Below are positions 1 through 64,000 of a stretch of 64,000 nucleotides of DNA, piece by piece (within the stretch, counting starts at the first letter, position 1; each line of letters begins with the position of its first letter). The DNA is taken from contig NZ_ATUJ01000012.1 of NCBI RefSeq assembly GCF_000420145.1, positions 1 to 64,000 of the forward strand, read 5' to 3'. The stretch comes from Paracoccus zeaxanthinifaciens ATCC 21588. Lineage in GTDB: Bacteria; Pseudomonadota; Alphaproteobacteria; Rhodobacterales; Rhodobacteraceae. The notes under the pieces were generated by a model. That model saw nothing but the letters and a program-made list of their open reading frames with translations, was not told the origin of the DNA and ran no database searches. Both the position numbers and the translations under genes were made by a program.

Positions 1-230
1 CGAAGGCTAGAGAGCCGATATGCGAGATCCAAGATCGTGTAACGACCATCGAACCGCCCGCATATCCCTTCAGATATCCATCAATGTCAAACAGCAGAGG
101 AACCAAAATCGCAGATGGTGCGCCAATCCAACTCAGCGCCCCGCCCGGTCATCAATCCCAGAATTTTCCCGACTTCCCAACCCCTCAGGGCCGGTCCGTC
201 GCACCGTCCGGCGTGTCCCGCCCTTCGGTG
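1..230 (-). promoter_or_regulatory. Probable rRNA operon leader with boxA (16S gene lies left of the window)
   Basis: There is no convincing gene here and the stretch is more A+T rich than its surroundings. Read on the minus strand it contains TGCTGTTTGACA (positions 96-85), 10 of 12 matches to the bacterial rrn boxA TGCTCTTTAACA. After it comes a hairpin whose arms GATATGCG/CGCATATC lie at 59-66 and 17-24. A good promoter sits just upstream. Layout and wording match the rrn leaders I remember from Rhodobacteraceae, so the 16S gene should start shortly left of position 1. That the downstream gene is 16S is inference. Confidence 0.7.
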
Positions 231-236
231 AAGCGG

Positions 237-265
237 TGTTTAGACACACCGATCAGAACCCGCAA
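237..265 (-). promoter_or_regulatory. Promoter of the leftward rRNA-type transcript
   Basis: On the minus strand TTGCGG (265-260) and TAAACA (242-237) are separated by exactly 17 bases, close to the sigma-70 consensus. The position fits initiation near 230, just upstream of the boxA-containing leader. Some read-through from msrQ into this transcript is possible because no terminator is seen between them. Confidence 0.6.
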
Positions 266-325
266 GCAGAAAATCCAAGATTCACGAAAATCGACACCGG
301 ATTCCGCGCAAACCACTGAAAACGC

Positions 326-955
326 TCACATCGTTTCAGACGATCGCCGGAAACCCCACCGCACACGGCCACGAAACACAACCCGAAAACCCAGAATCGC
401 AAGAATCGATACGAACCAGAACCACGGCTGAAGCTCGTCGACCTTCACCGCCCACAACCAGTGAAGCCCGGCAAGGATCGCAGCCGCATAGACACCCTTG
501 TGCAGACGCCGCCACGCCTGCCCGCCCATGCGCCGGATCGACAGGTTGTTCGATGTCACGGCAAGCGGGATCAGGATCGCGAATGCCAGCATCCCTACCA
601 GAAGATAGGGCCGCTTGATGATGTCCTTCAGCATCTGCGACCACAGAAGCCCCATATCCAGCACCACCCATGCCAGCACATGCGGCACGACATAGGTGAA
701 GCACAGAAGCCCGATCGCACGGCGGAACTTCATCAGGCTGATCCCCGTCAGCCGCAGCAGCGGCGTCACCGCCAGCCCGCCCACCAGGAAATAGAGCGCG
801 GTCTGCCCAAGCCGGTGCTCGATCTCTCGGATCGGGTCCACGCCCATCCGACCGGTCAGCAGGTCGAAGACCACCAGCGCCAGCGGAACCAGCCCCGCGA
901 CCCAGACCGCCCAGACAGGCAGGCGGCGCAGGGCATTGTTCACGGCTGACCGCAT
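326..955 (-). CDS. msrQ: Heme-binding membrane subunit MsrQ of the periplasmic methionine sulfoxide reductase
   Basis: This 209-residue protein has about six membrane segments and belongs to the YedZ/MsrQ branch of ferric-reductase-like proteins. It passes electrons from the respiratory chain to MsrP for repair of oxidised methionine in envelope proteins. Conserved histidines likely to hold heme are seen in the segments containing EHRLGQ, VVPHVLA and RRLHKGVY plus GLHWLW. Its ATG overlaps the msrP stop codon as TGATG, so translation is coupled. A longer frame starting at 1609 is only antisense-free extension through msrP in another frame and was discarded. Confidence 0.93.
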   Translation of the reverse strand: MRSAVNNALRRLPVWAVWVAGLVPLALVVFDLLTGRMGVDPIREIEHRLGQTALYFLVGGLAVTPLLRLTGISLMKFRRAIGLLCFTYVVPHVLAWVVLDMGLLWSQMLKDIIKRPYLLVGMLAFAILIPLAVTSNNLSIRRMGGQAWRRLHKGVYAAAILAGLHWLWAVKVDELQPWFWFVSILAILGFRVVFRGRVRWGFRRSSETM

Positions 956-1869
956 CAGTAGTTCACCCGCAGGTCCATCCCGGCATAGAGCGAGGCGACC
1001 TCTTCGCCATAGCCGTTGAACATCAGCGTTTCCTGCCGCCCGCCAAAAAGGCCCGCGCCGATGCGGCGTTCGGTGGCCTGGCTCCAGCGGGGATGGTCCA
1101 CCTCGGGGTTCACATTGGCATAGAAGCCGTACTCGCTGGCCTGAAGCTGCTTCCAGGTGTTCACCGGCTCCTGCTCGATCACGTTGATCCGCACGATCGA
1201 CTTGATCGACTTGAAGCCGTATTTCCACGGAACGACCAGCCGGATCGGCGCGCCGTTCTGGTTGGGCATCGGCTGGTCGTACAGCCCCGTCGCCAGAATC
1301 GTCAGCGGGTGCATGGCCTCGTCGATGCGCAGCCCCTCGCGATAGGGCCAGTCCAGAAGCGCGCGCTGCTGGCCGACCATCTCCTCGGGGCGGACGAGGG
1401 TCTCGAACTCGACGAACTTCGCGCCGGGCTGCACGCCCGCCTTCTCCAGCACGGATGCCAGCGTGACGCCCAGCCAGGGAACGACCATCGACCATGCCTC
1501 GACGCAGCGCAGGCGATAGATGCGTTCCTCCAGCGCGTTCTCGGGGGCTAGGTCGTCCACCGAGTAGCTGCCGGGCCGATCCACCAGCCCCGAGATCTGC
1601 ACCGACCACGGGTCCGTCGTCAGGCGATGGGCATTGCGGGCGGGATCCTCCTTGCCGGTGCCGAACTCATAGAAGTTGTTGTAGTTCGTGATCTCCTCGA
1701 AGCTGTTCGGGGTCTCGTCGGTCGAGAAGCGCGAGGGCTTGCCCGTCAGCGCCAGCGCAGGCCCGCCGGGCAACGCGCCCGCGGCCATCGCCAGGCTGCC
1801 GGCCGCGATGAACTTGCGGCGGTTCAGGTAATCACGCTTCGGGGTGACGTCGGACCATTTCAGCTTCAT
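955..1869 (-). CDS. msrP: Molybdopterin catalytic subunit MsrP, protein-methionine-sulfoxide reductase
   Basis: This is a 304-residue periplasmic molybdoenzyme of the sulfite-oxidase fold (YedY/MsrP). A twin-arginine export signal (NRRKFIAAG, residues 16-24) is followed by a hydrophobic segment and a small-residue cleavage region near 40. Cys122, in RLRCVEAW, is the expected molybdenum ligand. The length matches the family. The start at 1869 is fixed by a GAGGAG ribosome site about 7 bases upstream. It forms an operon with msrQ, whose start overlaps its stop. The enzyme reduces both methionine sulfoxide epimers in oxidised periplasmic proteins. Confidence 0.95.
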   Translation of the reverse strand: MKLKWSDVTPKRDYLNRRKFIAAGSLAMAAGALPGGPALALTGKPSRFSTDETPNSFEEITNYNNFYEFGTGKEDPARNAHRLTTDPWSVQISGLVDRPGSYSVDDLAPENALEERIYRLRCVEAWSMVVPWLGVTLASVLEKAGVQPGAKFVEFETLVRPEEMVGQQRALLDWPYREGLRIDEAMHPLTILATGLYDQPMPNQNGAPIRLVVPWKYGFKSIKSIVRINVIEQEPVNTWKQLQASEYGFYANVNPEVDHPRWSQATERRIGAGLFGGRQETLMFNGYGEEVASLYAGMDLRVNY

Positions 1870-1937
1870 GTCTCGCTCCTCTGGCGGGGCCGTGTTGGAC
1901 CCAGCATGGCACAAGACACGCGGGCCGCGGCCCGAAT

Positions 1938-1948
1938 GATGCATCACA
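1938..1948. promoter_or_regulatory. Palindrome TGATGCATCA upstream of msrP
   Basis: A perfect 10-base palindrome (1938-1947) lies 69 bases before the msrP start, in the short gap after recQ. The nonamer TGCATCACA that overlaps it (1940-1948) recurs twice upstream of the porin gene. It could be an operator; no regulator is implied by the sequence, and a 10-base palindrome can occur by chance. Confidence 0.25.
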
Positions 1949-1963
1949 TTCCCTTGAAATCGC

Positions 1964-4014
<2,051 letters not shown>

Positions 4015-4015
<1 letters not shown>

Positions 4016-4308
4016 CAGAAGCCGTAGAAGAAGCCCGCGTTGTTCGCCAGCGCGCGCTGCAGGATGATGATGATCAGGAAGACGACAAGCGGCGCCAGGT
4101 CCAGCCCGCCGGTATTGGGCAGCACGTTGCGGATCGGGCGATAGATCGGTTCCAGCAGGCGCGTCAGCCCGTCCCAGATCTGCGCAACCAGCGGCTGGCG
4201 CAGGTTCAGCACCTGGAAGTTGATCAGCCAGGACATGATGATGTGGACGATCATCACGAACCACACCACCTGCAGGATCAGCTGCAGCGCCTCATAGAGC
4301 GTTCCCAT
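4015..4308 (-). CDS. YggT family membrane protein
   Basis: A 97-residue protein with two hydrophobic segments flanking a conserved loop with PIYRPIRNVLPNTGGLDLAP, the hallmark of the YggT family. Members have been linked to osmotic stress and, in other lineages, to membrane organisation, but no biochemical activity is established. GGGGAAG is placed as a ribosome site before the ATG at 4308. The gene is translationally coupled to recQ, which is unlikely to reflect a shared function. Confidence 0.88.
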
Positions 4309-4319
4309 AATTCTTCCCC

Positions 4320-4342
4320 GTATTCGATCCGGTATTCGATCC
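4320..4342. repeat. Two tandem copies of GTATTCGATCC upstream of the yggT-family gene
   Basis: The 11-mer GTATTCGATCC occurs at 4320-4330 and again at 4332-4342, a 12-base period. It sits immediately upstream of the yggT ribosome site. The rest of the 192-base divergent gap (4309-4500) shows no gene and no clear promoter. Confidence 0.6.
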
Positions 4343-4500
4343 GCGCGATCGCGGCCCTGTATGCGGGCACATGGCCGCGCGCGCAAGCATCCCCCGACCG
4401 ATAGGGGTGCCATGTCGTCGCGTCGCCGGTTGACCTGCGCGTGAACTGCGGCCACGCATGGGCCCGCCGGAACGATGCCGGAACGAATACGGGGGGCCAG

Positions 4501-5061
4501 ATGTATCCGATTGTCCGCTTCGCCAAGGAGATGGTGAAATACCGCAAGGCACCGCGCCTCGGGCCGTTCGACGCGCATGTGTCGCGTCACATGTGCTGGC
4601 CCTGGGATCTGGACCCCTGGATCGAGCTGAACAACGGCCGGACCCTGACGCTGTACGATCTGGGGCGCATCCCGCTGGCGCAGCGCACGGGGCTGGTCGC
4701 CGTGCTACGGGCGCATGGCTGGGGAATGACGGTGGCGGGCAACTCGACCCGCTATCGCCGCCGGATCAAGGCGTTCGACCGCTTCGAGATGGTGTCGCGC
4801 ATGGTCGGCTGGGATCACCGCTTCATCTATATCGACCAGTCGATGTGGAAGCGTGGCGAGTGCTGCAACCAGGTCCTGATCCGCATGGCCGTCACCTCGG
4901 ACAAGGGGATCGTGGCGCCCGCCGATGTCGCGGCGGCCCTGGGGCATTCGGGCGACAGCCCCGCCCTGCCAGCTTGGGTCGCCGCCTGGGTCGAGGCCGA
5001 CGGCGCGCGCCCCTGGCCGCCCGAACTTCCCGAGGATGCCCGCAGGGCCTTGAAAGCCTGA
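4501..5061 (+). CDS. Acyl-CoA thioesterase-like hotdog-fold protein
   Basis: A 186-residue cytoplasmic protein related to the 4-hydroxybenzoyl-CoA thioesterase group (4HBT_2/THEM6-like). The motif HMCWPWDLDPWIELNNGR near residues 30-47 carries the DLDPWxExNNGR signature that replaces the acidic residue motif of classical members. A TRYRRRIKAFDRFE stretch forms the central strand. I chose the ATG at 4501, preceded by GGGGGG, over an upstream in-frame ATG because homologues start with this MYP-type N terminus. The natural substrate is unknown. It is followed by the MFS gene in the same direction. Confidence 0.8.
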   Translation: MYPIVRFAKEMVKYRKAPRLGPFDAHVSRHMCWPWDLDPWIELNNGRTLTLYDLGRIPLAQRTGLVAVLRAHGWGMTVAGNSTRYRRRIKAFDRFEMVSRMVGWDHRFIYIDQSMWKRGECCNQVLIRMAVTSDKGIVAPADVAAALGHSGDSPALPAWVAAWVEADGARPWPPELPEDARRALKA

Positions 5062-5105
5062 GCGCGGGCGGGCCTTATGTCCCCTGACGCCAAAGGGGGA
5101 CGGGC

Positions 5106-6482
5106 ATGGATCGCAAGCGCATCTGGGGCTGGTGGTTTTTCGACTGGGCCAGCCAGCCCTATCACACGCTGCTGCTGACCTTCGTCTTCTCGATCTATTT
5201 CGCCGAGGTCGCGAAGACCCATTTCATCGCGCTCGGATACAGCAGCACCATCGCGGGGGCGAATGCGCAGGCGCTGTGGGGCTACGGGCTGTCGATCACC
5301 GGCGTGCTGATCGCGGTGCTTGCGCCGATCCTGGGGGCCATCGCGGACGGATCGGGTCGGCGCATGGGCTGGATCTGGCTGTTCTCGGGGCTGTACGTGC
5401 TGGGGGCTGCCGGGCTGTGGTCGCTGACGCCCGAACAGCCCGCGCTGGTGCAGGCGGTCGTGCTGTTCGGCATCGGCCTGATCGGGACCGAGTTCGCCAC
5501 CATCTTCACCAACGCCCTGCTGCCCGGCCTTGCCCCGCGCGACGAGATCGGCCGCCTGTCCGGGTCGGGCTATGCCTTCGGCTATCTGGGGGGTGTCAGC
5601 GCGCTGGCGATCATGCTGCTTCTGTTTGCCGAAACCCCCTCGGGGCGGACGCTGGCGGGGATCGAGCCGCTGTTCGGCCTCGATCCCACCCTGCGCGAGG
5701 GGACGCGCTTCGTCGGGCCCTTCACCGCGATCTGGTACGCGGTCTTCATGATCCCGTTCTTCCTGTGGGTGCGCGAACCGCGCGGGCCGCGCCGCCCGAT
5801 CCGGCTTGGCGCGTCGCTTCGGGACTTGGGATCGCTGATCGCCAGCCTGCGTCACCGGCGCAGCCTGCGGAACTGGCTGCTGTCCTCGATGTTCTCGCGC
5901 GATGCGCTGAACGCGCTCTATGGGTTCGGGGGCGTCTATGCGGGGACGGTGCTGGGCTGGCCGGTGTTCCTGGCGGGGGTGTTCGGGGTGATCAGCGCGA
6001 TCTCGGCCGCGATCATCAGCTGGCTGGGCGGACGCGCCGACCGCGCCTTCGGGCCGCGCGCGGTGATCGCCGCCTGCATCCTTGCGCTGACGGCGATCTG
6101 CGTGCTGCTGGTCGGCATGGACCGCGCATCGGTCATGGGGATCCCCGTGGCCGAAGGCGGCGTGATCGGCAGGCTGGGCGTCGCAGACCTGCTGTTCTTC
6201 CTGTGCGGGGCGGTGATCGGCGGGGCCGGCGGCGCGCTGCAGGCCGCAAGCCGCACCATGATGGTGCGCCACACCACCGAGGAACGCGCGACCGAGGGGT
6301 TCGGCCTCTATGCGCTGTCGGGCAAGGCGACGGCCTTCCTGGCGCCCTTCCTGATCGCGGTGACGACCGATCTCAGCGGCAATCAGCGCGTCGGGCTTGC
6401 GCCGTTGATCCTGATCTTCCTTGTCGCGCTGGTTCTGCTAGGCTGGGTCGACCCGGACGGAGAAGAAGAGGCACGCCCGTGA
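5106..6482 (+). CDS. MFS transporter, UMF1/Atg22-like family
   Basis: A 458-residue protein with about twelve membrane segments. The start RIWGWWFFDWASQPYHT is the signature of the UMF1/Atg22-like branch of the major facilitator superfamily, with the conserved WxFxDWA motif. DGSGRRMGW acts as the loop 2-3 motif, and the second-half loop GRADRAFGPR is clear. Bacterial members have no firmly known substrate. Its TGA overlaps the GTG of mepA, so the two are coupled and probably co-transcribed with the upstream thioesterase gene. Confidence 0.9.
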   Translation: MDRKRIWGWWFFDWASQPYHTLLLTFVFSIYFAEVAKTHFIALGYSSTIAGANAQALWGYGLSITGVLIAVLAPILGAIADGSGRRMGWIWLFSGLYVLGAAGLWSLTPEQPALVQAVVLFGIGLIGTEFATIFTNALLPGLAPRDEIGRLSGSGYAFGYLGGVSALAIMLLLFAETPSGRTLAGIEPLFGLDPTLREGTRFVGPFTAIWYAVFMIPFFLWVREPRGPRRPIRLGASLRDLGSLIASLRHRRSLRNWLLSSMFSRDALNALYGFGGVYAGTVLGWPVFLAGVFGVISAISAAIISWLGGRADRAFGPRAVIAACILALTAICVLLVGMDRASVMGIPVAEGGVIGRLGVADLLFFLCGAVIGGAGGALQAASRTMMVRHTTEERATEGFGLYALSGKATAFLAPFLIAVTTDLSGNQRVGLAPLILIFLVALVLLGWVDPDGEEEARP

Positions 6483-7357
6483 TCATTAAGACCGCCATCC
6501 GCAGGATGCTGACCGCCGCAGCCGCAGCGCTGACCATGACATTGCCCGCCGCGGCGGACCCGCTGGCCAAGGACGTGTTCGGCGCGTTCGGCAGCGCGTC
6601 GCAGGGGCCCGCCGTATCCATCGGCAATTACAGCCGCGGCTGTGCGCAGGGCCTCGTGCAGCTGCCCGAGACCGGGCCGACCTGGCAGGCGATGCGCCTG
6701 TCGCGCGGTCGCAACTGGGGCCACCCGGTGATGATCGACTTCCTGATCGGGCTGTCGCGCGCCGCGAACCAGGCCGGCTGGCAGGGGCTCTATATCGGCG
6801 ATATCGGCCAGCCGCGCGGCGGGCCCACGCTGTCGGGCCATGCCAGCCACCAGATCGGGCTGGATGCCGACATCTGGATGCGCCCGCCCGGTTCGCTGAC
6901 CCTGTCGCCCCAGCAGCGCGAGAACATCTCGTCGACCTCGGCCGTGGCATCGAACGGGCTGGGGCTGTCGGGCAACTGGACGCCGCAGCACATGTCGATC
7001 CTGCGCGCCGCTGCCAACGACAGCCGGGTCGAGCGCATCTTCACCGATCCCGTGGTCAAGGTCGCCATGTGCCAGATGGAGACCGGAAACCGCAGCTGGC
7101 TGCGCAAGATCCGCCCGCTGAACAACCACGACTATCACTTCCACGTCCGGCTGAACTGCCCGCCCGGATCGATCTGCGAACGCCAGAACCCGATCCCCGC
7201 AGGCGACGGCTGCGCCGAGGCCGCCGAATGGCTGGCCATCCGCAAGAACCCGTCGCTGGCCAAGCCCAGCACGCCCAACCCCAATTATCGCCACCCCCGC
7301 ACCTACCGCCTGAGCGAGCTTCCGGACCAATGCCGAACCGTTGCCGGCGCGCCCTGA
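6479..7357 (+). CDS. mepA: Penicillin-insensitive murein DD-endopeptidase MepA
   Basis: A 292-residue periplasmic zinc peptidase that cuts peptidoglycan cross-links. A signal peptide covers about residues 1-26. Metal ligands are visible in SGHASHQIGLDAD (His121/His124 and Asp131) and in YHFHVRL near residue 230, matching the LAS-type MepA site. Six cysteines suggest the usual disulfides. The GTG start at 6479 overlaps the previous stop as GTGA and has an AGAAGAGG ribosome site. The 3' end overlaps the next gene by 28 bases. Confidence 0.94.
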   Translation: MIIKTAIRRMLTAAAAALTMTLPAAADPLAKDVFGAFGSASQGPAVSIGNYSRGCAQGLVQLPETGPTWQAMRLSRGRNWGHPVMIDFLIGLSRAANQAGWQGLYIGDIGQPRGGPTLSGHASHQIGLDADIWMRPPGSLTLSPQQRENISSTSAVASNGLGLSGNWTPQHMSILRAAANDSRVERIFTDPVVKVAMCQMETGNRSWLRKIRPLNNHDYHFHVRLNCPPGSICERQNPIPAGDGCAEAAEWLAIRKNPSLAKPSTPNPNYRHPRTYRLSELPDQCRTVAGAP

Positions 7358-8250
7358 CGGGCACGCTCCTGTCGATGCTGACCCTGGCCGCGCCTGCACA
7401 TGCAGGCGCGGTTCTCGATTATGTCGGCACCTATGTCTGGTCCGAGGACCGTGCCGATTTCGGAGGTTTCTCGGGGATCGAGGTGTCGGATGACGGGCAG
7501 ACCTTCCACGCGCTGTCGGACCGTTCGCAGCTGTACTGGGGACGCTTCGAACGCGACGGCCAGGGGATCGTGCGCGGCATGCGCACCCTGGGCCGGGCCC
7601 ATCTGCGCGACAGCCGCGGCAGGCCCCTGCCCCCCGGATATACCGGCGACAGCGAGGGGCTGGCCATCGGTCCCGACGGCACGGTCCATGTCAGCTTCGA
7701 GGGGCTGAACCGCGTCGCCTCCTATCCCGATCTGGAAGGCGGGCCGACGGTGCTGCGCCGCGCGCCCAAGCTGCCGGGCATGGTCGTGAACAACGGGCTG
7801 GAAGCGCTGGCCATCGGCCCCGAAGGCGAATTGCTGACCCTGCCCGAGGCCTCGAAATCGAAGGACACGCCCTTCGTCCTGCTGGAATATTCGGACGACC
7901 GCTGGCATCGCCGGGCCGAGATCCGGCGCGACGGCGACTGGCTGATGGTCGGCGCCGACATGGGCCCGGACGGCTGGCTCTACCTGCTGGAACGCGACTT
8001 CAACGGCATCCTGGGCTTCTCGTCCCGCGTGCGGCGGGTCATGCTGGACGATGACGGCGTGACCGAGGACGAGATCGTCCTGCGCACGCGGTCGCTGCAA
8101 TACGACAACCTCGAGGGAATCGCCGCCTGGGACGACGGGATCGGCACGCGGCTGACGATGATCTCGGACGACAACTTCCTGTTCGTCCAGCGCACCGAGA
8201 TCGTCGAGTATCGCCTGCGCGAACAGACCCGCCGCGCTGCCACGGATTGA
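7330..8250 (+). CDS. Exported esterase-like-of-phytase family protein
   Basis: A 306-residue secreted protein. The signal peptide has RCRRALTG then a hydrophobic core ending AHAG near residue 26. The mature part is a beta-propeller-like sequence with repeated GDSEGLAIGPDG, GLEALAIGPEG and DNLEGIAAW stretches, characteristic of the esterase-like activity of phytase family (PF13449). Catalytic activity is not established for most bacterial members. The ATG at 7330 lies inside mepA; this start is preferred to 7375 because it gives a complete signal peptide. Confidence 0.82.
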   Translation: MPNRCRRALTGTLLSMLTLAAPAHAGAVLDYVGTYVWSEDRADFGGFSGIEVSDDGQTFHALSDRSQLYWGRFERDGQGIVRGMRTLGRAHLRDSRGRPLPPGYTGDSEGLAIGPDGTVHVSFEGLNRVASYPDLEGGPTVLRRAPKLPGMVVNNGLEALAIGPEGELLTLPEASKSKDTPFVLLEYSDDRWHRRAEIRRDGDWLMVGADMGPDGWLYLLERDFNGILGFSSRVRRVMLDDDGVTEDEIVLRTRSLQYDNLEGIAAWDDGIGTRLTMISDDNFLFVQRTEIVEYRLREQTRRAATD

Positions 8251-8332
8251 CAAGACGCCCTTCGCGGACGTATGCGCGCCCTGCCCGCACGGGGCCGAGT
8301 TCTTCCGCAACCTTGTCAAAACGGAAATCCCG

Positions 8333-8935
8333 ATGACACGTTTCCTGCCCGGCATCATTGCCATGGCCACCATCGTCGTGGCCTCGAACATCCTCGTCCA
8401 GTTCGTCCTGGGCGACTGGCTGACCTGGGGTGCCTTCACCTATCCCTTCGCCTTCCTGGTGACCGACGTGATGAACCGCGTGCACGGCCCCGCCGCCGCA
8501 CGCCGCGTCGTCGCCGCGGGCTTCGTCACCGGTGTCGCCTGTTCGCTGATCGCGGCGGGCTTCGACATGACCACGCTGCGCATCGCCATCGCCTCGGGTG
8601 CGGCCTTCCTGGTGGCGCAGATGACCGACATCGCGATCTTCGACCGGCTTCGCGGCGGGCAGTGGTGGCGCGCTCCGCTGGCCTCGACGCTGATCGGGTC
8701 GGCGCTGGATACCGCGCTGTTCTTCGGCATCGCCTTCTCGGCCATGCTGCCCGCCGATGCCAATACCGGCTGGTCCAACGAGATCGTTCCCCTTCTTGGT
8801 CAGGGACCGGGCGTGCAGCTGTGGGTTTCGCTGGCAGTTGCCGACTGGCTGGTCAAACTGGGTCTGGCCCTACTGGCGCTTGTGCCCTTCCGCCTCATCG
8901 TCCGCAATTTGTTGAGGGCTGCCCAAGAAAGTTGA
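8333..8935 (+). CDS. yhhQ: Queuosine precursor transporter (YhhQ/VUT family)
   Basis: A 200-residue inner-membrane protein with five or six hydrophobic segments. The stretch TWGAFTYPFAFLVTDVMNR is diagnostic of the YhhQ/VUT_1 family, which imports preQ0/preQ1 for queuosine tRNA modification. The internal QMTDIAIFDRLR loop and the SALDTALFFGIAF segment also fit. The upstream 82 bases were inspected for a preQ1 riboswitch and none was recognised. A structured RNA begins about 45 bases after its stop. Confidence 0.9.
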   Translation: MTRFLPGIIAMATIVVASNILVQFVLGDWLTWGAFTYPFAFLVTDVMNRVHGPAAARRVVAAGFVTGVACSLIAAGFDMTTLRIAIASGAAFLVAQMTDIAIFDRLRGGQWWRAPLASTLIGSALDTALFFGIAFSAMLPADANTGWSNEIVPLLGQGPGVQLWVSLAVADWLVKLGLALLALVPFRLIVRNLLRAAQES

Positions 8936-8941
8936 TTGACA
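8936..8941 (+). promoter_or_regulatory. TTGACA, possible -35 box for the downstream RNA
   Basis: A perfect TTGACA follows directly after the yhhQ stop codon. No good -10 hexamer lies 16-18 bases downstream (ACCCTG at 17), so an alternative sigma factor or chance are both possible. It is the only promoter-like element ahead of the 8981-9202 RNA. Confidence 0.3.
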
Positions 8942-8980
8942 CATGGTCGATCTGTGGCACCCTGAACCTACAACGGCAAC

Positions 8981-9202
8981 TTATTGAAAGGAGGTGGTCC
9001 AGTGTCGAGAGTGATATTGGAGAGAGGTGTCGGAACAGTCAGGGGGGCCGTGGCCTGAAGGCAGCCCTTCGGGTCGTAAACCCTGGTTGGGACCGGATGC
9101 GCTTCCGTCCCTAACTGGGCCATCTCCGTGGATCTCGCGGGTCGTCTGATCTGGACGGCCCGTTCCACATTCGCGCAAGGGCGGCGGTTTCGACCGCCGC
9201 CC
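8981..9202 (+). ncRNA. Candidate structured RNA with an 18-codon reading frame
   Basis: Between yhhQ and the convergent thiolase gene there is a 282-base gap too ordered to be filler. It contains a near-perfect anti-16S Shine-Dalgarno (AAAGGAGGTGGTCC, 8988-9000), a tiny frame, a CCCTTCGGG hairpin and an imperfect hairpin with arms 9089-9097 and 9103-9111. A multi-branched GGGCC...GGCCC element follows, then a strong terminator at 9179. I have the impression that similar sequences occur in other Rhodobacteraceae, but I cannot check this here. It may be a dual-function small mRNA or an sRNA. Confidence 0.55.
9002..9058 (+). CDS. 18-residue peptide with exceptionally strong ribosome site
   Basis: GTG at 9002 opens a frame of 18 codons (M-S-R-V-I-L-E-R-G-V-G-T-V-R-G-A-V-A) ending in TGA. 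The ribosome site upstream pairs with the 3' end of 16S rRNA over about 13 bases, far more than any neighbouring gene. Such pairing argues for heavy initiation or ribosome stalling. The peptide is basic and has no membrane segment or recognised homologue. It could be a regulatory leader or simply recruit ribosomes to protect the RNA. Confidence 0.5.
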   Translation: MSRVILERGVGTVRGAVA

Positions 9203-9211
9203 GCGCCTTTT
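9179..9211 (+). terminator. Intrinsic terminator of the structured RNA
   Basis: A perfect 9-base stem, GGGCGGCGG (9179-9187) with CCGCCGCCC (9194-9202), has a six-base TTTCGA loop and is followed by GCGCCTTTT. The T run is on the plus strand, so it chiefly ends rightward transcription. It also lies 15 bases beyond the thiolase stop and may serve that gene weakly. Confidence 0.75.
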
Positions 9212-9217
9212 CAGGGA

Positions 9218-10399
9218 TCAGCCGCGACGGATCGCGATGGCGATCCCCTGCCCGCCGCCGATGCACATGGTGATCAGCGCGGTGGTGCCGCCCGTCCGCT
9301 CCAGTTCGGCCAGCGCCTTGACCGTCAGGATCGCGCCGGTTGCGCCGACCGGATGGCCAAGCGCGATCGCGCCGCCATTGGGGTTCACGCGCGCCGGATC
9401 CAGCCCCAGCCCCTTGTTCACCGCAAGCGCCTGCGCGGCAAAGGCCTCGTTCGATTCGATCACGTCGAAATCGCCGGGCTTCAGGCCGGTCTTCTCCATC
9501 AGGGCCTGGACCGCCGGGATCGGGCCGATGCCCATCACCCCGGGGCGGACGCCCGCCACGGCATAGCCCAGGATGCGCGCACGCGGCGTCAGGCCCGCAG
9601 CCTCGGCCGCGCTTGCACGCGCCAGGACTAGCGCCGCGGCGCCGTCGTTGATGCCGCTGGCATTGCCTGCCGTCACGCTGCCGCCCTTCTGGAACACGGG
9701 CTTGAGTCCGGCCAGCTTGTCCAGGCTGGTCTCCTTGGGATGTTCGTCCGTGTCGAAGGCCACGATGCCCTTGCGGGTCTTCACCTCGACCGGGACGATC
9801 TGGTCCGCGAAATGCCCCGCCGCGATGGCAGCCGCCGCGCGACGCTGCGATTCCATCGCGAATTCGTCCTGCTGCTCGCGGGTGATGTCATGTTCGGCGG
9901 CCACGTTTTCCGCCGTGACGCCCATATGGCCGGTGCCCATCGGACAGGTCAGCGCGCCGGTCATCATGTCCAGCATCACCTGGTCGCCCATCTTGGCCCC
10001 GAACCGCGCCGAGGGGATGGCATAGGGCGATCGGCTCATGCTCTCGGCGCCGCCGGCGATGGCGAAATCGGCATCCCCCAGCATCAGCGCCTGCGTGGCC
10101 GAGACGATGGCCTGCGCGCCCGATCCGCAAAGGCGGTTCACGTTCATCGCGGGCGTCGTGTGCGGAATGCCCGCGTTCAGCATCGCGACGCGGGACAGGT
10201 ACATGTCGCGGGGTTCGGTATTGATGACGTGGCCGAAGACCACCTGCCCGATCAGGTCGGGCGCGAAGCCCGCGCGTTCCAGCGCGGCACGGGTGACCGT
10301 GGTGGCCAGGTCGATGGGCGCCACGCCGGCAAGGCTGCCCCCGAAGGTGCCGATCGCCGTGCGCGCCCCGGACAGAATGACGATATCGTCTGCGGACAT
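9218..10399 (-). CDS. Acetyl-CoA C-acetyltransferase (thiolase)
   Basis: A 393-residue thiolase of the biosynthetic/degradative type II family. The nucleophilic Cys91 is in NRLCGSGAQ, the GHPVGATGA motif with the catalytic His is near 349, and the second Cys is in TMCIGGGQG near 379. The length is normal. A TATGGGAGGGAAC ribosome site defines the start at 10399; the longer frame to 10693 runs antisense through the ModE-like gene. It condenses two acetyl-CoA or thiolyses 3-ketoacyl-CoA. There is no phaB or 3-hydroxyacyl-CoA dehydrogenase next to it, so polyester synthesis and beta-oxidation cannot be told apart. Confidence 0.93.
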   Translation of the reverse strand: MSADDIVILSGARTAIGTFGGSLAGVAPIDLATTVTRAALERAGFAPDLIGQVVFGHVINTEPRDMYLSRVAMLNAGIPHTTPAMNVNRLCGSGAQAIVSATQALMLGDADFAIAGGAESMSRSPYAIPSARFGAKMGDQVMLDMMTGALTCPMGTGHMGVTAENVAAEHDITREQQDEFAMESQRRAAAAIAAGHFADQIVPVEVKTRKGIVAFDTDEHPKETSLDKLAGLKPVFQKGGSVTAGNASGINDGAAALVLARASAAEAAGLTPRARILGYAVAGVRPGVMGIGPIPAVQALMEKTGLKPGDFDVIESNEAFAAQALAVNKGLGLDPARVNPNGGAIALGHPVGATGAILTVKALAELERTGGTTALITMCIGGGQGIAIAIRRG

Positions 10400-10485
10400 G
10401 GTTCCCTCCCATAAGATGTCCGGGGCAGGATAGGCGCGGGCCCCGCCTTCGCAAGACGCGCGGCACCGTTCCGTCACGGCAGTGT

Positions 10486-10514
10486 TTGCAGCCGCAGCAC
10501 CGGCGCGGTATGCT
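10486..10514 (+). promoter_or_regulatory. Promoter of the ModE-like regulator gene
   Basis: TTGCAG (10486-10491) and TATGCT (10509-10514) are spaced by exactly 17 bases, about 30 bases before the ATG at 10545. This is a plausible sigma-70 promoter for the rightward regulator gene. Confidence 0.5.
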
Positions 10515-10544
10515 TCCGGGGAATAACGCAGGAACGGACAGCAC

Positions 10545-10919
10545 ATGCCCACGAACGCGAATGGCCCGCGGCTGCGGATCAAGCTTCGCCTCGAATACGA
10601 TTCCCCGCTGATCCTCGGGCCGGGCAAGGCCGAGCTGCTGTCGCGCATCGACAGGCTCGGCTCGATCTCGGCGGCAGCGCGCGAGATGGGCATGAGCTAC
10701 AAGCGCGCCTGGACCCTGGTCGAGGAGATGAACGTGGCCTTCGCCCGGCCCGTCATCGACCGCGCCCGTGGCGGGGCGGGTGGGGGCGGCGCGACCGTGA
10801 CCCCGACCGGCAAGGATGTGCTGACGCATTACCGCGCGCTGGAGACGCTGCTGCGCGAGGCGGGGGCCGATCATCTGCAGGCGCTGAACGCCCTTCTGCA
10901 CCCCGAACCCGAAGGCTGA
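10545..10919 (+). CDS. ModE-type winged-helix regulator without the molybdate-binding domain
   Basis: A 124-residue DNA-binding protein. The core LLSRIDRLGSISAAAREMGMSYKRAW, with the following LVEEMN, is the ModE N-terminal helix-turn-helix. The glycine-rich wing GGAGGGGATVTPTG follows, then a dimerisation helix. The protein stops after this domain, so the Mop/TOBE domains that bind molybdate in ModE are absent. It is therefore a stand-alone HTH protein whose ligand, if any, is unknown. No molybdate transport genes adjoin it. MsrP and the DUF2478 fusion are the only molybdenum-linked genes in the window. Confidence 0.85.
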   Translation: MPTNANGPRLRIKLRLEYDSPLILGPGKAELLSRIDRLGSISAAAREMGMSYKRAWTLVEEMNVAFARPVIDRARGGAGGGGATVTPTGKDVLTHYRALETLLREAGADHLQALNALLHPEPEG

Positions 10920-11015
10920 CGCGGATATCCGCCACATGCTAAGGGCTTTGTGATTTCACCCAGCCGTGATTTCCCGTAATATCGCTGCCAACGAAAAGAA
11001 GAGCACGAGGGCAGT

Positions 11016-11591
11016 ATGAACAGGCTTCTCAAGCTGGGAATCGTCTTGCTGGTCGCATCCTGCGGCGGCGGCAACTACAGCGCGCCGCGCAATCTGGAAA
11101 ACGCCTGCGCGATCGCTTCGGAACGGCCGCAATACATGCGCGCGATGAAGCGGACCGAACGCAAATGGGGCGTGCCGGTCCATGTCCAGATGGCGACCAT
11201 GTACCAGGAATCGAAGTTCATCGGCGATGCGCGGACCCCGCACAAGTTCGCCCTGGGCGTCATCCCGATCGGGCGCCAGTCCAGCGCCTTCGGCTACAGC
11301 CAGGCGCTCGACGGCACGTGGGAGGAATACCAGCGCGAGACCGGCAACCGCCGCGCGCGCCGCGACAACATCCGCGATGCCACGGACTTCATCGGCTGGT
11401 ACATGAACGGCAGCCAGCGGCAGCTGGGCCTGTCGAAATACGACGCGACCTCGCAATACCTTGCCTATCACGAAGGGCGCGGCGGTTTCGCACGCGGCAG
11501 TCATCGCAGCAAGGGCTGGCTGATGAGCGTCGCCGCCCGCGTCGGCCAACGATCGGAAATGTATCGCCAGCAGCTGCGCTCCTGTCGCTGA
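11016..11591 (+). CDS. Transglycosylase SLT-domain lipoprotein
   Basis: A 191-residue lipoprotein with a lysozyme-like fold. The N terminus MNRLLKLGIVLLVASC is a lipoprotein signal with the acylated Cys at 16. HVQMATMYQESKF near residues 56-68 carries the catalytic Glu of soluble lytic transglycosylases, and FGYSQALDGTWEEY resembles the second conserved SLT motif (normally GxxQ). It is expected to cleave or bind peptidoglycan at the outer membrane. A GAGGGCAGT ribosome site lies close upstream. Confidence 0.87.
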   Translation: MNRLLKLGIVLLVASCGGGNYSAPRNLENACAIASERPQYMRAMKRTERKWGVPVHVQMATMYQESKFIGDARTPHKFALGVIPIGRQSSAFGYSQALDGTWEEYQRETGNRRARRDNIRDATDFIGWYMNGSQRQLGLSKYDATSQYLAYHEGRGGFARGSHRSKGWLMSVAARVGQRSEMYRQQLRSCR

Positions 11592-11652
11592 CCTTGACGT
11601 CGCCCGCCCGATCGGGCCCACTTCCCTTCCGGCACTACGATGGGGGGGAACC

Positions 11653-12240
11653 ATGTACCAGGTGATCGGCACGGCGAAATCGCGTGCCTTCCGCGTTCTG
11701 TGGATGATGGAGGAGCTGGGCGCGGATTACGACCACGTCCCCGCCGTTCCCCGCAGCGAGGGGGTGACCCAGGTGAACCCCGCGGGCAAGGTTCCGGTGC
11801 TGGTCGATGACGGCACGCCCATCACCGATTCGACCGCGATCCTCGCCTATCTTGCCGACCGGCACGGGCAGCTGACGCACAAGGCGGGCACGCTGGATCG
11901 CGCCCGCCAGGACAGCCTGACCCAGTTCCTGCTGGACGAATTCGACGCGGCATTGTGGCTTGCCGCGCGCCACAGCTTCGTGCTGCCCGAGGAAATGCGT
12001 CTCAGCGCGATCAAGAACACCCTGCGGTGGGAATTCGAATCCAGCCAGAAGACGATGGTCCACCGGATGGGCGACGGCCCCTTCGTGATGGGGTCCGAGA
12101 TGACGGTCCCCGACATCATCCTGACCCATTGCCTCGACTGGGCGCTGAGCGCGCGCTTTCCCATAACCGAGCCACGGCTGTCGGATTACCTCGAACGGAT
12201 GCGCGAGCGTCCGGCCTATGTCAGGGCACGGTCGCTCTGA
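11653..12240 (+). CDS. Glutathione S-transferase family protein
   Basis: A 195-residue two-domain protein. The thioredoxin-like N half has KSRAFRVLWMMEELG, NPAGKVPVLVDDG (cis-proline loop) and TDSTAILAYLADR, the glutathione-binding signature. The helical C-terminal half follows. The substrate cannot be told. Its last 25 bases overlap the 3' end of the convergent flavoprotein gene, an arrangement repeated elsewhere in this window. Confidence 0.9.
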   Translation: MYQVIGTAKSRAFRVLWMMEELGADYDHVPAVPRSEGVTQVNPAGKVPVLVDDGTPITDSTAILAYLADRHGQLTHKAGTLDRARQDSLTQFLLDEFDAALWLAARHSFVLPEEMRLSAIKNTLRWEFESSQKTMVHRMGDGPFVMGSEMTVPDIILTHCLDWALSARFPITEPRLSDYLERMRERPAYVRARSL

Positions 12241-13406
12241 TCGAGAAGGCGGGCGGCGGCGATGCCCGCACGCCTGCCGGTCGCAAGGCAGCCGGTCAGG
12301 AGATAGCCGCCGGTCGGCGCCTCCCAGTCCAGCATCTCTCCGGCGGCGAAGGTGCGGGGCAGCGCGCGCAGTTCCAGATCGCCCGTCAACGCGCCGCCGG
12401 TGATCCCGCCTGCGGCGGAGATGGCCCCGTCCAGCCCCATCGGCCCGTCATGGCGCAGGGGCAGCGCCTTGATCAGCCCGGCCAGCGCGCCGGGATCCTT
12501 GGGCAGGGGCTGGCCCCATTCCAGCAGCAGGGCGACCTTGACCGGATCATTGATCGTGCGCCGCAGCCAGTTCCCGACCGACAGCTTGCCGCGCGGCTTG
12601 GCCAGCCGCCGCGCCAGCGCCTCGCGATCCAGGTCGGGGGCCAGGTCGACATGCGCATTTGCGCCGTCGCGCATGGGGGCCGACACCTCGTAGATGCCGC
12701 CGCCCTCGACCCCCTGAGCCCCGATCACCCATTCGCCGCGCCCGATCAGGCCGCCCGCATGGATCGCCACGCCCTTGACCGCCGCGCCCAGATGCCTGCG
12801 CATCGGGTCCGACCAGCCCACGCGGAACCCCATATTGGCGGGACGAAAGCCCGCGACATCGACGCCCGCATCCCGCAGCATCGGCACCCATGCGGCATCC
12901 GATCCAAGGCGCGGCCAGCTTGCGCCGCCAAGCGCCAGCACGGTGACGCGCGGCGCGATCCATTGCGGCCCGTCCAGCGTGTCGAAGCCGAATTCGCCGT
13001 CGCGAATCGCGGTCCAGCGCCAGCGGCGACGCAGATCGACGCCCGCCAGCCGTTCCAGCCACGCCCGCAGCAGCGGCGAGGCCTTCATGCCGACCGGAAA
13101 GACGCGCCCCGTGCTGCCGGTGAACAGCTCGACCCCCAGCCCCTCGGCCCATTCGATCACGTCCAGCGGACCGAAATCGCCGGTTCGCAGATCGACGCTG
13201 CCCGCGAAATGCCGCGCGAAATCGGCCTCTGGCTCGGCCTTGGTCAGGTTCAGCCCCGATTTTCCCGCCATCAGGAACTTTCGCGCGGGCGAGGGCATGG
13301 CGTCGGCCAGCACGATCCGGCGACCGGGCGCGGCCAGCATCTCGGCGGCCATCAGCCCTGCGGGGCCCGCGCCCACGATCAGCGCATCGACGGGTTCCGC
13401 CGTCAC
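12216..13406 (-). CDS. HI0933/BaiN-like flavoprotein (TIGR03862 type)
   Basis: A 396-residue FAD-dependent protein of the HI0933/YhiN group. The dinucleotide motif DALIVGAGPAGLMAAEML lies at residues 6-23 and ARKFLMAGKSGLNLTKAE, the family signature, near 45-60. C-terminal ERALPRTFAAGE and GGYLLTGCLATGR close the FAD site. The biological role is unknown. The start is a GTG at 13406 that overlaps the holA stop as GTGA. The upstream extension in this frame lies inside holA and was rejected. It is last in the leuS operon. Confidence 0.88.
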   Translation of the reverse strand: MTAEPVDALIVGAGPAGLMAAEMLAAPGRRIVLADAMPSPARKFLMAGKSGLNLTKAEPEADFARHFAGSVDLRTGDFGPLDVIEWAEGLGVELFTGSTGRVFPVGMKASPLLRAWLERLAGVDLRRRWRWTAIRDGEFGFDTLDGPQWIAPRVTVLALGGASWPRLGSDAAWVPMLRDAGVDVAGFRPANMGFRVGWSDPMRRHLGAAVKGVAIHAGGLIGRGEWVIGAQGVEGGGIYEVSAPMRDGANAHVDLAPDLDREALARRLAKPRGKLSVGNWLRRTINDPVKVALLLEWGQPLPKDPGALAGLIKALPLRHDGPMGLDGAISAAGGITGGALTGDLELRALPRTFAAGEMLDWEAPTGGYLLTGCLATGRRAGIAAARLLDQSDRALT

Positions 13407-14431
13407 CGCCGCCCCCGCGGGCGCATCGCCAGGCGCAGCAGCGCGCGTTCGACCAGCGGCATCTGTGGCGCGCGGCTGGCGGATCGCAGGGTCATGTCGG
13501 TCTGAAGCAGCGCCGAGACGGCCTCTTCCAGCGGGCCAGCACCCCATGATTGCGCCTGCCGCGCCATGCGGTCGCGCCGCGGACCGAAGACCGGCGGCTT
13601 GGCGCGGGCCAGGGCGTTACCCGCCCCCTGCGGGTCGGAGGCGGCCAGATGCAGGGTGCGGAAATGGCGCAGCGCCGCGATGCAGATGGTGACGGGGTTG
13701 ATCCCCTGCCCCTCGATCCGGCGCATCAGGCGGCTGAAATCGACCTCTCGGCGTTCGGCGACGGTGTGGATCAGCTCGTCCAGGTCGGCCTCGATGGTCG
13801 CGGGGGCCATCAGGGCGATTTCCTCGGCGCTCAGCGGCGAGGGATCGCCATGCTTGTACAGCCCGATCTTCTCGATCGTCTGGCGCAGGTCGCCCGGATC
13901 CAGCGCGCGGGCCAGGACGGCCATCTCGCGCATGGCGGCCTGCGGGATCTCGGGCAGGCCGACATCGGCCAGCCAGCGGCGAATCTCGTCCTCGCCGGGG
14001 GGATCGTCATAGATGGGGGCGCAGACGGCCTGGCCATGCGTCTCGAACAGCTTGCGCAGGGCCGACGACTTCTTGAGGTTCCCCGCCGTCACCACCACGA
14101 TCGCATCGCCCGCCCGCCATTCCGACAGGGCCTCGGCCACGGCATCGGCGGCGCTGTCGGGGGCGTCGTCGACCAGGACGACGCGCGGACCGGGAAAGAA
14201 GCCCACCTCGCGGACGGCATCGACCAGCTGCGCGCGGTCCTTGTTCAGGCCCGCGCCCGCCATGCGGGTCAGGCGCATCTCCTCGTCGGCCTTCTCGCCC
14301 ACCAGCGCCTTCACGGCCTCGGCCCGCTTAAGGGCCACGCGCATCGCGTCCTGCCCGTGGATCAGCAGCCCCGGCCGCGACGGATCGGGCCGAGAGAGAT
14401 AGCGCGCGATCTCTCCTCCCTTCAGCAGCAT
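13403..14431 (-). CDS. holA: DNA polymerase III subunit delta
   Basis: A 342-residue clamp-loader subunit. Its three-domain layout matches HolA: an N-terminal AAA+-like domain without Walker motifs (LLIHGQDAMRV near 20-31), a middle helical lid, and a C-terminal collar domain. It binds the beta clamp and opens it for loading. The ATG at 14431 lies one base beyond the lptE stop. The leuS-lptE-holA order is common in alphaproteobacteria and supports the call, since HolA sequences diverge widely. Confidence 0.92.
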   Translation of the reverse strand: MLLKGGEIARYLSRPDPSRPGLLIHGQDAMRVALKRAEAVKALVGEKADEEMRLTRMAGAGLNKDRAQLVDAVREVGFFPGPRVVLVDDAPDSAADAVAEALSEWRAGDAIVVVTAGNLKKSSALRKLFETHGQAVCAPIYDDPPGEDEIRRWLADVGLPEIPQAAMREMAVLARALDPGDLRQTIEKIGLYKHGDPSPLSAEEIALMAPATIEADLDELIHTVAERREVDFSRLMRRIEGQGINPVTICIAALRHFRTLHLAASDPQGAGNALARAKPPVFGPRRDRMARQAQSWGAGPLEEAVSALLQTDMTLRSASRAPQMPLVERALLRLAMRPRGRR

Positions 14432-14432
14432 G

Positions 14433-14924
14433 TCAGCCCGGCAGCCGCATCGAGGCCGCCAGAAGCCGCGTCACGACCTGGTCGGCCAGCATGATCGCCA
14501 GCCGCTGCCGCGCATCGCCTTCCGCCGACAGGGTCGAGACGGTGGTGCCCGTGGTCGAATACGAGGTGAAGTTGCTGACGCGCCCGCGCGTGATCTCGGT
14601 GCCGTCCGGTCCGGTCAGCACGAAATCGGCGGTCCCGTTCAGCGAATAGCGGGTCGTCACCTCGTCGGGGGTGATGGCCTGGCTGACCACGCCCACGCTG
14701 ATGCGGTAATCCAGATCGTATTCGGGGCTGTCCTCGGGGCCCAACCGTTCGGCAAGGCGGCTGTTGAAGACGAAGTCGATGGGGGTCTCGGGGTCGCGCG
14801 GGCGCAGCTTGCCGAACAGCTTGCGGCCCCCGCCCTCGGGTCCGTAGACGGGTTTCAGCCCGCAGCCTGCCAGGGCCAGAAGCCCCAGCAGTGCCACGCG
14901 CCGGCTGGGGTCACGCGACCACAT
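14433..14924 (-). CDS. lptE: LPS-assembly lipoprotein LptE
   Basis: A 163-residue outer-membrane lipoprotein. [17 protein letters not shown] is a lipobox with Cys21, followed by the GxxPxYG pattern usual in LptE. It plugs the LptD barrel that inserts lipopolysaccharide. The C terminus, with a long helix [17 protein letters not shown], fits the family. The start overlaps the end of leuS by 14 bases, so translation is coupled. Confidence 0.9.
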
Positions 14925-17451
14925 TGACGATCCGTCCCGGCACGACGATCAGCTTCTTGGGCGCCGCCCCTTCCAGGAAGCGCTGCACCGTCTCGTCGGC
15001 CATGACCAGCGCCTCGATCTGGTCCTTGGCCATGTCCTTGGAGACGGTGATCTCGGCCCGGCGCTTGCCGTTGATCTGGATGGGCAGCGTCACGCTGTCA
15101 TCCTGCAGCAGCGCGGGATCCGCCTTGGGCCAGGGCGCATCGACGACCAGCCCCTGCCCGCCGGCCAGCGACCAGACATCCTCGGCCAGGTGCGGGACCA
15201 TCGGGGCCAGCAGCTGCGCGGTGATGCGCAGCACCTCGGCGCGCTGAGCGCCGCCGGCCTTCGACTTGCCGATGGCATTGGCCAGCTCGTACAGCTTGGC
15301 GACCGCCTTGTTGAAGGCAAAGCCCTCGATCGCCTTGGTCACATCCGCGATGGCGCGGTGGGCGGCGCGGGACAGGTCCAGATCCTCGGGGCCGTCGGCG
15401 GGCGCATCCTCGGCCAGGCGGTGGACGCGGCCCAGGAACTTGGCCGCAGCCTCGGCGCCCGCCGCGGTCCATTCGACGTCACGCTCAGGGGGGCTGTCGG
15501 ACAGCATGAACCAGCGCGCGGTATCGGCACCGAAGCCCTGCACGATGTTCACCGGATCGACGACGTTCTTCTTCGATTTCGACATCTTGGCCGAGGGGAT
15601 GATCTCGACCTCGGTGCCGTCGGCCAGTTTCCCGTCGGTCACGTCCTCGGGCAGGTGATAGACCGGACGCCCCTTGGCATCGCGGGTCATGTAGATCTCG
15701 TGCGTGACCATGCCTTGCGTGAACAGCGCGTCGAAGGGTTCCTTTGCGGCCTCGGGCAGGTGGCCGGTCTTGACCATCGCGCGGGCGAAGAAGCGCGAAT
15801 ACAGCAGGTGCAGGATCGCGTGTTCGATGCCGCCGATATACTGGTCCACGTTCATCCAGTAATCCGCATCGGCGCGGTTCGTCGGCGTGTCGGCACCGGG
15901 GCTGGTGAAGCGGGCATAGTACCAGGACGAATCGACGAAGGTGTCCATCGTGTCGGTCTCGCGGCGCGCGGCGCCACCGCATTTCGGACAGGTCGCCTGA
16001 CGCCAGGTCGGGTGACGGTCCAGCGGGTTGCCCGGCACGTCGAAGGTCACGTCCTGCGGCAGAAGGACCGGCAGGTTCTCCTTGGCCTCGGGGACGGTGC
16101 CGCAGCTGTCGCAATGCACCACCGGGATCGGGCAACCCCAGTAGCGCTGGCGCGAGATGCCCCAGTCGCGCAGGCGGAACTTGGTCACGCCCTCGCCATA
16201 GCCCTGCGCCTCGGCATGGGCGATGGCGGCGTCCACCGCGGCCTCGCCGGTCTGGTCGGCATCGCCCGCGAAACCGCGGACATAGGTGACGGTCTCGGAT
16301 TTCAGCGGCACGAAGGGCGCGGCGGCGACCAGCTCGTCCGCCTGTTCCAGCGTCATCCCCGGCTGACCGAAGGTCGCGCGGATCGGCAGCCCGTATTTCG
16401 TGGCGAATTCGTGGTCGCGTTCGTCATGCGCCGGGCTGCCGAAGATCGCGCCGGTGCCGTAATCCATCAGCACGAAATTCGCGACCCAGATCGGCAGCTG
16501 CCAGTTCGGGTCCAGCGGATGGGTGACGGTCAGGCCGGTGTCGAAGCCCAGCTTGGGCGCGGTCTCGATCGCCTCTTCGGTGGTGCCGATGCGCTTGCAT
16601 TCCTCGATGAAGGCGGCGACCTCGGGGCGGGTTTCGGCCAGCTTCTTCACCAGAGAATGATCCGGCGACAGCGCGGCAAAGCTTGCGCCCATCAGCGTGT
16701 CGGGGCGCGTGGTATAGACCTCGATCGCGTCGAAGCCCTCGGGCGCATCGACGGTGGCAAAGCGGAACTGCAGCCCGCGCGACTTGCCGATCCAGTTGGC
16801 CTGCATCAGGCGCACCTTTTCCGGCCAGCCCGACAGCCCGTCCAGCGCCGACAGCAGCTCGTCGCTGTAGTCGCTGATCTTGAAGAACCACTGGGTCAGC
16901 TCCTTGCGCTCGACCGTGGCACCAGACCGCCAGCCCTTGCCGTCGATGACCTGTTCATTGGCCAGAACGGTCATGTCGACCGGGTCCCAGTTCACCTGCG
17001 CCGATTTGCGCGTGATCAGGCCCGCATCCAGCATGTCCAGGAACATCGCCTGCTGCTGGTGGACGTAATCGTCGTCGCAGGTCGCGAATTCGCGGCTCCA
17101 GTCGATGGACAGGCCAAGCGGCTTCAGCTGGTCACGCATCGTGGCGATATTGGCATAGGTCCAGTCGCGGGGATGGCCGCCCTGTTCCATCGCGGCATTC
17201 TCGGCGGGCATGCCGAAGGCGTCCCAGCCCATCGGGTGCAGCACGCTGAACCCCTGCGCGCGCTTGAACCGCGCCACCACGTCGCCCATCGTGTAATTGC
17301 GCACATGGCCCATGTGGATGCGCCCCGAGGGATAGGGGAACATCTCCAGCACGTAGTATTTGGGGCGCTCGTCGCGGATGGCGGCAAAGCTGCCGGCATC
17401 GGCCCAGGCCTTCTGCCACCGGGCTTCGCTGCTGGACGGATCATAGGGCAT
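14911..17451 (-). CDS. leuS: Leucyl-tRNA synthetase
   Basis: An 846-residue class I synthetase that charges leucine to its tRNA. The HIGH-type motif [14 protein letters not shown] is near residues 40-52, and the KMSKS loop ([12 protein letters not shown]) near 620. Between them are the editing CP1 domain and a zinc ribbon with CDSCGT and CPKCGG. The anticodon-binding and C-terminal domains are present. It heads the operon leuS-lptE-holA-flavoprotein. Confidence 0.98.
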
Positions 17452-17485
17452 ATCGGACCTCGGGCATCATCTCTTGCCTGCAGGG

Positions 17486-17513
17486 TTTATACGCGCCCGA
17501 TCAGCGGGTCCAG
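17486..17513 (-). promoter_or_regulatory. Possible promoter of the leuS operon
   Basis: On the minus strand CTGGAC (17513-17508) and TATAAA (17491-17486) are separated by 16 bases in the 74-base gap between the DUF3576 gene and leuS. The -10 is good and the -35 fair. Confidence 0.4.
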
Positions 17514-17525
17514 CCCGCCGCGGCC

Positions 17526-18011
17526 TTACAGGCGTCCGTCGCGCTGGCGCAGCTGGCGCGCGCGGGTCAGGATCGCATCCTCGACCGCGCGGACGGTGCC
17601 GGGGGCCACGGCGGCCCCGCCCGGCCCCTGCAGCGACAGGCGCAGGCTGCGCGCGTCCATCGCGGGGTCCGTCACCTGGATCGTCGCGCGATAGGGCCGC
17701 CCCCCGCCCGGAGGCGTGCCGTAACCGGTCTGGATCACGCCCGTGAACGGATCGATCGTCTGCACCGGCAGGAAGTCCAGCACGTCCAGGCTGGCATTCC
17801 ACAGGTACTTGTTCACGCCGACCGTGCGGTTGGGGTTCTCGGACCGGGCCAGCACGTCCTGGATGCGGGTCGAGCGCTGCGAATCCCGCATGTCGGGATC
17901 GGTCAGGATCGACGCGGTCTGGTTCTGTCGCCCGGCGTCGTTGCCGCAGGCAGCCAGTCCCGCGCAAAGCGTCGTGACGATCATCAGGCGCGCGGCGCGT
18001 GCGTAGGTCAT
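17526..18011 (-). CDS. DUF3576 lipoprotein
   Basis: A 161-residue lipoprotein. LMIVTTLCAGLAACGND is a lipobox with Cys22. The mature region contains VGVNKYLWNASLDVLDFLPVQ and the GVIQTGYGTP motif, the core of DUF3576, a family largely confined to alphaproteobacteria and of unknown function. A GGGGGACC ribosome site precedes the chosen ATG. The same-strand leuS operon follows but seems to have its own promoter. Confidence 0.85.
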   Translation of the reverse strand: MTYARAARLMIVTTLCAGLAACGNDAGRQNQTASILTDPDMRDSQRSTRIQDVLARSENPNRTVGVNKYLWNASLDVLDFLPVQTIDPFTGVIQTGYGTPPGGGRPYRATIQVTDPAMDARSLRLSLQGPGGAAVAPGTVRAVEDAILTRARQLRQRDGRL

Positions 18012-18283
18012 GCGGTCCCCCGGTCTGTAATTCGCGCCCAGCATTAGCGCGGATCGCCAGGGCGAAACAAGCGCCTTGACCCGCGCGCGACTCGTGCAGG
18101 GCGGCATTCGCGATGTCACATCGCGGTCACGGAAAGGTGTGGCGGTTGTGCATCACAGGATTCCGGATCGGCCCGAGGGCCTGCCCGATTCCGTTGCATC
18201 ACAAGTTCGAAAGCGCGAAACCTTGCACATCCCCAGGGCGGAACCCCGATCTGGGCATCAGAGAGACAAGAGGGAACATCACC
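18012..18283 (+). promoter_or_regulatory. Porin upstream region with repeated TGCATCACA
   Basis: This 272-base divergent gap holds no gene. TGCATCACA occurs at 18149-18157, inside the dyad TGTG-CAT-CACA, and again at 18195-18203, 46 bases later. Porin genes are usually controlled by OmpR-type regulators that bind repeated sites, so these are candidate operators. I could not assign a convincing -35/-10 pair. Confidence 0.3.
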
Positions 18284-19192
18284 ATGAAAAAGGCTCTTTT
18301 CGCCTCGACCGCGCTGGTTCTGACCGCCGGTGTGGCTGCCGCAGACGTGACCATCTCGGGCTACGGCCGTACCGCCGTTCTCTATGATGAGAACGCCGAT
18401 CAGGAAACCTTCGTCCAGTCGCGCGTCCGCCTGAACATCCACGGCACCACCTCGACCGACCAGGGCGTCGACTTCGGCGCACGCTTCCGCGTCCAGTGGG
18501 ACCAGGGCGATGAAGGCGTCGACTCGGTCGCACCGGGCCAGATCTACGTGACCTCGAACGGCCTGACCGTTGCAGTCGGCAACGTCGGCACCGCATTCGA
18601 CAACGCCGGCCTGATCTATGAATCGGAAGTCGGCCTGATCAGCCGTTCGTTCGGTAACCCGGCTGGCGACTTCTACGCCTACGAATCGAAGTCGTATGCC
18701 GACGGCGACCAGCTGGGCCTGGCAGTCGAGTACTCGGTCGACGCGCTGACCGCTCGCTTCTCGTATGTCGACCCCGACCAGCTGGACGACTCGGCCACCG
18801 AAGAGTTCGGCGTCTCGGTTGACTACCAGTGGAACGACATCGCCCTGTCGGCTGCCGCTGTCAAAGACGGCGCTGGCATCGAAGACAACGACCAGTACTT
18901 CGTCGGCGCATACTACACCATGCCCGGCACCGAGAACGGCGTTGGCCTGAACTACCTCGACAACGGCGACGACGCTGGCGACACCATCGTCCTGTACGGT
19001 GACTATGTCGTCGCTCCGATGACCACCGTCAGCGCCTACGTGTCGAACAACGACGCAGACGGCAACGAGACCGACAACGCCTTCGGCATCGGCGCCAAGT
19101 ACGACCTGGGCGGCGCCTACCTGGCCGGCTCGCTCGAGCGTGGCTACGACGAAGACCTGCGCGGCGACTTCGGCGTCCGCTTCGACTTCTGA
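18284..19192 (+). CDS. Outer-membrane general porin
   Basis: A 302-residue 16-stranded porin of the Rhodobacter/Paracoccus type. The signal peptide MKKALFASTALVLTAGVAAA is followed by DVTISGYGRTAVLY as the first strand. The mature protein is very acidic, with alternating hydrophobic residues, and ends GDFGVRFDF, the C-terminal Phe needed by the BAM machinery. Codon use is more biased and third positions less G+C rich than in the neighbours, as in highly expressed genes. It has its own strong terminator. Confidence 0.95.
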   Translation: MKKALFASTALVLTAGVAAADVTISGYGRTAVLYDENADQETFVQSRVRLNIHGTTSTDQGVDFGARFRVQWDQGDEGVDSVAPGQIYVTSNGLTVAVGNVGTAFDNAGLIYESEVGLISRSFGNPAGDFYAYESKSYADGDQLGLAVEYSVDALTARFSYVDPDQLDDSATEEFGVSVDYQWNDIALSAAAVKDGAGIEDNDQYFVGAYYTMPGTENGVGLNYLDNGDDAGDTIVLYGDYVVAPMTTVSAYVSNNDADGNETDNAFGIGAKYDLGGAYLAGSLERGYDEDLRGDFGVRFDF

Positions 19193-19219
19193 TCCTCGGA
19201 TCAAGTCGCTTCGACAGAG

Positions 19220-19252
19220 AGAGCGGGCCTTGCGCCCGCTCTTTTCTTTTTG
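19220..19252 (+). terminator. Strong intrinsic terminator of the porin gene
   Basis: A perfect 9-base stem AGAGCGGGC (19220-19228) with GCCCGCTCT (19234-19242) has a five-base loop and is followed by TTTCTTTTTG. This is the clearest Rho-independent terminator in the window. The yggS start lies only 12 bases beyond it. Confidence 0.9.
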
Positions 19253-19264
19253 TCTTCTGCGCCC

Positions 19265-19918
19265 ATGGGACTGGATGACATCAAGGGCCGCCTTCGCGCG
19301 GCGGAACGCGACGCGGGTCGCGAAGCAGGCAGCGTCACGCTGATCGCGGTCAGCAAGGTGCAGCCGAACGATAGGGTCGAATCGGTGCTGGATGTCGGGC
19401 ACCGCGTCTTTGGCGAGAATTACGTTCAGGAAACGCAGGCCAAGTGGCCCGACTGGCGCGCGCGCTTTCCCGATGTGTCGGTCCACATGATCGGGCCGCT
19501 GCAATCGAACAAGGCCAAGCCCGCCGTCGCGCTGTTCGACGCCATCCACACGCTGGACCGCATGTCGCTGGCCCGCAAGCTGGCGCAGCAGATCGACGAA
19601 CAGGGCCGCAGCCCTGAACTGTTCGTGCAGGTCAATACCGGTGACGAGCCGCAGAAGGCCGGCATCCTGGTGGACGAGCTGCCGACCTTCCTGTCATCCT
19701 GCGCCGGGCTGGGCCTGCGCCCGCAGGGGCTGATGTGCATCCCCCCCGAAGGCCACGACCCCCGCCCCCATTTCAGGCTGCTGCGGGACCTTGCCGCCGA
19801 TCACGGCCTGCCGGGTCTGTCCATGGGCATGAGCGCCGATTTCGAGATCGCCGTGGCCGAGGGTGCGACCCATGTCCGCGTCGGCTCGGCCATCTTCGGG
19901 GCGCGGGATTACGGCTGA
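19265..19918 (+). CDS. yggS: YggS/PLPBP family pyridoxal-phosphate homeostasis protein
   Basis: A 217-residue single-domain PLP-binding TIM barrel. The PLP lysine is Lys31 in LIAVSKVQPN, and the FGENYVQE and MGMSADFEIAVAEGATHVRVG motifs bind the cofactor. The protein buffers pyridoxal phosphate and affects amino- and keto-acid pools. There is no ribosome site before the ATG at 19265, which follows the porin terminator almost at once, so translation may be leaderless or depend on read-through. The 3' end overlaps the convergent transpeptidase gene by 10 bases. Confidence 0.93.
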   Translation: MGLDDIKGRLRAAERDAGREAGSVTLIAVSKVQPNDRVESVLDVGHRVFGENYVQETQAKWPDWRARFPDVSVHMIGPLQSNKAKPAVALFDAIHTLDRMSLARKLAQQIDEQGRSPELFVQVNTGDEPQKAGILVDELPTFLSSCAGLGLRPQGLMCIPPEGHDPRPHFRLLRDLAADHGLPGLSMGMSADFEIAVAEGATHVRVGSAIFGARDYG

Positions 19919-20424
19919 TCCGCAAGCCCTTCGGGGATGACGATGCGCGTGCCCGGGACGGCATGCGCCGCGATGCGGATCAGGTCGTGCCGCGCGAAGG
20001 CGATGCAGCCCTCGGTCCCGAAACGCGGGCGGCGCCACTGGTGCAGGAAGATAGCCGAGCCCCAGCCCGGCACCGCCTCAGGCCAGTTCCAATCCGTCGT
20101 CAGGATCACGTCATAGAGCGGATCGGCCCGCCGCAGCCGTTCATGGCTGGCGGCCAGCGGCGCGCGCGCGTGGTGGTTGTAGGCCGGATACCCCGGCGCG
20201 TCGCACCACAGGTCCCCCGGCCCGATGGGCCGCGCCCAGGGCGCGGGCGGGGCCAGCCGATCGGGCCGATACCACAGCCCGGTGACATGCAGGATGCCCG
20301 CAGGCGTCGCCTTGTCGCCCTCGCGCTTGGTGCGGGTCACGCCGGTCCTGCCGATGCTGCAGGGATACAGGCGCCCGCGGTAACGCAGGCCCCGCGGCGT
20401 CAGGATCATGTCGGCCAGGCTCAC
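19909..20424 (-). CDS. L,D-transpeptidase (YkuD) family protein without signal peptide
   Basis: A 171-residue protein of the YkuD/ErfK fold. The catalytic motif appears as FLHQWRRPRFGTEGCIAFAR, with the His and Cys of the HxnGC signature. DKATPAGILHV is the usual N-terminal motif. Members form 3-3 cross-links or attach proteins to peptidoglycan, but this one has no export signal from its GTG start. The GTG overlaps the ribA stop as GTGA. A shorter start at Met6 is possible. Confidence 0.86.
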   Translation of the reverse strand: MSLADMILTPRGLRYRGRLYPCSIGRTGVTRTKREGDKATPAGILHVTGLWYRPDRLAPPAPWARPIGPGDLWCDAPGYPAYNHHARAPLAASHERLRRADPLYDVILTTDWNWPEAVPGWGSAIFLHQWRRPRFGTEGCIAFARHDLIRIAAHAVPGTRIVIPEGLADQP

Positions 20425-21482
20425 AGAAGGTGCCCCGACTTGTCGGCCTTCACGTCCAGGTAGTCCGTGTTGTGACGGTTGCGCGGCACGATCAGGGGCA
20501 CGCGCTCGGCCACCTTCACGCCCTGCCCCTCCATCATGGCGATCTTGCGCGGGTTGTTCGTCATCAACCGGACCGAAGCGAAGCCCAGCCGCCGCAGCAG
20601 CGCGGCCCCGATGCGGAAATCGCGCTCGTCATCCTCGAAGCCCAGGCGGTGATTGGCCTCGACCGTGTCGAAGCCCTGGTCCTGCAGGCTGTAGGCGCGC
20701 ATCTTGTTGGCCAGCCCGATGCCCCGCCCCTCCTGGTTCAGATAGAGCAGCACCCCCGCCCCCGCCTGCCCCATCGCGGCCAACGCGGCCTGCAATTGCG
20801 GCCCGCAATCGCATTTCAGGCTGCCCAGCACGTCGCCGGTGAAGCAGGCGGAATGCAGCCGCGCAAGAACGGGGGCATCGCGGGGCGGATCGCCGATCTC
20901 GACCGCGTAATGTTCTTCGGCGCCGTCATCGGGCCGGAAGATGTGCAGGCGCGACCGCTCGGCCGACAGAAGCGGCACGCGCGCGCCCGCGACGGGGGCC
21001 ATCGCGGTTTCGGCGGCAAGCTGCGCCAGCGTCGCGGCCGGGTTCAGCGCCGTCAGGCCGGGCGTCGCCTGCGCGACCGGCACGACCAGCACCGCAGGCA
21101 GCAGCTGCGCGGATTTCGCCAGCGCCAGGGCCGCGCGATGGGCCGCGACCTCGCCGCCACGCTCGGTCGCAAGCGGCCCTTTCATCGGCGACATCAGATC
21201 GCCCGCCGGATCGGCCAGCGCCCGCAGCCAGCGCAGGTCGGCATCGCCCGGCAGCCGTACCCGCGCCAGGCCGTCATCATAGGCGCGCGCCTTCAACGTT
21301 CCGGCACGGCGCGCGGTCAGGGTGACGACCGCCGCGCCCATGCCGCGCAGATCCGCCAGCCGTTCCGGCGACAGCGTCTCGATGGCGGCGGCAAGGTGAT
21401 CGCCCAGCCGCACCGGCAGGCCCATGCGCAGATCGGCGCGGGCGCGGGAAATCGTTTCGGCAAGTGTGGGGATCAGGCTCAT
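20421..21482 (-). CDS. ribA: GTP cyclohydrolase II with alphaproteobacterial N-terminal domain
   Basis: A 353-residue enzyme that opens the GTP ring in riboflavin synthesis. The C-terminal catalytic half has HSACFTGDVLGSLKCDCGPQ (zinc cysteines near residue 205-220), NQEGRGIGLANK and the EANHRLGFEDDERDF motif. The first 130-150 residues form a DHBP-synthase-like region lacking clear active-site acids, as in many alphaproteobacterial RibA proteins. The start at 21482 (MSLIPTLAE) was chosen; an in-frame ATG at 21515 overlaps direct repeats and is less likely. Confidence 0.93.
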   Translation of the reverse strand: MSLIPTLAETISRARADLRMGLPVRLGDHLAAAIETLSPERLADLRGMGAAVVTLTARRAGTLKARAYDDGLARVRLPGDADLRWLRALADPAGDLMSPMKGPLATERGGEVAAHRAALALAKSAQLLPAVLVVPVAQATPGLTALNPAATLAQLAAETAMAPVAGARVPLLSAERSRLHIFRPDDGAEEHYAVEIGDPPRDAPVLARLHSACFTGDVLGSLKCDCGPQLQAALAAMGQAGAGVLLYLNQEGRGIGLANKMRAYSLQDQGFDTVEANHRLGFEDDERDFRIGAALLRRLGFASVRLMTNNPRKIAMMEGQGVKVAERVPLIVPRNRHNTDYLDVKADKSGHLL

Positions 21483-21497
21483 GGGGCCACGCGATTT

Positions 21498-21515
21498 TGA
21501 AACATTCTGAAACAT
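21498..21515. promoter_or_regulatory. Phased direct repeat TGAAACAT, candidate response-regulator box
   Basis: TGAAACAT occurs at 21498-21505 and 21508-21515, a 10-base period, in the divergent gap between ribA and the OmpR-family response regulator. Tandem half-sites one helical turn apart are how OmpR/PhoB-type proteins bind. The site lies 16 bases upstream of ribA and about 100 upstream of the regulator gene, and could control either. Confidence 0.5.
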
Positions 21516-21618
21516 AAGCCCGCCCAACCCTGAACTCCATGTGAGAATCCCGACATGTTGCTGGACGCCGCGCAGGCCCGTCCCCACTGATTGCAGCAAG
21601 AAAGCCAAAGGAGGCAAC

Positions 21619-22305
21619 ATGGCCGGACTGAAAAAAATCCTGCTGATCGACGACGAGGAAGACCTGCGCGAGGCGCTGGCCGAACAGCTGGCCGCCACCG
21701 ACGAGTTCGAGGTCAGCGAGGGCGGCAGCGGCGCCGAGGCCGTCGAGGCCACCAAGAACGCGATCTTCGACCTCGTGGTGCTGGATGTGGGCCTGCCCGA
21801 TACCGACGGCCGCGAGCTGTGCAAGAAGCTGCGCAAGCTGAACGTCAAATGCCCCATCGTGATGCTGACCGGCCACGACACCGATGCCGACACGATCCTG
21901 GGTCTGGACGCGGGCGCGAACGATTACGTGACCAAGCCCTTCAAGTTCCCGGTCCTGCTGGCCCGCCTGCGCGCCCAGCTGCGCACGCATGAACAGTCCG
22001 AGGACGCGATCTTCCAGCTGGGGCCGTACACCTTCAAGCCGGCGATGAAGATGCTGATCGATCAGAAGGATCGCAAGATCCGCCTGACCGAGAAGGAGAC
22101 GAACATCCTCAAGTTCCTCTACCGCGCGCAGGACGGCGTGGTGCCGCGCGACGTGCTGCTGCACGAGGTCTGGGGATACAATGCGGGCGTGACGACGCAC
22201 ACGCTGGAAACGCATATCTACCGCCTGCGCCAGAAGATCGAGCCCGATCCCGGCAATGCACGGCTGCTGGTGACGGAATCGGGCGGCTATCGCCTGGTGT
22301 CGTGA
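21619..22305 (+). CDS. OmpR/PhoB-family response regulator
   Basis: A 228-residue two-domain regulator. The receiver has the acidic pair DDEE (11-14), phospho-acceptor Asp56 in LVVLDVGLPDTDG, the Thr of MLTGHD, and the Lys of VTKPFKFP. The C-terminal winged helix contains LTEKETNILKFLYRA and TTHTLETHIYRLRQKIEPDP. The ribosome site AAAGGAGG is very strong. No sensor kinase is adjacent, so it is an orphan here. I do not recognise a specific ortholog well enough to name it. Confidence 0.93.
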   Translation: MAGLKKILLIDDEEDLREALAEQLAATDEFEVSEGGSGAEAVEATKNAIFDLVVLDVGLPDTDGRELCKKLRKLNVKCPIVMLTGHDTDADTILGLDAGANDYVTKPFKFPVLLARLRAQLRTHEQSEDAIFQLGPYTFKPAMKMLIDQKDRKIRLTEKETNILKFLYRAQDGVVPRDVLLHEVWGYNAGVTTHTLETHIYRLRQKIEPDPGNARLLVTESGGYRLVS

Positions 22306-22314
22306 CGACCTTGG

Positions 22315-22335
22315 GCCCGCCGATCAGGCGGGCCT
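22315..22335. terminator. Hairpin between response regulator and EamA gene
   Basis: GGCCCGCC (22315-22322) pairs with GGCGGGCC (22328-22335), loop of five. It lies ten bases after the response-regulator stop and contains the stop codon of the convergent EamA gene in its loop. There is little T run on either side, so it is a weak bidirectional terminator at best. Confidence 0.5.
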
Positions 22336-23235
22336 TCGCATTCCCGCACGCCGCAGGCGCGGCAGCGGTGCCGTGGTCCAGAACAGGCAGGCCACGATCA
22401 GCCCCACCCCGACCCAGCCATGCGCGGGCAGCCGTTCCCCCACGATGACGACCGCAAGGATCGCGGCGACAACCGGCTCGAACAGGGTGATCGTCGTGGC
22501 AAGGCTGGTCGAGATCGCCGCCAGCCCCAGCCCGAAGGCGACATAGCCGAGGAACATCGGCACCAGCGCCATATAGGCGCCCACCGCGAAATTGCCCGCC
22601 GACCCCAGGAACGCGCCCCCGCTGAGCGCCAGAACCGGCATCAGCAGCAGGCCCCCCAGCCCGAAGATCGCGCCCATCGCGGCGCGCGAACGCACCCCCG
22701 ATTGCATGATCCGTCTCGCGCACCAGCTGTAGGCCGCATAGGTTCCGCCCGCGACCAGCCCCAGCCCGACCCCCAGGGGGACGTTCGGCGCAAGGTCGTG
22801 ATGCCCGCCTTCGGCCATGCTCAGCAGACCCATGCCCAGCAGCCCGATCGCCGCGCCGACGGCCCACCGCGCAGTCAGGCGCTGTCCGTCCAGCCGGTTC
22901 TCGATCAGGGCCGAGATCAGCGGGGCCGACCCGATCGAGATGACGGTGCCGATCGTCACCCCCGCCATCCGCATCGACGAATAGAAGGCCAGCGGATAGA
23001 TCGCGACCGCGACCGCCCCAAGGGCCAGGAGCAGCGGGTTGGCCAGCAGCGCGGCCCGCGCGCGCCGCATCGCCCCAAGCGCGATCAGCGCCTGCAGCAG
23101 ACCGCCCACGCCCATCGCGGCCGCCCCGATGGCGATGGCCGGAACCTCGGGGGCCAGGCTTGCGACGGTGCCCGTCGTCCCCCACAAAGTCGCCGCGACC
23201 AGGCAGAAGAGCACTCCCGTGGAATGTGCGCTCAT
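22324..23235 (-). CDS. EamA/DMT-family permease
   Basis: A 303-residue membrane protein with ten hydrophobic segments in two EamA halves (LVAATLWGTTGTVASL at the start of the first, GGTYAAYSWCARR in the second). This is a drug/metabolite transporter of the RhaT/YdcZ-like superfamily. Its ATG overlaps the TetR gene stop as ATGA, so the regulator very likely controls it. Efflux of a toxic or metabolic compound is the usual role of such pairs; the substrate is unknown. Confidence 0.9.
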   Translation of the reverse strand: MSAHSTGVLFCLVAATLWGTTGTVASLAPEVPAIAIGAAAMGVGGLLQALIALGAMRRARAALLANPLLLALGAVAVAIYPLAFYSSMRMAGVTIGTVISIGSAPLISALIENRLDGQRLTARWAVGAAIGLLGMGLLSMAEGGHHDLAPNVPLGVGLGLVAGGTYAAYSWCARRIMQSGVRSRAAMGAIFGLGGLLLMPVLALSGGAFLGSAGNFAVGAYMALVPMFLGYVAFGLGLAAISTSLATTITLFEPVVAAILAVVIVGERLPAHGWVGVGLIVACLFWTTAPLPRLRRAGMRRPA

Positions 23236-23807
23236 GCAAGGGCCTCCAGCATCTCGGCGGCCATGGCGCGGGCGTCGTGGACGCGGCGGCTGTCGCCGTC
23301 CAGGCCCGCCCGCGTGATCGACCCCTCCAGCAGATAGGACAGGTGGTCGCCCAGCCGCTGACGCCTGCCCGGGTCCGCGACCAGCTGCGCCAGCTCGGCC
23401 ATCAGGATGTCCTGCACCTGCGCCTTGTGGCGGCGGATCGCGGCGCGGGCAGGGTCGTCGGCGGTCAGCTCGGCCGCGGCATTCAGCAGGCCGCAGCCGC
23501 GAAACCCGCGCTCATAGGCATCCTCGGCGTGGTCGGCATAGGCGTCGAACACGGCCAGCACCCGCGCCTTAGGGCCACGCGCCACGGCCTGCCGCCGGTC
23601 GTGCAGGGCCAGCCATTCGGCGTGGCGTGCCTCGACATAGGCCGCGACCAGATCGGATTTCGACGCGAAGTTGTTGTACAGGCTCTGCTTCGCGACGCCG
23701 GCCCGGCGCGTGATCGTGTCGATCCCCGTCGCGGCGATGCCGTCATTGTAGAACAGCGCCGCTGCGGCATGCAGCAGGCGGTCGCGGGCCGTAAGCGGCT
23801 TGTCCAT
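23232..23807 (-). CDS. TetR-family transcriptional regulator
   Basis: A 191-residue repressor. The N-terminal HTH (RDRLLHAAAALFYNDGIAATGIDTITRRAGVAKQS, with LYNNFASKSDLVAAY) is typical of TetR. The C-terminal ligand domain has the GFRGCGLLNAAAEL motif found in the YcdC/NemR-like subgroup. A GGAGGACCG ribosome site precedes the start. It is cotranscribed with the EamA permease and probably represses both through the operator-like sequence just upstream. Confidence 0.93.
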   Translation of the reverse strand: MDKPLTARDRLLHAAAALFYNDGIAATGIDTITRRAGVAKQSLYNNFASKSDLVAAYVEARHAEWLALHDRRQAVARGPKARVLAVFDAYADHAEDAYERGFRGCGLLNAAAELTADDPARAAIRRHKAQVQDILMAELAQLVADPGRRQRLGDHLSYLLEGSITRAGLDGDSRRVHDARAMAAEMLEALA

Positions 23808-23824
23808 CGGTCCTCCGGGGTGAC

Positions 23825-23862
23825 TGGACAGACCGTTCTACCCAGTGCCGGAGCAGAGTCAA
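23825..23862 (-). promoter_or_regulatory. TetR gene promoter with overlapping operator
   Basis: On the minus strand TTGACT (23862-23857) and TAGAAC (23840-23835) are 16 bases apart, a good promoter. The -10 lies inside an imperfect inverted repeat, TGGACAGA-CCGT-TCTACCCA (23825-23844, 6 of 8 arm bases matching). It resembles the TAGACnGnCTA-type sites of related repressors. Autorepression is inferred. Confidence 0.5.
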
Positions 23863-23989
23863 CCTTCGATGGAACCGGCCCGAGGGATGCGACGTTCAGA
23901 TCCCGAAGCCCAGTGACCGGTGGATGCGGTCACATCCCTCCCTCTACTCTCTCTGAACTGCCCCGGCCTTCGGCCGGGGCTTCTTTCTT
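23863..23989 (+). ncRNA. Candidate trans-acting small RNA
   Basis: The gap between the TetR and hydroquinone-reductase genes contains, on the plus strand, three hairpins and a pyrimidine-rich linker. The hairpins are GGGAT/ATCCC (23884-23904), GTGACC/GGTCAC (23913-23933) and an 8-base terminator stem (23961-23979). The linker ATCCCTCCCTCTACTCTC lies between the second and third. The T-rich tail is only on this strand, although both flanking genes run leftward. This is typical sRNA architecture. Its 5' end and promoter were not identified. Confidence 0.5.
23961..23989 (+). terminator. Intrinsic terminator on the plus strand
   Basis: CCCCGGCC (23961-23968) pairs perfectly with GGCCGGGG (23972-23979) around a TTC loop, followed by CTTCTTTCTT. 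The tail points rightward, against both neighbouring genes, and so argues for a plus-strand transcript. Confidence 0.75.
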
Positions 23990-24963
23990 CAGCCGCGACC
24001 GTGCGGGGCCGACCAGTCGGCATCCGGCCCGATCGGCACGATCCGGTGCGGATTGATCATGTCGTGGCTGTAGTAATAGTGGCGCATGAAGTGATCCGGA
24101 TGCACGGTCCCCGCGACGCCCGGCCACTGGTACAGCTCTCGTGCCCAGCCCCACAGGCTGGGATGGTCCACGATCCGCCTGCGGTTGCACTTGAAATGCG
24201 TGTGATAGACCGCATCGAAGCGGATCACCGTGGTGAACAGCCGCCAGTCGGCCTCGGTGATGCGGTCCCCGGTCAGATAGCGGTGCTGCCCCAGCAGCCC
24301 CTCGATCGAGTCCAGGCTGTCGAACAGCGGGCCGACGGCCTTGTCATAGGCGTCCTGACTGGTGGCGAAGCCCGCCTTGTAGACGCCGTTGTTGACGGTG
24401 TCGTAGACGCGCGCGTTCACCTTCTCGATGGCGGGGCGCAGGTCCTCGGGGTGATAGTCGTCGTCATTGCCGGTGATCGCGTCGAAGGCGCTGTTGAACA
24501 TGCGGATGATGTCCGCGCTTTCGTTCGAGACGATGGTACCCGTCTCGCGGTCCCACAGCACGGGAACCGTCACCCGCCCGGACGCATCCGGCTGGGCGCG
24601 CAGATAGACCTCGCGCAGGTAATCGTATCCGAACTGGCGGTCGCCCGTGGCGCCGTCGAAATCGGTGCGGAACTCCCACCCCTCGGACAGCATCTCGGGG
24701 TGGACGACGGAAACGTCGACGTGATCCTCCAGCCCCTTCAGCGCGCGGAAGATCATCGTGCGGTGGGCCCAGGGGCAGGCATGGCTGACATAGAGGTGGT
24801 ATCGCCCGCTGGCAGCCGCGAAGCCGCCATCGCCGGTCGGCCCGGGCGATCCGTCGGCGGTCACCCAGGACCGGAATTTCGACGTGTCGCGGACGAACTC
24901 GCCGCCGTTGCGCTTGGTGTCGTACCACTGGTCCTTCCAGACCCCGTTCACGAGCTGGCCCAT
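23989..24963 (-). CDS. Glutathionyl-hydroquinone reductase (Xi-class GST, YqjG/ECM4)
   Basis: A 324-residue cytoplasmic enzyme. SHACPWAHR places the catalytic Cys63 in the CPWA motif that defines Xi-class glutathione transferases, and GDRITEADWRLFTTVIRFDAVY and HFKCN are further family signatures. It reduces glutathionyl-hydroquinones back to hydroquinones in quinone detoxification. Two consecutive ATGs occur; the second (24963) is better spaced from AAGGA. Confidence 0.93.
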   Translation of the reverse strand: MGQLVNGVWKDQWYDTKRNGGEFVRDTSKFRSWVTADGSPGPTGDGGFAAASGRYHLYVSHACPWAHRTMIFRALKGLEDHVDVSVVHPEMLSEGWEFRTDFDGATGDRQFGYDYLREVYLRAQPDASGRVTVPVLWDRETGTIVSNESADIIRMFNSAFDAITGNDDDYHPEDLRPAIEKVNARVYDTVNNGVYKAGFATSQDAYDKAVGPLFDSLDSIEGLLGQHRYLTGDRITEADWRLFTTVIRFDAVYHTHFKCNRRRIVDHPSLWGWARELYQWPGVAGTVHPDHFMRHYYYSHDMINPHRIVPIGPDADWSAPHGRG

Positions 24964-25074
24964 CATCCCATCCTTTCGCTTGGATGCCGCGGCGACCCGC
25001 CGCGACCGGCTGCTGTCACAGCGCGGCACGGCGGACGGGGGTTCCATCCCCCGCCCGCCGCGGTCGCGCACCGA

Positions 25075-26391
25075 TCAGCCGATGGCGCGGTCGCGCGTAT
25101 CGGTCCGCACCGCCGTCAGCGCGACGGCCGCAAGGACCAGAAGCCCCGCGAAGACGCCGATGGCCACGCCGAAGCCCTGCGCGAAGACGATCGCCAGCAG
25201 GCTGGGCGCAAGGATGCCCCCCGCCCGCGCCATCGCGCTGGCCGTGCCCATGCCGGTCCCGCGCAGATGCGTCGGATACAGTTCCGGCGTGAAGGCATAG
25301 AGCGCGCCCCAGCTGCCCAGCAGCGCGAAGGACATGATCAGCAGCGACACCGCCACCATCACCGCCCCGCTGGAGATCGTGAACAGGAAGCACGCCGCCG
25401 CACTCAGCAGCAGGAAGCCCATCAGCGTGGCGCGACGGCCCACGGCCTCGACGCCCCAGGCGGCCAGCGCGTATCCGGGGATCTGCGCCAGCGCCAGCGC
25501 GACGATGAAGCCGTATCCGCGGATGAAGCCGAAGCCCTCGGCGGCCAGCTGCGCGGGCACCCAGATGAAGATGCCGTAATAGGACAGCGACACGAGGAAC
25601 CAGACCGCCAGCACCGCAAGGGTGGCGCGGCGCAGAGGCTCGGACAGGATGGACCGCGCGGCACCCGCGGGCACGGTCGCCGCGACCAGATGCGCATCCG
25701 CCGGAAGGGGCTGGGCGCCGTTCACGCGCAGCACGCGGTCGATGACGGCGCGGGCCTCGGCCTGGCGGCCCTTGCGGACCAGGTACATGGGCGATTCCGG
25801 CACCCAGACGCGCAGCACAAAGCCGATCAGCGCGGGCAGCGCGGCGACCAGGAAGATCCAGCGCCACGGGGCCTCGGACCCGAAGGTCACGGCCAGCCAT
25901 GCCGTCAGCGCGACGACCAGCGTGCCGATGGCCCAGAACCCCTCCAGCCAGACCAGCCAGCGGCCGCGGTTCTTCGGGGGCAGGAATTCGGCCATCATCG
26001 CGTAATCGACGGGCAGCGTCCCGCCGACCGCCACGCCGGTCAGGAAGCGCAGGATCAGCAGCCAGGTGAAATCGCCCGCCATGACCGAGGCCAGCCCGAA
26101 GACCGCATCCATCGCGACCGTGCCGATCAGCACCCATTTGCGCCCCACGCGGTCGGCCACGCGCCCGAACAGGAACGCGCCCACGAACATGCCCAGGAAG
26201 AAGACCGTCCCGATTTGGAACGCGGTCACCCGTTCGATCCCGAAGGTCGCCGCCACCGAAGGCGCGGCAAAGCCCACAGCGATGACCTGCATCGCGTCGG
26301 CGGCCCACACGAGGCCGAATATCCCCAGAAGTCGCCACTGGAACGGGCCGATGCCGCCGCGTCCAAGGGCCTCGTCGATGGTCAGTTTCAT
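25075..26391 (-). CDS. MFS transporter, sugar-porter/SV2-like
   Basis: A 438-residue twelve-helix transporter. The motif GRVADRVGRKW after the second segment, the PESPMYLVRKGRQAEA central loop and the SWGALYAFTPELYPTHLRGTGMG motif place it in the sugar-porter-like/SV2 group, which also carries organic and aromatic acids. GGAGAGAAG precedes the ATG at 26391. The longer frame upstream was rejected. The substrate is not evident; an inverted repeat lies just upstream of the gene. Confidence 0.9.
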   Translation of the reverse strand: MKLTIDEALGRGGIGPFQWRLLGIFGLVWAADAMQVIAVGFAAPSVAATFGIERVTAFQIGTVFFLGMFVGAFLFGRVADRVGRKWVLIGTVAMDAVFGLASVMAGDFTWLLILRFLTGVAVGGTLPVDYAMMAEFLPPKNRGRWLVWLEGFWAIGTLVVALTAWLAVTFGSEAPWRWIFLVAALPALIGFVLRVWVPESPMYLVRKGRQAEARAVIDRVLRVNGAQPLPADAHLVAATVPAGAARSILSEPLRRATLAVLAVWFLVSLSYYGIFIWVPAQLAAEGFGFIRGYGFIVALALAQIPGYALAAWGVEAVGRRATLMGFLLLSAAACFLFTISSGAVMVAVSLLIMSFALLGSWGALYAFTPELYPTHLRGTGMGTASAMARAGGILAPSLLAIVFAQGFGVAIGVFAGLLVLAAVALTAVRTDTRDRAIG

Positions 26392-26410
26392 CTTCTCTCT
26401 CCGCTGTCCC

Positions 26411-26431
26411 GCATGTTTTTTTGCGACATGC
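26411..26431. promoter_or_regulatory. Inverted repeat GCATGT-N9-ACATGC upstream of the MFS gene
   Basis: The six-base arms at 26411-26416 and 26426-26431 form a perfect dyad 20 bases before the MFS start, in the 136-base divergent gap with xthA. The spacing suits a dimeric regulator. No regulator gene adjoins it. The remainder of the gap shows nothing else definite. Confidence 0.35.
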
Positions 26432-26527
26432 ATAGACCAGCCCCGGCATATGGCAAGCTTCGCGTGGCGGCTTCTCGACACGCGGGGCGGGCGCAGCTAG
26501 GGTCCGGGCGCAAAACGGAGACGCCCA

Positions 26528-27313
26528 ATGTTCACGATCGCCACCTGGAACATCAACTCGGTCCGCCTGCGCGAAGGACTGGTCGCGCGGCTGCTGTCCG
26601 AAGAGGCGCCGGACATCCTGTGCCTGCAGGAATGCAAGTCCCCGGTCGAGAAGATCCCCCTGACCGCCTTCGCGGAGCTGGGCTATCGCCATATCGTGGC
26701 GCGCGGGCAGAAGGGCTATAACGGCGTGGCGATCCTGTCGCGCCTGCCGATCGAGGATGCGGGCGACCGCGACTATGCGGGCCTCGGCCATGCCCGCCAC
26801 GTCGCCGCGCGGATGGAGAACGGCGTCACCATCCACAACATGTACATCCCGGCGGGCGGCGACGTCCCCGACCGCGAGGTGAACGTGAAATTCGGCCAGA
26901 AGCTGGATTTCCTGACCGAGATGCGCGACGTGTTCCATGCCGAGAACCCCGCGAAGTCGATCATGGTCGGCGATTTCAACATCGCCCCGCGCGAGGACGA
27001 CGTCTGGTCGCACAAGCAGCTTCTGAAGGTCGTCAGCCACACCCCGATCGAGGTCGAGCACCTTCAGGCCGCGCAGGATGCGGGCAAATGGGTGGACATC
27101 ACGCGGCAGGACATCCCGACGGGGCAGCTCTATTCCTGGTGGTCCTATCGCGCGAAGGATTGGGACGCGGCCGACAAGGGCCGCAGGCTGGATCACATCT
27201 GGGCCAGCCCCGACATTTCCAACGCGGCCCATTCCAGCCGCGTGCTGCGCCCCGTGCGTGGCTGGGAACAGCCGAGCGACCACGTTCCCGTCTTCGCGAC
27301 CTTCGACCTGTAA
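26528..27313 (+). CDS. xthA: Exodeoxyribonuclease III
   Basis: A 261-residue AP endonuclease/3' exonuclease for base-excision repair. The EEP-fold motifs are complete: WNINSVRLR (Asn7), LCLQECKS (metal Glu34), HNMYIPAGG, VGDFNIAPR, LDHIWAS and the catalytic SDHVP near the C terminus. The length is normal. It starts a rightward run continuing into the thioredoxin-like gene, with a weak hairpin between them. Confidence 0.96.
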   Translation: MFTIATWNINSVRLREGLVARLLSEEAPDILCLQECKSPVEKIPLTAFAELGYRHIVARGQKGYNGVAILSRLPIEDAGDRDYAGLGHARHVAARMENGVTIHNMYIPAGGDVPDREVNVKFGQKLDFLTEMRDVFHAENPAKSIMVGDFNIAPREDDVWSHKQLLKVVSHTPIEVEHLQAAQDAGKWVDITRQDIPTGQLYSWWSYRAKDWDAADKGRRLDHIWASPDISNAAHSSRVLRPVRGWEQPSDHVPVFATFDL

Positions 27314-27320
27314 CCCCCGG

Positions 27321-27342
27321 AAGGGCGGCATCCGCCCTTTCG
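27321..27342 (+). terminator. Weak terminator after xthA
   Basis: AAGGGCGG (27321-27328) and CCGCCCTT (27332-27339) form an 8-base stem with a three-base loop, followed only by TTC. It may partly separate xthA from the next genes. Confidence 0.45.
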
Positions 27343-27403
27343 TTCGCGCGTCAGAGGTCCCATATTGTCGCCTGAAACAAGGCACCGAAGAACCGGGGAC
27401 CCC

Positions 27404-28318
27404 ATGACCATTCTTTTCGACGGACCGCAGGACGCGCCGAACACCAGCGACTTCATCAAGGACGTGACCGAAGCCGACTTCATGGCCGAGGTGGTCGAAG
27501 CCTCGATGCAGGTCCCCGTCATCGTCGATTTCTGGGCGCCGTGGTGCGGCCCGTGCAAGACGCTCGGCCCCGCGCTCGAGGCCGAGGTGGCCAAGCACAA
27601 GGGCCGCGTCCGCATGGCCAAGGTCAACGTGGACGAGGCGCAGATGATCGCGGGCCAGCTGCAGATCCAGTCGATCCCGACCGTCTATGCCTTCTTCCAG
27701 GGCCGCCCCGTCGACGCCTTCCAGGGCGCGCTGCCCGCCAGCCAGATCAAGCAGTTCATCGACAAGGTCGCGGCCATGGGCGGCGATGACGGTGGGCTGG
27801 CCGATGCCATCGCCGCCGCCGAGGAGATGCTCGAGACCGGCGAATATGCCGATGCCGCCGAGACCTTCACCGCCATCATCGGCGAACTGCCCGACAGCCC
27901 CGAGGCATGGGGCGGCCTGATCCGCGCCCAGCTTGGCGCAGGCGATGCCGCCGCCGCGTCGGCCACGCTGACGCAGGTGCCCCAGCCCATCGCCGGCAGC
28001 GCCCCCGTCGAGGCCGCCCGCGCCCAGCTGGAACTGGCCCGCCAGGCCGAGGATGCAGGCCCGCTGGCCGATCTGCAGTCCCGCGTCGATGCGGATCCCG
28101 CCGACCAGCAGGCGCGGCTGGACCTCGCGCGCGCGCTGCACGCCGCCGGTCAGGTCGAACAGGCCGTGGACATCCTGCTGGACAGCTTCCGCCGCGACCG
28201 CGAATGGAACGACGGCGCGGCCAAGGCGCAGCTGCTGACCATCTTCGACAGCCTCAAGCCCGGCGACCCGATCGGCCAGAAGGGCCGCCGCCGCCTGTCC
28301 TCGCTGATCTTCGCCTGA
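27404..28318 (+). CDS. cnoX: CnoX-like thioredoxin with TPR tail (YbbN family)
   Basis: A 304-residue protein. The N-terminal thioredoxin domain (about 20-130) keeps the redox pair Cys48/Cys51 in WAPWCGPCKT. The rest is helical with tetratricopeptide-like repeats, as in CnoX/YbbN, the holdase that cooperates with GroEL or DnaK under oxidative stress. The C terminus DPIGQKGRRRLSSLIF is typical. Escherichia coli YbbN lacks the WCGPC active site whereas alphaproteobacterial members have it, so oxidoreductase activity is likely. The next gene starts four bases later. Confidence 0.9.
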   Translation: MTILFDGPQDAPNTSDFIKDVTEADFMAEVVEASMQVPVIVDFWAPWCGPCKTLGPALEAEVAKHKGRVRMAKVNVDEAQMIAGQLQIQSIPTVYAFFQGRPVDAFQGALPASQIKQFIDKVAAMGGDDGGLADAIAAAEEMLETGEYADAAETFTAIIGELPDSPEAWGGLIRAQLGAGDAAAASATLTQVPQPIAGSAPVEAARAQLELARQAEDAGPLADLQSRVDADPADQQARLDLARALHAAGQVEQAVDILLDSFRRDREWNDGAAKAQLLTIFDSLKPGDPIGQKGRRRLSSLIFA

Positions 28319-28322
28319 TCCC

Positions 28323-28949
28323 ATGAACCTGCGCTTCGACCTGCCCGACCGCATCCCGCTGTTCCCCCTTCCGGGGGCGGTGCTGATGCCGCGCGCGCGC
28401 CTGCCGCTGCACATCTTCGAGCCGCGTTACCTGCAGATGCTCGAGGATGCGCTGAAGACCGAGCACCGCCTGATCGGCATGATCCAGCCCGAGGGCGACA
28501 CCCTGTCGGCCATCGGCTGCGCGGGGCGGGTCGTGGCCTTCACCGAACAGGATGACGGGCGGATGATGATCTCGCTCCAGGCGATATCGCGCTTCCGCCT
28601 GAACGAGGTCGAGGAAGGCTTCGCCCCCTATCTGCAGGGGCATGTCGACTGGACCAGCTTCGCGCGCGACCGCGCGGGCAGCGAACGCGATCCCGGCATG
28701 GACCGCGACGCGCTGTTCGCGCTGCTGTCGCGCTTCATGGAGGCCGAGGGCCTGTCCACCGATTGGGACGCCGCCGCCACCGCCGAGGACGAGCTGCTGG
28801 TCAATTCGCTGTCGATGATGCTGCCCTTCGGCAATGGCGACAAGCAGGCGCTGCTGGAATCCCCCACCCTTGCCGACCGGCGCGAACTGCTGGTCGGACT
28901 GATCGAATTCGCGCTGCGTGGCGGCGATACCGAGGAACGACTGCAATGA
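28323..28949 (+). CDS. LON peptidase substrate-binding domain protein
   Basis: A 208-residue protein consisting only of the Lon N-terminal substrate-binding domain. The N-terminal [29 protein letters not shown] is diagnostic. There is no AAA+ or protease domain. Stand-alone members are widespread and of unknown function. The stop overlaps the next ATG as ATGA, placing it in the CnoX/Trm112/rhomboid operon. Confidence 0.92.
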
Positions 28950-29137
28950 CCGAGACCCCAGGCTTCGACCGCCACATGCTCGAGTCGCTCGTCTGCCCCG
29001 TGACCCACGGGCCGCTGTCCTACGACGCGACGCGGCAGGAACTGGTGTCGCGTTCGGCGGGGCTGGCCTTTCCGATCCGCTCGGGCATCCCGATCATGCT
29101 GATCGACGAGGCCCGCCAGATCCGCGCCGATGACTGA
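28946..29137 (+). CDS. Trm112 family protein
   Basis: A 63-residue protein of the Trm112/UPF0434 family. [16 protein letters not shown] and [25 protein letters not shown] match it end to end. Of the zinc-ribbon cysteines only Cys17 remains (CPVT), as in many bacterial members. In eukaryotes and archaea Trm112 activates methyltransferases; the bacterial role is unclear. It overlaps the genes on both sides, so it is tightly coupled. Confidence 0.92.
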
Positions 29138-29771
29138 CATCCCCCGCGTGTCGGCCCGCAGGCTGGGCCCTGCGCGACTGCCGGGATGGGCAAGGGCCGT
29201 CATCCTGATCTGCTGCGCGGTCGAGCTGCTGCTGCTGGCCGCGCCCTTGCTGGGCGCGCCGCGCATCCGGGTCGCATCCTCGCTTCTGGGCGGGTTCTGG
29301 TCGCCGCTGATGCATGGCGGTCAGGGCCTCTATCCGGCGCAGGGGGCGGCGATGTTCGTCACCTACGGCTTCCTTCATGCGGGGCTGATGCACCTTGCGA
29401 TGAACATGATCTCGCTTGCGGCGATCGCGCGGGAACTGAACCGCATGATCGGCGGGCGGGCCATGGCGCTGGCCTATGCGCTGTCGCAGATCGCGGGGGC
29501 GGCGGTCTTCGGCATCATGGAGCCGATGGGCGGGCCGATGATCGGCGCGTCCGGCGCGGTCTTCGGGTTGGCGGGCACGCTGGTCGGCTATGCCGCGATC
29601 AACCTGCGCCTGCGCGGGCGGTCGATGCAGCCGCTGCTGCGGTCGGTCGGCACGATCCTTGCGCTGAACGTGGCGCTGACGGTGCTTATGCCGCAGATCG
29701 CGTGGCAGGCGCATCTCGGCGGGGCCGCGATGGGCGCCGTGATCGGCGCCGCGCTGGCCTTCCGCCGCTAG
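29130..29771 (+). CDS. Rhomboid-family intramembrane serine protease
   Basis: A 213-residue membrane protein with six hydrophobic segments. The catalytic Ser141 is in GASGAVFG and His195 in [18 protein letters not shown] supplies the His/Asn of the oxyanion region near 83-92. It should cleave membrane proteins within or next to the bilayer. The ATG overlaps the Trm112 gene by 8 bases. The substrate is unknown. Confidence 0.92.
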
Positions 29772-29775
29772 GGCG

Positions 29776-30480
29776 TCACTCGGATGCCGTGCCTTCGGGC
29801 GCGGCATCCTGCGCTTCTTCTTCGGGTTCCTCGACACCCTCGGCGGCCATCAGGCGGCGCAGGGCGGGGCGGAAGGCGTCGGCACGCGTCGCCAGCAGGG
29901 TTGCCGGATCGGCGGGGCCTTCCTCGGACAGGTGCTGCGCGATCAGCCGGTGCGCGATGGCCCAGCCCGTCCCCTTGCGGATCTTGCCGCGCCCGAGGAA
30001 CCATTCGTCGAAGCTGAAATCGTGGCGCGACCAGATATTCGCCGCCTGCCGCAGCGATCCGCCCGCGGGACGCGCGGCATCGCGCGGATCGACCGGCCCG
30101 CCCATGACTTGCTGCGCGAAATGCCCGGCCAGTCCCTCGCTGACCAGAACCTCGCCCAGGGACCGGCCATAGCCGGGGCCGGCCCACCGCGCGACATGGT
30201 GCAATTCGCGCAGCAGCGCGCGGCGCAGGGCGTCGGCGGTCACGCGGTCGGGCGACAGGGTCAGGTCGATCACCCCCGGCTGCGACGGCCGGGCCAGAAG
30301 CCCCCCGTCGGGGATCGGCACCTCGGAGGCGCGCACGACAAGGTCGAAGCGCGGCAGGTCGAAATGCCCCTCGGCCAGTGCGACGGCCTCTCGGGCGGTC
30401 GCGCGGGTCTCGGCCATGATGGTGGTCAGCGCGTTGCGCGCGTTCAGCAGGTGGATGTGCCAGATCGTCATGGCCGACAT
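29776..30480 (-). CDS. DUF2268-type putative zinc protease with altered motif
   Basis: A 234-residue protein. RRALLRELHHVARW and SLGEVLVSEGLAGHF resemble the core of DUF2268, putative zinc proteases with an HExxH-like motif. Here the first histidine position is Arg91 (R-E-L-H-H), so the zinc site looks incomplete. The C terminus is acidic and disordered (VEEPEEEAQDAAPEGTASE). The start at 30480 has GGGGGTAT upstream. It lies 35 bases downstream of ftsK in the same direction. Confidence 0.65.
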   Translation of the reverse strand: MSAMTIWHIHLLNARNALTTIMAETRATAREAVALAEGHFDLPRFDLVVRASEVPIPDGGLLARPSQPGVIDLTLSPDRVTADALRRALLRELHHVARWAGPGYGRSLGEVLVSEGLAGHFAQQVMGGPVDPRDAARPAGGSLRQAANIWSRHDFSFDEWFLGRGKIRKGTGWAIAHRLIAQHLSEEGPADPATLLATRADAFRPALRRLMAAEGVEEPEEEAQDAAPEGTASE

Positions 30481-30515
30481 ATACCCCCAGCCCGGAACCC
30501 TTGCCAGTGCATCCC

Positions 30516-33116
30516 TTACACCTCGGGGACCAGAACCTCGCGCTTGCCGACATGGTTGGCCGCGCTGACGACGCCCTGCTCCTCCATCTGCTCGACCAGG
30601 CGCGCGGCCTTGTTGTAGCCGATGGCAAGCTTGCGCTGGATATAGCTGGTCGAGCACTTGCGGTCCCGCGCCACGATCGCCACCGCCTGGTCGTACAGCG
30701 CGTCGTCGCCGTTGTCGCCGCCGCCAAGGCCCAGCACCGCGTCGATATTGTCGGCCTTCTCCTCGTCGGGGCCCTCGACCACGCCGGACTTGTAGTCGGG
30801 CGGACCGAAGGATTTCAGGTGGGTCACCACCTCTTCGACCTCTTCGTCGCTGCAGAAGGGGCCGTGGATACGCGTGATCCGCGCACCGTTGCCCATGTAC
30901 AGCATGTCGCCCTGGCCCAGCAGCTGCTCGGCACCCTGCTCGCCCAGGATGGTGCGGCTGTCGATCTTCGAGGTCACCTGGAAGCTGATCCGCGTCGGGA
31001 AGTTCGCCTTGATCGTGCCGGTGATGACATCGACCGAGGGGCGCTGCGTGGCCATGATCAGGTGGATGCCCGATGCCCGCGCCATCTGCGCAAGGCGCTG
31101 GATGCAGGCCTCGATCTCCTTGCCGGCGACCATCATCAGGTCGGCCATCTCGTCGACGATGACGACGATATAGGGGAAGGTCTCGGGCTGGAATTCCTCT
31201 GTTTCCCAGATGGCGTCGCCCGTATCCTCGTCGAAGCCGGTCTGGACGGTGCGCTTGAACATCTCGCCCTTGGACAGCGCCTCGCGGACGCGCCCGTTAT
31301 AGCCCTCGATGTTGCGCACGCCCATCTTGGACATCTTGCGATACCGGTCCTCCATCTCGCCCACGACCCATTTCAGCGCGACGACGGCCTTCTTGGGGTC
31401 GGTGACGACCGGGGACAGCAGGTGCGGGATGCCGTCATAGACGGACAGTTCCAGCATCTTGGGGTCGATCATGATCAGGCGGCATTCGTCCGGCGTCAGC
31501 TTGTACAGAAGCGACAGGATCATGGTGTTGATCGCGACCGACTTGCCCGAACCCGTGGTCCCCGCGATCAGCAGGTGGGGCATCTTGGCAAGGTTCGCCA
31601 CGATCGGATCGCCGCCGATATCCTTGCCCAACGCCAGCGGCAGCGGCTGCGTGCCGTCGCCGAAGGCGCGGCTGGCAAGGATCTCTCGCAGCAGGACCTT
31701 TTCGCGGCGGGCGTTCGGCAGTTCGATCCCGATGACCGTGCGCCCCGGCACGGTGCTGACACGCGCGGACAGCGCCGACATCGACCGCGCGATGTCGTCG
31801 GCCAGGCCGATGACGCGGCTGGCCTTCAGGCCCGGCGCAGGTTCCAGTTCGTACAGCGTGACGACCGGGCCGGGGCGGACCTCGGTGATCTGGCCCTTCA
31901 CGCCGTAATCGTCCAGCACCGCCTCGAGCATGCGGGCGTTTTCCATCAGCTGTTCCTGGGGGATCTGCAGCTGATCGCCGGGAACGGGCGCCGACAGCAG
32001 CGCCAGTGGCGGGCGTTCATAGGCGGGGCCGTTCTGGTCCATGACCAGCGGCGCGGGATCGGCGCGGCGGGGCGCCGCCTTGGGCGCGGCTGCGGGTCGC
32101 GGGGCCGGTTCGGGGTCGATGTCGAAGGCCTCGTCGCGCGGGGCGTCCTGAACAGGCATGTCCTGCACCGCCATCTCCTGCGCAGGCATCTCGACCGGCG
32201 GAACGCCGTCGCGCGCCAGCCGCGAGGTGACGGCCGCCAGGACCGAGGGCTTGGATTCGCGGCTGCGGATCGCATCGCTGATGCGGCCCTTGATCTGCTC
32301 GGCATCGGGGCCCTCGCCCTCCCAGTCGCTGTCGCGCTCGATCAGCTCGGGTTCGGGCATCTCCTCCTCCAGCTCGAAGGCCGGGGCGGGGCGGCGGGCG
32401 GCGGCGGGTTCGGCGCGTTCGGGTTCGGGGGCCGCGCGGCGGCGGTCCTTCAGCCGCTGCACGAGGCCCGCGCCCGCATCGGTCGCCCGCAGCGACAGCT
32501 GCAGCGCCGTGGCCAGCCCGATCAGGAAGCGGCGCCACATCGCGCGCAGCTCCTGCTTGTCGAAGCCCAGCACGAAGGCCATCACCGCGACCACGCCCAG
32601 CGCGATGACCAGGCCCGCGAAGCGGATGCCGATCTGTGCCTTCATCGGCAGGATGTTCAGGACGGCCCCCATGGCCATGTCGCCGAAATGCCCGCCAAGG
32701 CCGTAATTCTGCAGCCAGCCCGGCTCGGGAACCAGCGTGGCCGCGTGGATCGACACCAGCGCCACCGCGATGGGCGTGAAGACCGCGCGCATGGCGCGTT
32801 CCTCGCCCTTGTGCAGCATCAGGCGCAGGCCCCAGACGAATGCCGCGACGACCAGCACCCAGGACCCCTTGCCCGCGATCATCATCAGCGGCGAGGCGAC
32901 ATAGGCGCCAAAGCTGCCCAGCATGTTCTGCGCGGGCGCATCCGTGGCGGACAGGAAGCTCGGATCCTCGGCGGACCAGCTGCCCAGCATCATCGAGATC
33001 ACGACCCCGAGGATGATCAGCACGCCGCCCAGCAATTCCTTGCCCCTGCGTTCCAGCGCCGCCTGCGTGGACTGGTCGAACAGCGGGTCCCGCTTTCCTG
33101 CCTGCCAGCTTGCCAT
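30516..33116 (-). CDS. ftsK: DNA translocase FtsK
   Basis: An 866-residue septal DNA pump that clears chromosome termini and activates XerCD. Four or five membrane segments lie in the first 190 residues. A proline/acid-rich linker of about 200 residues follows. The motor has Walker [11 protein letters not shown] near 520 and Walker [13 protein letters not shown]. The C-terminal gamma winged helix ([23 protein letters not shown] region) reads KOPS. The start at 33116 is four bases after the aminotransferase stop; upstream in-frame ATG at 33146 lies inside that gene. Confidence 0.97.
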
Positions 33117-33120
33117 GTCC

Positions 33121-34326
33121 TCAGCCCCTCCCCGTCGTCGTGTCATAGAGAACCGATGCCAGCCGCGTCAGCGCGGCCTCGGTCTCGGCCTCGGGGGCGA
33201 CCAGCGCCACGCGGACGAAGCCCTGCCCCGGATTGAACCCATCGACCTCTCGCGCAAGATAGGCGCCGGGCAGCACCTGGATGCCCGCGCGCGCCCACAG
33301 CAGGCGTGCGGCGGATTCTCCGTCGGCGACCGGCAGCCACAGGAAGAACCCGCCCTGCGGCGCGGCATAGCCCGGAACGCCGCCCAGCACGCGATCCGCG
33401 ATGGCGTATTTCGCATGATACATGCGCAGGCTGTCCTGCACGTGATCCTCGTCCGACCAGGCGGCGGCGCTGACGGCCTGCAGCGGCATCGGCAGCGGCG
33501 CACCCGCATAGCTGCGCAGCCTGCGCATCTGGCGCAGCTGTTCGGGACCGCCCGCGGCAAAGCCCGAACGCAGCCCCGGCAGGTTCGACCGCTTGGACAG
33601 CGAATTGAACATCACGACCCGGTCGGCCAGCCCCATGTCGGTCGCGACCTTCAGCGCGCCGGGCGGGGGCGCATCGCGCCAGATCTCGGAATAGCATTCG
33701 TCGGCGAAGACCAGGAAATCGTGCTTCTCGGCCAGCGCGATCAGGTCGCGCAGGTAATCCTCGTCCGCGACGGCACCCTGCGGGTTCGCCGGCGAACACA
33801 GATAGGCGATGGCCGTGCGGTCCAGAAGCGCCGCGTCCAGCCCCGCGTAATCGGGCAGGTTCCCCGTTTCGGGCGTGGCCGCCACGAAGACCGGTTCGGC
33901 ATTCACCGCCGCCGCCGCCACCGCATAGACCTGATAGAACGGGTTCGGGATCAGGATCGCCGGGCGCTGGCCGTTCTTCGTTTCAGGGCACAGCGCAAGG
34001 GCCGCGTTGAACAGCCCCTCTCGGGTGCCGTTCAGGGCCATGATCCGGTCGGGCGCGACATCCAGGTTGTGCCGGCGTCCCAGCCACCCCGAGATCGCGC
34101 CCAGCAGGTCCGGGCCGCCCTCGTTGACGGGATACTTGGCAAAGCCCTGAAGGCTGGCCTGCAGGACGTCGGACAGGAAGGGCGGCATCGGGTGCCGCGG
34201 CTCTCCTATGGTCAGGATCTGCGGAGATTCGCCCGGGGCAAGCCCCGGCGCGACATCCGAAAGCAGCGCCCGCAGACGCGGGAACGCGTATTCCGGCAGG
34301 TTCGAGAACCGCTCGGGGAATGCCAT
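33121..34326 (-). CDS. PLP-dependent aminotransferase, DapC-like
   Basis: A 401-residue class I/II aminotransferase. The PLP lysine is in [17 protein letters not shown] near residue 243. [17 protein letters not shown] and [10 protein letters not shown] are cofactor motifs. The [10 protein letters not shown] wording is shared with N-succinyldiaminopimelate aminotransferases (DapC). With dapD elsewhere in this window, a place in lysine/diaminopimelate synthesis is likely but not proven. Confidence 0.85.
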
Positions 34327-34386
34327 CTGTGCCTCGCTTTCCGGGGTCTCCGCCCCGTTGTCATGGCCGAAACATTAGCGTGTGAT

Positions 34387-34410
34387 GGGTCTTGCGTCCA
34401 GTAAAGACCC
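34387..34410 (-). terminator. Hairpin after the amidase gene
   Basis: GGGTCTT (34387-34393) pairs with AAGACCC (34404-34410), loop of ten. It is just beyond the amidase stop on the minus strand and lacks a T run, so it may act as an RNA 3' end stabiliser or weak terminator before the aminotransferase gene. Confidence 0.35.
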
Positions 34411-34414
34411 CCGC

Positions 34415-35746
34415 TCAGCCCGCAAGCGCGGCCTCGGCTGCCGCAGCGACGCGCAGCAGGTGCCGGTCGCGCCCCGCATGGCCCATCAGCGAGATGCCGC
34501 AGCCCGGCAATCCGGCGGGCAGCGTCACGGCGGGCAGGCCCAAGAGGTTCGCGATCCGCGTGTTGCGCAGCGTCAGAAGGTTGGCGCGGACGAACTCGGC
34601 CTCGTCCTTCATCAGGCGGTCGGCATCGGGGGGCAGGATCGGCACGGTCGGCACCAGCACGGCGTCGTATCCGCCCACGACCTCCTTGATCCACTTGCGG
34701 CGGATGCGGGTCAGGGCCTCCCATGCGGCGACGTATTCGGGGCCGCTGGTGTCCTTGCCGCCGCGGAACCGGTCCAGGATCGGCTTCCACATCAGCTCGG
34801 GCGCATCCTCGATCTGGGCGTGCCAGATGCCATAGCCCTCGGGCGCGAAGACCTGCGGCGACAGGGCCAGCGCCCGGTCCAGCCAATCGGTCGAGGCATG
34901 GGCGACATGCGCCCCCGCCCGGCCCAGCCGGTCCACCGCCTGCTGGAAGGCGGTCTCGGGGCCCGCCTCGATATCGTCGAAGGGCATCCCCTCCAGAACC
35001 AGGAAGCGCAGCCCCGCGACCGAGGATTCGTTCAGGTCCGCGGCGGGCTGGTCGGCCAGCAGCGCGAAGATCTCGGCGCAGTCCTCGACCGTGCGGGCGA
35101 TGGGGCCCGCGATGTCGAAGCGGCGACACAGCGGAACGACGCCCTTTTCGGGCAGCGCGCCATGCGTCGGCTTGAACCCCACCAGCCCGTTCCAGGCGGC
35201 AGGCACGCGGATCGAGCCGCCCGTGTCGGTCCCGATCGCCGCGGCGGCCAGCCCCAGGGCCACGGACACCGCCGCCCCCGAGGACGAGCCCCCCGGCGCA
35301 AGCGCGGGGTCCAGCGCGTTGGGCGGCGTCGCGGTCACGGGGTTCAGCCCCAGCCCGCTGAAGGCCAGTTCGGTCATGTGGGTCTTGCCCAGGCACACCG
35401 TGCCCCGCCGCGAGGCACGCGCCAGGATGTTCGCGTCCTTGCGCGGCGTACGCCCGTCCAGCAGCTTCGAGCCTGCCTCGGTCCGCGTGCCGCCGCTGTC
35501 GATATTGTCCTTCCAGCTGATCGCGACGCCGTCCAGCAGGCTGTGGCGACGCTCCTGCTTGGCGCGGTCATGGGCGGCGACGGCCTCGGACCGGGCGCGG
35601 GCGGCGGTCAGCCTTGCATAGATGCGGTCGCAATCGGGATGCGATTTCGCGGCGGCCAGATAGGCCTCGGTCTGGTCGATCGGGTCCAGCAGACCCGCCA
35701 TGATCGCGCGGCCCTGCCGGACCGCCGAGGCCTTCAGCCAATCCAT
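34415..35746 (-). CDS. Amidase-signature family hydrolase
   Basis: A 443-residue enzyme with the full Ser-cisSer-Lys triad: Lys79 in ISWKDNID, the serines of GGSSSGAAVS (152-161) and Ser178 in GTDTGGSIRVPA. The GatA partners GatB/C are not nearby and the sequence lacks GatA-specific features, so a general amide hydrolase is more likely. The ATG directly abuts the stop of the DUF1674 gene. Confidence 0.88.
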   Translation of the reverse strand: MDWLKASAVRQGRAIMAGLLDPIDQTEAYLAAAKSHPDCDRIYARLTAARARSEAVAAHDRAKQERRHSLLDGVAISWKDNIDSGGTRTEAGSKLLDGRTPRKDANILARASRRGTVCLGKTHMTELAFSGLGLNPVTATPPNALDPALAPGGSSSGAAVSVALGLAAAAIGTDTGGSIRVPAAWNGLVGFKPTHGALPEKGVVPLCRRFDIAGPIARTVEDCAEIFALLADQPAADLNESSVAGLRFLVLEGMPFDDIEAGPETAFQQAVDRLGRAGAHVAHASTDWLDRALALSPQVFAPEGYGIWHAQIEDAPELMWKPILDRFRGGKDTSGPEYVAAWEALTRIRRKWIKEVVGGYDAVLVPTVPILPPDADRLMKDEAEFVRANLLTLRNTRIANLLGLPAVTLPAGLPGCGISLMGHAGRDRHLLRVAAAAEAALAG

Positions 35747-35941
35747 TCAGAAATCCACCGCCAGTCCGTTCTTCTCGTAATCGCCGAAGCGCACGGCCTC
35801 GGGGCCGTCGCGGCCGCCGTATTCCACGGGCAGCTCCATCTCGGCCCGTGCCTTGCGGCGTTCCTCGGCCTCGGCCAGGGCGCGCCGCGCTGCGGGCGGC
35901 AGGTCCTGGCGCGGATCGGCGGCGGTCTGTTCATCGCTCAT
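35747..35941 (-). CDS. DUF1674 protein, SDHAF4-like succinate dehydrogenase assembly factor
   Basis: A 64-residue protein. The C-terminal GGRDGPEAVRFGDYEKNGLAVDF matches the GPEPTRYGDWExKGxxxDF motif of DUF1674/SDHAF4, which binds flavinylated SdhA and shields it during complex II assembly. The N-terminal half is a charged helix. It starts 70 bases from the divergent rsmB gene. Confidence 0.9.
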   Translation of the reverse strand: MSDEQTAADPRQDLPPAARRALAEAEERRKARAEMELPVEYGGRDGPEAVRFGDYEKNGLAVDF

Positions 35942-36011
35942 GGAAAGATCCCCCGAATGGGCGTATGTGTCCGGTTCAGTCTTCAGGAATATCTAGGCGA
36001 AGGAAAGCAAT

Positions 36012-37268
36012 TTGGCAAAGCCGGGCGGCGACATGGCGCGGAAGGGCGCATTGCAATTGATCCAGGGCGTGCGCGACGGGCGCAGTCTTGCCGACCAGCA
36101 GGGCAGGTTGTCGAAGCTGCCCGTGGCCGAGCAGGCACGCGCCGCAAGGCTTGCGGCCGAGACGCTGCGCCACCAGGGCCGCGCCGATCGCGTGATCGCG
36201 GGGCTGGTCGCGCGCAAGCCCACCCCGCAGGTCATGGACGTGCTGCGCCTGGCCGTGGTCGAGATGCTGGAACTGGGCGCCCCCGCCCATGGCGTCGTCG
36301 GTGCCGCGGTCGATCTGACCCGCACCCTGGGCAAGCGCGGGCAGTCCGCCGCGGGCATGGTCAATGCCGTGCTGCGCAAGGCGGGCGCATACCAGGGCTG
36401 GGCCGACCTGCCGCCGCAGGAACTGCCGGAATGGCTACGCGGGCCGCTGTCGATGGCCTATGACGCGGACACGCTGACCGCGATCGAGGCCGCGCACCAG
36501 GCGGGCGCGCCCCTCGACATCACGCCGAAACCCGGCGCCCAGCCCTTCGAGGGCGCGGAACCCCTGCCCACCGGATCGTGGCGCGTGGCGGGTCCGGCGC
36601 AGGTCTCGACCCTGCCGGGCTTCGACGCGGGCGAATGGTGGGTGCAGGATGCGGCCGCGGCCCTGCCCGTGCGCCTGCTGGCCCCGCAACCGAACGAGAC
36701 CGTCGCGGATCTGTGCGCGGCACCGGGCGGCAAGACCATGCAGATCGCCGTCAGCGGGGCGCAGGTCGTCGCGGTGGACGTGAACGAGCATCGCCTGAAG
36801 CGCCTGCACCAGAACCTGGAACGCTGCGGGCTGACGGCCACCGTCGTCACCGCCGACGCGCTGGAATGGCGCCCCGACGCGCCGCTGGACGCGGTGCTGC
36901 TGGATGCGCCCTGCAGCGCGACCGGCACGATCCGGCGCCATCCCGACATGCCCTTCATCCGCGACGGGCACGGCATCGCCGAACTGATCGAGCTGCAGGC
37001 CGCGATGATCGATCACGCGCTGTCGATCCTGCGCCCCGGCGGGCGGCTGGTCTTCGCGACCTGCTCGCTGATCCCCGACGAGGGCGAGGTCCAGGTCGAC
37101 GAGGCGCTGGCCCGCCATCCCGGCCTGACCGTGGAGCGCCCCGACATCCCCGGCATCGACCCCGACTGGATCACGGACGAGGGCGGCATCCGCCTGCGGC
37201 CCGATCACTGGGCGGATCGTGGCGGAATGGACGGCTTCTACATGGCGCTTCTGCGAAAGCCCGCCTGA
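36012..37268 (+). CDS. rsmB: 16S rRNA (cytosine-C5)-methyltransferase RsmB-like
   Basis: A 418-residue RNA methyltransferase. An N-terminal NusB-like helical domain (1-130) precedes the Rossmann domain. The SAM site is CAAPGGKTMQIA near 235, and the two catalytic cysteines are in DAPCSATGTIRRH near 300 and FATCSLIP near 350. I chose TTG at 36012 because GAAGGAAAG is well spaced upstream. An ATG at 36033 is the alternative and has a poorer ribosome site. The next gene is purH. Confidence 0.92.
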   Translation: MAKPGGDMARKGALQLIQGVRDGRSLADQQGRLSKLPVAEQARAARLAAETLRHQGRADRVIAGLVARKPTPQVMDVLRLAVVEMLELGAPAHGVVGAAVDLTRTLGKRGQSAAGMVNAVLRKAGAYQGWADLPPQELPEWLRGPLSMAYDADTLTAIEAAHQAGAPLDITPKPGAQPFEGAEPLPTGSWRVAGPAQVSTLPGFDAGEWWVQDAAAALPVRLLAPQPNETVADLCAAPGGKTMQIAVSGAQVVAVDVNEHRLKRLHQNLERCGLTATVVTADALEWRPDAPLDAVLLDAPCSATGTIRRHPDMPFIRDGHGIAELIELQAAMIDHALSILRPGGRLVFATCSLIPDEGEVQVDEALARHPGLTVERPDIPGIDPDWITDEGGIRLRPDHWADRGGMDGFYMALLRKPA

Positions 37269-37338
37269 GGCGGTCACGATGCTGGACCTTCGGCGCGGGC
37301 TTCGGTAACTGGGCGGCACATCCAGACATGAGGCTGCC

Positions 37339-38940
37339 ATGACCCGTCCCGCCGAATCCCGTCAGGTCCTGAAACGCGCGCTCATCTCGGTCTCCGACAA
37401 GACCGGGCTGATCGACTTCGCCAAGGCGCTGGAGGCACGGGGCGTCCAGATCCTGTCGACCGGCGGCAGCGCCAAGGCCATCCGCGAGGCGGGCGTCGCC
37501 GTCACCGACGTGGCCGATGTCACCGGATTCCCGGAAATGATGGACGGCCGCGTCAAGACGCTGCACCCCAAGGTGCATGGCGGCCTGCTGGCACTGCGCG
37601 ACAATGCCGACCACGTCGCGGCGATGGAGGAACACGGCATCGGCGGCATCGACCTCCTGGTCGTGAACCTCTATCCGTTCGAGGAGACGGTCGCGAAGGG
37701 CGCCGAATACGACGACTGCATCGAGAACATCGATATCGGCGGCCCCGCGATGATCCGCGCCGCCGCCAAGAACCACGGCTTCGTCACGACCATCGTGGAC
37801 GTGCAGGACTATGACGCGCTGCTGGCCGAGCTGGACGCGAACGAAGGCGCGACCACCCTGCCCTTCCGCCAGCGCCAGGCCCAGATCGCCTATGCCCGCA
37901 CCGCGGCCTATGACGCCGCCGTCAGCACCTGGATGGCCGGCGCCATCAACGAGGATCAGCCCCGCCGCCGCGCCTTCGCGGGCACGCTGGCCCAGGGGCT
38001 GCGCTATGGCGAGAACCCGCACCAGTCCGCCGCCTTCTACGTCACCGGCGAGGAACGTCCGGGCGTGGCCACCGCGAAGCAGTGGCAGGGCAAGGAGCTG
38101 TCCTACAACAACATCAACGACACCGATGCCGCCTTCGAGCTGGTAGCCGAGTTCGACCCCGCCGAGGGTCCGGCCTGCGCGATCATCAAGCATGCCAACC
38201 CCTGCGGCGTGGCCCGCGGCGCGACCGCGCTCGAAGCCTACAAGCGGGCCTTCGACTGCGACCGCACCTCGGCCTTCGGCGGCATCATCGCGCTGAACGG
38301 CACGCTGGACGGCGCCACGGCGGAAGAGATCGCGGGCATCTTCACCGAGGTCGTCATCGCACCCGATGCCGACGAGGACGCCAAGCGCATCTTCGCCGCC
38401 AAGAAGAACCTGCGCCTGCTGACCACGGGCGGCCTGCCCGACATCCGCGCGGGCGGCACCGCCTTCCGCCAGGTCGCAGGCGGCTTCCTGGTCCAGGGCC
38501 GCGACAACGGTCACGTCACCATGTCCGACCTGAAGATCGTGACCGAGCGTCAGCCCTCCGAGGCGGAACTGGCCGACCTGCTGTTCGCCTGGACCGTCGC
38601 CAAGCACGTGAAATCGAACGCCATCGTCTATGCCAAGGACCGCGCCACCGTGGGCGTCGGCGCAGGCCAGATGAGCCGGGTGGACAGCACCCGCATCGGT
38701 CGCCGCAAGTCCGAGGACATGGCCGAGGTGCTGGGCCTGTCCGAGCCGCTGACCAACGGCGCGGCGGTCGCATCGGATGCGTTCTTCCCCTTCGCCGACG
38801 GCATCGAGGCCCTGGCCGAGGCCGGTGCCCGCGCGGTCATCCAGCCCGGCGGCTCCATGCGCGACGCCGAGGTGATCGAGGCCGCGAACCGTCTTGGCCT
38901 GGCCATGGTCTTTACCGGCCAGCGGCATTTCCGCCACTGA
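37339..38940 (+). CDS. purH: Bifunctional AICAR transformylase/IMP cyclohydrolase
   Basis: A 533-residue enzyme catalysing the last two steps of IMP synthesis. The MGS-like IMP cyclohydrolase domain ([15 protein letters not shown]) covers the first 190 residues. The AICARFT domain has the catalytic [19 protein letters not shown] and the C-terminal [16 protein letters not shown] plus FTGQRHFRH. The length is normal. Its TGA overlaps the lspA ATG. Confidence 0.97.
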
Positions 38941-39629
38941 TGGCCGCGCCGCGACAGGGCGCCGCCGGAACGGGCGGCACTTTCGGTCGGCCCATGCGCC
39001 TTGTCGCATGGGTCGCCACGGTCATCTTCCTGATCGATCAGGCGCTGAAATACTGGGTGGTCCATGTCCTGAACCTGGACCGCATCCGCGAATACGACCT
39101 GCTGCCTCCATGGCTGAACCTGCGCATGGCGTGGAACCAGGGCGTGAATTTCGGGCTGTTCTCGTCGGGGCAGGCGACGATGCGGTGGGTGCTCGTGGGC
39201 ATCGCGCTGGCGATCTGCCTGTGGGTCTCGGTCTGGGTGTGGCGCGCGCGGCTGGGCCGCTTCGCGCAGGTCTCGGCGGGGCTGCTGATCGGCGGGGCGC
39301 TCGGGAACGTGATCGACCGCATCCTCTATGGCGCGGTGGCCGATTTCCTGAACATGTCGCTGCCGGGCTGGCAGAACCCCTACAGCTTCAACGTGGCCGA
39401 CATCGCGATCTTCGCAGGCGCGATCGGGCTGGTGCTGATGCCGCAGAAACCGGCGGACGACGGCGCGAAGCCGCAACCCGCCCCCAAGGCGCGCCGCAGC
39501 GCCACGCCCGCGCGCGCACCCAAGCCCGCCGACGATTTCCGCCCCCAGCCGCGACAGGGCGACCTGTTCCGCGACGCGGGCCGCAAGCCCGCGAAACCGA
39601 CGCGTGACGGCAACGGAAAATCCCGCTAG
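38940..39629 (+). CDS. lspA: Lipoprotein signal peptidase with C-terminal tail
   Basis: A 229-residue aspartyl protease that removes signal peptides from prolipoproteins. Four membrane segments are seen, with the catalytic aspartates Asp135 (VADFLN) and Asp154 (FNVADIAIF). After residue 170 a proline-, lysine- and arginine-rich tail of about 60 residues continues, longer than in E. coli LspA (164 residues). The start at 38940 is coupled to purH; ATG 38994 would give a more standard N terminus. The BamF-like lipoprotein gene follows directly. Confidence 0.93.
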
Positions 39630-39660
39630 AACGGGCGAAACGGGCAGAAGGATGCACCAG

Positions 39661-40167
39661 ATGCGCAAGGCGTCGCTGATCTTGGGAATGGCCGCGATGA
39701 TGGCCCTGACCGCCTGCGCGGGCGGCTCCAAGCTGAACAATTTCCGCAAGGTGCAGTCCGGCCCGGACGAATTCGGCATCCTTCCGACCAAGCCCCTGTC
39801 GATGCCGCCCGACCTGGCGGTGCTGCCCCAGCCGACGCCCGGCGGCGCGAACATCACCGACCCCACGCCCAAGGGCGACGCGGTCGCGGTGCTGGGCGGC
39901 AACCCCGCCCGCCTGGCCGACCAGGGCGTCGCCGCAGCTGACCAGGCGCTGATCGCCCATGCGACGCGCCAGGGCACCGATCCCGCCATCCGCGAGGATC
40001 TGGCCCAACGCGACGCGCGCTGGCGCGAACGCAACGGCCGCCGCCTGATCGAACGGATCATCGGCTCCTCGGTCTATCAGCGCGCCTACGAGGACGTGTC
40101 GCTGGATGCCGAGGCCGAGCAGGTCCGCTGGCAGCGTGCGGGCGCCATCACCTCGACCGCACCCTGA
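39661..40167 (+). CDS. DUF3035 lipoprotein, BamF-like outer-membrane assembly subunit
   Basis: A 168-residue lipoprotein with lipobox MALTAC (Cys19). The region [25 protein letters not shown] resembles the N-terminal segment of BamC (PDEF...PLxxPPD), which contacts BamD. In alphaproteobacteria such DUF3035 proteins have been described as BamF in the BAM complex. The C-terminal part is a charged helical region. The ATG at 39661 is better spaced from AGAAGG than the one at 39652. Confidence 0.78.
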
Positions 40168-40260
40168 CCCCACGACCCTTGCACATTCGCGCGAGGGTGG
40201 CTTGCGCGAGCGACCTCTGACGGGCCAAGTTCCGCCCAGCAAGAGGAGGTCGCACCACCG

Positions 40261-41655
40261 ATGCGTTGCTTGGCACACCGCCCCCGTCCCGTCACCGCAG
40301 CCCTTCTGGCCGCGCTGACCCTGTCGCCCGTCATCGCCGCCGCGCAGGACGCCGAACCCGTCGCCCAGCCCGCGGGCATCACCCATTTCACGCTGCCCAA
40401 CGGGCTGGAAACCGTGGTCATCCCCGACGACCGCGCCCCGGTCGTCGTCCAGATGGTCTGGTACCGCATCGGCGCCGCCGACGAGGTTCCGGGCAAGTCC
40501 GGCATCGCCCATTACCTGGAACACCTGATGTTCAAGGGGACCGACAAGCTGGCTCCGGGCGAATTGTCGAAGACCGTCACCGCGAATGGCGGCAGCGACA
40601 ACGCCTTCACCTCGTGGGACTTCACCGCCTATTTCCAGCGCATCGCCAGCGACCGCCTGCCCCTGATCATGGGGATGGAGGCCGACCGGATGCAGAACCT
40701 GTCGATCTCGGACGACGACTGGCAGGCCGAGCGCAAGGTCGTGCTGGAGGAGCGGGCGCAGCGCGTGGACAGCGACCCCGCCGCCCTGTTCCGAGAGGAG
40801 ATGAACGCCATCCTCTATGACAACCACCCCTATGGCCGCCCGATCATCGGCTGGCGGGACGAGATCGCGGCCCTGACGCTGGACGATGCCAACGCCTGGT
40901 ACGACGAACACTATGCGCCGAACGAGGCCGTGCTGGTCATCGCGGGCGATGTCACCCCCGAACGCGCCCGCGAACTGGCCGAGGAACATTACGGCCCGAT
41001 CCCCGCATCCGACGACGCGGCCCCCCGCATCCGCCCGCAGGAACCGCAAAAGCAGACCGACCGCCGCATCACCATGTCCGACCCCCGCGTCGCGCAGCCC
41101 CGCTTCAGCCGCGCGATCCTTGCACCCGAACGCGACCCCGGCGACCAGCGGCAGGCCGCCGCGCTGACGGTCCTGTCGGAGCTGCTGGGCGGATCCACGC
41201 AGACCTCGTTCCTTGCGCGTGAACTGATGCTGTCGGGCAAGGCGCTGTGGGTGGGCGCGAATTACGACGGGCTGTCGCTGGACGATACCGAGTTCACCAT
41301 CTCGATGGTGCCCGCAAACGGCCAGGATCCCGAACAGGCCGAGGCCGATCTGGACGCCGCGCTGGACAAGTTCGTGAAGGACGGCATCGATCCCGCCGAC
41401 CTGGACCGGGTGAAGACCCGCATCCGCGCCGCGCAGGTCTATGCCCGCGACAGCGCGCATGGCCGCGCCTACGATTACGGCCAGGGCCTGTCCGTGGGCC
41501 TGGGCGTCGATGACGTGTCGGAATGGCCCGACATCCTGGGTTCCGTCACCGAGGACGAGGTGATGGAGGCCGCGCGGCTGGTACTGGACGGCCCCGGCCA
41601 CGTGACCGGCTGGCTGCTGCCCGAGAAACCCGAGGAACCGGAGGTGCAGAAATGA
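40261..41655 (+). CDS. Catalytic M16 zinc metallopeptidase (exported)
   Basis: A 464-residue periplasmic peptidase. A signal peptide covers about residues 1-28. The inverted zinc motif HYLEH is at 84-88 and the third ligand Glu lies near 165 (ERKVVLEER). Pitrilysin/MPP-like domain structure follows, with PYGRPIIGW. It probably pairs with the next protein as an active/inactive heterodimer, the usual arrangement for pitrilysin-like two-gene operons. GAGGAGGT gives a strong ribosome site. Confidence 0.93.
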   Translation: MRCLAHRPRPVTAALLAALTLSPVIAAAQDAEPVAQPAGITHFTLPNGLETVVIPDDRAPVVVQMVWYRIGAADEVPGKSGIAHYLEHLMFKGTDKLAPGELSKTVTANGGSDNAFTSWDFTAYFQRIASDRLPLIMGMEADRMQNLSISDDDWQAERKVVLEERAQRVDSDPAALFREEMNAILYDNHPYGRPIIGWRDEIAALTLDDANAWYDEHYAPNEAVLVIAGDVTPERARELAEEHYGPIPASDDAAPRIRPQEPQKQTDRRITMSDPRVAQPRFSRAILAPERDPGDQRQAAALTVLSELLGGSTQTSFLARELMLSGKALWVGANYDGLSLDDTEFTISMVPANGQDPEQAEADLDAALDKFVKDGIDPADLDRVKTRIRAAQVYARDSAHGRAYDYGQGLSVGLGVDDVSEWPDILGSVTEDEVMEAARLVLDGPGHVTGWLLPEKPEEPEVQK

Positions 41656-42956
41656 TCCGCGCCGCATTCGCCGCGCTTCTGGCGCTGATGGCCCTGCCTG
41701 CCCATGCCACGCAGATCGACCAGGTCACCTCGCCCGGCGGGATCGAGGCGTGGCTGGTCCAGGATGACAGCATCCCCTTCGTCGCGCTGGACATCCAGTT
41801 CAAGGGCGGCGCCAGCATGGACGCCGATGGCAAGCGCGGCGCCATCAACCTGATGACCGGCCTTCTGGAGGAAGGCGCGGGCCAGCGCGACGCCACCGCC
41901 TTTGCCCGCGCGGTCGAGGATCTGGGCGCGCGCCTGTCCTTCGACGCCAGCGACGACACGCTGTCCATCGGCTTCCAGGCGCTGTCCGAGAACCGCGATC
42001 AGGCCGCCGACCTTCTGGCACAGGCGCTGCGCGAACCCCGCTTCGACGACACCGCCGTGGAACGCGTCCGCTCGCAGGTGCAGGCGATCATCCGGTCCGA
42101 GGCGACCGACCCGAACAGCATCGCCGCCAAGGAAATGGCCGCGCAGGCATGGGGCGACCACCCCTATGCCACGTCGATCAACGGGACGGCCGAAAGCGTC
42201 GCGGCCCTGACGCGGCAGGATCTCGTGCAGGCCAAGAACCGCGTCCTTGCGCGCGACCGCGTGGTCGTGGGGGCCGCCGGCGACATCACCCCCGAGGAAC
42301 TGGGCCCGCTGCTAGACCGCATCCTGGGCGGGCTGCCCGAAAAGGCGACCGCGCCCCTGCCCGACAAGGTCGAACCGCAGCTGACGGGCGGCGTCAGCGT
42401 GATCGACTGGGACAGCCCGCAGACGGTGGTGTCCTTCGCGGGGCCGGGGCTGGCCATCGACGATCCGGACTATTTCGCGGCCTATGTCGCGAACCACATC
42501 CTGGGCGGCGGGGGCTTCAGCTCGCGCCTGATGACCGAGGTGCGCGAGAAGCGCGGCCTGACCTATGGCGTGGGGACCGCCCTTGCGCCGGGGCTGTTCG
42601 GCGATACCTGGCGCGGCGGCATGGCCGGATCGAACGCCACCACCGCGCAGGCGATCGACCTGATCCGCGCCGAATATGCCCGCATGGCCGAAGGCGGCGT
42701 CACCGAGGCCGAGCTGACCGACGCCAAGACCTATCTGACGGGAGAATACCCGCTGCGCTTCGACGGCAATTCGCGCATCGCCTCGATCATGGCGGGGATG
42801 CAGCTGATGGGCTTTGCGCCCGACTACATCGACACCCGCAACGACCGGGTCGAGGCCGTGACCGCGGATGACGTCGCGCGCGTGGCGGCCCGGATGCTGG
42901 ACCCCGATGCGCTGCGCTTCGTGCTGGTGGGCCGCCCCGAGGGCATCGCGGAATAA
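41652..42956 (+). CDS. Non-catalytic M16 partner protein (exported)
   Basis: A 434-residue protein of the same fold with a signal peptide ending AHA. At the position of HxxEH it has INLMTGLLEEGAG, so zinc ligands are missing, but the C-terminal Arg/Tyr pair in EVREKRGLTYGVG, which binds substrate in the partner, is present. This is the pattern of the inactive subunit of heterodimeric M16 peptidases. The ATG overlaps the preceding stop as ATGA. Confidence 0.92.
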   Translation: MIRAAFAALLALMALPAHATQIDQVTSPGGIEAWLVQDDSIPFVALDIQFKGGASMDADGKRGAINLMTGLLEEGAGQRDATAFARAVEDLGARLSFDASDDTLSIGFQALSENRDQAADLLAQALREPRFDDTAVERVRSQVQAIIRSEATDPNSIAAKEMAAQAWGDHPYATSINGTAESVAALTRQDLVQAKNRVLARDRVVVGAAGDITPEELGPLLDRILGGLPEKATAPLPDKVEPQLTGGVSVIDWDSPQTVVSFAGPGLAIDDPDYFAAYVANHILGGGGFSSRLMTEVREKRGLTYGVGTALAPGLFGDTWRGGMAGSNATTAQAIDLIRAEYARMAEGGVTEAELTDAKTYLTGEYPLRFDGNSRIASIMAGMQLMGFAPDYIDTRNDRVEAVTADDVARVAARMLDPDALRFVLVGRPEGIAE

Positions 42957-42961
42957 CAGGC

Positions 42962-42998
42962 CCCGCGGCGCGAAGCTCTGGCAGTTTGGCGCCGCGGG
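42962..42998 (+). terminator. Hairpin between the M16 genes and mutL
   Basis: CCCGCGGCGC (42962-42971) pairs perfectly with GCGCCGCGGG (42989-42998) across a 17-base loop. No T run follows, so termination would be weak or Rho-assisted. It fills most of the 60-base gap. Confidence 0.4.
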
Positions 42999-43016
42999 CA
43001 TTAGGTTTCGGGGGCC

Positions 43017-44849
43017 ATGAACGAACACGCCCCCCAGGACGGCCACCAGACGCGCCCCGTCATCCGACAGCTGGACGAGAACACCGCCAACCGCATCGCG
43101 GCGGGCGAGGTGGTCGAACGCCCCGCATCCGCCGTCAAGGAACTGGTCGAGAACGCGCTGGACGCGGGCGCGACCCGCATCGACGTCGCGATCGAGGAAG
43201 GCGGCAAGCGCCTGATCCGCGTCACCGACGACGGCTGCGGCATGACGGGCGACGACCTGCCGCTGGCGCTGTCGCGCCACGCCACCAGCAAGATCGACGG
43301 TACCGACCTTCTGGCGATCCGCAGCTTCGGCTTTCGTGGCGAGGCTCTGCCCTCGCTCGGGGCGGTGGGGCGGCTGACGATCACGTCGCGGGTCCAGGGC
43401 GGCGACGGCGCGCAGATCCGGGTCGAGGGCGGGCGCATCGCCCCCGTGCGTCCGGCGGGCGCGAATTGCGGCACGGTGGTCGAACTGCGCGACCTGTTCT
43501 TCGCCACGCCCGCGCGGCTGAAATTCATGCGCACCGACCGCGCCGAGACGCAGGCCGTGGCCGACGTGATGCGCCGCCTTGCGATGGCCGAACCCTATGT
43601 CGGCTTCCGCCTGACCGCCGATGGCCGAGAGATCTTCCGCACCGATGCCGAACAAGGAGAGCTGTTCGGCGCGCTGACCATGCGCCTGACCCGCATCATG
43701 GGCCCCGAGTTCACCGAGAACGCCCTGTCCATCGACGCCGAACGCGACGGGATCGCCCTGACCGGGCTGGCGGCGCTGCCGACCTATTCGCGCGGCGCGG
43801 CGGTGGCGCAGCATCTCTATGTGAACGGGCGTCCCGTGCGCGACAAAGTGCTGAGCGGCGCATTGCGGGCGGGTTACATGGACGTGCTGGCCTCGGGGCG
43901 CTATCCAGCGGCGGTGCTGTTCCTGAACTGCGACCCGCAGCTGGTCGACGTGAACGTCCACCCCGCCAAGGCCGAGGTGCGGTTCCGCGACGGCCAGTCC
44001 GCGCGCGGCCTGATCGTGTCGGCGCTGCGCCACGCGCTGGCGGGCGCCGGTCACAGGGCATCGTCCACGGTGGGGGATGCGACGCTGGCGGCGTTCCAAC
44101 CCGAACAGGCCCCCCCAGCCGCGCAACGCGCATGGCGGCCCGACACGCCCTCGGACGCGGCGATCCGCGCCTCGCTGGACCTGCAGGCCCCGGTGGAACA
44201 TCGCGATCCGGGCTTTGCCGAGGCGCCCTCGGGCCGCTACGAGGAACCGTCCGAGCAGCCGGTCGCGGCCCCCCTTGGCGCGGCGCGGGCCCAGATCCAC
44301 GAGAATTACATCATCGCCCAGACCGAGGACGGCATGATCGTCGTCGATCAGCATGCCGCGCATGAACGGCTCGTCTATGAACGGCTGAAGGCGCAGGCCG
44401 CCGAACACGGCATCCGGTCCCAGGCCCTGCTGATCCCCGAGGTGATCGAGCTGTCCGAGGGCGATGCGCAGCGCATCATGTCCATCGCCGACGAGCTGGC
44501 GGATCTGGGGCTGGTTCTGGAACCCTTCGGCAGCGGCGCGGTGGCGCTGCGCGAACAGCCCGCCATGCTGACGCGGCTGGATGCCAAGGCGCTGATCCGC
44601 GATATCCTGGACGACCTGGCCGACCAGGGCAGCTCGGACAGGCTGCGCGGGCGGATCGACGCGGTGCTGTCCTCGATGGCGTGCCACGGCTCGGTCCGGT
44701 CGGGCCGCCGGATGAGCGCGGACGAGATGAACGCCCTGCTGCGGGAAATGGAGCGCACGCCCCGGTCGGGCCAGTGCAATCACGGCCGCCCAACATGGGT
44801 GAAGCTGCGCCTGACCGATATCGAGCGGCTGTTCGGCCGCAGCGGTTAA
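43017..44849 (+). CDS. mutL: DNA mismatch repair protein MutL, endonuclease type
   Basis: A 610-residue protein. The GHKL ATPase has ELVENALDAGA near 40-50, DDGCGM, and GFRGEALPS. The C-terminal domain contains DQHAAHERLVYE from residue 444, an exact DQHA-x2-E-x4-E nickase motif, with AC(H)GS and QCNHGRP supplying further metal ligands. It should nick the newly made strand itself, as in bacteria lacking MutH. Its stop overlaps that of the convergent dehydrogenase gene by 4 bases. Confidence 0.96.
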   Translation: MNEHAPQDGHQTRPVIRQLDENTANRIAAGEVVERPASAVKELVENALDAGATRIDVAIEEGGKRLIRVTDDGCGMTGDDLPLALSRHATSKIDGTDLLAIRSFGFRGEALPSLGAVGRLTITSRVQGGDGAQIRVEGGRIAPVRPAGANCGTVVELRDLFFATPARLKFMRTDRAETQAVADVMRRLAMAEPYVGFRLTADGREIFRTDAEQGELFGALTMRLTRIMGPEFTENALSIDAERDGIALTGLAALPTYSRGAAVAQHLYVNGRPVRDKVLSGALRAGYMDVLASGRYPAAVLFLNCDPQLVDVNVHPAKAEVRFRDGQSARGLIVSALRHALAGAGHRASSTVGDATLAAFQPEQAPPAAQRAWRPDTPSDAAIRASLDLQAPVEHRDPGFAEAPSGRYEEPSEQPVAAPLGAARAQIHENYIIAQTEDGMIVVDQHAAHERLVYERLKAQAAEHGIRSQALLIPEVIELSEGDAQRIMSIADELADLGLVLEPFGSGAVALREQPAMLTRLDAKALIRDILDDLADQGSSDRLRGRIDAVLSSMACHGSVRSGRRMSADEMNALLREMERTPRSGQCNHGRPTWVKLRLTDIERLFGRSG

Positions 44850-46039
44850 CCTTCGGGCGTCACCCGGATCAGGCGACCGTCATCATGGTCGGTGATCAGG
44901 ACGATGGCCCCGTCCGGCGCGACCTCGATCTCTCGAACGCGGCCCACGCCCTGCAGGTGACGCGCCTCGCCGGTGACCTCGTCGCCCTCGATCCGCAGGC
45001 GGTGGATGGATTGCGACTGCAGCCCGCCCAGCAGCGCCTGCCCCTGCCATTCGGGGAACATCGCGCCGTCATAGAACGCCATCCCGCTGAGCGCGGGCGA
45101 CGGGTCCCAGTAATAGACGGGCTGGTCGGTCCCCTCGACCTGCGTCGCCCCCATCTGCGCACCGTTGTAGTTGGTGCCATAGGTCGCCAGCGGCCAGCCG
45201 TGATTCTCGGCCTGCTCGATCAGGTTCAGCTCGTCCCCGCCGCGGGGACCGTGTTCGGACATCCACACGCGCCCGTCCGGGCCCATCGCCGCGCCCTGGA
45301 TGTTGCGGTGCCCGATGGACCAGATCTCGGGCAGCCAGCCCTCGACGCCCGCCCCTGCCGGGGCGCCGTCGGATGCGCGGATGCGGACGACCTTGCCCAG
45401 GGTGGTCTGCGGGTCCTGCGCCAGCTGGCGCGGTTCGGGGTCGGACCGTTCGCCCAGGCCCACCAGGATGTGCCCCTGCCCGTCATGGACGATGCGCGCG
45501 CCGAAATGCTTGGTCGAGGCCCAGGCGGGGTGCTGCTGCCAGATGCGTTCGACCTGCTCCATCCGGGTGCCGTCATCCGACAGGATGCCGGTGGCGACGG
45601 CGGTGGCGTTCCTGCCGCCCTCGCGCGGTTCGGCATAGGTCCACCAGACGCGGCGCGTCTGCGCGAAATCCCCGGCGACCGAGACGTCGTGAAGCCCGCC
45701 CTGATCGCGGGCATCCACCTGGGGCAGCCCCTCGATCGGGGCCGACAGGCTGCCATCCGCACCCACGATGCGCATCCGGCCCGGGCGTTCGGTGACAAGC
45801 CAGCTGCCATCCGGCAGACCGGCCAGACCCCAGGGATGTTCCAGCCCCTCGGCCAGGACCTGCATCTGCAGTTCCGGTCCCTGCGGCAGCGCGGGGGCGC
45901 GGGTCTGGGCCGCGAAGGCGGGCGACTGGTCATAGGCCCGCCCGTTCGGCGCGCCGTCGAAGTAATCCTGCGCGCAGGCGGCGGTGGCCAGCAGGCTGGC
46001 GGCGGCAAGCGTCAGGGACGCGGATCTGGGGACGGGCAT
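44846..46039 (-). CDS. PQQ-dependent aldose sugar dehydrogenase (YliI/Asd-like)
   Basis: A 397-residue exported six-bladed propeller. The signal peptide ends near residue 23 (ATAACAQ; possibly a lipobox). EHPWGLAGLPDGSWLVTERPGRMR, GGLHDVSV, GHRNIQGAAMGPDG and SEHGPRGGDELN are the signatures of soluble PQQ aldose dehydrogenases, the latter two contributing PQQ and calcium ligands. It oxidises sugars to lactones in the periplasm. PQQ synthesis genes are not in the window. GGAGGAGATACG fixes the start. Confidence 0.9.
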   Translation of the reverse strand: MPVPRSASLTLAAASLLATAACAQDYFDGAPNGRAYDQSPAFAAQTRAPALPQGPELQMQVLAEGLEHPWGLAGLPDGSWLVTERPGRMRIVGADGSLSAPIEGLPQVDARDQGGLHDVSVAGDFAQTRRVWWTYAEPREGGRNATAVATGILSDDGTRMEQVERIWQQHPAWASTKHFGARIVHDGQGHILVGLGERSDPEPRQLAQDPQTTLGKVVRIRASDGAPAGAGVEGWLPEIWSIGHRNIQGAAMGPDGRVWMSEHGPRGGDELNLIEQAENHGWPLATYGTNYNGAQMGATQVEGTDQPVYYWDPSPALSGMAFYDGAMFPEWQGQALLGGLQSQSIHRLRIEGDEVTGEARHLQGVGRVREIEVAPDGAIVLITDHDDGRLIRVTPEG

Positions 46040-46106
46040 CGTATCTCCTCCGGTCGGATGCTTGACAAGGGAACCCGTCGCCCGCGAAAACGTTCCGCGC
46101 GGCCCG

Positions 46107-47162
46107 TCACGCCCCCGCCAGATGTTCGTCGAACAGCCGCGAGGCACGGCCCCATGCCCCGCCCTGCAGATCGCCCAGCCCCTCCAGCACGGGCAGAAGC
46201 TGCGCCGCGTAATCCTCCGAGCTTTCGCGCGGCAGCATCGAGGGCAGGTTGTCGATGGCCATCACGTCCAGCGGCGGATTATCTGCCACCCGCAGCACCG
46301 GCGCCTCCCAGTCGGTCGCCCGGTCATAGACCTTGATCGGTGAGAATTCGCTGTCGGGATCGCAGGCCACGTCGCCGATGACGCGCAGCGCGCGGGCGGG
46401 GCCCGTCGCCTCGGCGGGCACGAAGACCGGCGCGCCCGGACGGGCCAGGATCGCGTTGACGAAGATGTCATGCGCCAGCACCTCGGGGAAGGGGCCGCCA
46501 TGCGCGGTCTCGGCCATGTCCCATTCGGTGACGCCCACGCCCATCGCGGTCATCAGGTCGCGCGCACCGCTGCCGACGCGGCCCTTCGCGCCGATGACGA
46601 TGGCGCGGGGGCGCGGCCTGCCCGACGCGTCCAGCCGCGCCCGCAGCGCGTCCTGCAGCGCGTCCTTGTCGGGCCATGCATGGACCGGTCCGCAGATCCC
46701 GCCGCGCATCTGCGCGACCCAGGCCATCAGCGACACCGCAGCCCCGGCATAGCCCGCCCAGTACCCGAAGGCTGCCAGCCTGCGGCCATCGCCATCCGTC
46801 AGGTATTCAAGGTCCAGAAGCCGCCCACCGCCCCTGCGGAACCGGTCCAGCAGCACCCTGCCCGCGGGTTGCCCCTTGTAGGCGTGGCCGAACATGATGT
46901 GACGATGGACCAGGGCCGAGCCGTCCTCGGGCAGCTCCTTCAGGCCGAAGACGATGGCGTCGCGGGGGGCGTCGGGCCAGCTGCCCTCGGGGGCGATGAT
47001 GGCCCCCGCCTTGCGGTATTCCTCGGTCGCGATGACGCGGCGGGCGCTGTCCTCGACCGTGACGCGGAAGCCCTGAGCGATCAGCCGGCGGACGCCGTCC
47101 GGGGTGATGCCCACCCGATCCTCGTTGGGGCGGCTTTCGGCCCTGACCCAGAGATGCGTCAT
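46107..47162 (-). CDS. Saccharopine dehydrogenase-like (NAD+, L-lysine-forming type)
   Basis: A 351-residue cytosolic dehydrogenase with alanine-dehydrogenase/transhydrogenase-like domains. ESRPNEDRVGITPDGV is the N-terminal signature, RHIMFGHAYKGQ the catalytic region, and AIVIGAKGRVGSGA the NAD site. It resembles fungal LYS1. Since the organism has dapD, lysine is made by the diaminopimelate route, so the true substrate may be another 2-oxoacid/amine pair. It is divergent from the MBL gene. Confidence 0.82.
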   Translation of the reverse strand: MTHLWVRAESRPNEDRVGITPDGVRRLIAQGFRVTVEDSARRVIATEEYRKAGAIIAPEGSWPDAPRDAIVFGLKELPEDGSALVHRHIMFGHAYKGQPAGRVLLDRFRRGGGRLLDLEYLTDGDGRRLAAFGYWAGYAGAAVSLMAWVAQMRGGICGPVHAWPDKDALQDALRARLDASGRPRPRAIVIGAKGRVGSGARDLMTAMGVGVTEWDMAETAHGGPFPEVLAHDIFVNAILARPGAPVFVPAEATGPARALRVIGDVACDPDSEFSPIKVYDRATDWEAPVLRVADNPPLDVMAIDNLPSMLPRESSEDYAAQLLPVLEGLGDLQGGAWGRASRLFDEHLAGA

Positions 47163-47293
47163 CTGTCTTCCCCCTGCCGTGATCCTGTCACAAACAGTAG
47201 GTTACACATCGTCGGGCGGCAAGGCGCGGAACCCCACGCGCAGTGCCGGGGTTGGGCGGTTGCCCAGTCACATATCACAAGCCCGAGGTTCCC
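47163..47293. other. Divergent promoter gap
   Basis: These 131 bases between the saccharopine-dehydrogenase-like and MBL genes must hold two promoters. CACAAACAGTAGGTTACACA near 47189 is the only A+T-rich patch. No firm -35/-10 pair or operator was recognised. Confidence 0.3.
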
Positions 47294-48064
47294 ATGCGCC
47301 TGACCCGTCGCCACAGCCTGCAGATCGCCGCCGCCTCGCTCGGGGCGGGCCTGCTGCCCCGCATCGCCGCCGCACAGGAGGCCGGGCCCTTCACCCATGC
47401 GACCGAGGCCGGCGACGTGGTGATCCATGCCGTCGATCACGCCAGCATGGTCTGGGAAACGCCCTCGGGGGTGATCTTCGTCGATCCGGTCGGCGGCGCC
47501 GAGGCATATGCAGAACTGCCCGCGCCCGACCTGATCCTGATCACCCACGAACATGGCGACCACTATGACCAGCCGACGCTGGACGCCCTGCCCGAGGTGC
47601 CGATGATCACCAACCCTGCCGTGGCCGACATGCTTCCGCAGGCGATGCGCGAACGCGTCACGGTCATGGCCAACGGCGATACCGGCACCGCGCTGGACCT
47701 GCCGATCGAGGCCATCCCCGCCTACAACATCACGGAGGACCGGCTGAAGTTCCACCCGCAGGGTCGCGACAACGGCTATATCCTGACCATCGGCGACAAG
47801 CGCTTCCTGATCGCGGGCGATACCGAGGACACGCCGGAACTGCGCGCCCTGACCGATATCGAGGTGGCGTTCCTGCCGATGAACCTGCCCTATACCATGA
47901 CCGTCGAACAGGCGGCCGAGGCCGTGACCGCCTTCGCGCCGCGCGTGGTCTATCCCTATCACCACCGCGGCAGCGACCTTGACGCATTCGCGAAGGCGGT
48001 CGAAGCTGGCGGCTCGGGCGCGGAAGTGGTGATTGCCAATTGGTATCCGAACGGCGAAGAGTGA
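47294..48064 (+). CDS. Tat-exported metallo-beta-lactamase-fold hydrolase
   Basis: A 256-residue protein. A twin-arginine signal (LTRRHSLQIAAASL) leads to a cleavage site near residue 28. The metal site THEHGDHYD lies near 84-92, and IAGDTEDTPE and VVYPYHHRG supply the later ligands. It belongs to the UlaG/YtnP-like MBL subgroup acting outside the cytoplasm; substrate unknown. Its stop overlaps the GTG of the next gene. Confidence 0.88.
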   Translation: MRLTRRHSLQIAAASLGAGLLPRIAAAQEAGPFTHATEAGDVVIHAVDHASMVWETPSGVIFVDPVGGAEAYAELPAPDLILITHEHGDHYDQPTLDALPEVPMITNPAVADMLPQAMRERVTVMANGDTGTALDLPIEAIPAYNITEDRLKFHPQGRDNGYILTIGDKRFLIAGDTEDTPELRALTDIEVAFLPMNLPYTMTVEQAAEAVTAFAPRVVYPYHHRGSDLDAFAKAVEAGGSGAEVVIANWYPNGEE

Positions 48065-48750
48065 ACCCAGCCATCAAGGGCGTCCTGGTGCTGCTGGCCC
48101 TTGGGGTCGTCATCGCCGGGGCACCCATCCTGTGGCCGTCGCTGTCGGCGCTGCAGGCCGATCTGGACCAGTTGCGCATCCTGCTGATCCGCGCCGAGGC
48201 ATGGCGCGACGCGAACCCCGCCCTGTCATTGCTGTTCTTCGTGCTGATCGTGGGGATCGGCGCGTCGCTGCCCCTGCCGGTCATCGTGCCGATGGCGCTG
48301 ATCGGCGGCGCGGTCTTCGGCTTCTGGCTGGCGATGGCGCTGGTGGTGGCGGGCACCATGATCGCGGCGCTGCTGACCTTTGCCCTGGGCCGGTACTGGC
48401 TGAACGGCCCCGTCAGGCGGCTGATGGGCGCACGGGCCGACAGGCTGGATGCCCGCGTGGCCGAGAACGGGCTGCTGGCGCTTCTCAGCCTGCGACTGAC
48501 GCCGGGGCTGCCCTTCTTCGTGCTGAACCTGCTGTCGGGCCTGTCGCGGATGACGATGCGCGGCTATGCCGCCGTCACCGCATTGGGCGTGCTGCCGAAC
48601 AGCGCCATCCTGGTCGCCGCCGGCACCCAGATCGCCGAGATCGAGCGCGTGCGCGACATCGTGGGCCCCCGCATCATCGCCATCGTGGCGATGCTGGCGG
48701 TCTTTCCCTGGATCGCGCGATGGGCCGCTAGAACGGTGCGGGCGAGGTGA
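48061..48750 (+). CDS. TVP38/TMEM64 (DedA-like) membrane protein
   Basis: A 229-residue membrane protein with about five hydrophobic segments. The SNARE-associated/VTT core is visible as LPLPVIVPMALIGGAVFGFW and LLSLRLTPGLPFFVLNLLSGL. Family members are lipid scramblase-like or DedA-like. The GTG start overlaps the MBL stop (GTGA). The 3' end overlaps the convergent rluA gene by 23 bases. Confidence 0.9.
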   Translation: MNPAIKGVLVLLALGVVIAGAPILWPSLSALQADLDQLRILLIRAEAWRDANPALSLLFFVLIVGIGASLPLPVIVPMALIGGAVFGFWLAMALVVAGTMIAALLTFALGRYWLNGPVRRLMGARADRLDARVAENGLLALLSLRLTPGLPFFVLNLLSGLSRMTMRGYAAVTALGVLPNSAILVAAGTQIAEIERVRDIVGPRIIAIVAMLAVFPWIARWAARTVRAR

Positions 48751-49378
48751 AGCCTTGCTGCACGCCCCCGTCGGGATGGGCGAAACGCAGGCTCTCGGCA
48801 TGCAGCATCAGGCGCGGATGGTCCCGCGCCTCGCCCGTGGCATAGAGCGGATCGCCCAGGATCGCGTGCCCCGTTTCCGCCATGTGCACGCGCAGCTGGT
48901 GGCTGCGGCCCGTGACGGGCATCAGCCGGACGCGGGTTTCCGCATCGTCCGCGCGCACCACGCGCCAATCGGTCTGGGCGGGGCGGCCCTCGTCGAGATC
49001 GACCTTCTGGCGCGGCCTGTTCGGCCAGTCCACGATCAGCGGCAGATCGACCCGGCCCGTGCGCGGCTCCAGCCGTCCATGCAGGCGCGCGACATAGACC
49101 TTCTTGGTGCGCCGTTCCTCGAACTGCTTGGACAGGTGGCGCTGCGCATGGGGCGTCAGGCCGAAGACCATCACCCCCGAGGTGTCCAGATCCAGCCGGT
49201 GGACCAGCAGCACTGTCGGGAACGCCTCTCGCAGGCGGGCGATCAGGCAATCCGCCCGATCCTCGCCCCGGCCCGGCACGGACAGCAGCCCCGAGGGTTT
49301 CTCGACCACCAGCACCTCGTGATCGGCATGGATCACGCGCGGGGCGCCCGGGGGCGGATCATAGACGAAATCGCTCAT
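48728..49378 (-). CDS. rluA: RluA-family pseudouridine synthase
   Basis: A 216-residue synthase, close to the 219 of E. coli RluA, with no S4 domain. The catalytic Asp63 is in HRLDLDTSGV, and TGRSHQLRVHMA and GHAILGDPLYAT complete the site. RluA modifies 23S U746 and tRNA U32; the short single-domain form fits it better than RluC/D. The ATG at 49378 (MSDFVYDPP) is preferred to 49396. Confidence 0.88.
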   Translation of the reverse strand: MSDFVYDPPPGAPRVIHADHEVLVVEKPSGLLSVPGRGEDRADCLIARLREAFPTVLLVHRLDLDTSGVMVFGLTPHAQRHLSKQFEERRTKKVYVARLHGRLEPRTGRVDLPLIVDWPNRPRQKVDLDEGRPAQTDWRVVRADDAETRVRLMPVTGRSHQLRVHMAETGHAILGDPLYATGEARDHPRLMLHAESLRFAHPDGGVQQGFTSPAPF

Positions 49379-49405
49379 GCCACCTAAATTACTCATGCCC
49401 CGGGG

Positions 49406-50032
49406 TTACTTGGCCACCAGCCGGATGGCCAGCCCCGCGAACATCACCGCCGCGATCCGGTTCACCAGGCCCAGCCGCTTGCCGATGACCTGCCCCGCAA
49501 CCCCGCCGACGATGCCATAGCCGATGGTGACCAGCGTGCCGGTGAAGGCGAAGATCAGGCCGAGGCCCAGGATCTGCTGCCAGATCGGCCCCCAGGCGGC
49601 ATTGGTGAACTGCGGCAGGAAGGCCAGCATGAACAGCACCGGCTTGGGGTTCAGCGCGTTCGACAAAAACCCGCGGCGGATGATGTTCCAGACGCGCACG
49701 CTGCCGCGCGCGCTCGGGTCAATCTCTCCTGCATTCCAGCTTTTCCAGGCCAGCCACAGAAGATAGGCTGCGCCCGCATACTTGATCGCGCGCAGCGCCT
49801 CGGGGTGGGCGGCGACGACCGCGCCCAGGCCCACCGTCGCCAGCGTCACGTGCATCAGCACGCCCAGTCCCACACCGAAGCCCGCCCAGGCGCCCGCGCG
49901 CGGCCCGCCCTGGATGCCGCAGGCGCTGGCGAAGAACACGTCCTGGCCGGGGGCGAAGTTCAGGACCAGCCCGCCCAGGATGAAAGGCAGCAGCTGGCTG
50001 GCGGGGATGTTGGCGATGGTGTCCCAGATCAT
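49406..50032 (-). CDS. LysE-family translocator
   Basis: A 208-residue membrane protein with six segments. LNFAPGQDVFFASACGIQGGPRAG is the LysE/RhtB signature at the N terminus, and FLSNALNPKPVLFMLAFLPQF the second conserved block. Members export amino acids or homoserine lactones; the substrate is not predictable. It is followed in the same direction by rluA and preceded by the fRMsr gene 21 bases away. Confidence 0.92.
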   Translation of the reverse strand: MIWDTIANIPASQLLPFILGGLVLNFAPGQDVFFASACGIQGGPRAGAWAGFGVGLGVLMHVTLATVGLGAVVAAHPEALRAIKYAGAAYLLWLAWKSWNAGEIDPSARGSVRVWNIIRRGFLSNALNPKPVLFMLAFLPQFTNAAWGPIWQQILGLGLIFAFTGTLVTIGYGIVGGVAGQVIGKRLGLVNRIAAVMFAGLAIRLVAK

Positions 50033-50053
50033 GTCACGCTCCGCTTCGGGAAA

Positions 50054-50506
50054 TCAGAGGTCGCCGAAGACCTCGGCCAGGATGGCTTCCAGACGATCGG
50101 CGTCGGTCTGGTCGAATGCGTCGGGCCGGTCGCTGTCGATGTCCAGCACGCCGATCAGGCGCCCCTCGCGACCGATCACCGGCAGCACGATTTCCGACCG
50201 CGTGCTGCTGGAACAGGCGATATGGCCGGGGAATGCCTCGACATCGGCCACGAGCTGGGTGCGTTTCTCGCGTGCGGCGGCGCCGCAGACGCCGCGGGCG
50301 AAGGGGATCACCAGGCAGCCGTGCCCGCCCTGGTAGGGGCCGATCTTCAGCAGCTCGGGGCCCGTCACGCGGTAGAAGCCGGTCCAGTCGAAGCGGTCGT
50401 CGGAATGGTGCAGTTCGCAGGCGATGGTGGCCATCAGCGCGACCTCGTCGGTCTCGCCGTCACACAGGGCCCGGATGCGGGCGATCACGTCGGTATCGAT
50501 GCTCAT
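50054..50506 (-). CDS. msrC: Free methionine-(R)-sulfoxide reductase (GAF domain)
   Basis: A 150-residue single GAF-domain enzyme. Cys64, Cys74 and Cys98 (GHGCLVIP, RGVCGAA, HIACSSS) show the same 10- and 24-residue spacing as the catalytic cysteines 84, 94 and 118 of E. coli fRMsr. WTGFYRV, GPYQG and FPGHIAC are diagnostic. It reduces free Met-R-O in the cytoplasm, complementing the periplasmic MsrPQ. Start 50506 was preferred to 50518 on homology. Confidence 0.92.
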   Translation of the reverse strand: MSIDTDVIARIRALCDGETDEVALMATIACELHHSDDRFDWTGFYRVTGPELLKIGPYQGGHGCLVIPFARGVCGAAAREKRTQLVADVEAFPGHIACSSSTRSEIVLPVIGREGRLIGVLDIDSDRPDAFDQTDADRLEAILAEVFGDL

Positions 50507-50631
50507 GGCGCAAGTCATACGCGGGCGGAACGGCGACGAAAAGCCGTCCCGTCACATGCCGTCGCGCAATGTCGCCAAGCGCCGCGCGATCGGATAAGGC
50601 TTGGGGCCGCTGCATCATGGGGGATGATCGA

Positions 50632-51378
50632 ATGCTGGCCTGGTTCACCTCTGCCGCCGGGGACGCACCCGGCATGGCCGACCGGCTGCTGGTCGACCTG
50701 GCACGCGACCTGCAGCGCATGGGCGCCCGGCTGGGCGGCGCGGTGCAGCACAACCACGATCTTGGCCCGGACCGCCCCTGCGACATGGAGGTCGAGGCGC
50801 TTGGGCTGGACGCGCCCCGGTTTCGCATCTCGCAATCGCTCGGGCCGGGGGCGCAGGGCTGCCGGCTGGACCCGGGCGCGCTGGAACAGGCGGCGGCGAC
50901 CGCGCTGCCGGGGCTGGCACATGCGCAGCTGGTGATCGTGCCGAAATTCGCCCGGCAAGAGGTCGCGGGCCGCGGCTTCGTCGCCCTGATCGCGGATGCG
51001 ATGGATCGCGACCTGCCCGTCATCCTGTACGTGCCGCGCCAGCAGGCCGATGCATTCGCCGAATTCGCGGGCGATCTGGCGCAGCGGATCGAACCGTCGC
51101 AGGCCCGCCCCTGGGCCCTGGCGCAGCTGGTGCCGCCGCTGGATGCGCGCGACCTGCTGTGCCCCCTGCCCGTCCTGCGCCTGCGCAAGGCGCTGGAGGC
51201 CGCCGATCCCGGCGCGATGGTCCGCATCCGCACGACCGACCGCATGGCCTTGGTCGATCTGCCGCATTTCTGCCACGAGGCCGGTCATGCCATGATCGCG
51301 CAACGGGACCTGCCCGGCGGCGTGACCGAGTTCACCGTCGCAAGGTCGGTCCGCAACCCTGCCAAGGCCGCGCCATGA
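50632..51378 (+). CDS. DUF2478-TusA fusion protein
   Basis: A 248-residue two-domain protein. Residues 1-160 match DUF2478, a P-loop-like family usually met beside molybdate genes: CDMEVEAL and RFRISQSLGPGAQGCRLDPGALE (65-84). The classical Walker A is not evident. Residues 168-240 are a TusA/SirA-like sulfur carrier with Cys177 in DLLCPLPVLRLRKAL. The frame is continuous. The ATG at 50632 is well spaced from GGGGGAT. Its stop overlaps the mbfA start as ATGA. Sulfur delivery to molybdenum cofactor or Fe-S metabolism is a guess. Confidence 0.82.
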   Translation: MLAWFTSAAGDAPGMADRLLVDLARDLQRMGARLGGAVQHNHDLGPDRPCDMEVEALGLDAPRFRISQSLGPGAQGCRLDPGALEQAAATALPGLAHAQLVIVPKFARQEVAGRGFVALIADAMDRDLPVILYVPRQQADAFAEFAGDLAQRIEPSQARPWALAQLVPPLDARDLLCPLPVLRLRKALEAADPGAMVRIRTTDRMALVDLPHFCHEAGHAMIAQRDLPGGVTEFTVARSVRNPAKAAP

Positions 51379-52355
51379 CCCTGCCCTTCCTGTCCAGCCG
51401 CAAGCGCCTGTCCGACCTGTCGGAACGAGAGATCCTGGCGCTTGCCATCGCCTCCGAGGAGGACGACGCCCGCATCTATCGCAACTGGGCGGTCGAGCTG
51501 CGCGACGATTTCCCCGCGACCGCCGCCGTGTTCGAGGGCATGGCCGCCGAGGAGGACGGGCATCGCCGCCTGCTGATCGACCGCTTCACCGACCGCTTCG
51601 GCGACGCGATCCCGGTGATCCGGCGCGAACATGTCGCGGGCTACCTGTCGCGCAGGCCCGCATGGATGATGCAGAACCTGTCGCTGGAGGCGATCCGCGC
51701 CGAGGCGGCGGGCATGGAACGCGATGCGGCCGAATTCTATGCCCATGCCGCGCAGCGCTGCCAGGACGCCACGACCCGCAAGCTGCTGGGCGACTTGGCC
51801 GCCGCCGAGCGCGGCCACGAGGATCGCGCGGGCGAGCTGTCCGAGACCCACCTGACCCCCGAGGCCCGCGCCGAGGAGGACGCCGTCGCGCATCGCAACT
51901 TCGTCCTGACCTGGATCCAGCCGGGGCTGGCGGGGCTGATGGATGGCAGCGTCTCGACGCTGGCGCCGATCTTCGCGACCGCCTTCGCGACGCAGGACCC
52001 CTGGACGACATTCCTGGTCGGCCTGGCCGCCAGCGTCGGCGCGGGGATCAGCATGGGCTTCACCGAGGCCGCATCCGACGACGGCGTCATCTCGGGGCGT
52101 GGATCGCCGATCAAGCGCGGCATCGCCTCGGGGGTGATGACGATGGTGGGGGGCCTCGGCCATGCGCTGCCCTACCTGATCCCGGATTTCACCTTGGCCA
52201 CGACCATCGCGATCCTGTTCGTCGCGATCGAGCTGTGGGCCATCGCCTGGATCCAGAGCCGCTGGATGGCCACGCCCTTCTGGCGGGCCACCTTGCAAGT
52301 CGTGCTGGGCGGTGGTCTGGTGCTGGCGGTGGGGGTGCTGATCGGACAGGGCTGA
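51375..52355 (+). CDS. mbfA: Membrane-bound ferritin/iron exporter MbfA
   Basis: A 326-residue protein joining a ferritin-like domain to a VIT1/CCC1 membrane domain. Ferritin ligands are Glu28/29 in ASEEDDARIY, ExxH at 60-63 (EEDGH), a second Glu in MERDAAEFYAHA, and ExxH in AERGHED. From about 165 come five membrane segments with GLMDGSVSTLAP, the VIT1 signature. Homologues in rhizobia export iron and are Irr-controlled; no Irr box was seen here. It is translationally coupled to the DUF2478-TusA gene. Confidence 0.93.
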   Translation: MTLPFLSSRKRLSDLSEREILALAIASEEDDARIYRNWAVELRDDFPATAAVFEGMAAEEDGHRRLLIDRFTDRFGDAIPVIRREHVAGYLSRRPAWMMQNLSLEAIRAEAAGMERDAAEFYAHAAQRCQDATTRKLLGDLAAAERGHEDRAGELSETHLTPEARAEEDAVAHRNFVLTWIQPGLAGLMDGSVSTLAPIFATAFATQDPWTTFLVGLAASVGAGISMGFTEAASDDGVISGRGSPIKRGIASGVMTMVGGLGHALPYLIPDFTLATTIAILFVAIELWAIAWIQSRWMATPFWRATLQVVLGGGLVLAVGVLIGQG

Positions 52356-52379
52356 CCCCCGGCCCGACCGGGGGGTCCA

Positions 52380-53303
52380 ATGTTCGAGGTCTTTCTGAAG
52401 ACGCTGCCCTTCTTCGGGCTGATCGGCCTTGGCTGGCTGGCATCGCGCATCCGCTTCTTCCCGCCCGAGGGTGCGGCATGGCTGACCCGCTTCGTCTTCT
52501 GGTTCGCCCTGTCGGCCATGCTGTTCCGCTTTGCCGCGGGGCTGGACCTGGGCGCGATCTTCGATCCGCGCTTCGCCGCCGCCTATCTGCTGGGATCGCT
52601 GGCCGTCTGGGCGGTGGGCATGTCCGTCGCACGCTGGCGGGGCCTGTCGACCCCCGAGGCCGCGATGGAGGCGCAATGTTGCATGATCGGGAATACCGGC
52701 TTTCTGGGCGTGCCGATGCTGGTCGTACTGCTGGGCGAGGCCGCGGTCGGGCCGGTGCTGATGGTGCTGACCATCGACACCATCGTCTTCTCGACCCTGA
52801 TCACGCTGATCGTGCATGCCTCGCGCAGCGGAGGAATCAGGCTGCGCACGCTGCGCCCCATCGCGCGCGGCATCGCGTCCAACCCCATGATCCTGTCGAT
52901 GGCGGCGGGACTGGCCTGGGCGGGGGCGGACCTGCCCATGCCGCGCCCGCTGGACGAGTTCCTGTCGATCCTGGGCGCCGCCGCGACGCCGGGTGCGCTG
53001 TTCGCCATCGGCGCCAGCCTTGCGGGGCTGCGGCTGGGCCGGGTCGCGGTGTCGGGCTGGCTGGGCACGGCCAAGCTGGTGCTGCACCCGCTGGCGGTGT
53101 GGATCGCGGCGCGCGCCTTCGGGGTGGATCCCTTCGCGGCGGGCGTCATGGTCGCCGCCGCCGCCCTGCCGGTGGCGGGAAACGTCTATATCCTGGCGCA
53201 GCATTTCGGGCTGGCCGAACAGCGGACATCGGCGGCGATCCTGATCTCGACCGCGTTCGGCATCGCGACCATCCCGCTGGTCATGTCCCTCATCGGCAGC
53301 TAA
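52380..53303 (+). CDS. AEC (auxin efflux carrier) family transporter
   Basis: A 307-residue membrane protein with ten hydrophobic segments in two inverted halves. [16 protein letters not shown] and [18 protein letters not shown] are typical N-half motifs, and [31 protein letters not shown] the C-half ones. Bacterial AEC proteins carry organic acids such as malate or malonate. It begins 24 bases after mbfA with GGGGGG as ribosome site and may be co-transcribed with it. Confidence 0.9.
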
Positions 53304-53334
53304 GCCTTCCGCACGAGGGAAGAGGAGGAACGGG

Positions 53335-54135
53335 ATGCGCAAGCTTGCGGATCTGGAACTGCGCAACATCGCGCTGGACGTGGACGGCATGGGCATCGCC
53401 ACGGTGACGCTGAACCGCCCGGCCAAGCGCAACGCGCTGGACATCGCCACCATCGAGGAACTGGTCGACATCTTCGCGGCCCTGCCCCACGAGGGCATCC
53501 GCGCCGCGATCCTGCGCGCCGAGGGGCCGCATTTCTGCGCGGGCCTGGACCTGGTCGAACATCACCGCGAGGAACGCTCGGCCGCGGATTTCATGCGCGT
53601 CTGCATGCGCTGGCACGAGGCGTTCAACAAGATGGAATATGGCGGGGTGCCGGTCATCGCGGCGCTGAAGGGCGCGGTCGTCGGCGGCGGGCTGGAACTG
53701 GCATCGGCGGCGCATATCCGTGTCGCGGGGCCCGATTGCTATTTCGGGCTGCCCGAAGGACAGCGCGGCCTGTTCACCGGGGGCGGCGCGACGATCCGCG
53801 TCGCGGACCTGATCGGCAAGGCGCGGATGATCGACATGATGCTGACGGGCAGGCTCTATGCAGGCGACGAGGCCGTTTCGGTCGGGCTGTGCCAGTACCT
53901 GGTCGAGGACCCCGAGACGAAGGCGCGCGAGCTGGCGGAACGGGCGGCGCAGAACCCGGCCCTGTCGAACTTCGCCATCTGCTCGGCCATCAGCCACATG
54001 CAGAACATGAGCGCGCTGGATGCGGCCTATGCCGAGGCGGTCGTCGCGGGGGTGGTGAACACGCAGGACGCCGCGCGCGAGCGGCTGGCAGCCTTCGCCG
54101 GCGGAACCGCCGCCAAGGTGCGCCCCGACAGCTGA
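53335..54135 (+). CDS. Enoyl-CoA hydratase/isomerase (crotonase) family protein
   Basis: A 266-residue crotonase-fold enzyme. The oxyanion hole is formed by [11 protein letters not shown] near 63-73 and [16 protein letters not shown] near 108-123. At the hydratase catalytic positions it has [16 protein letters not shown], with one Glu of the usual pair evident, so isomerase or hydrolase activity is as possible as hydration. GAGGAGGAACGGG is a strong ribosome site. Confidence 0.87.
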
Positions 54136-54145
54136 TCGGGGGATC

Positions 54146-54216
54146 GCCACGGTGTCGGCCATCGAGGCCGACGCCGTGGCGGCGCGCGGTCCGGCCTCGA
54201 TGGCCGGTCCGCGCGC
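54146..54216. repeat. Two head-to-head 15-bp hairpins with complementary loops
   Basis: Hairpin I has arms 54146-54160 and 54166-54180 (one T/G wobble) and loop ATCGA. Hairpin II has arms 54182-54196 and 54202-54216 (one mismatch) and loop TCGAT. The 13-base cores GGCCATCGAGGCC and GGCCTCGATGGCC are exact reverse complements, so the loops could kiss or the two hairpins refold into one long stem. They fill the gap between the convergent crotonase and exoD genes, with no T run. The layout recalls REP/BIME elements. Confidence 0.85.
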
Positions 54217-54237
54217 ACCCGTCCCATCGGCCGCGGT

Positions 54238-54816
54238 TCAGTGCAGCAGCGTCGTCAGCCCGGAATAGAGACCGCCGATCGCGGCAAATCCAAGGATCGT
54301 GAACACCCCGTCGCGTGCCAGCATCCCCAATGCCAACATGCTGACCATCCCGCCCAGGATGGACGAGGTGAAGGGGACCAGCTCCAGCACCGGCATGACC
54401 AGCCCCGCGATCAGGCACATCGCCTGCGTCACCCAGATGAACGGCCTGTGCACCAGGAACCCGATGCGCCGCGCCGTGATCCGGTCGAGAAACCGCGCGG
54501 GTCCGCGCATCCACCGGACCGCCGCCTCCAGCCGCTTCGACGGCAGCCTGCGCCGCATCAGGATGTCCGGCAGCCACAAGTGATCGCGCCGCATCAGCAT
54601 CTGCGCCGAGATGAGAAAGATCGCCGCCCCGCAGATCGTCGAGAAGAGCGGCACGCCCGACAGCGGCGACAGCACCGCCAGCGACGGCACCAGCAGATAG
54701 GCCGCAAGCGATCGCTGCCCCAGGGCCTCGACGACCTCGCGCAGGCTCGTCTCCTCGCCCGTCGCGGCCTCGCCGATCCGCTCGATCAATTCCTCGATAC
54801 TGTCCTGCGCGTCCAT
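54238..54816 (-). CDS. ExoD family membrane protein
   Basis: A 192-residue protein matching ExoD, first known from Sinorhizobium exopolysaccharide mutants. A cytosolic N-terminal helix (SIEELIERIGEAATG) precedes four or five membrane segments with LLVPSLAVLSPLSGVPLFSTICGA and LELVPFTSSILGG. Its molecular role is unsettled, with links to exopolysaccharide and alkali tolerance. It follows dapD in the same direction by 61 bases with a hairpin between. Confidence 0.88.
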   Translation of the reverse strand: MDAQDSIEELIERIGEAATGEETSLREVVEALGQRSLAAYLLVPSLAVLSPLSGVPLFSTICGAAIFLISAQMLMRRDHLWLPDILMRRRLPSKRLEAAVRWMRGPARFLDRITARRIGFLVHRPFIWVTQAMCLIAGLVMPVLELVPFTSSILGGMVSMLALGMLARDGVFTILGFAAIGGLYSGLTTLLH

Positions 54817-54835
54817 CGCCCCTCTCGTGCAGCCA

Positions 54836-54859
54836 GCCCCCGCAACGCATCGCGGGGGC
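54836..54859 (-). terminator. Hairpin between dapD and exoD
   Basis: GCCCCCGC (54836-54843) pairs perfectly with GCGGGGGC (54852-54859), loop of eight. It lies 18 bases past the dapD stop. Without a T run it is probably a weak or Rho-assisted terminator. Confidence 0.45.
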
Positions 54860-54877
54860 CTGCGGTTCGCGCCGGGA

Positions 54878-55699
54878 TCAGTCGCGCAGCAGCTCGTTGA
54901 CCGAGGTCTTGGCGCGGGTCTTGGCATCCACCCGCTTCACGATCACCGCACAATACAGGTGCACGCCGTTCTTCGACGGCATCGAGCCCGAGACCACGAC
55001 CGAGCCCGCGGGCACTTCGCCATACATGACCTCGCCCGTCTCGCGGTCCACGATCTTGGTCGACTGCCCGATATAGACGCCCATGCCCAGCACGGCACCC
55101 TCGCGGACGATCACGCCCTCGACCACCTCGGAACGCGCGCCGATGAAGCAGCCATCCTCGATGATGGTCGGACCCGCCTGCAGGGGTTCCAGCACACCGC
55201 CGATTCCGACGCCGCCCGACAGGTGGACGTTCTTGCCGATCTGCGCGCAGCTGCCGACGGTCGCCCAGGTATCGACCATCGTGCCCTCGCCCACATGGGC
55301 GCCCAGGTTCACGAAGGAGGGCATCAGCACGGCGCCCTTGCCTACGAAGGCGCTGCGGCGGACGATCGCGCCCGGAACCGCGCGGAAGCCCGCGTCCTTC
55401 CACTGGGCCTCGCCCCAGCCCGCGAATTTCGACGGCACCTTGTCCCACCAGTTGCTGCCCTGCGGGCCGCCCGACATCTCTTCCATGTCGTTCAGGCGGA
55501 AGGACAGCAGCACGGCCTTCTTGGCCCACTGGTTCACATGCCAGTCGTCGCCGCGCTTCTCGGCCACGCGCAGGCTGCCGTCGTCCAGCGCCGACAGGAC
55601 CTCGGTCACGGCGTCGCGCACCTCTCCGGTGGTTGCGCTGGTGATGTCGGCGCGGGCTTCCCACGCGGCTTCGATGGCGTTTTCCAGTGCTTCGGTCAT
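54878..55699 (-). CDS. dapD: 2,3,4,5-Tetrahydropyridine-2,6-dicarboxylate N-succinyltransferase
   Basis: A 273-residue enzyme of the succinylase branch of lysine/diaminopimelate synthesis. An N-terminal helical domain (1-100) is followed by left-handed beta-helix hexapeptide repeats, e.g. [34 protein letters not shown] and [12 protein letters not shown]. The C terminus [20 protein letters not shown] is typical. The length is normal for the family. Confidence 0.97.
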
Positions 55700-55817
55700 C
55701 GCGGCTCTCTCTTGTCGGTTGGGACGGAAACTGTCACCACTGGGCTATAAGGGTCACGCATGGCCCGCGCAATGCGCAGGGCATGCGCCGGAAGATACCG
55801 AGGCAGGAATGAACGAC

Positions 55818-56639
55818 ATGGCCGAAGAAGAACGCGCCCACAGCTTTACCCACAGCGACGAGGACGTCGTCCGCGCCAAGCGCATCCCGCAGACCGCGCA
55901 GACCCGCGCGCCCGCCTACAGGCTGGCCTTCACCGACGAGGATTTCCTGCTGCGCGAGGAGCTGCGCCCCGTGCGCCTGCAGCTGGAGCTGCTGAAGCCG
56001 CAGATGATCATGGACGAACGCGGCATCGAATCGACCGTGGTGATCTTCGGCGGCGCCCGCATCCCCGCGCCCGACCGCGCCGACGAGGCCCGCACGCCCA
56101 CCCTGGGCGCGCTGTCGAAATATTACGACGAGGCCCGCATCTTCGCCCGCAAGATGACCGAGCGCAGCCTCGACAGCTATGGCCGTGAATACGTCGTCTG
56201 CACGGGCGGCGGCCCCGGCGTGATGGAGGCCGGGAACATGGGCGCCGACCAGGCAGGCGGCCAGTCCATCGGGCTGGGCATCGTGCTGCCCCATGAACAG
56301 GCGCCGAACGAATACGTGACGCCCGACCTGTGCTTCAACTTCCACTATTTCGCGATCCGGAAGATGCATTTCCTGATGCGCGCCCGCGCGGTCACCGTCT
56401 TCCCCGGCGGCTTCGGCACCATGGACGAGCTGTTCGAGACGCTGACCCTGGTGCAGACCCGGCGCATGGCCCGCGTACCCATCCTGCTGTTCGGCAAGGA
56501 GTTCTGGGAGGAGATCATCAACTGGAAGGCGCTGGCCAAGGCAGGCACCATCTCGGAGGAGGATCTGGACCTGATCCGCTATGTCGAGACCGCGGACGAG
56601 GCCATCGAGATCATCGACGGCTGGCCGAAACCCTGCTGA
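55818..56639 (+). CDS. LOG-family (lysine decarboxylase-like) Rossmann protein
   Basis: A 273-residue protein of the TIGR00730/LOG group. CTGGGPGVMEAGNMGA near 130-145 and FPGGFGTMDELFETLTLVQT near 195-215 are the GGGxGxMxA and PGGxGTxxE motifs of cytokinin-type phosphoribohydrolases. An N-terminal extension of about 80 residues marks the long form, closer to PpnN-like nucleotide nucleosidases. The ATG at 55818 is nine bases from AGGCAGGA and preferred to 55809. Confidence 0.87.
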   Translation: MAEEERAHSFTHSDEDVVRAKRIPQTAQTRAPAYRLAFTDEDFLLREELRPVRLQLELLKPQMIMDERGIESTVVIFGGARIPAPDRADEARTPTLGALSKYYDEARIFARKMTERSLDSYGREYVVCTGGGPGVMEAGNMGADQAGGQSIGLGIVLPHEQAPNEYVTPDLCFNFHYFAIRKMHFLMRARAVTVFPGGFGTMDELFETLTLVQTRRMARVPILLFGKEFWEEIINWKALAKAGTISEEDLDLIRYVETADEAIEIIDGWPKPC

Positions 56640-56652
56640 TCGCGCAAATGCG

Positions 56653-56677
56653 AAGGGGCGCCGGATCGGCGCCCCTT
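56653..56677. terminator. Bidirectional terminator between LOG gene and rlmN
   Basis: AAGGGGCGCC (56653-56662) pairs perfectly with GGCGCCCCTT (56668-56677), loop of five. Short A and T runs flank both sides, so it can stop both convergent genes. Confidence 0.75.
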
Positions 56678-56685
56678 TGTCGTTC

Positions 56686-57858
56686 TCAGCCCGCCGCCTC
56701 GGCGTCGATCTGGGCCTTGGACTTGCGGCCCCGCTCGGTCGCGGATTTCAGCTGGCCGCAGGCGGCCATGATATCCTCTCCGCGCGGGGTGCGGATGGGG
56801 CTGGCATAGCCCGCCTTGTAGACGATGTCGGCAAAGGCCTCGATCCGGTCCCAGCTGGAGCGGTCGTAGGGTGCGCCGGGCCAGGGGTTGAACGGGATCA
56901 GGTTGATCTTGGCCGGGATGCCGCGGATCAGCTTGACCAGCCGGCGCGCGTCCTCGTCGCTGTCGTTCACGCCGTCCAGCATCACGTATTCGAAGGTGAT
57001 GCGTTCGCTGTTGGACAGGCGCGGATAGTCGCGCAGCGCATCCAGCAGCGTCTGGATGTTCCAGCGCTTGTTGATCGGGACCAGCTTGTTGCGCACCTCG
57101 TCGGTGGTGGCGTGGAAGCTGATGGCCAGCAGGCAGCCGATCTCTTCGGCGGTGCGGGCGATTTCCGGCACGACGCCGCTGGTGGACAGCGTGATGCGGC
57201 GGCGCGACAGCGACAGCCCCTCGCCGTCCATGACGACGCGCATGGCGTCGCGGACATTATCGAAATTGTACAGCGGCTCGCCCATGCCCATCAGGACGAT
57301 GTTGCTGACGAGGCGCTGTTCGTCCTTGGGCTTGCCCTGTTCGGGCCATTCGCCCAGATCGTCGCGCACCAGCATCAGCTGGCCGACAATTTCCCCGGCG
57401 GTCAGGTTGCGGACCAGCTTCTGGGTGCCGGTGTGGCAGAAGGAACAGGTCAGCGTGCAGCCGACCTGGCTGCTGACGCACAGCGTGCCGCGGCCTTCCT
57501 CGGGGATGTAGACGGCCTCGACCTCGTGACCGCCGGCGATGCGCAGCAGGTACTTGCGCGTGCCGTCGGTGCTGATCTGGCGGGTCACGATCTCGGGCAG
57601 GGCGATCTCGAACCGCTCGGCCAGCATGGCGCGGTAGTCCTTGGCCAGGTTCGTCATCTGGGCGAAGTCGCGCACGCCCCAGTAATAGACCCACTGCCAG
57701 ACCTGGCCCACGCGCATCTTGGCCTGCTTCTCGGGGGTGCCGGCCTCGATCAGCGCGTCGCGCAGCTGGTCGCGGGTCAGGCCGACGATGTTCGTCAATC
57801 CGCCTTCCGGCAGCTTGCGGGGAATGGTCAGCACGTCCTGCGTGATCGGAGCGTTCAT
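56686..57858 (-). CDS. rlmN: Dual-specificity rRNA/tRNA adenine C2-methyltransferase RlmN
   Basis: A 390-residue radical-SAM methyltransferase acting on 23S A2503 and on tRNA A37. The 4Fe-4S cysteines are Cys134, Cys138 and Cys141 ([13 protein letters not shown]). [12 protein letters not shown] binds SAM, and the catalytic Cys in IMAACGQLK near the C terminus and Cys of the accessory site complete the mechanism. Start 57858 was chosen within a longer frame from homology. Confidence 0.96.
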
Positions 57859-57988
57859 GGGATCACCGGTAAGTTTGGCATGTGAATGGGGCGAAGACTG
57901 GCACATAAGCCAAAGAGGGGCGGAAATCAACCGATCCGCCCCATCCGGGATGCATAACAGCCTTGGCGTGGCCGAATGGCCGCGCGGC

Positions 57989-58510
57989 TTACTTGCAGCG
58001 TTCCTGCGCGGTGTTCGTCGCCGCGGTGATGCCCGACAGGCTGAACGTGTCCTTGGTCGTGGTGCCGCGCGCCGAACGCCCGGTCACGACCGCGGTCGCA
58101 CCCGCACGCAGCGCGCCGACCAGCGCCTGGTCGTCCGAGGGGCTGCCGGTCCAGGCGCTCTCGCCTTCGGTGAACAGGTTGAACTTGCGACCGCCGATAT
58201 CGACCTCGACCGTCGAATCGGGCGCGAAGGGATAACCGCCGGTAAAGGACACCTCGCCGGCCTGGCCCGGACGATACGCGACATAGAGCCGGATGTCCCC
58301 GCGCGTCACCTCGGCCGGCTGGCCGTCCTTGGTGTTCAGCGTGGATTTCGGGGGCGAAACCGCCCAGCATTCGCGCGGATTGTCCGCGGCGAAGACCGTC
58401 CAGTCGCCTTCCGTGGCGACCACATTCGTCGATTCCTGCGCCATCGCCGAACCCATCCCCGCGATCAGGATCAGGCTGGCGCCGATGCCGCGCAGCGTGG
58501 TGGTAAACAT
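57989..58510 (-). CDS. Invasion-associated locus B (IalB) family exported protein
   Basis: A 173-residue periplasmic protein. The signal peptide ends SAMAQ near 25. [42 protein letters not shown] and the C-terminal cysteine in TAQERCK are features of IalB/YP_ family proteins. They are common in alphaproteobacteria; the name comes from Bartonella, but free-living species have them and the function is unknown. AGGAGG lies 8 bases before the ATG. Confidence 0.85.
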
Positions 58511-58663
58511 GCTCTGGCCTCCTGCCATTCGTTTCGCCGCTTCAACGGGCGTTGTTCCCGATTGGAGTGGTCTTTTCAACCATCTCCGATCAGGATAGCG
58601 AAAATCATGTGCCGATAAAGGCCATGCTTCCACATATCGCGCAATTGTCAGGGGGGACGGGGC

Positions 58664-59650
58664 ATGCAACCAGCCGAAATGATAGAATTGTGGCGCGGCG
58701 ACCTGTGCGAGAGCGTGCATCGCGGCCATGCCGTCATCTGCGACCGCCAGGGCGTGGTCGAGGCATGGGGCAACCCATCCGAGGTGATCCTGCCCCGATC
58801 GTCCTGCAAGATGATCCAGGCCCTGCCCCTGATCGAGAGCGGCGCCGCCGACGCCGCCGGCCTGACCGACCGGCAGCTGGCGCTGGCCTGCGCCAGCCAT
58901 TCGGGCGCGGCGATGCATGTCGATGCGGTCGGCGACTGGCTGCACGGCCTCGGGATGGCCGAGGGCGACCTGCGCTGCGGCTGCCACCTGCCCCGCGACC
59001 GGGACGAACGCCACCGGCTGACCTGCGGCGGCCATGCGCCCTCGCAACTGCACAACAACTGCTCGGGCAAGCATGCGGGCTTTCTGACGCTGAACCGCCA
59101 CCTGGGCGGCGACGCGGACTATACTTGCGTCGACCACCCCGTGCAGCAGGCCGTCCGGACCGCCTTCGAAGAGGTGACGGGCGAGGAAAGCCCGGGCTTC
59201 GGGATCGACGGCTGCTCGGCGCCGAACTGGGCCTGTTCGCTGACCGGGCTGGCGCGCGCGATGGCGCAGTTCGCCACCCCGCGCGACGATCTGCGGGGGC
59301 GTGCGATGGGCCGCCTGGTCGATGCGATGCGCACCCATCCCGAGATGGTAGCGGGCGAGGGGCGCGTCTGCACCGAACTGATGCGCGCGGGCCGCGGGCG
59401 CGTCGCCGCCAAGACCGGGGCCGAGGCCGTCTTCGTGGCGATCCTGCCGGACGAGGGGATGGGCCTTGCGCTGAAGATCACCGACGGTGCGACCCGCGCC
59501 TCCGAGGCCGCGATCACGGCGCTGGTGCGCTATCTGGGCGTGATCGACCGCAATGCGCCGGTCATCGGGCGCGTGTTGACCGATCCGATCGTGAACTGGC
59601 GCGGCATCGCGACGGGCGAGATGCGCCTTGCGCCCGGATTCCCGAACTGA
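58664..59650 (+). CDS. L-asparaginase II (Rhizobium type)
   Basis: A 328-residue enzyme of the PF06089 asparaginase family, unrelated to the E. coli enzymes and typified by the inducible R. etli asparaginase. SSCKMIQALPL near 46-56 carries the reactive Ser/Lys of this class. CASHSGAAMHV, LHNNCSGKHAGFL and GIDGCSAPNW are conserved, with cysteines that can bind zinc. It releases ammonia from asparagine. A GGGGGGACGGGG ribosome site precedes it. Confidence 0.93.
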   Translation: MQPAEMIELWRGDLCESVHRGHAVICDRQGVVEAWGNPSEVILPRSSCKMIQALPLIESGAADAAGLTDRQLALACASHSGAAMHVDAVGDWLHGLGMAEGDLRCGCHLPRDRDERHRLTCGGHAPSQLHNNCSGKHAGFLTLNRHLGGDADYTCVDHPVQQAVRTAFEEVTGEESPGFGIDGCSAPNWACSLTGLARAMAQFATPRDDLRGRAMGRLVDAMRTHPEMVAGEGRVCTELMRAGRGRVAAKTGAEAVFVAILPDEGMGLALKITDGATRASEAAITALVRYLGVIDRNAPVIGRVLTDPIVNWRGIATGEMRLAPGFPN

Positions 59651-59784
59651 GCTGCGACCCGCCCGCGAATCGTCACGTTACCGTGGCATTCCCGCGCTAG
59701 GCTGGGGCCACGGGATCGTCCCCCTAGTCCCGCGATGCGCGAAGGCCGGCGCCCCTTGGCAGAGCGGGCGTCGGCGACGCGGGC

Positions 59785-60543
59785 TCAGACCATCTGCCAG
59801 ATCAGCCGGACCGCAAGGATGGACGAGGTCGCGACCAGCAGCGGCTTGATCAGCCGCGACCCGATCCGCGAGGCCAGCCGCGCACCCAGCATCGCACCCG
59901 CGATCTGCGCGGCCCCCATCGCAAGGCCAAGCAGCCACAGCGGCTTGCCCACCAGCGCAAAGGCAGCAAGCCCGCCCAGGTTCGACGCGAAGTTCAGCAG
60001 CTTGGTATGCGCCGTCGCCTTCAGCACGCCGTATCCGGCCAAGGTCACGAAGCCGATCATGTAGAACGCCCCCGCCCCCGGCCCGATCAGCCCGTCATAG
60101 AAGCCCACCAGCGGCACGATGGTCGCGGCGAACATCCCCGCCCCCATCCGGCGGATGCGGTCCAGGTCGTTCAGGCCGGGCTTGAGCGCGAAGAACAGCG
60201 CGATGCCGATCAGGATCACCGGCAGCAGCAGCCGCAGCCCGTCCGTCGGCACCGACGAGATCAGCGCCGCGCCCACGGCCCCCGCCACGCCCGCGATCGC
60301 CGCCTGCCGCCACTGGCTGCGCAGATCGACCAGACCGCGGCGGGCATAGCTGATGGCAGCGGTTCCCGCCCCGAACAGGCCCTGCACCTTGTTCGTGGCC
60401 AGCGCCTGCGCGGGCGGGATGCCCGCCAGCATCAGCGCGGGCACGGTGATCAACCCGCCGCCCCCCGCGATGCTGTCGATGAAGCCCGCCGCGAAACCCG
60501 CCGCCACCAGCAGCAGGAACAGATCGAATGTCAGGTCCAGCAT
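59785..60543 (-). CDS. TSUP/TauE family permease
   Basis: A 252-residue membrane protein with eight segments. GFIDSIAGGGGLITVPALMLAGIPPAQALATNKVQG is the TauE/SafE signature in the first half, with GFYDGLIGPGAGAF in the second. Members export sulfite, sulfoacetate or related anions. It lies 5 bases downstream of serB in the same direction. The 134-base gap to the convergent asparaginase gene contains only a CCGTGGC/GCCACGG dyad near 59691. Confidence 0.92.
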   Translation of the reverse strand: MLDLTFDLFLLLVAAGFAAGFIDSIAGGGGLITVPALMLAGIPPAQALATNKVQGLFGAGTAAISYARRGLVDLRSQWRQAAIAGVAGAVGAALISSVPTDGLRLLLPVILIGIALFFALKPGLNDLDRIRRMGAGMFAATIVPLVGFYDGLIGPGAGAFYMIGFVTLAGYGVLKATAHTKLLNFASNLGGLAAFALVGKPLWLLGLAMGAAQIAGAMLGARLASRIGSRLIKPLLVATSSILAVRLIWQMV

Positions 60544-60547
60544 GGGC

Positions 60548-61426
60548 TTATGCCGTCACGAAATCGGATGCGGCATAGCCTTGCAGATACAGAAGCGCGG
60601 TCAGGTCGCCGTGATTGATCCGCAGCTGCGCCTGCGCGGCGACGGCGGGCTTGGCGTGCAGCGCGACGCCCGCGCCCGCCATCTGGATCATCCCCAGATC
60701 GTTCGCCCCGTCGCCCACGGCCAGCACATCCTCGGGGGTCAGGCCCAGCCTTGCGGCGATCTCCTCCAGCGCCTCGACCTTGGCCTCGCGGCCCAGGACG
60801 GGCAGCGCGACATGGCCGGTCAGGACGCCATCCTCGGCCAACAGCGTGTTGGCGCGGTTCTCGTCGAAGCCCAGCTGCGCCGCGACCGATTCGGTAAAGG
60901 CCGTGAACCCGCCCGAGACCAGCGCCGCATAGGCCCCGTGGGCGCGCATGGTCGCCACCAGCACCTGCCCGCCGGGGGCCATGGTGATGCGGCTGGCCAG
61001 CACCTCCTGGATGGTGCCCTCGGGCAGGCCGGCCAGCAGGCCGACGCGCTCGACCAGCGCCTCGTGGAAGTTCAGCTCGCCGTTCATGGCGCGGGCGGTG
61101 ATGTCGGCGACGCGTTCGCCGACGCCCGCGACATCGGCAAGCTCGTCGATGCATTCCTGCGCGATCATGGTCGAATCCATGTCCGCCAGCAGGATGCGCT
61201 TGCGGCGGCCCTGCGCGGGCTGGATCGCCAGGTCGATGCCGATCTGCTGCAGGTCCGACCAGACCCGGTCCAGGTCCGACGGCACGGTCGCCACGTCGAA
61301 TTCCGCAGCGATTCCGGGGGCAAGCCAGCGCGGATCGCTGCCGTGCCACTGGGCGGCAAGCCCGCCGGGAAGATCCTGGTCCAGATTGGCCGCGGCAGGC
61401 GCGGCGATCAGCGAAACGGTGAACAT
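60548..61426 (-). CDS. serB: Phosphoserine phosphatase
   Basis: A 292-residue HAD-family enzyme that completes serine synthesis. Asp82 and Asp84 in [13 protein letters not shown] are the nucleophile and acid. VSGGFTAF is motif II, the Lys of [10 protein letters not shown] motif III, and [11 protein letters not shown] motif IV. The first 75 residues form a degenerate ACT-like domain. AAGGATCG precedes the ATG at 61426. It is divergent from serC-serA, so the serine pathway genes are together. Confidence 0.96.
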
Positions 61427-61506
61427 GCGGGCGATCCTTTCCTGACTGCACATCGTCTAGGCCAAAGTTTTTTCTTGCGCCAGTGATGCCGTGGCCCTAT
61501 TTCCGT

Positions 61507-61550
61507 CAGCGGGACACCCTTCCCCAACGAAGGGCTTCTAGCTGGAAGGC
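61507..61550 (+). promoter_or_regulatory. serC leader RNA with ribosome-site-sequestering alternative fold
   Basis: CAGC (61507-61510) pairs with GCTG (61541-61544) around an inner stem CCCTTC/GAAGGG (61517-61522/61529-61534). Alternatively CCTTCC (61518-61523) can pair with GGAAGG (61544-61549), which is the serC ribosome site. The folds exclude each other, as in a translational switch. A conserved serC RNA motif has been reported upstream of serC-serA in alphaproteobacteria; I believe this is it, but no alignment was possible. Confidence 0.55.
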
Positions 61551-61557
61551 TAAGCAC

Positions 61558-62703
61558 ATGAGCGATCATCCGATCCCGGCCACGCGGCCGGCAAACCCGC
61601 GTTTCTCGTCCGGCCCCTGCGCCAAGATTCCCCAATACGATCTGAACATGCTGTCGGACGCGCCCCTTGGCCGTTCGCACCGTTCCGCCGTCGGCAAGTC
61701 CAAGCTGGCCGAGGCGATCGACCTGACCCGCAAGGTCCTGGGCGTCCCCGACGACTACCGCATCGGCATCGTCCCCGGTTCCGACACCGGCGCGGTCGAG
61801 ATGGCGATGTGGACCATGCTGGGCGAACGCCCCGTGGAAATGCTGGCTTGGGAAAGCTTCGGCGAAGGCTGGGTCACCGACGCCGTCAAGCAGCTGAAGC
61901 TGGACGCCACCGTCCGCAAGGCCGATTACGGCCATATCGTCGACCTGGCCGAAGTCGATTTCGACCGCGACGTGGTCTTCACCTGGAACGGCACCACCAG
62001 CGGCGTGCGCGTGCCGAACGGCGATGCGATCCCGGCGGACCGCGCGGGCCTGACCATCTGCGACGCGACCAGCGCGGCCTTCGCGATGGAGTTGCCCTGG
62101 GACAAGCTGGACGTGACCACCTTCAGCTGGCAGAAGGTGCTGGGCGGCGAAGGCGCGCATGGCGTGCTGATCCTGTCGCCCCGCGCCGTCGAGCGTCTCG
62201 AATCCTATACCCCCGACCGTCCCCTGCCCAAGATCTTCCGCCTGACCAAGGGCGGCAAGCTGATCGAGGGCATCTTCAAGGGCGAGACGATCAACACCCC
62301 GTCCATGCTGGCGGTCGAGGATTACCTCGTGGCGCTGAAATGGGCCGAGGGCCTGGGCGGGCTGAAGGGCCTCGTGGCGCGTGCCGACGCGAATGCCAAG
62401 GCGGTCGCGGACTTCATCGCCGACAAGGACTGGATCGCGAACCTGGCCGCCGATCCCGCCACCGCATCGACGACCAGCGTCTGCGTGAAATTCACCGATC
62501 CGGCCATCAAGGACGGTGCGGCCTTCGCCAAGGCCGTCGCCAAGCGGCTGGAGAAGGAAGGCGTGGCGCTGGACGCCGGCGCCTATCGCGACGCGCCCGC
62601 GGGCCTGCGCATCTGGTGCGGATCGACGGTTGAAACCGCCGATGTCGCGGCGCTGATGCCCTGGGTCGAATGGGCCTATCGCGCCGAACTGGCCGCGCAA
62701 TAA
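61558..62703 (+). CDS. serC: Phosphoserine aminotransferase
   Basis: A 381-residue class V aminotransferase making 3-phosphoserine from 3-phosphohydroxypyruvate. The PLP lysine is Lys193 in [24 protein letters not shown] is the N-terminal phosphate-binding loop and [14 protein letters not shown] the cofactor Asp region. The form is the alphaproteobacterial long type. GGAAGG is its ribosome site. serA follows after 94 bases. Confidence 0.96.
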
Positions 62704-62713
62704 GCGGATTTCC

Positions 62714-62735
62714 GGGGGCCCCGCGCCCCCCGTTT
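62714..62735 (+). terminator. Weak hairpin between serC and serA
   Basis: GGGGGC (62714-62719) pairs with GCCCCC (62725-62730), followed by CGTTTCC. The stem is short and the T run poor; it may only attenuate serA expression. Confidence 0.35.
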
Positions 62736-62797
62736 CCCAAACGAACACAGCATCCGCGAGGCAGCTGCCCGGATGCCGCATGCAAAGGATGAACGCC

Positions 62798-64000
62798 ATG
62801 CCGAAGGTTCTCGTGTCCGACAAGCTGTCGGAAACCGCCGTCCAGATCTTCCGCGATCGCGGGGTCGAGGTGGATTACCTGCCCGATCTGGGCAAGGACA
62901 AGGAAAAGCTGGCCGAGGTGATCGGCCAGTATGACGGCCTTGCCATCCGCTCGGCCACCAAGGTCACCGAGAAGCTGCTGGAGAACGCGACCAACCTGAA
63001 GGTCGTGGGCCGCGCGGGCATCGGTGTCGACAACGTGGACATCCCCGCCGCCAGCAAGAAGGGCGTCATCGTGATGAACACGCCCTTCGGCAACTCGATC
63101 ACCACCGCCGAACACGCCATCGCGATGATGTTCGCGGTCGCCCGCCAGCTGCCCGAAGCCAGCGTCAGCACCCATGCCGGCAAGTGGGAAAAGAGCCGCT
63201 TCATGGGCGTCGAGCTGTTCAACAAGACGCTCGGCGTGATCGGGGCGGGCAATATCGGTTCGATCGTGATCGACCGCGCGCTCGGCCTGCACATGAAGGT
63301 CCTGGCCTTCGATCCCTTCCTGTCCGAGGAACGCGCCAAGGAACTGGGCGTCACCAAGGTCGAGCTGGACGAGCTGCTGGGCAAGGCCGATTTCATCACC
63401 TTCCACGTGCCGCTGACCGAGAAGACAAAGAACATCCTTTCGCGCGAGAACATCGCCAAGCTGAAGCCGGGCGTCCGCATCGTGAACTGCGCACGCGGCG
63501 GCCTGGTGGACGAGGACGCGCTGGCCGACGCCCTGAAGGAGGGCCGCGTCGCCGGTGCCGCCTTCGACGTCTTCGCCGTCGAGCCCGCGACCGAAAGCCC
63601 GCTGTTCAACCTGCCGAACGTCGTCGTGACCCCGCACCTGGGCGCCTCGACCACCGAGGCGCAGGAAAACGTGGCCCTTCAGGTCGCCGAGCAGATGTCG
63701 GACTATCTGCTGACGGGCGCCGTGCAGAACGCGCTGAACATGCCCTCGGTCACCGCCGAGGAAGCCGCCGTCATGGGCCCCTGGATCAAGCTGGCAGGCC
63801 ACCTGGGCGCCTTCGTGGGCCAGATGACCGACGAGCCGATCAAGGCCGTGAACATCCTCTATGACGGTGTCGCGTCCGAGATGAACCTGAACGCGCTGAA
63901 CGCGGCCGTGCTGTCGGGCGTGATGCAGGCGACGAACCCGGACGTGAACATGGTCTCGGCCCCGGTCATGGCCAAGGAACGCGGCGTGCAGGTCTCGACC
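62798..64000 (+). CDS. serA: D-3-phosphoglycerate dehydrogenase (partial, cut by window end)
   Basis: The first 401 residues of the enzyme that starts serine synthesis. VGRAGIGVDNVDIPAA, LGVIGAGNIGSIV (NAD site) and VNCARGGLVDEDAL are clear, with the catalytic His in TPHLGAST near 279. After residue 320 comes the start of the regulatory intervening domain, so it is the long type that ends in an ACT domain beyond the window. No stop codon is reached. AAAGGATGAACGCC supports the start at 62798. Confidence 0.96.
   Translation, partial: MPKVLVSDKLSETAVQIFRDRGVEVDYLPDLGKDKEKLAEVIGQYDGLAIRSATKVTEKLLENATNLKVVGRAGIGVDNVDIPAASKKGVIVMNTPFGNSITTAEHAIAMMFAVARQLPEASVSTHAGKWEKSRFMGVELFNKTLGVIGAGNIGSIVIDRALGLHMKVLAFDPFLSEERAKELGVTKVELDELLGKADFITFHVPLTEKTKNILSRENIAKLKPGVRIVNCARGGLVDEDALADALKEGRVAGAAFDVFAVEPATESPLFNLPNVVVTPHLGASTTEAQENVALQVAEQMSDYLLTGAVQNALNMPSVTAEEAAVMGPWIKLAGHLGAFVGQMTDEPIKAVNILYDGVASEMNLNALNAAVLSGVMQATNPDVNMVSAPVMAKERGVQVST

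Follow-up and report, generated by a model that had tools for sequence, protein, structure and literature searches.

A low-copy, REP-like palindromic element of Rhodobacteraceae with near-constant loops and freely changing stems, and its possible role at transcript ends

We found that most of the gap between two convergent genes of Paracoccus zeaxanthinifaciens ATCC 21588 is taken up by a twin hairpin that recurs at other sites and in other genomes. Our best explanation, which we hold with about even confidence, is that the Rhodobacteraceae carry this twin hairpin as a low-copy, REP-like palindromic element, inserted at gene ends and in linkers, whose fold is kept as a two-way transcript-end structure. 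The window referred to here is the whole stretch of DNA analyzed, 64,000 nucleotides of contig NZ_ATUJ01000012.1 (positions 1 to 64,000, forward strand).

Positions 54145-54216 of the window consist of two abutting hairpins (37 and 35 nt) with loops ATCGA and TCGAT, set inside a short outer stem of G and C tracts. They fill most of the 102 nt between two facing stop codons: that of an enoyl-CoA hydratase/isomerase gene (53335..54135, plus strand; an open reading frame matching PF00378 at 6e-36), 9 nt before hairpin 1, and that of exoD (54238..54819, minus strand; an open reading frame matching PF06055 at 1e-44), 21 nt past hairpin 2. Hairpin 1 (hp37; 54145..54181, plus strand) contains 16 pairs, 15 Watson-Crick and one G-T, around the loop ATCGA at 54161-54165, and hairpin 2 (hp35; 54182..54216, plus strand) has a 15-position stem with one T-T mismatch around the loop TCGAT at 54197-54201. 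The 5' side of the outer stem is the tract GGGGG (54138..54142, plus strand), recognized by its pairing with the 3' flank across copies, and the 3' side is a C-rich tract (54218..54222, plus strand), recognized from the fold and an alignment of 29 copies. A prior sequence-only reading had described two near-perfect hairpins in a convergent gap, which is confirmed by the pairing, by comparison of the fold with shuffles, and by the lack of any twin in 100 shuffles; it had also placed the hairpins one base apart, but at full length they abut with no base between them. The exact complementarity that it reported for the hairpin cores holds, with the length of the cores corrected from 13 bases to 15 nt each (54156-54170 and 54192-54206), as does the mutual complementarity of the loops by sequence. 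Because one loop is the reverse complement of the other, the element reads alike on its two strands.

The predicted RNA fold of the element has an energy of -79.7 kcal/mol compared to -50.8 +/- 3.5 kcal/mol for shuffles (z -8.2), and the opposite strand (z -6.7) and a fold with DNA parameters (z -8.0) also lie far below their shuffles. Twins with the geometry of the window element, counted at a threshold of at least 13 + 12 Watson-Crick pairs, number two in the window, which are two registers of one place, compared to zero in 100 dinucleotide shuffles. The one long stem that had been proposed as another form is a possible fold but a disfavored one, at -61.3 compared to -79.7 kcal/mol for the twin hairpins. 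The remark that the element has no terminator tail proved accurate: a search of both strands of 53900-54500 found no T-tract terminator at the element, and the only terminator match, at 54272-54287 on the minus strand, lies outside it. Rfam gave no match above the gathering score at the window element or at the copies tested, and one copy (L052) has a sub-threshold match to SorX (22 bits compared to a gathering score of 46.6, E 0.29). A serC leader (RF00517, 62.9 bits) is located elsewhere in the window, at 61507-61558.

Further copies in the same genome had been named beforehand as the condition to look for, and three copies in total are recognized: the one in the window gap, one in another convergent gap, and one inserted in frame into ruvA, in the linker between its domains. 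A similarity search retrieved the second copy and a covariance model the third. A pattern made of the loops only matches four places in this genome, three of which are these copies. Across the genus, a match was found in at least 21 of 101 and at least 26 of 125 genomes (the latter at E 1e-4 or better), counts that are lower bounds because few candidates are scored per genome, 11 to 43 in the multi-genome model scans; some of the 26 genomes carry one-loop forms. When 32 loci were classified by their neighbors, 18 fell inside ruvA, 11 in the window gap, and two in an ABC transporter/CAP-like gap, with one unplaced. Carriers include Paracoccus sp. C2R09, P. indicus, P. homiensis, P. siganidrum, P. 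sediminilitoris, and P. onchidii. C2R09, which is 90.8% identical to the window over 6.2 kb, has the element at the same three sites, and copies also occupy a common site in species with 80-83% identity in the flanking hydratase. Most intergenic copies examined begin 7-110 nt past a stop codon. Among 17 matching stretches, 12 come from Paracoccus, one from an alphaproteobacterial metagenome-assembled genome (MAG) that matches the ruvA region of this genome, and four from other organisms; these four were treated as chance. In plasmid and phage collections no match reached 80% coverage of the query, the plasmid search returned a match to a Streptomyces plasmid, and the viral contigs searched gave 0 matches. 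Three other places were recorded on the way: a weak model match of 43.6 bits outside all three known sites (L091:2372-2474, G082:C77), a 17-bp perfect hairpin of unrelated sequence with a 3-nt loop (L213:181-217, genome G114), and a partly paired match to the ATCGA/TCGAT pattern in a Ramlibacter MAG (L097:2631-2679).

What the copies hold in common is their fold and their loops. We aligned 29 hand-chosen copies, all distinct, of fixed length, and passing a pairing filter, over 88 columns without gaps. Excluded were L073, which has three extra bases, L023, L024, L026, L077, L079, L092, L121, further decayed or shorter copies, the unplaced L091, and identical copies such as L098 and L099; L215, L220-L222, L275, and all copies outside the genus were found later and are absent. 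In this alignment 91.7% of cells are paired compared to 74.8% when shuffled, a percentage that the pairing filter inflates, while 144 cells compared to 42 are changed on both sides and covariation is 0.437 compared to 0.136. Changes on both sides occur in 25 of the 31 hairpin pairs (14 of 16 in hairpin 1 and 11 of 15 in hairpin 2), and sliding the partner by 1-3 columns lowers pairing to 38-51%. Since the selection of the 29 favored paired copies, the both-side changes outweigh the percentage paired as evidence. The whole outer helix is 71.7% paired; 28 of the 29 copies are paired at column 5 and likewise 28 at column 6, and its outer three pairs are weak. Conservation of the stems in relatives, to which the sequence-only reading had looked, is thus present as a structure kept with compensating changes. 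Of the 29 rows, 28 have TCGAT as the hp35 loop and one has TCAAT; ATCGA is the hp37 loop in 21, with three near variants and five rows in which it is lost; in L073 both loops are altered together (ATTGA/TCAAT). Arm length is 15-16 bp in nearly all full copies. Among eleven pairwise comparisons of copies that we chose, single changes predominate in six with few differences and double changes in four between more distant copies, and the second-gap copy of this genome differs from that of C2R09 by four double changes and one single. Wobbles at the window site have a slight strand bias (11 vs 7).

We also asked what relatives without the element have at these sites. At the window site, 7-13 nt separate the hydratase gene from the next gene in five relatives (exoD in L039, L040, and L042; yaiI in L029 and L047), and L031 has a 162-nt gap with no match, whereas gaps holding the element measure 78-143 nt. 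The second site measures 13 nt or less in 18 of 24 relatives and 30-539 nt in the other six, compared to 102 nt in this genome and 97 nt in C2R09, where it is filled. These short gaps suggest that the element was inserted, with loss in the relatives as the alternative, and together with the in-frame ruvA copies they support the mobile palindrome that had been suggested from the window.

The ruvA copy comprises 72 nt, or 24 codons, in frame, and 17 ruvA copies translate without a stop. In the P. homiensis protein the element falls between two parts that match a RuvA chain of known structure, 1bdx (residues 1-147 and 184-229), and Pfam domains were also matched. We compared 17 ruvA copies, whose choice depended in part on their pairing (there are also decayed copies), with 2,000 synonymous resamples each: for 14 of them, 0 or 1 resample pairs as well, and for L074, L075, and L078, all of which have lost the hp37 loop, the numbers are 91, 181, and 67. 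Since synonymous redraws almost never match it, the pairing of the intact ruvA copies is no by-product of coding. The remaining ruvA linkers, from sequences taken from 70 of the 100 genomes matching ruvA, contain weaker, decayed matches or none. Wobbles read on the non-coding strand of ruvA comprise 22 G-T compared to 3 A-C, and because they fall on the strand opposite the mRNA, it does not seem to be the ruvA mRNA on which selection acts. On a poorly resolved ruvA tree (72 rows, with 5 same-species rows dropped and presence labeled by hand), presence of the element requires 13 changes compared to about 20.7 in shuffles, a pattern that may reflect one old gain with many losses or several gains.

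Beyond the genus, model R3 matched at least 16 of 295 family genomes, essentially one per genus. By eye, six of the 16 have both signature-type loops (this genome, G125, G139, G153, G330, and G375; the full twin of G153 has ATTGA for ATCGA), five have a single signature hairpin (G169, G196, G201, G277, and G336), and the remaining five have neither loop or a hairpin in coding sequence, three of them in the same stretch. Other genera keep the layout and the loops while their stems are unrelated, and G375 has the element at eight places, with stems that vary among the copies. Of 385 genomes sampled across the class one matched, namely this genome, and absence in that sample is not proof because few candidates were scored per genome. 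The loop-only pattern matched 124 of the 295 family genomes compared to one match in one genome (G131) for a backwards-pattern control; most of the places listed look like coding sequence by eye, and the set tested for hairpins was that of G375 only. Neighboring genes were read for copies outside the genus: the G139 copy follows a citrate-transporter-like gene (Pfam), the G125 and G153 copies lie between putative transport genes (read from translations), and the G330 copy lies between formate-tetrahydrofolate ligase and folD-like genes, with the one-loop form of G336 at apparently the same gene pair, as judged by matching C-termini. Copies of G375 follow a glutamine-synthetase-like gene and an HD-domain gene, and one (L269) is located upstream of an acyl-transferase gene in an apparently divergent gap rather than at a 3' end. 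Some copies are flanked by genes that share a strand; for co-directional copies outside the genus, wobbles on the sense strand were scored at three loci of eight and amount to a single G-T and a single A-C, a number too small to weigh.

Several single hairpins in coding sequence were also noted. L279 and L294 (near 1500-1600) contain an in-frame TCGAT hairpin in a cysteinyl-tRNA-synthetase-like gene, between the catalytic and DALR matches, that encodes GIEPA-type residues as in ruvA. L288 (near 1490-1570) contains an in-frame TCGAT hairpin in an Ala/Pro-rich linker that runs from the lipoyl to the FAD domain of a lipoamide-dehydrogenase-like protein. L280, L286, and L287 (near 1500-1580), from three genera, share a coding stretch in which an ATCGA-loop hairpin is accompanied by another hairpin; the stretch is glycyl-tRNA synthetase beta in L280 and L286 (Pfam), and these hairpins may be coding chance.

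We propose that the element would insert shortly after the ends of genes and into the linkers between protein domains, and that selection would then maintain its folded form and its loops. At the window site, the twin hairpins would form the 3' end of each convergent mRNA, either directly or after trimming, and would there block 3'-to-5' exonucleases and insulate both genes, and the constant loops are probably read by a putative factor, hairpin by hairpin. Reading of each loop singly is suggested because one loop survives after its partner is lost. Since the element lies at gene ends, has no T run, and is strand symmetric, it is suited to a two-way transcript-end barrier, and the bidirectional transcript end or nuclease barrier raised by the sequence-only reading fits its positions. 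The evidence is against a role in mRNA only, given that the G-T wobbles of ruvA lie on the non-coding strand and the strand bias at the window site is slight.

A rather unlikely explanation in our judgment is that the element is a selfish or passenger palindrome without host function, the stems of which stay paired by template switching between arms during replication. As part of one report (PMC8794818) describes, perfect stems can both arise and be maintained by template switching, and the patchy presence of the element, its decaying ruvA copies, and its in-frame linker copies suit a passenger, as does the comparison of the second-gap copy with C2R09, the four double changes and one single change of which are what one-step copying predicts. 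However, single changes dominate in the six other comparisons with few differences, and the loops are near-constant, while template switching gives loops no protection and can invert a spacer, according to a portion of another report (PMC8604942). Moreover, all 36 twins with both signature-type loops have the ATCGA-type before the TCGAT-type, an order that the models and patterns used to fetch them favor, and copies occupy the same site in the species with the 80-83% identical hydratase. We consider unlikely a DNA-level site, at which hairpins extruded in double-stranded or lagging-strand DNA would be read by a nuclease, recombinase, or junction-binding protein; the strands do read alike, RNA-strand preference is little at the window site and reversed in ruvA, the DNA fold lies far below shuffles, and copies occur in coding sequence and in one apparently divergent region, but each genome has few sites and most of these are at the 3' ends of genes, which suggests transcription, no partner protein was found, and the Y1 transposase is absent in 11 of 12 carriers.

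An intramolecular kissing-loop RNA, in which arms of equal length lie side by side with their loops paired, would agree with the complementary loops, the 15-16 bp arms of nearly every full copy, the co-changed loops of L073, and the wobbles that some one-loop variants keep on one strand. We nevertheless regard it as improbable, since one loop is kept without its partner in L074, L075, L078, L090, L025, and L220-L222 within Paracoccus and in G196, G277, and G336 outside it, and the strict kissing complex of the sequence-only reading is weakened by these copies. To an ordinary pair of intrinsic terminators, or chance GC-rich hairpins, we give almost no credence: stop codons converge from either side and the genome is GC-rich, but there is no T tract, none of the 100 shuffles contained a twin, and the same loops and geometry recur in other genera as well as at unrelated sites, which contradicts it.

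Alongside the REP-like transcript-end element that we prefer, we tentatively raise a broader possibility, namely a hitherto undescribed class of mobile structured elements that inherits only its fold (equal arms, strand-symmetric loops, and an outer stem, with the letters of the stems free). Such elements might be recognized through their loops while folded as a single strand, whether of DNA or of RNA. They might serve as transcript-end devices where they land at gene ends, and proteins might have taken them up several times as linkers between domains (ruvA; possibly cysS and lipoamide dehydrogenase). Freely changing stems make the element nearly invisible to sequence searches, the usual way in which repeat families are detected. 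Because the turnover of its stems, the constancy of its loops, and its insertion sites can be traced across many species, the element provides a natural test of whether selection or template switching keeps palindromes perfect, of how REP-like sequences spread without their usual transposase, and of how a palindrome can become part of a protein.

We found no description of the element in the open-licence literature searched. REP/BIME sequences are among its closest known counterparts. According to parts of one study (PMC3733652), those with GTAG and CGTC tags are head-to-head palindromes near 3' ends, in convergent and co-directional gaps; some REPs are reported inside genes for DNA repair, and flexible linkers are considered as sites. 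The REP/BIME likeness drawn from the window stands for position and layout, gene-end location and head-to-head pairs both being found (L269 is the apparently divergent exception), and fails for the terminal tag and the transposase association. The copies share no terminal GTAG or CGTC tag at either foot (29-copy alignment, by eye), the stems of the element are 15-16 bp compared to 5-13 or 8-9 bp for REPs in those parts of the study (PMC3733652), and hypervariable stems, near-constant loops, and one to eight copies seen set it apart. The Y1 transposase (RAYT, PF01797) is absent from 11 of 12 carrier genomes tested, including this one, and present in G139, and therefore the element is no standard REP; our searches found no mobilizing enzyme for it. 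Rickettsia palindromic elements, about 150 bp long and in ten families, lie in frame inside protein genes, as stated in part of a further study (PMC10969869). Our element is likewise an in-frame palindromic insert in a protein gene (ruvA), but it is 72 nt long, has one well-supported coding site (ruvA), and has its fold kept by compensating changes. Cuckoo/CcsR RNAs and the TwoAYGGAY RNA also have paired hairpins with conserved loops and freer stems. Their loops differ from those of our element, which, in contrast to them, is known from DNA sequence alone and has no Rfam match above threshold. An intercistronic hairpin stabilizes the 3' end of pufBA mRNA in Rhodobacter, as described in a section of a published report (PMC10253847). 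The hairpins of our element are also found at gene 3' ends, some of them between same-strand genes. We know of no loop signature for puf-type stabilizer hairpins, and our element differs from them in being a dispersed, strand-symmetric twin.
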